NCBI GenBank assembly: GCA_017447815.1
Contig: JAFSMS010000065.1
Span: 1 to 34,726, forward strand
Direction of reading: 5' to 3'
Length of the DNA stretch: 34,726 bases
From: Bacteroidales bacterium
GTDB taxonomy: Bacteria > Bacteroidota > Bacteroidia > Bacteroidales > UBA932
Both the position numbers and the translations under genes were made by a program. Shown piece after piece: positions 1 to 34,726 of this stretch. Under the pieces are notes generated by a model that ran no database searches, was not told where the DNA came from, and saw only the letters and a list, made by a program, of their open reading frames with translations. How positions within the stretch are numbered: position 1 is the stretch's first letter; each line of letters begins with the position of its first letter.

Positions 1-1
1 C

Positions 2-661
2 AAGCGCTACCGCGAGATCTTCGCCGAGTCCCTCGACGAGATCCTCAAGGAGGACCTCCCGGGGATGAAGACCTGCCTCGAGGCCAAGCTCTTCGGCATC
101 GGTCTGGAGAGCTACACCGTGGGCAGCCATGACTTCGTCGCCGGCTACTGCGCCACCCGCAAGCTCATGTACACCCTCGACACCGGCCACTACGAGATGA
201 CCGAGAATGTGTCCGACATGGTCGCTTCCCTGCTCCTGTTCGTGCCGGAGCTGATGCTTCACGTTTCCCGTCCGATCCGCTGGGACTCCGACCACGTGAC
301 CATCATGAACGACCAGACGCTCGACCTGTTCAAGGAGATCGTCCGCGCCGACGCCCTCGACCGCAGCCACATCGGTCTGGACTACTTCGACGCCGCCATC
401 AACCGCATCGGTGCCTATGTCATCGGTACCCGCGCCACGCAGAAGTGCGTCCTGAGCGCCCTGCTCGAGCCGCTCGCCAAGCTGCGTGAATACGAGGATG
501 CCGGCAAGGGCTTCCAGCGTCTCGCCCTCCTCGAGGAGGCCAAGACCCTGCCGTTCGGCGCCGTGTTCGATTACTTCAACTACAAGAACAACGTTCCCGT
601 AGGAGCCGCCTTCATCCCGGCCATCGAGAAATACGAAAAGGAAGTCACTTCTAAGCGATAA
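2..661 (+). CDS. rhaA: L-rhamnose isomerase, C-terminal part (5' end outside window)
   Basis: Cytoplasmic enzyme converting L-rhamnose to L-rhamnulose, the first step of rhamnose breakdown. The open frame runs in from base 2, so the first Met in view (base 65) is internal and only about the last 219 residues are present; family members are about 415-420 aa. Recognisable blocks are the LDTGHYEMTENVSD segment, the WDSDHV metal/substrate block and RSHIGLDYFDAAINRIGAYVIGTR, which is typical of RhaA. The stop TAA lies 3 nt before the rhaT start, so the two are co-transcribed. Assignment is by recognised family sequence and by the rhaT neighbour. A rhamnulokinase would be expected upstream, outside the window. 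Confidence 0.93.
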   Translation, partial: KRYREIFAESLDEILKEDLPGMKTCLEAKLFGIGLESYTVGSHDFVAGYCATRKLMYTLDTGHYEMTENVSDMVASLLLFVPELMLHVSRPIRWDSDHVTIMNDQTLDLFKEIVRADALDRSHIGLDYFDAAINRIGAYVIGTRATQKCVLSALLEPLAKLREYEDAGKGFQRLALLEEAKTLPFGAVFDYFNYKNNVPVGAAFIPAIEKYEKEVTSKR

Positions 662-664
662 GCC

Positions 665-1675
665 ATGAATCTCATTATCGGCCTGCTGATCATCGCGATC
701 GGCTCTTTCTGCCAGAGTTCCAGTTACGTTCCCATCAACAAGATCAAGGAATGGAGTTGGGAGAGTTATTGGATCGTACAGGGCGTGTTCGCCTGGCTCG
801 TTTTCCCCATCCTGGGTGCTCTCCTCGCCGTTCCGGCGGGAGAGTCCCTCACCGGGCTGTTCTCGGCCCACGGCCATGATGCTTTCATGACGTTCGTCTT
901 CGGCATCCTCTGGGGAATCGGCGGCCTTACCTTCGGCCTCAGCATGCGTTACCTGGGCGTAGCCCTCGGACAGAGCATCGCCCTGGGTACCTGCTCCGCT
1001 CTCGGCGCCATCCTGGGCCCGGTGTTCACCGGTCATTCCGGAGACCTGACCAGCGCCGTCATCATCGGTGTGGTGGTCACCCTCATCGGCATCGCCATCA
1101 TCGGTGTGGCGGGTGCCATGAAGAGCGCCGCCATGCCGGAGGAGGAGAAGAAGAAGGCCGTCAAGGACTTCAACTTCGGAAAGGGCATCTTCGTGGCTGT
1201 CCTGGCCGGATTCATGAGCGCCTGCTTCAATATCGGCCTCAGTTTCGGAGCCGACCTTTACTGGGATTCCACCCCCGAGATTTTCCGCACCCTTCCGGCC
1301 ACCCTTCTGGTGACCCTGGGCGGTTTTGTCACCAATGCCTGCTACTGCTTCTTCCAGAACAGCAAGAACAAAACCTGGGGAGACTACGGGAAGGGACGTC
1401 TGTGGGGCAATAACCTCCTTTTCTGCTGCCTGGCAGGTCTCCTGTGGTACAGCCAGTTCTTCGGCCTGTCCCTCGGAAAGGGCTTCCTCACGGAGTACCC
1501 GGTCCTGATCACCTTCAGTTGGTGCATTCTGATGAGCCTGAACGTGGTGTTCTCCAATGTCTGGGGCATTATCCTCAAAGAATGGAAAGGCGTTTCGCGC
1601 AAGACCATATCGGTGCTTGTCGTGGGTATCGTCGTCCTGATTATCAGTACATTCCTGCCGCAGTTGCTGGCATAA
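665..1675 (+). CDS. rhaT: L-rhamnose/H+ symporter RhaT
   Basis: Inner-membrane permease importing L-rhamnose with a proton. At 336 aa it has the usual RhaT length and about ten hydrophobic segments. The N-terminus (MNLIIGLLIIAIGSFCQSSSYVPINKIKEWSWE in two parts around residue 20) with the later segment LWGIGGLTFGLSMRYLGVALGQSIALG is characteristic of RhaT in the drug/metabolite transporter superfamily. It sits 3 nt after rhaA and 15 nt before the E2 gene, so it appears to be in one transcript with the oxidative complex. No oddities were seen; specificity for rhamnose rather than another 6-deoxyhexose is inferred from family and neighbour. Confidence 0.93.
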   Translation: MNLIIGLLIIAIGSFCQSSSYVPINKIKEWSWESYWIVQGVFAWLVFPILGALLAVPAGESLTGLFSAHGHDAFMTFVFGILWGIGGLTFGLSMRYLGVALGQSIALGTCSALGAILGPVFTGHSGDLTSAVIIGVVVTLIGIAIIGVAGAMKSAAMPEEEKKKAVKDFNFGKGIFVAVLAGFMSACFNIGLSFGADLYWDSTPEIFRTLPATLLVTLGGFVTNACYCFFQNSKNKTWGDYGKGRLWGNNLLFCCLAGLLWYSQFFGLSLGKGFLTEYPVLITFSWCILMSLNVVFSNVWGIILKEWKGVSRKTISVLVVGIVVLIISTFLPQLLA

Positions 1676-1690
1676 AACCTTAAAAGTTAC

Positions 1691-3076
1691 ATGGCACATG
1701 TAATCATCATGCCCAAACAGGGCCAGTCCGTGGAGAACTGCATTATCTCCGAATTCAAGAAGAAGGTGGGGGACACCGTCAAGGTGGGCGATGTCCTGTT
1801 CGGCTACGAGACCGACAAGGCCACCTTCGAGGAAGAGTCCCAGGTGGAGGGAACCGTCCTGGCCATCTTCTGGGCCGATGGAGACGAGATTCCCGTGCTC
1901 CAGAACGTCATGGTGATAGGAAATCCCGGAGAATCCTTCGAGGAGTTCAAACCTGTCGCTGCGGCTGGTATACCCTCTGAAACCCATCGGCCTTCGGCCT
2001 CGTCCCTCCCACCGGCTGCGCCGGCGGGCCCCTCCCATTCATCCGGACATGGGCGTCCAGAGGTTTCAGTGGGTATACCAGCCTCCGCTGACATTGTTCC
2101 CGATGCTCCTGTGAGTCCCCGTGCCCGTATGCTGGCGGAACAGAAGGGCGTGAATACCGCCCAGGTGGCGGGAAGCGGCCCCGGCGGCCGTATCATTGCC
2201 CGCGATGTGGAAGCCGCCGCCCTGGCGCAGGGACACCTGACGGGGCTGGCGAAAGCCCGTATGGCGGCCGGCGGCTTCGTGTCCCCGGGCTCCGGTTCAG
2301 GCCTTGCGGGTGCCGTGAAAGGCGCCGACCTCAAGGTCTGGAAGCCCAGCCATACCGAAGGCCTCCCCGGCGAGGGAACGGACTATGAGGTGGTCAAACT
2401 CTCCAACATGCGCAAGCTCATCGCGAAGAGCATGTACAATTCGCTGCAGAATTCGGCCCAGCTCACCCATATGCTGGGGGCAGATGCCCGCCAGGTGCAG
2501 GCGCTCCGCAAGAAGGCCAAGAAGGCCCTGGAAGAAGGCCGGCTGGATGTGAACATCACCATCAACGACTTCGTCTGCTATGCGGTAATCCGTGCCCTGC
2601 AGGCATTCCCCAACGTGAACTCGCACTGCCTGGGAGACGCCATGCGCCTGTTCAAGTGCGTGAATCTGGGGCTTGCCGTCGATACGGAACGCGGCCTCAT
2701 GGTTCCTGCGGTGGCCCATGCCGAGGAGATGGACATCGTGACCTTGTCCCGCAGCCTCAAGAAAGTGGCCGACGACAGCAAGAAGGGCAGCATCAACCCG
2801 GATCTCCTGTCGCCGGAAGCCGCCTCCTTCACGGTTTCCAACCTGGGCGGCTTCGGGGTGGAATGGTTCACGCCCATCATCAACCTGCCGCAGAGCGGCA
2901 TCCTGGGCGTAGGGACCATTGTTCCGCGTCCCAAGATGGTGGACGGGGAGTACAGGTTCGTGCCTTACATGGCACTGAGTTTCACCTACGATCACCGGGC
3001 CATTGACGGCGGAGAGGCCACCCGCTTCCTTAAGAAAGTGGCCGAAGAAATTGAAAATCTGGATATAGACTTTTAA
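1691..3076 (+). CDS. 2-oxoacid dehydrogenase E2 (dihydrolipoyl acyltransferase)
   Basis: Core acyltransferase of a pyruvate/2-oxoacid/acetoin dehydrogenase complex; it passes the acyl group from E1 to CoA via a lipoyl arm. Domains in the 461 aa: one lipoyl domain (residues 1-80, with the ETDKA motif and modified Lys43), a linker, a peripheral-subunit-binding domain (about 139-176, SPRARMLAEQKGV...GPGGRIIARDV) and the catalytic domain (about 230-461) ending in the active-site block DHRAIDGG. The linker (about residues 91-131) is encoded by an inserted palindrome-ended element, described separately. The E3 gene follows after 3 nt. Substrate is not visible from sequence; the rhamnose genes upstream suggest a sugar-derived C3 2-oxo compound. 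Confidence 0.92.
   Translation: MAHVIIMPKQGQSVENCIISEFKKKVGDTVKVGDVLFGYETDKATFEEESQVEGTVLAIFWADGDEIPVLQNVMVIGNPGESFEEFKPVAAAGIPSETHRPSASSLPPAAPAGPSHSSGHGRPEVSVGIPASADIVPDAPVSPRARMLAEQKGVNTAQVAGSGPGGRIIARDVEAAALAQGHLTGLAKARMAAGGFVSPGSGSGLAGAVKGADLKVWKPSHTEGLPGEGTDYEVVKLSNMRKLIAKSMYNSLQNSAQLTHMLGADARQVQALRKKAKKALEEGRLDVNITINDFVCYAVIRALQAFPNVNSHCLGDAMRLFKCVNLGLAVDTERGLMVPAVAHAEEMDIVTLSRSLKKVADDSKKGSINPDLLSPEAASFTVSNLGGFGVEWFTPIINLPQSGILGVGTIVPRPKMVDGEYRFVPYMALSFTYDHRAIDGGEATRFLKKVAEEIENLDIDF
1963..2083. repeat. Palindrome-ended insertion element inside the E2 linker
   Basis: Two 22-nt arms, 1963-1984 and 2062-2083, are inverted copies with a single mismatch (21/22); each begins from the outside with GGCTGGTATACCC, which contains the self-complementary GGTATACC (1967-1974 and 2072-2079). 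Between them lie smaller hairpins (CCGGC/GCCGG at 2012-2024, GGAC/GTCC at 2045-2058) and two CCCTCCC direct copies. A CGCTG pentamer flanks both sides (1957-1961 and 2086-2090); if it is a target duplication, the net gain is 129 nt, exactly 43 codons, keeping the frame. The encoded stretch is rich in Pro, Ser, Ala and Gly, as suits a flexible linker. It resembles a REP/MITE-like element; no other copy was seen in the window. Confidence 0.75.
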
Positions 3077-3079
3077 ACT

Positions 3080-4462
3080 ATGTACGATCTTGCAATATTG
3101 GGCGGAGGTCCTGGCGGCTATGTGGCGGCAGGACGCGCCGGCGCGGCGGGACTTTCCGTGGTCCTGTTCGAGAAAAGGGAACTGGGCGGCGTATGCCTCA
3201 ATGAAGGCTGCGTTCCCACGAAGACGCTGCTGTACAGCGCCAAGGTATATGATTACACCAAGCATGCCGACCAGTACGGCGTGGAGGTAGCGGGCTCCGC
3301 CATCGATTTCGGGGCTGTCTTCAAGCGCAAGGAAAAGGTGGTGAAGAAACTCGTGGGCGGCGTGAAGGCCCAGATGAAGGGTGCGAAGGTGGAAGTGGTC
3401 AAGGGCGAAGCCGTGATCACCGGCCGCGGGGCCGATGGAATCACCCTCACCTGCGGAGACGCTTCCTATAACGCCCGTAACCTCCTTATTTGCACGGGCT
3501 CCGAGGCTGCCGTTCCCCCTATCCCCGGTCTTCGTGAAGGTCTGGGCGGCGTGGTGGTCACCAACCGGGAAATCCTGGAACTTGCCGAACAGCCCAAGGA
3601 ACTGGTCGTAATCGGCGGCGGTGTCATCGGCATGGAGTTCGCCAGTTTCTTCCAGTCCATCGGCACCAAGGTGACGGTGGTGGAGATGCTGCCCAAGATC
3701 CTGGGCCCGCTGGACGATGAAATCTCGGCCATGCTGCAGGCGCAGTACGCCAAGAAAGGGGTGGAGTTCCACCTCAGTTGCAAGGTGGTTGCCGTCGAAG
3801 GGAACGAGGTCGTCTATGAGGATCCGGAAGGGAAGACCTGCCGGGCCTATGGTGACAAGATCCTGGTTTCCGTGGGCCGCAGGGCCTCCTTCCAGGGTAT
3901 CGGCCTGGAGAATATCGGCGTAGAACTTGCCCTGAATCCCGCCGGACGGCCCTATGGCATCAAGGTGGATGAGAAGATGCGCACCAATATTCCCGGCGTC
4001 TATGCGGCGGGTGACGTGACGGGCTTCTCCATGCTGGCGCATACCGCCAGCCGTGAGGGCGAGGTGGCCGTGAACACCATCCTGGGCCGCGAGGACCACA
4101 TGCGCTACAATGCCATTCCGGGCGTCGTGTACACCAATCCCGAAGTGGCCGGCGTGGGCCTCACCGAGGCCGAAGCCGCCGGGAAGGGCCTGGATTACAC
4201 GGTTCTCAAACTTCCCATGGCCTATTCCGGCCGCTTTGTCGCCGAGAATGAAAGGGGAGAGGGCCTCTGCAAAGTGATTGTGGGCCGCCAGTATCACGAG
4301 GTGCTGGGTGTCCATATGCTGGGCAATCCCTGCTCCGAAATGATTCACAGCGCCTGCATGGCCATCGAACAGGAGATGACCGTGGAGCAGCTCAAGGAAG
4401 TGGTGTTCCCGCATCCAACCGTATCCGAAATCCTGAAAGAAACCGTTTTTACCTTGAAATAA
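3080..4462 (+). CDS. lpdA: Dihydrolipoyl dehydrogenase (E3)
   Basis: FAD flavoprotein that reoxidises the dihydrolipoyl arm of E2 with NAD+. The 460-aa length is normal. Visible are the N-terminal FAD-binding GGGPGG (residues 8-13), the redox-active disulfide GGVCLNEGCVPTK (Cys39 and Cys44), the NAD-binding VVIGGGVIGMEFA (about 175-188), the second FAD motif YAAGDVTG (about 310) and the catalytic HPTVSE near residue 444. It lies 3 nt after E2 and 3 nt before E1, so the complex is encoded E2-E3-E1, with the usual order reversed. Function as an E3 is secure; being dedicated to this complex is inferred from position. Confidence 0.95.
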   Translation: MYDLAILGGGPGGYVAAGRAGAAGLSVVLFEKRELGGVCLNEGCVPTKTLLYSAKVYDYTKHADQYGVEVAGSAIDFGAVFKRKEKVVKKLVGGVKAQMKGAKVEVVKGEAVITGRGADGITLTCGDASYNARNLLICTGSEAAVPPIPGLREGLGGVVVTNREILELAEQPKELVVIGGGVIGMEFASFFQSIGTKVTVVEMLPKILGPLDDEISAMLQAQYAKKGVEFHLSCKVVAVEGNEVVYEDPEGKTCRAYGDKILVSVGRRASFQGIGLENIGVELALNPAGRPYGIKVDEKMRTNIPGVYAAGDVTGFSMLAHTASREGEVAVNTILGREDHMRYNAIPGVVYTNPEVAGVGLTEAEAAGKGLDYTVLKLPMAYSGRFVAENERGEGLCKVIVGRQYHEVLGVHMLGNPCSEMIHSACMAIEQEMTVEQLKEVVFPHPTVSEILKETVFTLK

Positions 4463-4465
4463 ACC

Positions 4466-6949
4466 ATGCCTAAGTCATTATATATCGACCCCAACGAGGT
4501 GCTCCGTCCCAAGGAGCACGAAATCAAGTTCCCCGAGATTCCCGTCATGCAGTATGCCAAGTCGGTGAAGGAGGAACTCAAGGAAGGTAATTTCACCCCG
4601 GAAGACCTCAAGCACATCTACCGGGACATGGCCGTCATCCGCGAGTTCGAAACCATGCTCAACCTGGTGAAGACGACGGGCGGCTACAACGGCGTTGCCT
4701 ACAACAATCCCGGCCCTGCGCACCTGAGCGCCGGCCAGGAGGCCGCGGCCGTCGGCATGGCGTACAACCTGACGACAGACGACTTTATCTTCGGCAGCCA
4801 CCGGTCCCACGGTGAAATCCTGGCCAAGGGCCTGCGTTCCATCGAGATTCTTCCCGAGGCCGAACTGAAGAAGGTGATGGAGGAGTTCTGGGGCGGTGCC
4901 ACCCTGGCCGTCGCCGGTAAGGACTACAAGGGCGGCAACACCAAGGAACTGGGCATCCGCTTCCTGCTGTACGGTGCCATGGCGGAGATTTTCGCCCGCA
5001 CCACCGGTTTCAACAAGGGCCTCGGCGGCAGCATGCACACGTTCTTCACGCCCTTCGGCATCTATCCCAACAACGCCATCGTTGGCGGCTCCGGCTCCAT
5101 CGCCGTGGGTGCGGCCCTGTTCAAGAAGGTGAACCGCAAGAAGGGCATCGTGGTGGCCAACCTCGGTGACGGTGCCATGGCCCGCGGTCCCGTGCTGGAA
5201 GGCATGACCTTCGCCTCCATGGACCAGTTCAGAACCTTGTGGGAAGGCGATATGAAGGGCGGACTGCCCATCCTCATCAGTGTGATGGACAACCAGTACG
5301 CCATGGGCGGACAGACCCGCGGCGAGACGATGGGCTACACCTATCCCGCCCGCCTGGGCGCCGGATTCAACCCGGAAGCCTGGCACGCCGAGCGGGTGGA
5401 CGGCTACAATCCGCTGGCCGTCATCGACGCCTTCCGCCGCAAGAAAGCCCTCCTGGAGAAAAAGGAAGGACCGGCCCTCATCGACGTAGTGACCTACCGC
5501 TACAGCGGTCACTCTCCGTCCGACCAGTCCAGTTACCGCACCAAGGAGGAGATGGAAGCCTGGCAGGCCGAAGACTGCATCGTCGGATATGGCCGCAAAC
5601 TGGTGGAAGCCGGCGTCGCCACCCAGGAGGAACTGGACGCTATCCAGGCCTATGTGAAGGACGTCATCTTCGAGATGTACAAACTGGCCATCGACGAAAC
5701 GCTCTCTCCCCGCATGGACCTCGTGAAGGACAACGAGTTGCTGGGTGACATGATGTTCTCCAACAGCAGCGTGGACTCCCTCGGAGACGCCACTCCGGAG
5801 GTGAACCATCCCATGGAGGAGAACCCGCGGGTGAAGCAGATTGCCGGCAAGACGCGCTTCTACCTGGACAAGGATGGCAAACCCGTGAGTTCCATGAAGA
5901 TGTATAATTTCAGGGACGGTGTGTTCGAGGCCATCGTGGACCGTTTCTACAAGGACTCCACCCTGATCGCCTACGGTGAGGAAAATCGTGAATGGGGCGG
6001 CGCTTTCGCCGTGTACCGCGGTCTCACGGAGGCGCTTCCGTACCATCGCCTGTTCAACAGTCCCATCGCGGAGGCGGCCATCATCGGCACGGCCATCGGT
6101 TATGCCATGTGCGGCGGCCGCGTGATTCCGGAAATCATGTACTGCGACTTCCTGGGCTGCTGCGGTGACGAAATCTTCAACCAACTGCCCAAGTGGCAGG
6201 CCATGAGCGGCAATATCCTCAAGATGCCGGTGGTGGTGCGCGTTTCCGTCGGCTCCAAGTACGGTGCCCAGCACAGCCAGGACTGGACGTCCCTGTGCAC
6301 GCACATCCCGGGCCTCAAGGTGGTGTTCCCGGTGACGCCGTACGATGCCAAGGGCCTCATGAACAGCGCCCTGCAGGGAACGGACCCCGTGATATTCTTC
6401 GAGAGCCAGCGCCTCTACGGCGTGGGCGAGCAGTTCCACGAGGGCGGCGTTCCCGAGGGGTACTACGAGATTCCGCTCGGAGAGCCGGATATCAAGCGCG
6501 AAGGAAAGGATGTCACGTTCCTCACCATCGGCGCAACGCTCTACCGTGCGCTCAAGGCGGCCGATGAACTCAAGGAGAAATATGGTCTGGAGGCCGAGGT
6601 GATCGATGCCCGCACGCTGGTCCCGTTCAATTACGACAAGGTGATCGCTTCCGTCAAGAAGACCGGACGCATCATCATCGCCGGCGACGCATCGGCCCGT
6701 GGCAGTTACCTGAACGACCTGGCCGCCAATATCACTGAACTGTGCTTCGATTACCTGGATGCCGCTCCCGTGGTGCTGGGTTCCCGTAACTGGATCACCC
6801 CTTGCCACGAACTGGAGGAGGCGTTCTTCCCGCAGCCTGCCTGGTTCCTGGATGCCATTCACGAGAAGATGATGCCGCTGCCGGGTTATGTTCCCGTGAG
6901 CAACCAGACCCCGGCTCAGCAGATTCTCCGGGCCAAGAAAGGAGTGTAA
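4466..6949 (+). CDS. 2-oxoacid dehydrogenase E1, fused alpha and beta subunits
   Basis: Thiamine-diphosphate enzyme that decarboxylates a 2-oxoacid (or cleaves an acetoin-like ketol) and loads the E2 lipoyl arm. It fuses the alpha chain (residues 1 to about 450) to the beta chain (about 490-827). Alpha landmarks: GSHRSHGEILAKG (about 110), GLGGSMH, the ThDP motif starting GDGAMARG (about 234) and ending DNQYAM (about 274), and the phosphorylation-loop-like YRYSGHSPSDQSSYRT. Beta landmarks: GEENREWGGAF (about 504), FNSPIAEAAIIGTAIGYA, and a transketolase-C type end (VIDARTLVPFNYDKV). It is longer than most fused E1 proteins known to me, because of an extra segment of about 45 residues near 120-165 and an insert inside the ThDP motif. 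Substrate unknown. Confidence 0.9.
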   Translation: MPKSLYIDPNEVLRPKEHEIKFPEIPVMQYAKSVKEELKEGNFTPEDLKHIYRDMAVIREFETMLNLVKTTGGYNGVAYNNPGPAHLSAGQEAAAVGMAYNLTTDDFIFGSHRSHGEILAKGLRSIEILPEAELKKVMEEFWGGATLAVAGKDYKGGNTKELGIRFLLYGAMAEIFARTTGFNKGLGGSMHTFFTPFGIYPNNAIVGGSGSIAVGAALFKKVNRKKGIVVANLGDGAMARGPVLEGMTFASMDQFRTLWEGDMKGGLPILISVMDNQYAMGGQTRGETMGYTYPARLGAGFNPEAWHAERVDGYNPLAVIDAFRRKKALLEKKEGPALIDVVTYRYSGHSPSDQSSYRTKEEMEAWQAEDCIVGYGRKLVEAGVATQEELDAIQAYVKDVIFEMYKLAIDETLSPRMDLVKDNELLGDMMFSNSSVDSLGDATPEVNHPMEENPRVKQIAGKTRFYLDKDGKPVSSMKMYNFRDGVFEAIVDRFYKDSTLIAYGEENREWGGAFAVYRGLTEALPYHRLFNSPIAEAAIIGTAIGYAMCGGRVIPEIMYCDFLGCCGDEIFNQLPKWQAMSGNILKMPVVVRVSVGSKYGAQHSQDWTSLCTHIPGLKVVFPVTPYDAKGLMNSALQGTDPVIFFESQRLYGVGEQFHEGGVPEGYYEIPLGEPDIKREGKDVTFLTIGATLYRALKAADELKEKYGLEAEVIDARTLVPFNYDKVIASVKKTGRIIIAGDASARGSYLNDLAANITELCFDYLDAAPVVLGSRNWITPCHELEEAFFPQPAWFLDAIHEKMMPLPGYVPVSNQTPAQQILRAKKGV

Positions 6950-6952
6950 AGT

Positions 6953-7981
6953 ATGATAGACGTCAATGCGCATTTACATACGCCGTATTCGTTCAGCGCC
7001 TTCTCCAGTGTGGACGAGGCGCTGGACAAGGCGGCGGCCGAAGGCGTAAAAGTGGTGGGAATCAATGATTTCTACTCCATGGATGGATACGCTGCCTGGA
7101 AGGAAGGCTGTGCCGCCAGAGGCCTGTTTCCGCTGCTGGGCATCGAGTTCATCTCCCTGAACGCCGAAGACCAGGCGGCCGGGCTGCGGGTGAATGACCC
7201 CAACAACCCGGGCCGCACATACATTAGCGGCAAGGGTCTGGCCTTTCCCGTGCGGCTCGCCGGGGAGGAAGCCCGTCTGCTCGCTTCCGTCCGGGCCTGC
7301 TCCAATGAGCAGTGCCGGGAGATGTGCGCCAAACTCAACGAGTGGCTGAAGGGCGAAGGGAAGAATGTCGTCCTGGATTTCGAGCAGATCAAGGAGCGGC
7401 TCACCTGCGGGCTGGTGCGGGAACGGCACCTGGCCAAGGCGCTCCGCCTGGTCCTGTGTCCGGACACCCCGGACCCGGCCAAGGTGGAGAACGAACTGCG
7501 TTCCAAACTCCTGAAAGCCGGCGGTGCGGCGTTTGTCCCGGAATCGCCGGAAGCCTTCCTGCCCATGGATACGGTCCGGCACATCATCGAGGCGGCGGGC
7601 GGCATTCCCACCTATCCCTTCCTCGGAGATGACGCCAAAGGGCATTTCACCGACTTCGAGGCCGATTTGCAGCAAGCGGCCGACACGCTTGTGCGGCGCG
7701 GTTTCCATAGCGTGGAATTCATTACCACGCGGAATACGACGGCCGTTCTGGAGCAGTATGCCGGCTACTTGGAGGACGAGGGCTTTATCGTCACCTTCGG
7801 CTCCGAGCACAACACTCCTGCCATGGAGCCCGTCCGGCTCCGCACCCGCGACGCCGGGGAACTCTCGGACAAACTCAAGGCCATCAATTACCGTGGTGCC
7901 TGCGCCGTGGCGGCCCATCAGGCCGGACTGGACAGCGTGGATGCCGGTGATGAACTGATACAGAAAACGTTAGAATCATGA
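6953..7981 (+). CDS. PHP-domain metal-dependent hydrolase-like protein
   Basis: A 342-aa cytoplasmic protein of the PHP (polymerase and histidinol phosphatase) fold, a family of metal-dependent phosphoesterases. Metal-ligand motifs are in order: HLH near the N-terminus (His7, His9), IND at about residue 40, GIE at about 64, and SEHNTP at about 283. The start lies 3 nt after the E1 stop, and its TGA overlaps the ATG of the next gene (ATGA at 7978-7981), implying translational coupling within the operon. A sugar-phosphate phosphatase role is conceivable, but the substrate cannot be read from sequence. The middle (residues 110-200) carries no motif I recognise. Confidence 0.75.
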   Translation: MIDVNAHLHTPYSFSAFSSVDEALDKAAAEGVKVVGINDFYSMDGYAAWKEGCAARGLFPLLGIEFISLNAEDQAAGLRVNDPNNPGRTYISGKGLAFPVRLAGEEARLLASVRACSNEQCREMCAKLNEWLKGEGKNVVLDFEQIKERLTCGLVRERHLAKALRLVLCPDTPDPAKVENELRSKLLKAGGAAFVPESPEAFLPMDTVRHIIEAAGGIPTYPFLGDDAKGHFTDFEADLQQAADTLVRRGFHSVEFITTRNTTAVLEQYAGYLEDEGFIVTFGSEHNTPAMEPVRLRTRDAGELSDKLKAINYRGACAVAAHQAGLDSVDAGDELIQKTLES

Positions 7982-8211
7982 AGGAAATAGAAAAACTCGT
8001 TGCTGTTTCGCGGAAGTACGGAGCCGATTCCCGTTTTGTCATTGCGGGAGGCGGAAACACTTCCTATAAGGATGACAGGCATCTGTGGGTGAAGGCCAGC
8101 GGTCATGCGCTTGCCACCATCGACGAGGACGGTTTCGCCGTCCTGGACCGCAGTCGTCTGGCCCCCATGGGCACCCGGCTGTACAGTACCGACGTGAATG
8201 AACGGGAGGCA

Positions 8212-8214
8212 TAG
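8212..8214 (+). other. In-frame amber codon inside the aldolase/SDR gene
   Basis: TAG stands in the same frame as both the upstream 78 codons (7978-8211) and the following 565 codons. The next codon is GTG (8215), and GGGAGG lies at 8204-8209 with a 5-nt gap, a rare Shine-Dalgarno-like match for this genome. TAG also ends this very frame at 9912 and ends recF and the MFS gene, so genome-wide reassignment is unlikely. Confidence 0.9.
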
Positions 8215-9912
8215 GTGAAGGAAGACCTCGCACAGGCCAACCTGACCCGCGACCGCCGTCCGTCCGTGGAAACCTCGCTGCACGATTGCATGGAATATGC
8301 CTATGTGGTGCATCTTCACCCTACGCTGGTGAACGCCCTGATGTGTTCCCGGAAGGCGCAGGAATGCTGCCGGGAACTGTTTCCGGAGGCATTGTATATC
8401 GAATATACCGACCCCGGCTACACCTTGTTCAAGAAGGTGTATGACCGTCTCCAGGAGTGCAAGAAAACGGCCGGGCGCCAGCCTCAGGTGATCTTCCTGC
8501 AGAACCACGGCGTCTTTGTGGGTGCCGATACGACCGAGGAGATCGATGCCATCTATGCCGGGATGATGGAAAAACTCGAAGCCTGCGTGAAGGCGCTTCC
8601 GGAAGGGGAGAGTCCGGTCTGCGACTGCGTGACGGAGGTGATTCCCGCCGTCCGTCAGGTCCTTTCCCGCGGCGACCGCGGCCTCAAGACCTTGAGGATT
8701 ACGTCCAATGCCCTTACCGACTGGGCCCTGGAGCATGCCGATGCGGTGAAAACACCCTTTACGCCGGACATCATCGTCTATTGCAAGAGCGAGTATCCTG
8801 TCCTGGAGGCCGACGCCGGCAAGGCCGAGGAACTGATCGAGGCGTTTGTCGCCCGCCGCGGCTATACGCCCAAGGTGCTCCTGATGAAGGGCATCGGCCT
8901 GGTGGCCATTGGAGACCATGCCAAGAATGCCGACATCATCACCGAGGTGTTCCTGGATGCCGTGAAGGTGGCTTACTATGCCCAGTCCTTCGGCGGAGAG
9001 CACGGAATGGAGCCTGCCTGGATCGATTTCATCGACAACTGGGAGGTGGAGAATTACCGCAGAAAGGTGGCTTCCGGCGCTTCGCAGGGTAGGGTGGAAG
9101 GAAAGACCATTATCGTCACGGGTGCCGCCCAGGGCTTCGGCGAGGGCATCGCCCGCGAACTCATGGGGCAGGGCGCCAACATCATCGTGGCCGACCTGAA
9201 CGATGCGGTGGGGGCCAAGACGGCCGCGAGCCTGAATGCCGCCGGGCGGAACAACCGCGCCATCTTCGTGAAGACCAACGTGGCCGACATGCAGAGCCTG
9301 CAGAACCTGATGAAGGAGACGGTGTGCCGTTTCGGCGCGCTGGATGTCTTTGTCTCCAACGCGGGCGTGCTTCGCGCCGGCGGCCTCGAGGCCATGACCC
9401 CGGAGAACTTCGAGTTCGTCACCAATATCAATTACAAGGCTTATTTCTTCTGCGCCAAGGTGGCCAGCCACATCATGAAAATCGAGACCGGGAAGGATCC
9501 GGACTACTTTGCCGACATCGTCCAGGTGAACTCCAAGAGCGGTCTTAGGGGCTCCAAGGCCAATTTCGCCTATGCCGGCGGCAAATTCGGCGGCATCGGC
9601 CTCACGCAGAGTTTTGCGCTGGAGTTGGCGCCGTTCCGGGTGAAGGTGAACAGCATCTGCCCGGGCAACTTCTACGACGGGCCGCTGTGGAGCAATCCCG
9701 AGAACGGTCTTTTCGTGCAGTACCTGGCAGCGGGAAAGGTGCCCGGAGCCAAGACGGTACAGGATGTGAAGGACTATTACCTCGCACAGGTGCCCATGCG
9801 CAAGGGCTGCAACCCGGCCGACGTCACCAAGGCTATCCTCTACGCCATCGAGCAGACCGGCGAAACCGGACAGGCCATTCCGGTCACGGGCGGCCAGGTG
9901 ATGCTGGCCTAG
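8215..9912 (+). CDS. Downstream part of aldolase/SDR gene, possible restart product (565 aa)
   Basis: If ribosomes restart at GTG 8215 directly after the TAG, a 565-aa protein results. It keeps the aldolase metal-binding histidines (VHLHPT and NHGVFVGAD) and the whole SDR domain with cofactor motif TGAAQGFGEG and catalytic YAGGK, but lacks the GGGNTS/KASG segment that binds the substrate phosphate in class II aldolases. The SDR half should therefore fold and could work alone as a dehydrogenase, while the aldolase half would need the 78-residue N-terminal fragment in trans. The GGGAGG at 8204-8209 makes the restart plausible. Whether any product is made is unknown. Confidence 0.5.
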   Translation: MKEDLAQANLTRDRRPSVETSLHDCMEYAYVVHLHPTLVNALMCSRKAQECCRELFPEALYIEYTDPGYTLFKKVYDRLQECKKTAGRQPQVIFLQNHGVFVGADTTEEIDAIYAGMMEKLEACVKALPEGESPVCDCVTEVIPAVRQVLSRGDRGLKTLRITSNALTDWALEHADAVKTPFTPDIIVYCKSEYPVLEADAGKAEELIEAFVARRGYTPKVLLMKGIGLVAIGDHAKNADIITEVFLDAVKVAYYAQSFGGEHGMEPAWIDFIDNWEVENYRRKVASGASQGRVEGKTIIVTGAAQGFGEGIARELMGQGANIIVADLNDAVGAKTAASLNAAGRNNRAIFVKTNVADMQSLQNLMKETVCRFGALDVFVSNAGVLRAGGLEAMTPENFEFVTNINYKAYFFCAKVASHIMKIETGKDPDYFADIVQVNSKSGLRGSKANFAYAGGKFGGIGLTQSFALELAPFRVKVNSICPGNFYDGPLWSNPENGLFVQYLAAGKVPGAKTVQDVKDYYLAQVPMRKGCNPADVTKAILYAIEQTGETGQAIPVTGGQVMLA

Positions 9913-9955
9913 CCTTGCAGAGTACATAAGGACTTGAATATAAAAGGAATATATT

Positions 9956-11221
9956 ATGAAAACAAAAGCTGTTCGTCTTTATGGACAAGGCGATTTGCGC
10001 TTGGAAGAGTTTGAACTTCCGGCACTGAAAGCGGATGAGATCCTGGCGAAAGTGGTGAGCGACAGCATCTGCATGTCATCTTACAAGGCGGTGAATCAAG
10101 GTGTCGCCCATAAGCGGGTCCCCAATGACGTCGCGGAGCATCCTACCATCATCGGCCATGAATTCGCCGGTGAAATCGTGGAAGTGGGGGAGAAATGGAA
10201 GGGGCAGTTCAAGGCGGGCGACAAGTTCTCCATCCAGCCGGCGATGAATTATCCCGGCGGTCCGGTGGGCATCTACAGCGCTCCGGGCTATTCCTATCCG
10301 TTCATTGGCGGGGATGCCACGTATGTGATCATCCCCAATGAGGTGATGGAGTGCGGCTGCCTGCTTCCTTTCAAGGGAGAGGGCTTTTACCCTGCATCGC
10401 TGAGCGAACCGCTGTCCTGCGTGATCGGCGCCATGCACGCCAACTACCACGGGACGCCGGGCAGATACGTGCATACGATGGAAATCAAGGATGGCGGGAA
10501 AATGGCCCTCCTGGCCAGCGTAGGGCCGATGGGCCTGGCCGCCATCAACTATGTCCTGCACAGGGACGACCGCCGCCCCTCGCTGGTGGTGGTGACCGAT
10601 ATCAACCAGGAGCGCCTGGACCGTGCCGCCTCCCTGTACACCGAGGAATTCGCGGCCTCCCGCGGCATCACGCTGAAGTATGTCAATACAGGAATCGAGA
10701 AGCCGGTGGATCTTTTGATGGAACTCTCCGGCGGCACGGGCTACGATGATGTCTTCTGCTTCGCCCCCGTTCCCGCGGTGGTGGAACAGGCCGACGATAT
10801 CTTGGCCTTCGACGGCTGCCTGAATTTCTTCGCAGGCCCTTCCAAGGCCCCCTTTAAGGCCCCGTTCAACTTCTACAACGTGCATTACAACAACACGCAT
10901 GTGGTAGGCACCTCCGGCGGCAACACCGACGATATGAAGGAGGCCCTGCACTATATGGGCAAGGGGATGGATCCGGCCGGACTGGTCACCCATATCGGCG
11001 GACTCAATGCCGTGATTGAGACCACGAAGAACCTGCCTTCCATTCCCGGCGGCAAAAAACTCATCTACACGCACATCGAGATGCCACTAACGGCCATTGC
11101 CGACTTTGGCGCCATCGGAACGCCCCCCTTCGGTGAACTGGATCGTATTTGCAAGGCCCACAAGGGGTTGTGGAATGTCGAGGCGGAAAAGTATTTACTG
11201 GATTACTATGAAAAAAATTGA
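9956..11221 (+). CDS. Zinc-type alcohol dehydrogenase, SorE-like
   Basis: A 421-aa medium-chain dehydrogenase resembling the L-sorbose-1-phosphate reductase (SorE) group, which reduces a ketose phosphate at C2 with NAD(P)H. Visible are Cys39 in SDSICMSSYKA, GHEFAGEIVEVG (His about 69), SEPLSC, and a cofactor-binding region near VGPMGLAAINYVL (about 190) followed by VVVTDINQERLDRA. The structural-zinc cysteine cluster of classical alcohol dehydrogenases is missing, which is usual for this group. It lies 43 nt after the SDR gene, the largest gap in the operon, and overlaps the next gene by 14 nt. Exact substrate is unknown; a sugar or sugar-phosphate ketose is inferred. Confidence 0.78.
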   Translation: MKTKAVRLYGQGDLRLEEFELPALKADEILAKVVSDSICMSSYKAVNQGVAHKRVPNDVAEHPTIIGHEFAGEIVEVGEKWKGQFKAGDKFSIQPAMNYPGGPVGIYSAPGYSYPFIGGDATYVIIPNEVMECGCLLPFKGEGFYPASLSEPLSCVIGAMHANYHGTPGRYVHTMEIKDGGKMALLASVGPMGLAAINYVLHRDDRRPSLVVVTDINQERLDRAASLYTEEFAASRGITLKYVNTGIEKPVDLLMELSGGTGYDDVFCFAPVPAVVEQADDILAFDGCLNFFAGPSKAPFKAPFNFYNVHYNNTHVVGTSGGNTDDMKEALHYMGKGMDPAGLVTHIGGLNAVIETTKNLPSIPGGKKLIYTHIEMPLTAIADFGAIGTPPFGELDRICKAHKGLWNVEAEKYLLDYYEKN

Positions 11222-12512
11222 TACTTCACTCATGCATCCGGCCGAGCAGATTGCCCTGATCATCGGCCGCATTTATCGCCGGAAGATGACGACCACTTCC
11301 GGCGGAAACCTGTCCATCATGGACGATAACGGGGATATGTGGATTACGCCCGCCGGAATTGACAAGGGTTCCCTGACTCCGGCCGATATCATGTGCGTCA
11401 AGGCCGACGGAACCATCGTCGGCCCGCATAAGCCCTCTTCGGAATATCCTTTTCACCGGGCGCTGTACAAGATGCGCCCCAAGATGAGGAGTGTCATCCA
11501 CGCCCATCCTCCGGGACTGGTGACCTTCTCCATCGTGCACCAGGTGCCCGACACCAGCATCATCCCGCAGGCCCGCGGCGTTTGCGGTCCGGTGGGCTTT
11601 GCTCCCTACGCCCTTCCGGGAAGTGAGTTGCTGGGAGAGAAGATTGCGGCCGAGTTCGCTACGAATCCGGAGTACAAGGCCGTCATTATGGAGAATCACG
11701 GCGTGGTGCTGATGGGGGATGATATCGCCGATGCCTATCAGCGCCTGGAAACCCTGGAACTGTGTGCCCGTACCATCCTGAACGCCCGTACGCTGGGAAA
11801 ACCGGTCTATCTCACGGAAGAGCAGATTCTCAGCCACGAGAAGGCCATTCACATCGATTTCGAGCATTTCATGAATGTGGAGCACCCCTCCGACGAGCGG
11901 GCCATCCGGACGGAAATCTGCGAAATCGTTCACCGCGCCTGTGCCCAGGGACTGATGTGCAGTTCGTACGGAACGGCGTCCGTGCGCTGGAGAGGGAATG
12001 ATTTCCTCATTACGCCCTCCGACAAGCAGCGCTGGGACTTGGAACCGCATGATATCGTGCAGGTGAAGGACGGCCGTGTGGAGGCTGGCAAGAACGCCAG
12101 CCGTTCGGTGGCCCTCCATTATGAGATTTACAAGCGCAATCCGAAGATCAACAGCATTATCCTCACGCAGACGCCCTATTTGATGGGCTATGCCACCACC
12201 GGTGTGAAGTTCGATGTGCGCACCATCCCCGAGAGTTGGATTTTCCTGCAGGATGTGCCGCTGTATCCCTTCGGCAGCCAGTACCACGCCATCGAGAAGA
12301 TGGCCGAGGGTTTCCGGAAACTGCCTTGCGCCCTGCTGTCCAACGACTCCATTCTGGTGACGGGCGACCGCCTCATCAATACCTTCGACAAACTGGAGGT
12401 AGCCGATTTCAGCGCCCGTTCCCTGATTATGGCCGCCCCGGTGGGCAAGCTGAATCCGATCACAGACGCTGAAATAGAAGATCTCCGCGTGGCATTCCAC
12501 GTGGGCGAGTAA
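11208..12512 (+). CDS. Tandem class II aldolase/adducin-like protein
   Basis: A 434-aa protein with two class II aldolase-like domains. The first (about 15-205) has the substrate loop TSGGNLS, SSEYPFH with the catalytic-type Glu, and the metal site VIHAHPPG and ENHGVVLMG. The second (about 220-430) aligns in outline (SVALHYEIYK, LTQTPYLMGY, LLSNDSILVTGD) but has lost the metal histidines, so it is probably structural. I start it at ATG 11208, overlapping the dehydrogenase stop by 14 nt; the frame is open further left but that would intrude deep into the dehydrogenase. Met at 11232 is an alternative. It is likely an aldolase or epimerase acting on a sugar phosphate made in this operon. Confidence 0.78.
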   Translation: MKKIDTSLMHPAEQIALIIGRIYRRKMTTTSGGNLSIMDDNGDMWITPAGIDKGSLTPADIMCVKADGTIVGPHKPSSEYPFHRALYKMRPKMRSVIHAHPPGLVTFSIVHQVPDTSIIPQARGVCGPVGFAPYALPGSELLGEKIAAEFATNPEYKAVIMENHGVVLMGDDIADAYQRLETLELCARTILNARTLGKPVYLTEEQILSHEKAIHIDFEHFMNVEHPSDERAIRTEICEIVHRACAQGLMCSSYGTASVRWRGNDFLITPSDKQRWDLEPHDIVQVKDGRVEAGKNASRSVALHYEIYKRNPKINSIILTQTPYLMGYATTGVKFDVRTIPESWIFLQDVPLYPFGSQYHAIEKMAEGFRKLPCALLSNDSILVTGDRLINTFDKLEVADFSARSLIMAAPVGKLNPITDAEIEDLRVAFHVGE

Positions 12513-12521
12513 GCGCTTTCC

Positions 12522-13529
12522 TTACATCTCGTTGCCCACTTTGCGGGCACGTTTGGGTTTGTCCAGGTTGATTCCGTCAGCCTGGGCAATTTCTACCAGG
12601 GTGTTCCAACCGGCGGCAAGATAGACATAGGCCTGCAGGTCTCCGGCTTCGGGGACGATGATGGTGGTGAAAGGAGTGGGTTTGGTGTCGATGGCGACGA
12701 CATGCACGTTGGCTCCGCCGAAAACGGTCTGGTACTTCTCATACTCGCTCTCGATGGGGTTCACCACAAAGACGATGTCTCCGTCTTCCATCACCTCTTC
12801 GGGGCCGTGAAGGGCGTAGGTGCCCTCCAGGAAGTCGCTCTTGCGGCGGGTGATTTCGTTGGTCTTGAGGGTGAGTTCCTCGGTTACGCCGTCGTTCATG
12901 CCGGCAAAGTAAATGGTCTTGGCTCCGCGGACCCAGTCAACAATCTCCGAAGGGATTGCCAGGGTGAGGGCTTTCTCCACCTTGTCGGCAAGGGCGTCGA
13001 GTTCCTTGGCGATATCCTTTCCGGCCAGTTTCCAGATGACGGTCTCAAACAGGAGGGTCTGCTCCACGACGCTCTTGGTGGCGGCGACGGCATTTTCCCA
13101 GCCGCAACTGAGGACGACGGTTTTCTCACAGACTTCCTCCAGCGGGGTGCCGGCATTGGCGGTGACGCCGAAGAAATCCTTGTGGCCGGCGGCCTTGAGT
13201 TGCTTCGCCAGCATGAGAGTTTCCTTGGTGCGGCCGGAGTTGGAATCCAGAAGAACGGTGTAGCCGTCCAGTTTATACTCGCCGGCTTGATGGGAACCTT
13301 CCGTGTGCACGAAGGTGGGGATGCCGAAGCGGAGGGCCTTGCGGATGGCATTCTTGGCCGGCATGATGCGGCTGGAGCCCTCACCGGAGAACAGGATGTG
13401 ACCGGTCTTGCGGGCGGAATCGACGATGAAATCGGCCGTGGCGGGATTGAACTTGCGAATGACTTCTACCGTGTCCATCATTTCACGGCAGAGGTAATAC
13501 TGTGCATACTTGTTTTCTTTCAGATTCAT
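12522..13529 (-). CDS. SIS-domain sugar-phosphate isomerase/deglycase
   Basis: A 335-aa cytoplasmic protein with two SIS folds (about 30-170 and 190-310), like the AgaS, FrlB and GlmS isomerase-half families that isomerise or deglycate amino-sugar and ketose phosphates. Supporting sequence: ILFSGEGSSR for phosphate binding, LLDSNSGRTKET (the SxSGxT type loop), AATKSVVEQ, and ALHGPEEV, close to the EFxHGP block of FrlB/AgaS proteins. It begins 13 nt after the ABC exporter on the same strand and converges on the aldolase gene with 9 nt between stops. It may therefore be transcribed with the exporter module although its chemistry suits the sugar operon. Substrate unknown. Confidence 0.8.
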   Translation of the reverse strand: MNLKENKYAQYYLCREMMDTVEVIRKFNPATADFIVDSARKTGHILFSGEGSSRIMPAKNAIRKALRFGIPTFVHTEGSHQAGEYKLDGYTVLLDSNSGRTKETLMLAKQLKAAGHKDFFGVTANAGTPLEEVCEKTVVLSCGWENAVAATKSVVEQTLLFETVIWKLAGKDIAKELDALADKVEKALTLAIPSEIVDWVRGAKTIYFAGMNDGVTEELTLKTNEITRRKSDFLEGTYALHGPEEVMEDGDIVFVVNPIESEYEKYQTVFGGANVHVVAIDTKPTPFTTIIVPEAGDLQAYVYLAAGWNTLVEIAQADGINLDKPKRARKVGNEM

Positions 13530-13542
13530 AATGACTATATGA

Positions 13543-15162
13543 TTATAATGTTACGATATGATCGGCATATTGGGTGACAGCCTCCCGGTGGGAGATGAAC
13601 AGGATGGTCTTTTTCCCATGGTAGCGGCTGTGCAGGTTTTCCAGCAGTTGCTGTTCGGTGGCGGGATCCAGGGCCGATGTGCTTTCGTCCAGGATGAGGA
13701 TGCCGCCGGGGCGGAGGAGGGCCCTTGCGATGGCGATGCGTTGCGCCTGCCCCTCGCTGAGACCGCTTCCCACTTCACCGCACGGGGTGTCCAGGCCGGA
13801 GGGCAGTGACCGCACGAAGCCGGCCATGGCCGTGTCGAGGGCCTGGAACAGTTCTTCCTCGGAAGCCTGCGGAGCGGCCAGTTGGAGATTGCTTCGGATG
13901 GTGCCGCTCAGGAGGGAGTTTCCCTGCGGAATGTACATGAAATTGCTTCTCAGGGCGCTTCCGGCAGGAATTCCGCCGATGGTGACGCTTCCTTCCGTAG
14001 GCTTCAGAAGGCCCAGGATCAGGCGGATGAGCGTGCTTTTCCCGATGCCGGTGGGGCCGGCGATGGCACTGAGGCTGCCGGAGGGGAAGGTGCAGGAGAA
14101 ATCCCGGAGAACCTCTTCCGGGGAGTCCGGATAACGGTAGGTGAGGCGGGTCACTTTCACCTCGGGAGCGCCGTCGAGACGGATGGCTTCCGTGGCCGGC
14201 TCCTCTTCCAGTTCCAGCAGTTCCATCAGCCTTTCCACGGATGTGAGGGCGGTGATGAAGGCCGGGATTTGCCGGCCGAATTCGGCGATGGGCCGCTGCA
14301 CCTGGGACACCAGTTGCAGAAAGGCCGTCATGGTGCCGTAGGTGACGGTTCCGTGCAGGATGCCGACGATGCCCCAAAGGAAGGCGGCGGCATGGCCGGC
14401 CTGGAAGCCGAGGAACATGAGTCCGCGGGCTACGGCGTTGTAGTTGAGGCGTTTGCGAGTGTTGTCTTCGACGTCGGCCTGTAGCCAGCCGAACTTTTCC
14501 AAAACCCGCTCGACGTTGGTGAGGGTGAGGACCAGCACCCGGTGCTGCAGGCTTTCCTGCATAAGTTGCTGCATCTCGCTTTCCCGGGACCGAATGCGGG
14601 CCATGAGTTGGCGGATTTGGCGGAAGAACAATTTGGACCCCAGAACGGCGGCACTCATCAGGATGATGAGCACCCACAGCAGGTTGGGCGCCAGCACCAG
14701 CAAGTAGGCCGATGCGGCCAGAAGTTGCACGATGGTGATCACAAGTCCGGGGATGCGCTCGCAGATGAGTTCCGATATCACCCGGATGTCTTCCTCCAGG
14801 CGGTTGACGGTGTCTCCGGAAAGAAAACGCTCCCTTCCGTCCCACCGGCTCTTCAGGACATGGCCGAAGATGTCCTTGCGGAGGATGTTCTGGGTTTTCA
14901 CCTGGTTGTAACTGTCCCACCAGTTTCCGAAGATGATGACGCCAAGTTGGACGGCCATGATGCCCAGAAACAGGCCGATGGCCGGGCCCAGCGAATCATT
15001 CCGGACGCCCGTGGCGATATCGACCAGGTATTTGCTGACCCAGACGAAGGACAGCGAGGCGGCGATGCGCACCACCCCCACCCCAATGGTGACGGCTACC
15101 CGCCACCGGACGGGGCGGGAGAGGGACCAGACGGTTCCGGCGCAGGCCTTGAAACTCTTCAT
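13543..15162 (-). CDS. ABC exporter, fused membrane and ATPase domains
   Basis: A 539-aa half-transporter of the MsbA/lipid-peptide exporter type that would act as a dimer in the inner membrane. The N-terminal part (about 1-310) holds some six membrane segments; the C-terminal ATPase has Walker A GPTGIGKST (about 365), signature LSEGQAQR (about 462), Walker B GILILDEST and the switch histidine FISHRE. No N-terminal C39 peptidase domain is present. Its ATG overlaps the PqqD-like gene stop (TAATG at 15160-15164). The context of PqqD-like, kinase-like and peptidase genes suggests export of a modified peptide; a lipid or drug substrate cannot be excluded. Confidence 0.88.
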   Translation of the reverse strand: MKSFKACAGTVWSLSRPVRWRVAVTIGVGVVRIAASLSFVWVSKYLVDIATGVRNDSLGPAIGLFLGIMAVQLGVIIFGNWWDSYNQVKTQNILRKDIFGHVLKSRWDGRERFLSGDTVNRLEEDIRVISELICERIPGLVITIVQLLAASAYLLVLAPNLLWVLIILMSAAVLGSKLFFRQIRQLMARIRSRESEMQQLMQESLQHRVLVLTLTNVERVLEKFGWLQADVEDNTRKRLNYNAVARGLMFLGFQAGHAAAFLWGIVGILHGTVTYGTMTAFLQLVSQVQRPIAEFGRQIPAFITALTSVERLMELLELEEEPATEAIRLDGAPEVKVTRLTYRYPDSPEEVLRDFSCTFPSGSLSAIAGPTGIGKSTLIRLILGLLKPTEGSVTIGGIPAGSALRSNFMYIPQGNSLLSGTIRSNLQLAAPQASEEELFQALDTAMAGFVRSLPSGLDTPCGEVGSGLSEGQAQRIAIARALLRPGGILILDESTSALDPATEQQLLENLHSRYHGKKTILFISHREAVTQYADHIVTL

Positions 15163-15431
15163 TACTCCGTTACTACGCCTTCCTGAATCCAGACACTGAC
15201 GAGTTTTTCCACATCGGCGCAGGCCTGCTCCCGGGAGACTTCGTATTTGTCCAGAAGAAGCCCGACCAGGGTTTCACGGGTGAATTCCCTTCCCTCCACC
15301 TCTTTCCAGAGGTAGGCGGCCGACTCGTTCAGGGACAGCATCTTGTTGAAATTCACCTGGGCGAGGCCTTCGCCCACAACGACAAATTCTCCGCAGATGG
15401 AGCGCAGGATGAATCCTTCTTTTATCTTCAT
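15162..15431 (-). CDS. PqqD-family (RRE) protein
   Basis: An 89-aa single-domain protein resembling PqqD, the winged-helix RiPP recognition element that binds leader peptides and hands them to modifying enzymes. Visible features are the N-terminal strand block (GFILRSICGEFVVVGEG), the FNKMLSLNESAAYLWKEVEGREFTRETL core typical of Bacteroidota PqqD-like proteins, and the helical VSREQACADVEKLVSVWIQEGVV end. It overlaps the peptidase gene by 4 nt (ATGA) and the exporter by 1 nt, so it is translationally coupled. No radical-SAM partner is present in the window. The family is firm, the leader-binding role inferred. Confidence 0.85.
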   Translation of the reverse strand: MKIKEGFILRSICGEFVVVGEGLAQVNFNKMLSLNESAAYLWKEVEGREFTRETLVGLLLDKYEVSREQACADVEKLVSVWIQEGVVTE

Positions 15432-15847
15432 GGCAATCTCCTGTAAATGGCTAGAATATATCTTCTTATGGGTAGGAGCCGGCGCCAGAGGCGACCGTCT
15501 CCGGGATTGATTTCCTTTCCGCTGCGCAGGATGGCGGTCACCGTACCCAGCACGTCGGCGGTGGTACAGGTTTCCGTTCCGGCGATGTTGCCGTCTCCCA
15601 TGAGGGTGAGCCGGTCTCCGTCCTTGCGGATGAGGCGGTGCAGCACGTATCGGCCCGGAAGGCGCACCAAAATGATGTCACCGACGGCTACGGTGGGATT
15701 CTTGCGCAGGCGCACGGCGTCTTTCCCGCCGCGGATGAAGGGGAGCATACTGCTTCCCAGGGGCGTGAGCGTGACCTCGCGTCCTTCCAGCATCAGGGCG
15801 GCGGCTTCTTCCAGCAGGACTTCGTTGGCGACGGTGCGTTTATCCAT
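15428..15847 (-). CDS. S24/S26-family (signal-peptidase-like) peptidase
   Basis: A 139-aa protein of the signal peptidase I / LexA fold. GSSMLPFIRGG (about residue 35) has the catalytic-type Ser of the SM motif; GRYVLHRLIR (about 75) puts a His where bacterial enzymes have Lys, as in the archaeal/eukaryotic Ser-His type, and TLMGDGN follows. Two hydrophobic stretches are weak, so membrane anchoring is uncertain. I start it at ATG 15847, which overlaps the kinase-like gene end by 8 nt; a 19-codon upstream extension lies wholly in that gene and has no family sequence. It probably processes a peptide with the neighbouring exporter. Confidence 0.75.
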   Translation of the reverse strand: MDKRTVANEVLLEEAAALMLEGREVTLTPLGSSMLPFIRGGKDAVRLRKNPTVAVGDIILVRLPGRYVLHRLIRKDGDRLTLMGDGNIAGTETCTTADVLGTVTAILRSGKEINPGDGRLWRRLLPIRRYILAIYRRLP

Positions 15848-16700
15848 GGACGGTTTGATAACAGAGTTCTGCGGCGGCCTGGTCGGGCAGGCAGTCCAAT
15901 ACATAGCAGGGGAGGACGGCCGTGAGGCCTTCCAGGGTGCGATGCCAGCCGTCGGCCAGTTCCTTGAACGGGCGGAAACCGGAGGCCGATGCCATCAGGG
16001 AGGCATAGGACTGGATGGCGGAAAGCCGCTCAATCTTGTTGAAGGGAGCCTGGCGGATGCGGACGACGGCCCCGGCCGGCACATCCTTGTTTTTGTAGCA
16101 AGGGGTTTTCCCGCTCCAGGGAGAGCCGTACACGCGGGCTGTCCCGTCCGGCATCAGGCGCAGGACGGGGTTGTCGTCATTGAGCAGTTCCGTGCCCGGA
16201 ATATGCTTGAGCCAGAGGCTGCTGTGGGTGCTTTTCCCGGTCCCGCTCCGGCCCAGGAACAAGTATCCTTTTCCGTCGTTCATTACCACGGACGAATGCA
16301 TTTCCAGAATGCCATGCCGGGCCGATGCAAAGGCAAACTGCAGCATGAGCGCATTGTTCAGGGCAAAGGTGCGGTCTTCCCCCACGAAGAGCAGCCGGCT
16401 CCGGGTAAAATCTTCGCTGGTCCGCAGTTCTGCCGCCAGGGGTTTCCCGGGGAGGGGACGCATGCGGAAACGGTATCCTCCTTCTTCCAGGGCGTCGATG
16501 GAGATCTCGGGGAAACCGGGACCGTCTTCGGTCTTGAAGACCGGCCGGGAAGGAACTGGGACCATGCTGGAAACCAACTCCATACGGAAAAGTTCCTCTC
16601 CGTCCTCCGAAAGGAAGGGGGCCAGATTGGGCATGGAAGGCATGGGGCCTTCAATGACAAAGCGAAATCCGGCGACCTGATATGAATGAATCTCGTGCAT
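15840..16700 (-). CDS. HPr-kinase-like ATPase
   Basis: A 286-aa protein whose C-terminal half (about 130-286) carries an HprK-like P-loop GRSGTGKST, an acidic LLNDDNP block and GSPWSGKTPCYKN, all typical of the HprK relatives that occur beside PqqD-like proteins in RiPP clusters. The N-terminal half is not recognised. True HPr kinases have an N-terminal DRTGG-like domain and regulate sugar uptake; this one lacks it, so carbon regulation is unlikely. It is the first gene of its operon, directly after the terminator of the glycosyltransferase, and a -7 box lies only 6 nt before its ATG, suggesting a leaderless message. Confidence 0.72.
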   Translation of the reverse strand: MHEIHSYQVAGFRFVIEGPMPSMPNLAPFLSEDGEELFRMELVSSMVPVPSRPVFKTEDGPGFPEISIDALEEGGYRFRMRPLPGKPLAAELRTSEDFTRSRLLFVGEDRTFALNNALMLQFAFASARHGILEMHSSVVMNDGKGYLFLGRSGTGKSTHSSLWLKHIPGTELLNDDNPVLRLMPDGTARVYGSPWSGKTPCYKNKDVPAGAVVRIRQAPFNKIERLSAIQSYASLMASASGFRPFKELADGWHRTLEGLTAVLPCYVLDCLPDQAAAELCYQTVHG

Positions 16701-16706
16701 GAATTA

Positions 16707-16714
16707 CAAATCTA
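16707..16714 (-). promoter_or_regulatory. Bacteroidota -7 box before the HprK-like operon
   Basis: Reading the minus strand, TAGATTTG fits the TAnnTTTG consensus. About 19 nt further upstream is TTTC, a 3/4 match to the -33 TTTG. Only 6 nt separate the box from the ATG at 16700. Confidence 0.6.
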
Positions 16715-16726
16715 CTGAAAAAACAT

Positions 16727-16756
16727 AAAAAAAGAAAGGTTTAAAGACCTTTCTTT
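16727..16756 (-). terminator. Intrinsic terminator at the 3' end of the glycosyltransferase
   Basis: A perfect 10-bp stem (AAAGAAAGGT 16731-16740 with ACCTTTCTTT 16747-16756, 6-nt loop) is followed on the minus strand by a run of T (16727-16733). The gene's stop codon TAA lies in the loop and its last codons form one arm. Confidence 0.85.
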
Positions 16757-17916
16757 TCGTCGATGGCTTTTTGGAACATCTGCACCAACTGTTCGACAGA
16801 TTTCCGGATGTCGTATTTCTCCATGTGGGCAGCATAGTTCCATCCCATGTCCCAGCGCTCCCGGGGATGGTCCAGCCAATAGTCGATGCGGTGGGCGAGG
16901 GCTTCGGGGTTGCCTTCGGGGAAGATGCTGCGACGGTCCAGGGCAAACTGGGAAGTGCCGCTGTACCGTCCCTGGGCGATGATGGGAACGACAGCCTGCT
17001 GCATGGCCTCCATGATGGACAGGCCTTCCACTTCGATGGTGGCGCAGTGGACGCAGAGATCGGCCCCGGCGGCCAGCCTGCGGAGTCCGTCGCGATTCTC
17101 GAAAGAAATGATGGGCTCATAGGCGAGGACACCTTCCTTGTAGAGTTTGTGCGCCTTACGCCTGGTGGATTTGACCGTGGGACCCAGACCGGCGAAATGA
17201 AGTTGGATTCTCTTGGCATACTTGCTGTAGCGCATGGCTTCCAGCAGCGTGGACTGGTCTTTTTCCTTGGAGAGACGGCCGATATAGACCACCCTCAGCG
17301 GGCGATCCGGGTTCTCGTAGTCCTTGGGAGGTTCCGCTTCCCGGATGCACTTGTCCGGGACGATGCCGTTGGAGATGAGTTCCAGTTTGGCGTTGATATG
17401 ATAGCGGCGCAGGCGGTCCAGGACGTTTTCCGTGGGACACTGCACATATTGGCAATGGTCGAAAGTATGGCGTTTCCAGGCACGCAGGATAATACGGTTG
17501 AGCCCTCTCCAGTGACGCAGCGGCCCCAGGGAGTTGGTAATGTTCTCCGGATGCAGGTGATAGGTGGCCGTGACGGGCTTTCCCAGTTTCTGGCAGATGT
17601 GGAGCATGCGGTCTTCAATCACGAAAGGCTCTTCCAGATGGATGACATCGGCCCATCGGGCGGCCTCTTCCATCAGGGGCAGGTTGCTTTGGGCAAAACG
17701 GTATCCCTGGGCTACGACGATGGGATTCACGATGGGGAAAACGTAGTCTTTCAGGAGGTAGTCGGGCTGGATCTGCGGGTTGTCTGCATTGGGACCGGAG
17801 AGGATGCGCACTTCATACCCGGCCTTTTTCAGGTATTCCACCGTCCGGCGGGCCGATGCTGACAGGCCGTTCCCCGTGATGTAGAAATTATTGATGACAA
17901 ACAGGATTTTCATCAT
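16741..17916 (-). CDS. GT4-family glycosyltransferase
   Basis: A 391-aa GT-B glycosyltransferase that transfers sugar from a nucleotide sugar, probably in cell-envelope glycan assembly. The N-terminal fold has MKILFVINNFYITGNGLSASARRTVEYLKKAGYEV (split around the Gly-rich loop), the hinge has LISNGI, the C-terminal half VVYIGRLSKEKDQSTLLEA, and the donor site E-V-E-G-L-S-I-M-E-A of EX7E type (about 305). Start is the MM pair at 17916/17913, just 1-4 nt after the esterase stop; the open frame further upstream lies inside the esterase. Acceptor and donor are unknown. It ends in an intrinsic terminator, closing the TPR-YebC-esterase operon. Confidence 0.85.
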   Translation of the reverse strand: MMKILFVINNFYITGNGLSASARRTVEYLKKAGYEVRILSGPNADNPQIQPDYLLKDYVFPIVNPIVVAQGYRFAQSNLPLMEEAARWADVIHLEEPFVIEDRMLHICQKLGKPVTATYHLHPENITNSLGPLRHWRGLNRIILRAWKRHTFDHCQYVQCPTENVLDRLRRYHINAKLELISNGIVPDKCIREAEPPKDYENPDRPLRVVYIGRLSKEKDQSTLLEAMRYSKYAKRIQLHFAGLGPTVKSTRRKAHKLYKEGVLAYEPIISFENRDGLRRLAAGADLCVHCATIEVEGLSIMEAMQQAVVPIIAQGRYSGTSQFALDRRSIFPEGNPEALAHRIDYWLDHPRERWDMGWNYAAHMEKYDIRKSVEQLVQMFQKAIDEKKGL

Positions 17917-17917
17917 T

Positions 17918-18826
17918 TCATTTTGCGGCTTTAAAGACGCGCTGCAGCATGTCCTGGTATTCTTCGATCCATCCGTTCTTCCAGTCGTGCGACCCCGGAT
18001 AACGGAAATACTCATGCGGATAGCCTTTTCGGGTCATATAATAGTGCAACTTGAGGGTGGAGGGACGCATGATGTCCCATTTGCCGGCATACAGGTAATA
18101 TCCTTCCGGAGGATTGTTCCCGTACTGAAGTTTCATCCTTTTGTGCAGGTTCCCGTAGAACTCCCTGCGGTAGGGAGTGGCCTTGCCGATGCTCCACATG
18201 TAGGGGGAGAAGGCTCCGATATAGCCGAACATGTCCGGATAATTGGCGCCGAAGTAGATGCTCTGGTAGCCGCCGATGGAGAGGCCGGCGATGGCCCGGT
18301 GCTCCTTGTCAGGAATGGTCCGGTACAGGCTGTCCACCCGTTTCACCACATCCCGGACAAAGGCCGATTCCACCGTTCCGTCCACTTCGAAGATGGATTC
18401 GAAGGCGTCCTTGAATCGGCTGTTTTCGAAATCCTCGTCGTCGTTGTACTGGTTCACGTTGGGCATCACCACGATGCAGGGGACCGCCAGGTCGGTAGCG
18501 AACAGGCTGTCGGTGGATTCGTACAGGCGTCCCTTCCTGATCCACGACGTCTCATAGCCCCGGGCGCCGTGCAAGAGGTAAAAGACGGGATAGCGCCGCG
18601 AATTCTGGTAGTAATCATGGGGAAGATAGACAATCATGCGACGCTGCGTGGGGCCGGGTACGCTGCAATCGTAGATAATCTCCTCGACGATGCCCTTCTG
18701 CTGGTAGCCCTTTTTGTAAGGGGACCCCGCATAATAAGTGGGAGCATTACGAAATCTCACTATGCCGCAGGACGACATAGTGAGAATGATTGATAATAAG
18801 ATAATTAACTTTCCTCTGTTCATCAT
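17918..18826 (-). CDS. Lipoprotein esterase (EstD/enterochelin-esterase-like)
   Basis: A 302-aa alpha/beta hydrolase with a lipoprotein signal peptide (hydrophobic stretch then MSSCG, Cys at about residue 20), so it should be membrane-anchored in the periplasm or at the surface. The esterase fold shows YPVFYLLHGARGYETSW (oxyanion region), the nucleophile elbow GLSIGG (about 190), and SHDWKNG carrying the catalytic His (about 285). This pattern matches the Esterase_PHB / EstD families, which release feruloyl or acetyl groups or hydrolyse thioesters. Its start overlaps the YebC stop by one base (TGATG). Specific substrate unknown. Confidence 0.82.
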   Translation of the reverse strand: MMNRGKLIILLSIILTMSSCGIVRFRNAPTYYAGSPYKKGYQQKGIVEEIIYDCSVPGPTQRRMIVYLPHDYYQNSRRYPVFYLLHGARGYETSWIRKGRLYESTDSLFATDLAVPCIVVMPNVNQYNDDEDFENSRFKDAFESIFEVDGTVESAFVRDVVKRVDSLYRTIPDKEHRAIAGLSIGGYQSIYFGANYPDMFGYIGAFSPYMWSIGKATPYRREFYGNLHKRMKLQYGNNPPEGYYLYAGKWDIMRPSTLKLHYYMTRKGYPHEYFRYPGSHDWKNGWIEEYQDMLQRVFKAAK

Positions 18827-19581
18827 CAGGCTTCGGGAGCCATGGTGGTATAGACGTTGGTGACGTCTTCGTCATCCTCCAACAGGCCGATGAGTTTCTC
18901 AAGGGTTGCACGCTGTTCGGCGGTCACTTCCTTCAACTCTACGTTGGGAATCTGCTCGAAACCGCCGGAGATGAGTTCGTAGCCCTTCTCTTCGATGTAT
19001 TTCTGGATTTGGCCGTAGGCGGAGTAGTCTCCGTAAATGGAGATTTCCACCGTCACGTTCTCGTCCTCGTCTTCCACTTCCTGCTTGAAGACCTCTTCGG
19101 CGCCGAAGTCGATGAGTTCGAGTTCCAGTTCATCTACGTCGATGGGCTTTGCCGGGTCTTCCTTGATGCGGAACACGCATTTGTGGTCGAACATGAAGGC
19201 TACGCTGCCGCTGGTCTGGAGGGAACCGCCGCACTTGGTGAAATAGCTGCGGACGTTGGCCACGGTGCGGGTGTTGTTATCCGTTGCGGCCTCTACCAGG
19301 TAAGCGATGCCGAAGGGACCGAATCCTTCATAGACGATTTCCTTGAAATCTCCGGTTTTGGCCTCAGTCGCCTTCTTGATGGCGCGTTCGATGTTCTCTT
19401 TGGGCATCTGCTCCGCCTTGGCCTCGGCGATGAGGGCGCGAAGACGGGGGTTGCCGGTGACTTCGGCGCCGCCCTGCTTCACGGCGATGGTGATTTCCTT
19501 GCCCAGTTTGGTAAAGGTCTTGGCCATGTGGCCCCAGCGCTTCAACTTGCGCTCCTTGCGGAATTCAAACGCTCTTCCCAT
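18826..19581 (-). CDS. YebC/PmpR-TACO1 family protein
   Basis: A 251-aa cytoplasmic protein of the YebC family, known as transcription regulators in some bacteria and as translation factors easing proline-rich stalls in others. The N-terminus MGRAFEFRKERKLKRWGHMAKTFTKLGKEITIAVKQGG (in short blocks) is the Bacteroidota version; MPKENIERAIKKA, YEGFGP and the acidic ISIYGDYSAYGQI-type middle domain follow. Length is normal. It lies 2 nt after the TPR gene. Confidence 0.92.
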   Translation of the reverse strand: MGRAFEFRKERKLKRWGHMAKTFTKLGKEITIAVKQGGAEVTGNPRLRALIAEAKAEQMPKENIERAIKKATEAKTGDFKEIVYEGFGPFGIAYLVEAATDNNTRTVANVRSYFTKCGGSLQTSGSVAFMFDHKCVFRIKEDPAKPIDVDELELELIDFGAEEVFKQEVEDEDENVTVEISIYGDYSAYGQIQKYIEEKGYELISGGFEQIPNVELKEVTAEQRATLEKLIGLLEDDEDVTNVYTTMAPEA

Positions 19582-19583
19582 AA

Positions 19584-20267
19584 TTATTCGGCAGTATTTT
19601 CGATACGTTGGATGTACTTGTCAATTTCCATGGCTTCGGGAGCGGCGCCCCACTTGTCCTTGATTTCCTTGTAGAAGGAAAGGGCCTGGTCCTTGTTGCC
19701 GGCGGCCTCGGCAGCGATGCCGGCCTTCAGGAGATAGGCGGCGGCGAAAGCGTTGTCGGTGGTCTTGGCGGCCTTGGTGAAGGCGTCGATGGCGGAGGCG
19801 TAGTCCTTGAGTTCTACGTAGCAGTCTCCGATGCAGGCCTGTGCGCGGGCGAGCATGAGGGGATCCTTGCCTTTGTACTTCTTGAGGTAGTTGATGGCTT
19901 CCTCATAGGCACCGGTGTGGAGTTTGGCGACGCCGGCATACATGTAAACGGCTTCGGGTGCCTTGGAACCATACTGGGCGATGATGTCTTCGAGGCCCAG
20001 GTCGTTGTTGTCACCGTTGAGGGCGAGTTCGTACTCGCCGGCGTCGAACCAACGCTCTGCGCGGACCATCTGGTCCATGGCCTGCTGCTTCTTGGGCTGC
20101 AGGATGAACCGGTTGTAGGCCAGGATGGCCAGGGCGATTACCAGGACGGCGATGATGCAGCCGTAGAGGATATTGCCATACTTCTTGAAAAAATCTTCTG
20201 TTTTGGAAACGGCCTCAGCCACATTCTGCTGACGTACCTCTTCCTCGGTTTTGGTTACTTTTGCCAT
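19584..20267 (-). CDS. Membrane-anchored TPR protein
   Basis: A 227-aa protein with a cytoplasmic N-terminus of about 30 residues, one membrane helix (about 33-53, IIAVLVIALAILAYNRFIL) and a periplasmic TPR region (about 75-215) with repeats such as AYEEAINYLKKY and DYASAIDAFTKAAKTTDN. It resembles YfgM-like ancillary SecYEG/BamD-type scaffold proteins. It is first in the minus-strand operon and shares a divergent intergenic region with recF, an arrangement common in Bacteroidales by my recollection. No enzymatic motif is present. Confidence 0.8.
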   Translation of the reverse strand: MAKVTKTEEEVRQQNVAEAVSKTEDFFKKYGNILYGCIIAVLVIALAILAYNRFILQPKKQQAMDQMVRAERWFDAGEYELALNGDNNDLGLEDIIAQYGSKAPEAVYMYAGVAKLHTGAYEEAINYLKKYKGKDPLMLARAQACIGDCYVELKDYASAIDAFTKAAKTTDNAFAAAYLLKAGIAAEAAGNKDQALSFYKEIKDKWGAAPEAMEIDKYIQRIENTAE

Positions 20268-20301
20268 AATATCTATTGTTTTTAATTAGCATTTGAGCCC
20301 G

Positions 20302-20333
20302 CAAATTTACAAAAAATATTATATATTTGCAAT
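20302..20333 (-). promoter_or_regulatory. Promoter for the TPR-YebC-esterase-GT4 operon
   Basis: On the minus strand, ATTG (20330-20333, one mismatch to TTTG) is followed after 20 nt by TAAATTTG (20302-20309), matching the Bacteroidota -33/-7 consensus and spacing. Confidence 0.7.
20322..20329 (+). promoter_or_regulatory. -7 box for recF
   Basis: TATATTTG fits TAnnTTTG, 21 nt before the recF ATG. A TTTG at 20292-20295 lies too far upstream (26 nt) for a standard -33. The box overlaps the divergent promoter of the TPR operon, so the two may compete. Confidence 0.5.
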
Positions 20334-20350
20334 CTATTACAGCATCTCCC

Positions 20351-21445
20351 ATGCCTATTTTGAAGAAAATAGTAGTACAGGACTTCCGGAACATCTCTTT
20401 CCAGGAACTGGCCTTCAGCCCCAACGTCAACTGCATCAGCGGAAATAACGGGGAAGGGAAGACCAACCTGCTGGACGCCATCTACTATCTGTCCATGACC
20501 AAAAGTGCCTTTCCGGCTCCGGACGCTTCCAATTTCCGCTATGGTACGGAAGGTTTCACCCTGGGCGGCACTTATTGGATGGAGAATGGACTGGAGTCCC
20601 GTTTTGCGCTCAAGGTGGCCCGGGAAGGCAAGAAACTCATCCGGGACGAAAAGCCTTATACCCGCATGGGAGAGCATATCGGCACGCTGCCCGTAGTGAT
20701 GGTCTCTCCGGGAGACATCGCCCTCGTGAGCGAATCCGGCGAGGAGCGCCGCCGCCTTTCCAATGCGGTCCTGTCGCAGATGGACCGGGAATATCTGGCC
20801 GCCATCCAAGCCTATACGCGGCTTCTGGCTCAGCGCAACAAGATTCTCAAGGATTATGCTCCGGATGCGTCGCTCCTGGCCGTCATCGACGAGCGGATGG
20901 CCGCACCGGCCGCCGCCGTCCATGATGCCCGCGCCCGGCTGGCGGAAGCCCTGTGCCCGGTGGTGACGGAATACTACCGGCTCATTTCCGGGGGCGGGGA
21001 AGAGGTGTCGATAGAGTATAAGTCGGATTTGTCAAACGCTTCGTTGATAGATGTTTTTGCGGCTCACCGGGAGCAGGACTTCAGGTTGCGTTATACTACC
21101 TCCGGCATCCAGCGGGATGATTTCCTTTTCACGATGAACGGCCATCCCATCCGCCGTGCCGGCTCCCAGGGGCAGCAGAAATCTTTCCTGGTGGCCCTCA
21201 AGTTCGCCCAGTACGAGATTATGAAGCGCTCCTATGGGTTCGCCCCCATGCTGCTTCTGGACGATGTCTTCGACAAGTTGGACCTGGGCCGCATCTCCAA
21301 TCTGATCGGCATGGTCGCCGGATCGGAGTTCGGCCAGATTTTCATCACGGATACGGACTCGACCCGCCTTTCGGGAATTGTGGACCGCATGACGGACGAC
21401 CGGGCCTATTTCAAGGCTTCGGCCGGTGAATTTACGAAGATGTAG
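20351..21445 (+). CDS. recF: DNA replication and repair protein RecF
   Basis: A 364-aa SMC-like ATPase that helps load RecA at single-strand gaps. Visible: Walker A GNNGEGKTN (residues 31-39), the conserved QDFRN at 10-14, the signature-containing GSQGQQKSFLVALKFAQ, and Walker B MLLLDDVFDKLD. Start at ATG 20351 fits the family N-terminus; an eight-codon extension back to a TTG overlaps the promoter box. It ends in TAG and is followed after 3 nt by a DUF721 gene, the usual recF-DciA-like pairing. Confidence 0.94.
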   Translation: MPILKKIVVQDFRNISFQELAFSPNVNCISGNNGEGKTNLLDAIYYLSMTKSAFPAPDASNFRYGTEGFTLGGTYWMENGLESRFALKVAREGKKLIRDEKPYTRMGEHIGTLPVVMVSPGDIALVSESGEERRRLSNAVLSQMDREYLAAIQAYTRLLAQRNKILKDYAPDASLLAVIDERMAAPAAAVHDARARLAEALCPVVTEYYRLISGGGEEVSIEYKSDLSNASLIDVFAAHREQDFRLRYTTSGIQRDDFLFTMNGHPIRRAGSQGQQKSFLVALKFAQYEIMKRSYGFAPMLLLDDVFDKLDLGRISNLIGMVAGSEFGQIFITDTDSTRLSGIVDRMTDDRAYFKASAGEFTKM

Positions 21446-21448
21446 GGC

Positions 21449-21778
21449 ATGGCGGTTCAGATTCACAGGAAAGAGGCCATCGGCATGGACAAGGTGGTGG
21501 AGGAGTTCATCAAATCCATGAAAATCACCGCCGGACTCAATACCCAGCGCATTTTTGCCGCCTGGGATGCCTGTTCCGGCGCTGGTCCGTTCACCATCAA
21601 ACGCTTTTTCCGGGGGGGAAAACTGTACATAACCCTCAAGTCCTCGGTCATCCGCAACCAACTCTATTTCCAGCGGGACGCCCTCATCGAAAAAATGAAC
21701 GCCTTCCTCGCGGAAGACCCGCTTTTCACGGCCGATAACCGCACCGTCTCCTTCATCCGCGAACTGATCCTCAAATAA
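21449..21778 (+). CDS. DUF721/DciA-like protein
   Basis: A 109-aa protein of the DUF721 family, whose better-known members (DciA) load the replicative helicase in bacteria lacking DnaC. Family features seen are WDACSGAGPFTIKRFFRGGKLYITLKSSVIRNQLYF and a C-terminal NRTVSFIRELIL. Start at 21449, 3 nt after recF; a Met 12 codons later also fits. The operon ends at a hairpin shared with the opposing tmRNA gene. Confidence 0.83.
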   Translation: MAVQIHRKEAIGMDKVVEEFIKSMKITAGLNTQRIFAAWDACSGAGPFTIKRFFRGGKLYITLKSSVIRNQLYFQRDALIEKMNAFLAEDPLFTADNRTVSFIRELILK

Positions 21779-21811
21779 AAATGCCCGGCAGACGAATCTG
21801 AAGGGCATTTT
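21778..21811. terminator. Bidirectional terminator between DUF721 and ssrA
   Basis: AAAATGCCC (21778-21786) pairs with GGGCATTTT (21803-21811), with an inner CAGA/TCTG stem around CGAA. Reading minus it ends tmRNA with a T run; reading plus it begins right at the DUF721 stop. Confidence 0.8.
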
Positions 21812-21814
21812 GCG

Positions 21815-22210
21815 TGGAGGTGAGCGGACTCGAACCGCTGTCCAAACGTCGCACCAGGCGGCTTTCTACATGCTTATCCTTCCTTTGGTTTTCGAGGAGG
21901 CCCTGCCGGAAGGCGGGCGAAGCATCCCTTAGCCTTTAGGGCTTAGCCGGCTTTAAAGGCGTGGGCCGGAGCAGCCTCAAATGGATGATACCCCTTGATC
22001 GGCCCTTAAGAGGCGGAAGGTCCGAGGGATACTCGTCGGCGGCGCAGCCTTGGCGTCGCGGATTAAGTTAATTTGCTTGGCAAATTAAGCAGCGAGTGCG
22101 TAGTTGTTGTTGGCAACTGATTTTTTGGAATCTGCGTTTTACGGGACAGGTTCCTCAGGCCCGACATGCTTACCGTCCAGCATCAGCGCTGTCAAAACCA
22201 AAACACCCCC
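21815..22210 (-). ncRNA. ssrA: tmRNA
   Basis: Rescues stalled ribosomes by acting as tRNA-Ala and as a short message. On the minus strand the 5' end GGGGGTG (22204-22210) pairs with CACCTCC (21816-21822), followed by discriminator A; CCA is not encoded. The 5' side continues TTTTGGTTTTGACAGC, the hallmark tmRNA D-region, and the 3' side holds the T-arm with GGTTCGAGTCC. The tag frame (22085-22114) reads ANNNYALAA-stop, close to known tags ending in YALAA. Length is about 396 nt. Confidence 0.95.
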
Positions 22211-22228
22211 AATGGCTGAACGAGTGTG

Positions 22229-22236
22229 CAAAGATA
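22229..22236 (-). promoter_or_regulatory. -7 box of ssrA
   Basis: On the minus strand TATCTTTG matches TAnnTTTG, 18 nt before the mature tmRNA 5' end. No clear -33 TTTG at 19-21 nt; GATA occupies that place. Confidence 0.55.
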
Positions 22237-22245
22237 CGAAAAAAA

Positions 22246-22902
22246 TCAGTCTTTTCTATCTTCGTCCGGTAAAATGCGCCGTGCGCCGATATAACGCATC
22301 ATGTAGTAGGCCTGCGTGGACTCGCTCTCCACGACACCGCCGGAGGTGGAGGCGTGGATAAAGCGGAAGGACCCCCTTTCCTCGTTGACGGATACCACGA
22401 TGCCTACATGGCCGATGTTGCGGACGCTTCCGCGTTTGCCGAAGAACACCAGGTCTCCCTTCTGGAGGTCGGCATAGCCGGCCACTTCACGCCCTTCTTT
22501 GAACTGGGCCCCGGAATATTGGGTGAGGTTGTAGCCGAAGTGCTTGAAAACATAACGGGTGAACCCGGAGCAGTCGAAGAGTTTGGGACCGGAAGCCCCC
22601 AGTTTATAGGGCGTTCCGAGAAAGGTCCGGGCGTAGGCGATGACCTGGTCGCTCAGGGTACCTTCCCCTTCCGGGGCATTTCCCCGGGCCGATGGGTCTG
22701 TGGACGGCTTTTGGGAAGCGGCTTCTTCGGACGGGGCGTCCTTCGGCTTATCCGGCTTGCTTTGGGGCGTATCCACGATGCCCACCTCGCGGGTGAGGAG
22801 GGACTCCGAAGAAGGGGAGGGCGCAGTTTTGCCTCCCTGGCGGAGCGTACCGCAGGAAACCAGGGCCAGGACGGCCAGAAGATTGGTGAGCGATTTTTTC
22901 AC
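22246..22902 (-). CDS. NlpC/P60 peptidoglycan endopeptidase lipoprotein
   Basis: A 218-aa cell-wall hydrolase cleaving peptide stems of peptidoglycan. From the GTG at 22902, the product has a lipoprotein signal (VKKSLTNLLAVLALVSCG, Cys17), a low-complexity Pro/Ser/Asp linker (about 20-85) and an NlpC/P60 domain (about 90-210) with catalytic Cys in LFDCSGF, His in NIGHVGIVVS and third residue in FIHAS. An upstream 20-codon extension has no signal-like sequence and crosses the promoter box, so GTG is preferred. The -7 box lies 4 nt before it, implying little or no leader. Confidence 0.85.
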   Translation of the reverse strand: MKKSLTNLLAVLALVSCGTLRQGGKTAPSPSSESLLTREVGIVDTPQSKPDKPKDAPSEEAASQKPSTDPSARGNAPEGEGTLSDQVIAYARTFLGTPYKLGASGPKLFDCSGFTRYVFKHFGYNLTQYSGAQFKEGREVAGYADLQKGDLVFFGKRGSVRNIGHVGIVVSVNEERGSFRFIHASTSGGVVESESTQAYYMMRYIGARRILPDEDRKD

Positions 22903-22906
22903 GCTG

Positions 22907-22914
22907 CAAAGATA
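22907..22914 (-). promoter_or_regulatory. -7 box of the NlpC/P60 gene
   Basis: TATCTTTG on the minus strand, ending 4 nt before GTG 22902. No -33 TTTG at standard spacing; TTTG occurs at 14 nt. Confidence 0.45.
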
Positions 22915-22936
22915 TGCAAAAATCGTGACAAAGTGA

Positions 22937-22958
22937 GGGCGCCCTTTTCCGAGCGCCC
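22937..22958 (-). terminator. Hairpin after the fimbrial operon
   Basis: GGGCGC (22937-22942) and GCGCCC (22953-22958) form a GC stem with a 10-nt loop, about 17 nt past the stop of the tip gene. There is no strong T run, so termination strength is uncertain. Confidence 0.5.
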
Positions 22959-22974
22959 CCACACAACCAAATTA

Positions 22975-25900
22975 TTAATGAATCCAACCCTTGTTTCCGT
23001 TGATCAGATTCTGGGTCTGGACGTCTTCCAGCAGATGCAGGACATAGTGCGAATCGATCCGGAGAACCTTACCTTCCGTCACCACCCGCCCGGGCGAGAT
23101 GATGACGCCCCATTTGAGGTCGGACTCCGTCGTCTGCTTGAACGACAGGATGTCGCTTTCGACCAGGACGCTGGACGACGGCCTGTATGTTCCGCCGTTG
23201 AGTTCGGCCGGATAGACCTCGAGGACATAGCCGTCGTTGTCGTATTCCGCGACTTGCATTTCGGCCGTATTGGTGACGATATAGGGATGGGAACCCAGGC
23301 TATGGGCAAAAGCGGTGTTCCGCTCGATGGTACTGCCGATCTTGAAGAGCCCTTCGGCGAAAGGCGTTCCGTCCGTATTGCCGATGAGCCTGGCCTGTAC
23401 TTGCATGTACCGGTATCGGCCCTCCGTCGTCTTGCCCATCAGGCGTGCTTCGGCCCCGACAGCCCCGTGAACGGTGAGGCGGAAGGCCGCGAAAGGACGG
23501 AAAAGCCGCTCGCCGCTGTGCCGGTTGGTGACGGTGGCCTGGAGGCTCACCTCGCCGGCCGGATGCTTGGAAAGGCTTCCCATATTGTCCTGGCCGATGT
23601 TCCAGTGGATGCTGTCCCCGAAGACAGAACCGTGGAACAGAGCCTTGAAATCGCTGTCGGCCTCGGTGTCGCCGATGAAAACAGCCAGTCCGCACAGGGC
23701 CTTGGTGGCATGGATGGTGTGCGTGGTGACCTTCCCGTTCGCATAATCGGAGGGGATGGCACAGTATCCGTTTAGAAGCGACCAGTCTTCCAGATCCGTT
23801 TCGCTTGAGACGGGGGCCGTCCATTTGCTGAACGGGTCCACACTCAGGATCCGGACCTGTTTTTCCGCGACGCCGGAAGAACTGTCCCGGGGATTCAGGG
23901 TGAGGACGCCCAGTTCGGTGCCGCCGGCCGAAGGATATCCTTCGAGGCTGGTTACATAGAGTTCGGAGACATCGCTTCCGAGGTGGAGCCTGTCGGAAGA
24001 GACGCTGAATGCGGGAGAGAGCAGTTCGTCGTACAGGGGTGCGTAGAGTTGGGTGCCGGTGGCGGTTTCGGCCGTTGTCACAGACAGGGCCGTACCGCCT
24101 CCCTGGTAACGCCAGGTGAGCGGATTGCCGCTGAGCCCGTCCTGTCCGTCGCGCGCGGGGGAGCCGTCCGGATTGGCGTAGAGAGCGGTCGTGCCGGACT
24201 GGAGCGTCGGTGCGGATGCCGTGCCGGAAAGGGAGGCAGTCCGGCCCGCGGATGTGGTGACGGTGACGGTAAAGGCGCCGGCTTTCAGGAGGCCGGCATA
24301 GCAGGTGGCCCCGGCGGGTTCAAGACGCAGTTTGTCGGCCCCGGATGTTGCCTGGAATGAAAGGACGGTTTCTCCTTCCGACAGCCCGCTGACGGTGATA
24401 AGGCCGCGCTGGGCCACGTAGGCGGGTTCCTGTGCCCAGGCGATGACAAGCGGATCGGCCACAGGTGGAGGCACGACTACGGCGTTCACCTTGATTTTGG
24501 TGCGGCCGGAGACATAAGTCTTTCCCCCCGTGGTGTAGGTGGCCCCAATCCAGCATTCTCCTTCGGAAAGGCCCGTGATGACCGCCCCGGAGACGCTTAC
24601 GATGTCCGTTCCGGCGTTCCCGCTTTCCTCGGCATAGGCCTTGATGGCGGCCGAACCGGTCACAGTGCTGCTTCCATTGAAAAGGACGGTCGCTGTGGCG
24701 GTCTCGCCCACCGTAATGGTTGCCGGACTGGCCGAGAGGGTGATGTAGTTGGAATCACCCGTAAAACTGACGTTGACGGAGGCACTGAGCCTTTCTCCGT
24801 CCGGAGCATCATACTCTGCCTGGACGCTGAAGGTCCCTTCCCTGGTGGACGAGACTTGCCCGCCGTCGGCATTCACTTCCGCATCCGGACAGTTCCACAT
24901 GACGGAACCGGTGATGTCTTCGTGCCCGGTCTGCAACCCATCGACAAAGGTATTGAGCCAGGCTTGCAGGCCGACCGTTTCGCCGACCATCTTCGGTTCC
25001 GGGTTGCTGGGTTCGATGGTGAGGGTATAGGTGGTTGAGGGAACGTCCGCTTCGGTCACGGTAAAGGAAACCGTGTTGGAACGGATGTTTTTGGGTAACC
25101 AAGGGCCGTTGAAGCTTGCATACATTTCATAGGTTCCCGTCTCCGTGGGCGTCCATTTCCCGTCTTGGCCGATGATGTGGTAGTAGTGGTCTGAAATGAG
25201 ATCATGTCCGTCGGAGGTACTTATTCCAAACCGGCCTTTTAAAAGGAGGAAACTCGTGAAATCATCCCCCATGATATCCCTGCCGTCGAGGGTCAGGGAA
25301 AGTTGGACGGTCTCTCCCAGTTGGATGGAGGCGGGCTGGACGGCGAGGGCCAGGATGGGTTCGGGGCCCAGGCAGGAAAGCCATACCCTGTCGGTGAAGG
25401 TCCCTTCGTCGGCTTCGATGCTCGCCTTGACATAGCCGTCGCCTTCCCGCATGGCGACATAGCGCCGGAAGGAAAAGCCCGGATGGTCGCCTACCTCTTT
25501 GAAAACGAGGAAGTTGGCGGGCGTCCAGGCTTCGTTTGTCCACTCGGCCAGCCGGGTGTCCGTATGCTGGAAACTGCCCTGGCGTTTCAGTTTTCCGTTC
25601 TCATACTTGTCCTCGGCTTTTTGCAGGTAAACCAGAAGGTCGTCCCCGATGTACGCGGAGTTCTCGGGCGTGTAAACCTGATATCTGAAATCCGACCAGG
25701 AAAGGCCGTTTTCGTGTTTCCAGTCGTCGAGGAATGTCCCGTCCCGGAAGTAATCCACCTTCCAGGTGTAGCGCTTGTTCCGGGTGATGGAAAAATCCGA
25801 AGTGGCGTTTTTCCCCAGGTAACTGCGGTAGGTGAGTTCTCCGTTGTACTTTTCTTCCCCCGCCACCTCCACTTCCAGAAAGGTAAGCCGCTCCTTGAGG

Positions 25901-26670
25901 GCCGACAAGGCGGCGTTGTCCCCGCTTTTGCCGGAAGAGGCGGTGATCTCGGGCACCGTTCCTTGTTCGTTCTCCGGGACATAGAATACAAAAGACCCCT
26001 GGCGGACTCCTCCGCCGGCTTCCACCTCCTCGTCGAACGTATCGGCCGATGACCGGGCCCGGCTTTCCCCGAAGGGCGAGAGGTGCCTGTTCATGTTGCG
26101 GATCCGGACCGACGAGACGGCGCCCTCCCAGTGGACGTTCAGGTCCACGGCGATTTTGGCCACGAGCCGCCGGACGGGGATGTCCGTTCCGGCCGGCCGG
26201 TCGGCGTCGTAGTCCAGGCTGCCGGCCATGGGAAGGCCGGCTTCGTTGATGCTGTCCGGGCTGCCCGTATAGGCGGGGATGTCATAAGTCAGGCCGGAAA
26301 GGCCGGAGGCGTTTTCCGGAAGGGATGTCCGCAGGTCTCCCATATTTACAAGGGCGTAGATGTGGGCCTGCGTCTGTCCGCCAAGTTCCAGGCGCATCCC
26401 GGAGCCGCCGGAAAAGTAGGCCGACTCAATCAGCGAGTCGTCGGAGAGGGAATAGGCTGCCAGCGTGACGTTTGTCACTTTGGTTTCGATATCCGGGTCG
26501 GTGAGTACCGATTTGGTCCCGCCGGTTTTGATGTCCTCGATCCGCAGGGAAACCGGGACTCCCCCCAGGGGGCTGTCGTTGAATTCCTCCCGGGTGCAGG
26601 ACAGGGCGCTTCCCGCGAGGAGGAGCGCACTTGTCGCCAGCATCAGTATGGATTGTATCGATTGTCTCAT
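22975..26670 (-). CDS. Large fimbrial tip-like lipoprotein with Ig-like repeats (DUF4906-like)
   Basis: A 1231-aa secreted protein, last gene of the fimbrial operon. It has a signal peptide with a lipobox-like ALSC (Cys about 25). The first 330 residues resemble fimbrillin-type folds (VSLRIEDI, AHIYALVNMGD, VRRLVAKIAVDL); the middle (about 430-780) holds Ig-like/Big-type domains, each announced by phrases such as ALAVQPASIQLGETVQLSLT, LTIEPSNPEPKMVGETVGLQ and ITLSASPATITVGETATATV; the last 350 residues (many Tyr/Trp/His, ending GNKGWIH) are a separate globular part. Such proteins often form adhesive fimbrial tips in Bacteroidales; ligand unknown. The DUF4906 match is from recollection. Confidence 0.7.
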   Translation of the reverse strand: MRQSIQSILMLATSALLLAGSALSCTREEFNDSPLGGVPVSLRIEDIKTGGTKSVLTDPDIETKVTNVTLAAYSLSDDSLIESAYFSGGSGMRLELGGQTQAHIYALVNMGDLRTSLPENASGLSGLTYDIPAYTGSPDSINEAGLPMAGSLDYDADRPAGTDIPVRRLVAKIAVDLNVHWEGAVSSVRIRNMNRHLSPFGESRARSSADTFDEEVEAGGGVRQGSFVFYVPENEQGTVPEITASSGKSGDNAALSALKERLTFLEVEVAGEEKYNGELTYRSYLGKNATSDFSITRNKRYTWKVDYFRDGTFLDDWKHENGLSWSDFRYQVYTPENSAYIGDDLLVYLQKAEDKYENGKLKRQGSFQHTDTRLAEWTNEAWTPANFLVFKEVGDHPGFSFRRYVAMREGDGYVKASIEADEGTFTDRVWLSCLGPEPILALAVQPASIQLGETVQLSLTLDGRDIMGDDFTSFLLLKGRFGISTSDGHDLISDHYYHIIGQDGKWTPTETGTYEMYASFNGPWLPKNIRSNTVSFTVTEADVPSTTYTLTIEPSNPEPKMVGETVGLQAWLNTFVDGLQTGHEDITGSVMWNCPDAEVNADGGQVSSTREGTFSVQAEYDAPDGERLSASVNVSFTGDSNYITLSASPATITVGETATATVLFNGSSTVTGSAAIKAYAEESGNAGTDIVSVSGAVITGLSEGECWIGATYTTGGKTYVSGRTKIKVNAVVVPPPVADPLVIAWAQEPAYVAQRGLITVSGLSEGETVLSFQATSGADKLRLEPAGATCYAGLLKAGAFTVTVTTSAGRTASLSGTASAPTLQSGTTALYANPDGSPARDGQDGLSGNPLTWRYQGGGTALSVTTAETATGTQLYAPLYDELLSPAFSVSSDRLHLGSDVSELYVTSLEGYPSAGGTELGVLTLNPRDSSSGVAEKQVRILSVDPFSKWTAPVSSETDLEDWSLLNGYCAIPSDYANGKVTTHTIHATKALCGLAVFIGDTEADSDFKALFHGSVFGDSIHWNIGQDNMGSLSKHPAGEVSLQATVTNRHSGERLFRPFAAFRLTVHGAVGAEARLMGKTTEGRYRYMQVQARLIGNTDGTPFAEGLFKIGSTIERNTAFAHSLGSHPYIVTNTAEMQVAEYDNDGYVLEVYPAELNGGTYRPSSSVLVESDILSFKQTTESDLKWGVIISPGRVVTEGKVLRIDSHYVLHLLEDVQTQNLINGNKGWIH

Positions 26671-26673
26671 TTC

Positions 26674-27768
26674 TTACGAATTTTCGTTCACGTCATAGTC
26701 TCCTTCCCAGGCTCCCGTAACGGCCGTAAACACCGCTTCCAGACTTCCCGGGATCACTTGCTCCGGATCCGTGGAGCCGAGCCGCGTCAGGGTGCATTGC
26801 ACCAGGAAGGCTGTGTTGCGGCTGATGGCGGGCTGCCCGTCATCCTTGGGCAGCGTTGCCTGGTAGTAGTAGGTTTTGCCGTCGAGTTCCGTTTCCAGGA
26901 CCAGCCGTGTGCAGCGGGGACCATTCCAGTCGGGGGCGTGCGAATCGGCCTGGAACGGAAGGGGATTGGGATAGAAATAGAAGGACAGGTTCAGGCCCGC
27001 CGTCCCGTTCTGCGGAAGGTTCAGGTCCAGATTCCGTTCGGCGAGGAACCGGTCTGTCTCCCGGTCTTCCGCGAGGGCGCCGGGATGATGCCAGCCCATG
27101 GCATTGTACCAGGAGGCCTGGGAATCGGGCAGTTCTTCCTTTGTGAGGTCCCTGGCATAAAGAGTCTCCGGGTAAACGTTTGTGAGATAGATATGCTTGA
27201 GGGTCAGTTGTTTTTCTCCTAAGGAGGGACTTTCGAAACGGCGGGTGATGCCGCTTACCGTTATCTTGGAAACCAGTCGTTTGAGGTGCAGGGTAATCTC
27301 TGCTTCGGGCCTTTCCTTGGAAAGGACCACCCCTTCGGAATCCGCTGTCCCGGCGGCCATCAGCATCGATCCTGTTCCGTTGTCGGAAAGGCGGGCTCTC
27401 AAGGCCAGGAACCGGTTTCTGGTCCGAATGGCGCCCAGGTCCACGCTCTCCGGGTAATTGGCGATGGCAAAGACGTCGTAAACGCCTGTCCGTAGGGTCT
27501 TTGTGACCTTTTCGGCCCTTCCGGCCGTCCCCATCGCGGCCAGGCTTCCGGTACTTCTTTCGAAGAAGAACCAGGCCCAATGATCGACGGGCTCTTCATG
27601 GAGTTCATAGTCGAGGCCGCTCAGTTTGGTGGAAGCCCCGTCCGCCCCCGAGACAGAGAGGTGGACGACGGCGACATCGGCCGGGGACGGTCCGGGAGAG
27701 CCGGGATTCTCTTTCTCGCAGGCGGCGAGCAAAGCCATTCCCATCATCCATGGAATCAGTTTTCGCAT
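26674..27768 (-). CDS. Second fimbrillin-like lipoprotein
   Basis: A 364-aa lipoprotein (signal peptide to LLAACEKE, Cys about 17) with the FimA/Mfa pattern: an N-terminal domain with TKLSGLDYELHEE and VYDVFAIANYPE, then LHLKRLVSKITVSGI, the conserved two-domain junction, and LKHIYLTNVYPET, which matches the first fimbrillin. It probably is an accessory subunit near the tip, since it sits between the anchor gene and the tip gene, 3 nt before the latter. An arginine-type protease processing site in the N-terminal domain, as in Mfa1, is not obvious. Confidence 0.72.
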   Translation of the reverse strand: MRKLIPWMMGMALLAACEKENPGSPGPSPADVAVVHLSVSGADGASTKLSGLDYELHEEPVDHWAWFFFERSTGSLAAMGTAGRAEKVTKTLRTGVYDVFAIANYPESVDLGAIRTRNRFLALRARLSDNGTGSMLMAAGTADSEGVVLSKERPEAEITLHLKRLVSKITVSGITRRFESPSLGEKQLTLKHIYLTNVYPETLYARDLTKEELPDSQASWYNAMGWHHPGALAEDRETDRFLAERNLDLNLPQNGTAGLNLSFYFYPNPLPFQADSHAPDWNGPRCTRLVLETELDGKTYYYQATLPKDDGQPAISRNTAFLVQCTLTRLGSTDPEQVIPGSLEAVFTAVTGAWEGDYDVNENS

Positions 27769-27779
27769 AGTGGTTCGTA

Positions 27780-28625
27780 TTAAAATTGATAATTCAGGTC
27801 TTCCTGATTCCAGACGCTTACCCTCACCGCAACTTCCATTTCCTTGTAGTCGATGACGACTTCCATGTCCGGGAGGTTTTTCTCCTCCCAGGTGACGCCG
27901 CCCTGTTCGTAGAGAACGGCCCAGAGGTCGATGGTCTGGACGAGTCCGCTCTTTTCATAGATGTCGGGGCGGCCGTGCAGTTCCATCCGGAGGGCATGGT
28001 CGGCCTGGCGGGGAAGGCGGAAGTGGAAGATTCCGATCTGGGTCTCTTCCGGAGCGAATTCGAAATAGCCCCGGATCGGGGTGCCCGTAAGCACCTCGAT
28101 CCCGCGGGTATTTCCGGTAATCAGGATGTCGAAAGGGAACTGTCCGCCGGTTGCGGTATAGGATTCTACGCCGACGAAACGGACGGTCACCTGGGCATAG
28201 TCTTTCACCAGTTCTACCGGCACCAGGAAGGATTCCTGTTCGGTGGGAGCCTGGTAGGTGAAACGAAAGAGCGGATCACTCTCCATCCCTGTGGGAATAA
28301 TCCACTGGGAGTCATTCTCCAACTTGTTCTGCCGGATCCCCAGGACTCCGTATCCCATGACCGCTTCCTGTCCCCGGATGGGCATGTAGTACTCCTGCAG
28401 GCTTACTGCGCGGACACTGGTCGTATCCGTATCCAGCAGCAGCCCTTCCGGATAACTGTACGCCGCGATGCGGATGTCCTCGTAGGAGTCGAACATTTCG
28501 CTGTTCAGGAGATCGAAAAACATGAACCGGGGGCATGGAAGCCGGTCCTCCAGGACGAGGGCCCTGCAGGAAACGAGCGGGAGTAACATGGCTCCCAGTA
28601 CAGCCAGCCGGATTGTTGTACGCAT
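27780..28625 (-). CDS. FimB/Mfa2-like fimbrial anchor lipoprotein
   Basis: A 281-aa lipoprotein (signal peptide to LPLVSC, Cys about 20) like FimB/Mfa2, which anchors the fimbria in the outer membrane and limits its length. Landmarks are the DRLPCPRFMFFDL start after the lipid Cys (family LxDRxxCPR), the YSYPEGLLLDTD block, and AQVTVRFVGVES typical of the second domain. Its ATG overlaps the fimbrillin stop by one base (TAATG, 28623-28627), so synthesis is coupled to the major subunit. Confidence 0.85.
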   Translation of the reverse strand: MRTTIRLAVLGAMLLPLVSCRALVLEDRLPCPRFMFFDLLNSEMFDSYEDIRIAAYSYPEGLLLDTDTTSVRAVSLQEYYMPIRGQEAVMGYGVLGIRQNKLENDSQWIIPTGMESDPLFRFTYQAPTEQESFLVPVELVKDYAQVTVRFVGVESYTATGGQFPFDILITGNTRGIEVLTGTPIRGYFEFAPEETQIGIFHFRLPRQADHALRMELHGRPDIYEKSGLVQTIDLWAVLYEQGGVTWEEKNLPDMEVVIDYKEMEVAVRVSVWNQEDLNYQF

Positions 28626-29746
28626 TAAAAATCGTAAGTGATGTTGGTGTTTCCGTCCGCCCAGGGATCCACGGTAATGGTCGGGGTGATTTTTCCGCTG
28701 GCCACCCTCTCTCCGGGATTGTCCGCACCCGGCATAGTGATGGTGATATTGGTAATCACATACTGCTTGTTAGGTTCCAGTTGGGGCAGGTCGAAGGTGT
28801 AATAGGTGTCCTTGTCAACGGCCGTATCGGAAAACGTACTGCTCTTGATATGGGCTTTGAGGACAAGTCCGGTCATCACCGGAGCCGTAATATCCGTATC
28901 GTGCGTCCCGTTTTGGACCTGGGTGGAATTGTTGGGATAGGCCAGGTAGGAAAGGCCGATATCGACCTGCCCTCCGTTGACATTGTCGCAGATCTTATTG
29001 TAGTTCAGGTCATAGGTCATCTCCGGGGCCGTGTTGGCGTAAGTCGCCTTGCTGTACCAGTTGGCCATATTGGAGAAATAACTGGTCTCGGCCAGCGTGT
29101 AGGGGATTCCTCCGTCTTTGACACCGTAGGGCGCCTTTCCCACGACATTGACCAGGTAGATGTCCTGAATGGAAAAATTGCCGTTCTCCAGGGTGGTTCC
29201 CTTGAAATCGACCGTCACTTTCTGCAGGACGATTTTGGAGGTGAGGCGCTTGACATTCACCGTCACCTTGCTTTCCGTCGATCCCGCGCTGGTGTAAGGC
29301 TCAACCTTCACCTGGTTCTTGCCCACCATGATCAGTTTCTCCTTGGTGTTTTCGGACAGGTCGTTCAACTCCGTGTCCTGGGGATTTTCAAAACTGCTCG
29401 TTTTCGTGAAATTGAGCCGTTTGCCGTTCAGGACGACATACAGCATCTTGTCACCGGTCTTGGCCGTAATCTTGAGTTCGGTGGAAGACGTGTAATTTTC
29501 TAAATACTTGGAAGTTTCCAGTTTTCCGTCGGGCGTGAAGACGAACAACTGGACAGTTTTGATGGCGTTGTCGCTGAGCGTGGCGGATTTGGTCTCCGCG
29601 GCCGGAGTCTTGATGACCACGGAAATGACGCCGGTCGGCCCATCCGGCGGGGTGGTGTCTTCGGTTTCCGCCACAGGGCTTTTCTGGCAGGAGAACAGGG
29701 AGGCAAGAAGGCTTGCCGACAGGAGGAAAGAAAAGAATCTTTTCAT
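28625..29746 (-). CDS. Fimbrillin (Mfa1/FimA-like) major subunit candidate
   Basis: A 373-aa lipoprotein precursor (signal peptide to LFSCQKS, Cys about 20) resembling the type V pilus shaft subunit of Porphyromonas. Features: Thr/Asp/Pro-rich start, ISVVIKTPAAETKSAT, IKTVQLFVFTPDGKLE, KMLYVVLNGK, VNVKRLTSKIVLQKVTVDFKG (domain junction) and IQDIYLVNVVGKAPYG, with a C-terminal strand ITPTITVDPWADGNTNITYDF that could act as the donor strand. It is the fourth gene of the operon, with 43 nt before it, and the first structural subunit. Confidence 0.82.
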   Translation of the reverse strand: MKRFFSFLLSASLLASLFSCQKSPVAETEDTTPPDGPTGVISVVIKTPAAETKSATLSDNAIKTVQLFVFTPDGKLETSKYLENYTSSTELKITAKTGDKMLYVVLNGKRLNFTKTSSFENPQDTELNDLSENTKEKLIMVGKNQVKVEPYTSAGSTESKVTVNVKRLTSKIVLQKVTVDFKGTTLENGNFSIQDIYLVNVVGKAPYGVKDGGIPYTLAETSYFSNMANWYSKATYANTAPEMTYDLNYNKICDNVNGGQVDIGLSYLAYPNNSTQVQNGTHDTDITAPVMTGLVLKAHIKSSTFSDTAVDKDTYYTFDLPQLEPNKQYVITNITITMPGADNPGERVASGKITPTITVDPWADGNTNITYDF

Positions 29747-29789
29747 AATGTTTTACTTTAATTGTTAGTGTGTAATGTATTGAAATCAG

Positions 29790-31790
29790 TTATATTTCTT
29801 CTTCGTTAGAGTTGAGTCCATAACGCTGGATCAAGGTATAGATTTCCGGGTCCAGATTGCCTCGGAACACATAGGACCGGTCTTCCCGGCAGGCGTCCAG
29901 ATAACACTGGACGGCTTTCTGGTCGTCTTCATTGCGGGCATACAGCAGGGCCAGCATGTAGTTCACCTGGGGAGTCCGTTCCAACTTCTGCAGGATGGCC
30001 ATGGCCGATGCGTTGTAGTCCATGGAGACATAGGCGATGGCCGTATTGAAATCTTTGTAATCCCGCAGGTATTCCAGGGCTTTCGGGTAGTCCCTGTCCC
30101 TGAGGGCGGCCACCCCTTTCATGTACACGGTATCCAGCACGGTGGTGCGGACCGTATCCTTGACCATCCCTTTCCGGTGCAGGTAAAAATCGAAGCGGAC
30201 GGTTCTCAGACGGGGATACAGTTTCTCGCGCAGATACCGGTAGTAGGGTTCGCGCTGAAGGGCGGCCTCCCGGCGGTCCGGGTCGTCTTCCTGCAGATGG
30301 CGCATGTAGGAGCGGACGTCGGAAGGGGAGAGCAGCGAATCCTGATCGACCAGCAGGGAAAGCATATCCCAGTTTTCCCCGTTGGAGCGGGAGCGGAAAC
30401 TGATTTCCGGGAAAGAAGGCTTTTGCCGGGCCAGGCTTTCCCGTCCCTTTTCATCCACGGTGATGACCAGCCCCTCCAGGCGCCGTACGGAATCCCGGTA
30501 ATGCCGGATGTACCGGCCGAAATAGTCCGCGACGGATCCGGCCCTTTTTTCGGACAGGGCGATGTTCGCTTTTTCCGCTCCCTCCGGCGAGGCCGACGCT
30601 GCAATGACAATGGAGTCCATCTCCAGTTGCCGGTTGTCCAGCAACTGGCATAGGTTCCGGCGAATCCGGCCCAACTCCGTGCCGTTGTGTCCCATCTCGG
30701 GGTTGATATCGGCCTTTCCCGTTTCGAAGTCCACGTAACAGGCCGTGTTGGCGGAGACCTGCCGCTCCACGATGTGGGAGAGGTAGCGCTCGGTCCCGTC
30801 CACGAAAGCCGACAGGGAACTGATGTAAAAGGTCAGCGGCGCAGAGCGCTGCATGGAGTAGATCCGCTGGTCGGCTTCGTAGATGTCTCCGGACAGGACG
30901 ATGTCCACTTTCCGGAGCCGGGGACGGGTTTTGATGGTTTGAGTATAGTGGTACACGAAATCTCCGTCGGAATTGCGCAGGACCGTATCCAGCCGGATGC
31001 CTTCCGTGACGATGGGCGCTTTCACATAGCGGGCATACATGACCCCCTTCCGCTCTTTCTTCATCTCATTGTAGCGCCAGGCGAAACGGTTGGTGTAGTG
31101 CTCGATGATCTCCTTTTCGTGCAGCCCCCAGCGGGATTCGAAGGCGGCGGCCTGCTCGTCGGTCACCACTGTGGAATCGCATTTGAACCGGTACAGGTCC
31201 GGCAGGTTCCGCTGGATGAAGATCTCCACGTTCCGGAGGTTTACGAAAGCCAGCGAATCGGTGATGATACTGGACAGATAGCGGTTGTACAACTCGTAAC
31301 CGCGGATCTGTTTCTTCCGGTAGTCTTCTCCCGTGATGAATACGCTCTCCAGCCTCAGGGAGTCTTCCATCATGAACATGTCGGGATAGAAACGCAGTTG
31401 CCATTTGCTGTCCTGCATGGAGGAGGGCACGATGACCTCGAAGCGGAGATCGACGCGGCCGTGCCGCTCAGCCACGTTCCGGAACCGGGCGGTGATGACG
31501 GCGGCGTCCAGGACGTCGGTGGCCACCATCTCGCCGGTCTCATCGTCCCTGACGGCTTTCATGATAAGGATTTTTTTGCCGTCAGAATCGTGCACGGTCA
31601 GCGTATCCCGGCGGGTTGCCGCGATGACCTTGCGTTCCTCCTGTATCTCGTTGCGGGACAGGGCGAGGGTGGCCGACAGTTCCTGCTGCCGTACCGCCTC
31701 GATTTTTTTCATGGGCCCGCAAGAGAGGAGGAACGCCGAGATCACCGCCACGGGTGCCAGGCAATGGTTGATGCCGTGATTACTGCTCAT
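29790..31790 (-). CDS. OmpA-like, TPR-containing fimbrial accessory lipoprotein
   Basis: A 666-aa lipoprotein (AFLLSCGP lipobox, Cys about 24) found in this family of Bacteroidota fimbrial operons. The N-terminal two-fifths is beta-rich (DLRFEVIVPSSM, LRFYPDMFMMED) and unassigned, an OmpA-like peptidoglycan-binding domain lies around 340-440 (YVDFETGKADINPEM, ASASPEGAEKANIALSEKRAGSV), and the C-terminus shows TPR-like helices (YPKALEYLRDYKDFN, VNYMLALLYARNEDDQKAVQCYLDACR). It probably links the fimbrial base to the cell wall. It is 10 nt before the DUF3575 gene's stop on the same strand. Confidence 0.75.
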   Translation of the reverse strand: MSSNHGINHCLAPVAVISAFLLSCGPMKKIEAVRQQELSATLALSRNEIQEERKVIAATRRDTLTVHDSDGKKILIMKAVRDDETGEMVATDVLDAAVITARFRNVAERHGRVDLRFEVIVPSSMQDSKWQLRFYPDMFMMEDSLRLESVFITGEDYRKKQIRGYELYNRYLSSIITDSLAFVNLRNVEIFIQRNLPDLYRFKCDSTVVTDEQAAAFESRWGLHEKEIIEHYTNRFAWRYNEMKKERKGVMYARYVKAPIVTEGIRLDTVLRNSDGDFVYHYTQTIKTRPRLRKVDIVLSGDIYEADQRIYSMQRSAPLTFYISSLSAFVDGTERYLSHIVERQVSANTACYVDFETGKADINPEMGHNGTELGRIRRNLCQLLDNRQLEMDSIVIAASASPEGAEKANIALSEKRAGSVADYFGRYIRHYRDSVRRLEGLVITVDEKGRESLARQKPSFPEISFRSRSNGENWDMLSLLVDQDSLLSPSDVRSYMRHLQEDDPDRREAALQREPYYRYLREKLYPRLRTVRFDFYLHRKGMVKDTVRTTVLDTVYMKGVAALRDRDYPKALEYLRDYKDFNTAIAYVSMDYNASAMAILQKLERTPQVNYMLALLYARNEDDQKAVQCYLDACREDRSYVFRGNLDPEIYTLIQRYGLNSNEEEI

Positions 31791-31800
31791 ATCTCTCTCC

Positions 31801-32367
31801 TCAGAATATCAATTGGATGGCGACCCGTGCGTCGGGAAGGACGAATACTTTGCCCCCTTTCTCCTGGATGACGCCGCAGGAGGGGCAGGAATAGACGGTG
31901 TAGTCTTTCCAGCCGCCCCAGATGCCGGCTCCAATATCCAGGTTCCAGTGACCGGACAGCATGACGGAATAACCGCCCCACAGCCTTCCGCCGTAGGCAT
32001 CGGCCTCTTCCGTCTGCCGTTTGATGACACCTCCCACGTTGTAAACCCGGTAGATGGCGTCCATTCCGGCCCACCACCCGGAATAGACGTGCCAGGGCCA
32101 CCAGCGTGCGCCGCCCCAGACGGTCATCAGGCGGGCCTGAAACTGTTTTTCCGGATCTTCTTTCCGGAACGTCCACGGATTCAGGGCTCCGCCGGCGTGC
32201 AGGGACACATGCTGGCCGACGGCAACGGAGGCATCGGCATTCAGGGCGCCCAGGGTGAGCCAGTCCAGGCAGTCCGTACTGACGGAATAGCGCTGTCCGG
32301 AGGCCGGTAAGGCCAGGGTGGCCAGCAAAAGGGCCAGAAGGAGGGTTCTCCCGACGGTCGTTCTCAT
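31801..32367 (-). CDS. DUF3575 outer-membrane-type protein
   Basis: A 188-aa protein with a cleavable signal peptide (LLLALLLATLALPASGQ) and a Trp/Tyr-rich beta domain typical of DUF3575 (DWLTLGALNADASVAVGQHVSLHAGG, WWAGMDAIYRVYNVGGVIKRQTEEADAYGGRLWGGYSVMLSGHWNLDIGAGIWGGW), which occurs with fimbrial operons. A CPSCG pair near residue 165 may form a disulfide. Start at ATG 32367 gives the signal peptide; the open frame upstream lies in the SSB gene. It overlaps nothing; SSB stops 2 nt before it. Confidence 0.85.
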   Translation of the reverse strand: MRTTVGRTLLLALLLATLALPASGQRYSVSTDCLDWLTLGALNADASVAVGQHVSLHAGGALNPWTFRKEDPEKQFQARLMTVWGGARWWPWHVYSGWWAGMDAIYRVYNVGGVIKRQTEEADAYGGRLWGGYSVMLSGHWNLDIGAGIWGGWKDYTVYSCPSCGVIQEKGGKVFVLPDARVAIQLIF

Positions 32368-32369
32368 GG

Positions 32370-32732
32370 CTAATAGTCTCTTTGGGCCTGCATTCTTTCC
32401 TCTTCCCGGGGAAGGATCTTCACGCTGCGGGCGATGACGTCCGGCGAGACCCTTTCTTCTCCGGCCTGGGTGATGTATCTTCTCAGACGCAGCCGTCCGG
32501 CCACTTCGACCCACAGCCCTTTCTGAATGTCGTAAAGGTTCAGTTGCGCCCCCTCTCTGCTCCAGAGGGAAACGTTGAACCAGGTGGGTTCGGATACGGA
32601 ATTTCCTTCCTTGTCCACTCCGCCGTATTCGGTGACGACGGAAAAGTTGCATACGCGGCTGTCGTTGGGGAATGTGCTCACGTCGGCTCTTCCGACGACA
32701 CCCCGCAACTGGATTCTGTTGATGAATTCCAT
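32370..32732 (-). CDS. ssb: Accessory single-strand DNA-binding protein
   Basis: A 120-aa OB-fold protein matching SSB (MEFINRIQLRGVVGRADVSTF, NFSVVTEYG, EPTWFNVSLWSREG, GLWVEVAGRLRLRRY). Start at 32732; an upstream open stretch has no family sequence. It lacks the long acidic tail (DDxxF) of the main replication SSB, ending instead in Arg/Gln-rich RMQAQRDY, so it is probably an accessory copy. It is the first gene of the fimbrial operon, a puzzling place for a DNA-binding protein; it might take part in regulation, be a remnant of a mobile element, or be only transcribed along. Confidence 0.85.
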   Translation of the reverse strand: MEFINRIQLRGVVGRADVSTFPNDSRVCNFSVVTEYGGVDKEGNSVSEPTWFNVSLWSREGAQLNLYDIQKGLWVEVAGRLRLRRYITQAGEERVSPDVIARSVKILPREEERMQAQRDY

Positions 32733-33050
32733 GGTACTTTGTTTTTGATTGATGTCGTGGACCGGCCTGGCGGCGCGCTCCGTGTCCGCTCCGGTCCGGA
32801 TGCAAAGTAAATGGATGATTTTCTGTCCGGCTTGCAAAAATGCCCTCCGGGATGCAGATATTGACGTTTTTTACGATTTTTCAGTCTTTCGAACGTTGTT
32901 TCAGAAGAAAAAACGGAGGGATTAAAAATCTTTTTTACGAAAGCGGTTTTATGTTGTACCAGCGAAACGTCTGTTTTTCGGCTTTTCTTTTTTACGACCC
33001 TTTGAAATGCCGTTTCTCCTTTGCACTTTTGTCCCAAATGAGATAGTGCC
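32733..33050. promoter_or_regulatory. 318-bp divergent control region of fimbrial operon and zinc-ribbon gene
   Basis: AT-rich and free of genes. It holds three direct copies of TTTTTTACGA (32867-32876, 32931-32940, 32988-32997; spacings 64 and 57 nt), a GGACCGG/CCGGTCC inverted repeat (32759-32765, 32791-32797) in the likely fimbrial 5' leader, and promoter-like boxes on each strand: TTACTTTG on minus (32803-32810, near-consensus -7) and the plus promoter listed separately. Confidence 0.6.
33001..33031 (+). promoter_or_regulatory. Promoter of the zinc-ribbon gene
   Basis: TTTG (33001-33004), 19 nt, then CACTTTTG (33024-33031, one change from TAnnTTTG) gives -33/-7 with standard spacing; ATG follows 19 nt later. 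Confidence 0.65.
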
Positions 33051-33500
33051 ATGACTTATCGGATTGAAGAAATGAGCCATCCGGTGTATTGCCGATGCTG
33101 CGGCCGGGTCATCCCTTACGGCCGGGCCGACAAGAAATTCTGCTCGGCCCTGTGCAAGAACCGTTATCACAACAAACGGAAAAACAACGATTCGCGTCCG
33201 GCCGTCAAGCGTGTCCTGCGCATTCTGGGCCGCAATCACGCCATTCTGGACAAGTTGCTGAAACTGGATATCCGCTCCCTGGACCGCCTGACGCTGCTGA
33301 GCCTGGGTTTTACCCCGGAGTATGCCACTTCCTATAAGAAAGCGGGAATCCATCACGAGTACGCCTGCTTCGACATCCGGTATGAACTAACACCCACCCG
33401 GATCAAAAAAATTGTCCGCAGCGCCGTTGAGGGCCCTGCGGACAACGATTCCACGGAGGAAGAAAAATCTACTTGGCCTGTCTGGCCTGAGGATCTTTGA
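33051..33500 (+). CDS. Small zinc-ribbon protein, function unknown
   Basis: A 149-aa protein with an N-terminal zinc-binding module: YCRCCG (Cys14 and Cys17) and FCSALC (Cys31 and Cys35), then a basic stretch (KNRYHNKRKNN). The remainder is helical (VLRILGRNHAILDKLLKLD, TPEYATSYKKAGI) and may be a DNA-binding or structural domain; I do not recognise the family. It is divergent from the fimbrial operon and could regulate it, but that is only position. Its 3' end overlaps the MFS gene by 32 nt tail-to-tail. Confidence 0.7.
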   Translation: MTYRIEEMSHPVYCRCCGRVIPYGRADKKFCSALCKNRYHNKRKNNDSRPAVKRVLRILGRNHAILDKLLKLDIRSLDRLTLLSLGFTPEYATSYKKAGIHHEYACFDIRYELTPTRIKKIVRSAVEGPADNDSTEEEKSTWPVWPEDL

Positions 33501-34725
33501 ACAGAATCCAGAAGAGGATGGCCACAACCAGGGCGTAACCGGCGAAGATATACCAGGCGGTGGGCCAGTTGGCAGGCGTGTCGAAGACATCGCAGGCATC
33601 TACCACGGCGCCGGCGGCCAGGGTGCCGATGGTGGCGCCGAAGCCGTTGGTCATCATCATGAACAGGCCCTGTGCGCTGGAGCGGATGCTCTGTTCGGCG
33701 TTCTGCTCCACATAGAGGGAGCCGGAGATGTTGAAGAAGTCGAAGGCCATACCGTACACGATGCAACTGAGGATGAACAGCAGCACGCCGGGCATGGCGG
33801 GGTTGCCGGCGCCGAACAGGGCGAAGCGGAGCACCCAGGCGAACATGGAGATGAGCATCACCTTCTTGATGCCGAAACGCTTCATGAAGAAGGGAATCAG
33901 CAGGATGCAGAGGGTTTCTGAAGCCTGGGAGATGGAAATGAGCGCGTTGGAGTTTTTGACGGCGAAGGTGTCGGCCAGGGCGGGGTCGGCGGCGAAGGAG
34001 CCCAGGAAGGTGTTGGCGTAGCCGTTGGTAATCTGGAGGGAGGCGCCCAGGAGCATCGAGAAGATGAAGAAGATGGCGAACTGGGGGTCTTTGAACAGGG
34101 TGAAGGCCTTGAGGCCGAAGGCATCGGCCAGGCTTTCGTTCTTCTTGGTCCTGTCCACGGGGCAGGCCGGCATGGTGAGGGCATAGCCGCAGAGGATGAG
34201 CGACAGGATGCCGGAGGAGATGAGTTGGGTGTAACTGTCCTGCATGGCGACGCCGCCGATGTGCAGGAAGTTTGTCAGGAGCATGCTGCAGATGAAGCCC
34301 ACGGTGCCGAATACGCGGATGGGCGGGAAGTCCTTCACCGGGTCCATGCCTTCCTTCCCGAGGGCGTTGTAGGCCACGGAATTCACCAGGGCGATGGTTG
34401 GCATGAAGAAGGCCACGCTGAAACTGTACAGGAGGAACAGGGGAGCGAACTGGACCGTGTCACCGGCGCTCATGCAGTAGAAGCCGGCTCCGGCCATGAA
34501 AAGGCCGGCCAGGCCGTGGCACAGGGACAGCACCTTCTGGGCTTCCATCTTTTTGTCGGCCAGGATGCCCATGAGGGTGGGCATGAAGATGGAGACGATT
34601 CCCTGCATGGCGAAGAACCACTTGATCTGGGACCCCAGGCCGATGTTTCCGAGATAGCGGCCCAGCGAAGTGAGATAGGCTCCCCAGACGGCGAATTCCA
34701 GGAAATTCATCAAAATGAGTTTCAA
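33469..34725 (-). CDS. MFS transporter, NupG/nucleoside:H+ symporter-like (5' end cut)
   Basis: About 418 residues with twelve hydrophobic segments. LILMNFLEFAVWGAYLTSLGRYL near the N-terminus is typical of the NHS (NupG/XapB) nucleoside symporter group, and MPTIALVNSVAYNALG, ADKKMEAQKVL (loop between helices 2 and 3) and FFNISGSLYVEQNA support it. The frame is open to the window edge; the leftmost codon in view is TTG, and NHS proteins usually have a few more residues before this point, so the real start likely lies outside. Stop TAG at 33469. Substrate is not certain; nucleosides are inferred from family. Confidence 0.82.
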   Translation of the reverse strand: MKLILMNFLEFAVWGAYLTSLGRYLGNIGLGSQIKWFFAMQGIVSIFMPTLMGILADKKMEAQKVLSLCHGLAGLFMAGAGFYCMSAGDTVQFAPLFLLYSFSVAFFMPTIALVNSVAYNALGKEGMDPVKDFPPIRVFGTVGFICSMLLTNFLHIGGVAMQDSYTQLISSGILSLILCGYALTMPACPVDRTKKNESLADAFGLKAFTLFKDPQFAIFFIFSMLLGASLQITNGYANTFLGSFAADPALADTFAVKNSNALISISQASETLCILLIPFFMKRFGIKKVMLISMFAWVLRFALFGAGNPAMPGVLLFILSCIVYGMAFDFFNISGSLYVEQNAEQSIRSSAQGLFMMMTNGFGATIGTLAAGAVVDACDVFDTPANWPTAWYIFAGYALVVAILFWILFKDPQARQAK

Positions 34726-34726
34726 G

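Follow-up and report, generated by a model that had tools for sequence, protein, structure and literature searches.

A palindromic insert in an E2 linker belongs to a family with a conserved fold that is probably mobile within one genus of Bacteroidales

Why does the linker of a 2-oxoacid dehydrogenase subunit contain a long palindrome, and does that palindrome belong to this gene alone or to something that moves? The locus lies in a 34,726-nt contig of a Bacteroidales bacterium (JAFSMS010000065.1), analysed over its whole length and called the window below. The reading frame and domain matches at 1691..3076 (plus strand) identify the gene for the E2 acyltransferase, which neighbours genes for an E3-like flavoprotein (3080-4462, plus strand) and a fused E1 (4466-6949, plus strand). 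The lipoyl domain of E2 spans residues 4-76, the E3-binding domain 141-174 and the catalytic domain 231-457. Domain matches place the palindrome between the lipoyl and E3-binding domains, where a preliminary description of this DNA had put it, and the frame is open through the whole gene, so the element does code for part of the linker, as had also been proposed. Its arms, 27 nt each, lie at 1958-1984 and 2062-2088, are 89% complementary and stand 77 nt apart; in their inner part (1963-1984 / 2062-2083) 21 of 22 positions match, both arms contain GGTATACC, and hairpins lie between them, all as first described. The palindrome is real and far above chance expectation. It is the sole inverted repeat of at least 16 nt that we found in the window (at most one mismatch, spacer at most 120 nt), compared with a mean of 0.05 per window in 20 Markov windows, and a separate set of 20 Markov windows held none of at least 22 nt. 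Fold z-scores are −5.8 for the plus strand as RNA and −6.3 for the minus strand as DNA, with 0 of 200 shuffles equally good in either case.

The family to which this palindrome belongs is defined by a conserved fold of the minus strand, not by GGTATACC. Ends carrying GGTATACC had been suggested as the family signature, an idea we abandoned: a 22-nt arm pattern with up to three mismatches matched 10 of 200 genomes and its backwards control 16 of 200. The genome-wide search for arms and core proposed alongside it did recover copies of the core, with arm-pattern matches no more numerous than in the control. Read on the minus strand, the copies share an outer stem, mostly ending AAACC/GGTTT, and then a hairpin whose loop CCCNN pairs with a downstream NNGGG to form a pseudoknot. 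AGGGG follows, then a CCC..GGG hairpin that is very variable inside (and has a different outer sequence in copies of the type found in two same-genus genomes, G033 and G017), then AGGG and a last hairpin, whose loop is, in a simple parse, a GNA triloop in 49 of 62 copies.

The window copy as a whole occupies 1958..2088 on the minus strand, arms included, and is matched by a covariance model from 2076 to 1970 (81.4 bits; E 2.8e-16 in the window and 2.0e-14 in the whole genome, the window copy itself being among the 30 copies used to build the model). Along the minus strand, the outer stem P1 has its 5' arm at 2062..2088 and its 3' arm at 1958..1984; the inner AAACC (2066-2062) and GGTTT (1984-1980) are common to most aligned copies. 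Hairpin P2, CTGGAC (GCCCAT) GTCCGG, lies at 2043..2060 and is paired in 94.9% of cells over 30 copies. The pseudoknot (2034..2053) joins the P2 loop CCCAT at 2053-2049 with ATGGG at 2038-2034. Hairpin P3, CCCGCCGGC (GCA) GCCGGTGGG, follows at 2008..2028, its outer five pairs backed by the alignment, and hairpin P4, GGCC (GAA) GGCC with a GNA triloop, at 1989..1999. P4 is poorly backed on the alignment used, where it pairs in only 52% of cells; we think that MAFFT misplaces this variable hairpin.

Conservation of the fold was assessed on 80 distinct copies, reduced to 62 at 90% identity, of which 59 entered one alignment and 30 a second, mostly of the window type. The pseudoknot is paired in all 30 copies of the latter, with two-sided changes at two positions, and an exact partner for the loop is present in 58 of 59 parsed copies, with five loop types (3 of the 62 could not be parsed). 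For the paired-cell counts, the pairs were drawn by hand from one copy, L226, on the MAFFT alignment. The whole structure is paired in 86.6% of cells, compared with 39-51% when it is slid by one to three columns and 70.8% after shuffling; cells with two-sided changes number 189 (64.5 shuffled), and the covariation score is 0.420 (0.157 shuffled). One of these controls ignores the relatedness of the copies and the other favours a structure drawn from one copy, but two-sided changes occur in all 14 outer-stem pairs, which makes either effect unlikely as the sole cause. Strong covariation, pseudoknot included, speaks for a structured RNA element that acts in the transcript, for example on mRNA stability or translation, whose fold is kept for that function and whose presence in genes would be selected. 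Against such an RNA role, copies lie in unrelated genes or between genes, and no Rfam match to them was found: among 4227 families the window gave, at the gathering threshold, only its tmRNA gene (RF00023; 21812-22210, minus strand) and so none for the element, and five other loci with copies gave no match at E ≤1.

How widely is this fold distributed? The covariance model finds it (E ≤0.01) in 106 of 121 genomes of the same genus and in 1 of 79 others of the order, with 20 candidates scored per genome, so that counts of 20 are lower bounds. The genus is probably Candidatus Cryptobacteroides, a name we infer from three so-named rumen and hindgut MAGs among the named E2 relatives. The sole genome outside the genus with matches, G147, belongs to another family of the order and has two (best E 3.7e-9); these could reflect transfer or an older origin. 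At E ≤1e-5 the core of one E2 copy, L024, has by our count 19 matching places in G033 and 25 in G017, from totals of 24 and 28 matches that include the query's own arms and weak ones; its outer arms are not common to the other places, apart from partial sharing at one. Searching 151 genus genomes with the window core (minus strand) gave matches at E ≤1e-4 in 74, mostly with six candidates scored in each. We regard the family as a mobile, non-autonomous palindromic element, about 120 nt long, that has probably spread within one genus of uncultured gut and rumen Bacteroidales. Its length to the arm ends has a median of 121 nt; 30 of 31 copies measure 99-135 nt, and the other, at a contig end, 319 nt. 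The earlier label of REP-like fails on this size, REPs being 20-40 bp and most with a tag at one end, according to the portion of PMC3733652 consulted.

The first description of a small interspersed palindromic repeat was right in its essentials, as further copies occur in the window genome and in much of the genus. In the window genome (86% complete), the model locates a second strong copy at C111:23785-23890 (E 2e-11), with long arms and outside any long open frame, and an eroded one at C26:34728-34820 (E 0.026), in frame in a gene whose protein resembles TrmB. The eroded copy is backed by a clear one, L322 in genome G081, in apparently the same gene and place. A BLAST search with the element had returned itself and short chance-like matches, and the notion of a single copy in this genome was dropped once the model found the other two; a match at C1:99057 (E 0.125) resembled ordinary coding sequence and was left uncounted. 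We count the presence of only two strong copies and one eroded copy in the window genome against the reading of a mobile element, at least as regards spread within this species. A search for carriers gave no phage record and no support for a phage or plasmid vector; it returned one partial plasmid match in Azospirillum and an exact-pattern match in one viral contig, which the model scores weakly (E 0.05).

The arms behave differently from the core. Among 14 copies in G017, cores are 88% identical on average (at least 81%) whereas arms are 51% identical, compared with 45% for random 22-mers, which indicates a core common to the family and arms that are mostly particular to the locus. Within a copy, the two arms nevertheless match. 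In 25 copies from G033 and G017, each left arm scores 25-48 against its own right arm, compared with a mean of 12.5, a 99th percentile of 22 and a maximum of 38 over 600 cross-locus pairs; all 25 exceed that 99th percentile, and the cross-locus maximum is the score of L066 and L068, a tandem duplication and hence not independent. In the 20 nt beyond the model, 28 of 31 model-placed copies match at the 95th percentile of cross pairs and 24 at the 99th. The same pattern recurs within one gene. Nine of 17 loci of a gene that we take to be TrmH-like, fetched largely for split matches, carry the element by our reading, each with matching arms that differ between species, and two further loci are short empties.

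These arms bear on a rival reading, in which the family is a conventional MITE mobilised by a DDE transposase, with terminal inverted repeats that have drifted apart and an unremarkable fold. Size, palindromic layout and interspersed copies would suit a MITE, as would the few copies that share longer ends like TACCCTCTGAAACC. There is also a slight excess of direct repeats at the ends, at least 4 nt long in 4 of 31 copies compared with 3.9% of cross-locus pairs. The CGCTG copies that the preliminary description had noted at the flanks are indeed present in the window, at 1957-1961 and 2086-2090; as a target duplication they gain little from this weak family-wide excess. Terminal repeats conserved between copies, a feature of MITEs, are not what we found, since the arms differ between G017 copies with cores at least 81% identical and yet match within each copy. 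TA stands at or next to the termini in only 5 of 31 copies, and it is the interior, with its covarying pseudoknot, that is conserved rather than the ends. On this evidence we judge a conventional MITE quite unlikely. On either strand, the letters of a GTAG or CGTC tag occur within 12 nt outside an end in 9 of the 31 copies, as a raw count.

Presence and absence were compared by joining the flanks of five host proteins and searching 29 genomes, the gene names (CYTH-like, IspE-like, ArgD-like, TrmH-like and IspH-like) being our own assignments from the protein sequences. In the CYTH-like gene, the occupied stretch measures 123 nt and the corresponding one 6-18 nt in 14 of 14 relatives; one further locus has 12 nt and another a different insert of 63 nt. 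The IspE-like gene has 144 and 162 nt where occupied compared with 15-39 nt in 11 relatives, and the ArgD-like gene 153 and 168 nt compared with 15 nt in one case, 33 nt in a second, which holds a bare hairpin, and 135 nt of a different insert in a third. The differences contain both arms and the core, and every stretch measured is divisible by three. An intergenic copy of a third genome, G230, has no counterpart in G017, where the flanks are 94-98% identical, or in G033, and the G017 empty allele opposite L249 also lacks flanking bases. Presence and absence are thus indels between species, of which insertion is the simpler reading and deletion a possible one. The bare hairpin, with a 12-bp stem in the G230 ArgD-like gene, had been considered a pre-insertion site; G033 and G017 are both occupied there, so that loss of the core in G230 is likelier. 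We also set aside the idea that the arms are copied from the flank at insertion, because the empty sites inspected hold neither arm, an absence that deletion could also produce; one IspH-like empty, L214, does show something like one arm. Other short inserts, several of them palindromic, occupy TrmH-like and CYTH-like sites in L293, L294, L295, L301 and L303.

Where G017 and G230 carry copies at orthologous sites, three pairs have cores matching at 86/86, 86/86 and 79/82 positions between flanks 89-94% identical; a fourth pair matches at 74/87, and in a fifth one core has an insert of about 80 nt. Identical cores at two of these sites, between flanks that differ by 6-11%, are a further point for an RNA function. 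The core of L239 contains a nested hairpin-rich stretch of about 80 nt that its orthologue L234 lacks. The copy in the IspE-like gene is reversed as a whole in G230 relative to G017. The two cores are reciprocal best matches at 95.3%; their arms too are homologous, and where one arm has changed, its partner shows the matching change. Inversion in place is the best explanation for this pair. A second candidate for a flipped orthologue, L238 and L235, was rejected, the two elements being at different positions and the L235 site being taken up by another repeat.

We asked next how copies sit in genes. Family copies occur in frame in protein genes and also between genes. By our count, 20 of the 25 copies in G033 and G017 lie in frame within open frames of at least 300 codons (two of them a tandem duplication), and 12 of 31 model-placed copies have at least 60 open codons on both sides. 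Relative to the longest spanning frame, orientation is mixed (14:11 in 25 copies); in the 12 deep-coding copies it is 1:11, five of them sharing one gene. In that gene, occupied in five genomes, four copies (L307, L311, L314 and L334) run one way and L335 the other. The minus strand is the more open, with 2.03 compared with 1.23 open frames per copy, which accounts for part of the 1:11 bias.

Orientation separates a folded DNA strand from an RNA role, although not cleanly. That species differ in orientation at a single site counts against a strict function in mRNA and favours a folded strand of DNA; the frequent GNA triloops fit such a strand too, GNA triloops being very stable in DNA. However, mixed orientation as a clean argument for DNA is weakened by the fact that 11 of the 12 deep-coding copies lie one way, and this bias in part speaks against the folded-DNA reading. 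For a transcript-borne element the same bias would be welcome, except that the favoured coding strand is opposite to the strand on which the fold is drawn, that open frames explain part of it, and that orientation is mixed both in the 25 copies and in E2 linkers, where it stands at 13:10. We consider a structured RNA unlikely.

We then returned to the E2 linker itself. L024 (G033) and L026 (G017), both in E2 genes of the same genus, have palindromic insertions in the same linker as the window, and among 80 named E2 loci 23 have a covariance-model match there at E ≤0.1 (13 plus, 10 minus). On a quick E2 tree built without the linker (81 rows), presence requires at least 12 changes and orientation at least 8, with the eroded copy L105 scored as absent. 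The window linker is 54 residues long; the median length is 58 residues where the element is present (45-70, n = 23) and 44 where it is not (40-82, n = 25, including the eroded L105 and the odd L139 and L148, with 4 of 52 left unmeasured). The difference of about 14 residues indicates that the element largely replaced an Ala/Pro-rich linker instead of merely lengthening it. A net insertion of 129 nt, as first proposed, would have made the difference 43 residues, and the aligned E2 linkers do not bear out a simple 43-residue stretch missing from relatives. The window element is now part of the E2 linker, substituting for much of the usual Ala/Pro-rich sequence.

The E2 cores are scattered among cores of other loci (12 changes) on a tree that comes from a short alignment and in which few forks are supported. 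The window core is closest to L108 and L077 and not to the sister species L105-L107, and its right flank, by eye, also resembles that of L108. This resemblance suggests that the window linker was acquired from another species by recombination. Alternatively, the repeat could be static in the host, for example as the binding site of a nucleoid or repair protein, handed down at fixed positions and missing where it was lost. Such a reading would account for the E2 and TrmH-like sites occupied in many species and for eroded remains such as L105 and the 12-bp hairpin in the G230 ArgD-like gene. It would not lead one to expect similar cores at unrelated loci or, as far as the weakly supported tree goes, the scatter of E2 cores among those of other loci, and it strikes us as very improbable.

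For the mobile element that we favour, the observations suggest the following course. The element would spread as a folded single strand, somewhat more probably of DNA than of RNA, and a protein whose gene lies elsewhere would mobilise it. Once inserted, the unit would be flipped, and its arms kept matched, by a polymerase switching templates between them, as the pattern of arms and orientations implies, and genes would retain only open copies of a length divisible by three, in linkers and loops. Template switching is described as homogenising arms and inverting spacers in yeast, in the part of PMC8604942 consulted. It explains the matched arms and the flips, but neither the conserved core nor the spread of the core. 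In a variant that we find possible and hold tentatively, the core alone is the mobile unit, read as a folded single strand; arms are made or acquired at each site and then kept matched and flipped by template switching, and coding linkers are long-lived homes in which cores exchange and invert.

The nearest known behaviour, by analogy, is that of the Rickettsia palindromic elements (RPEs), to which the folded core, locus-specific arms and flipping would add new features. RPEs are described in the sections of PMC2229807 and PMC10969869 consulted as palindromic repeats of 105-146 bp (about 100-150 bp), which occupy unrelated conserved genes in frame as well as intergenic positions. The present copies are of the same size and likewise include several in frame in unrelated genes, with empty orthologues for several of those genes. 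In contrast, the phylum is another one, and the covarying pseudoknot, the locus-specific co-evolving arms and the flipping of the unit are absent from the RPE descriptions consulted. RPE-like elements are also reported for Wolbachia, according to a title in a reference list. Coding palindromes of Nematomorpha mitochondria (PMC6649704, as excerpted) are inverted repeats in coding sequence whose arms evolve together, with template switching proposed; they are perfect, reach 284 bp and lie in organelle genes, unlike the shared, interspersed and structured core here. Yeast genes show the same outcomes, matched arms and an inverted spacer, but there, in the passages of PMC8604942 consulted, spacer inversions made 2 to 5 substitutions, whereas here an element of about 120 nt flips and belongs to a repeat family. 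REP, MITEs, ERIC, BOX and Correia elements resemble the family in being small and non-autonomous, with stable folds and some fusions in frame, but are mainly intergenic by the partial accounts of PMC2229807 and PMC10969869, unlike this family. Among the titles listed, with most subscription papers outside the coverage, none concerned this repeat family in Bacteroidales; a Porphyromonas MITE was listed (PMC4596501).

Protein-coding mobile palindromes are best known from Rickettsia, and a family detected in most species of a gut and rumen genus provides a large set of natural cases in which to study the conversion of short mobile DNA into protein. Covariation in the pseudoknot suggests that a folded strand is what is recognised, and flips at orthologous sites make template switching testable in bacteria. 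In proteins of this genus, annotation can mistake sequence derived from the repeat for native sequence.

Two other repeats came to light in the same loci. One, of about 56 nt or more and 85-100% identical, lies at L248:1637-1692, L233:1637-1692, L235:2364-2419, L073:1393-1448 and L054:922-977; it has 12 matches in the loci, some at the same place in overlapping loci, and is in frame in at least the L073 protein (SGPGRVHPRFAAAEYGLSPAA). The other, about 55-75 nt long, adjoins an element copy in the flank of L064 and recurs at 86-96% identity at nine further places in G017 and G033, including G017:C9:168399, G017:C28:8380, G033:C2:127143 and G033:C1:247657.
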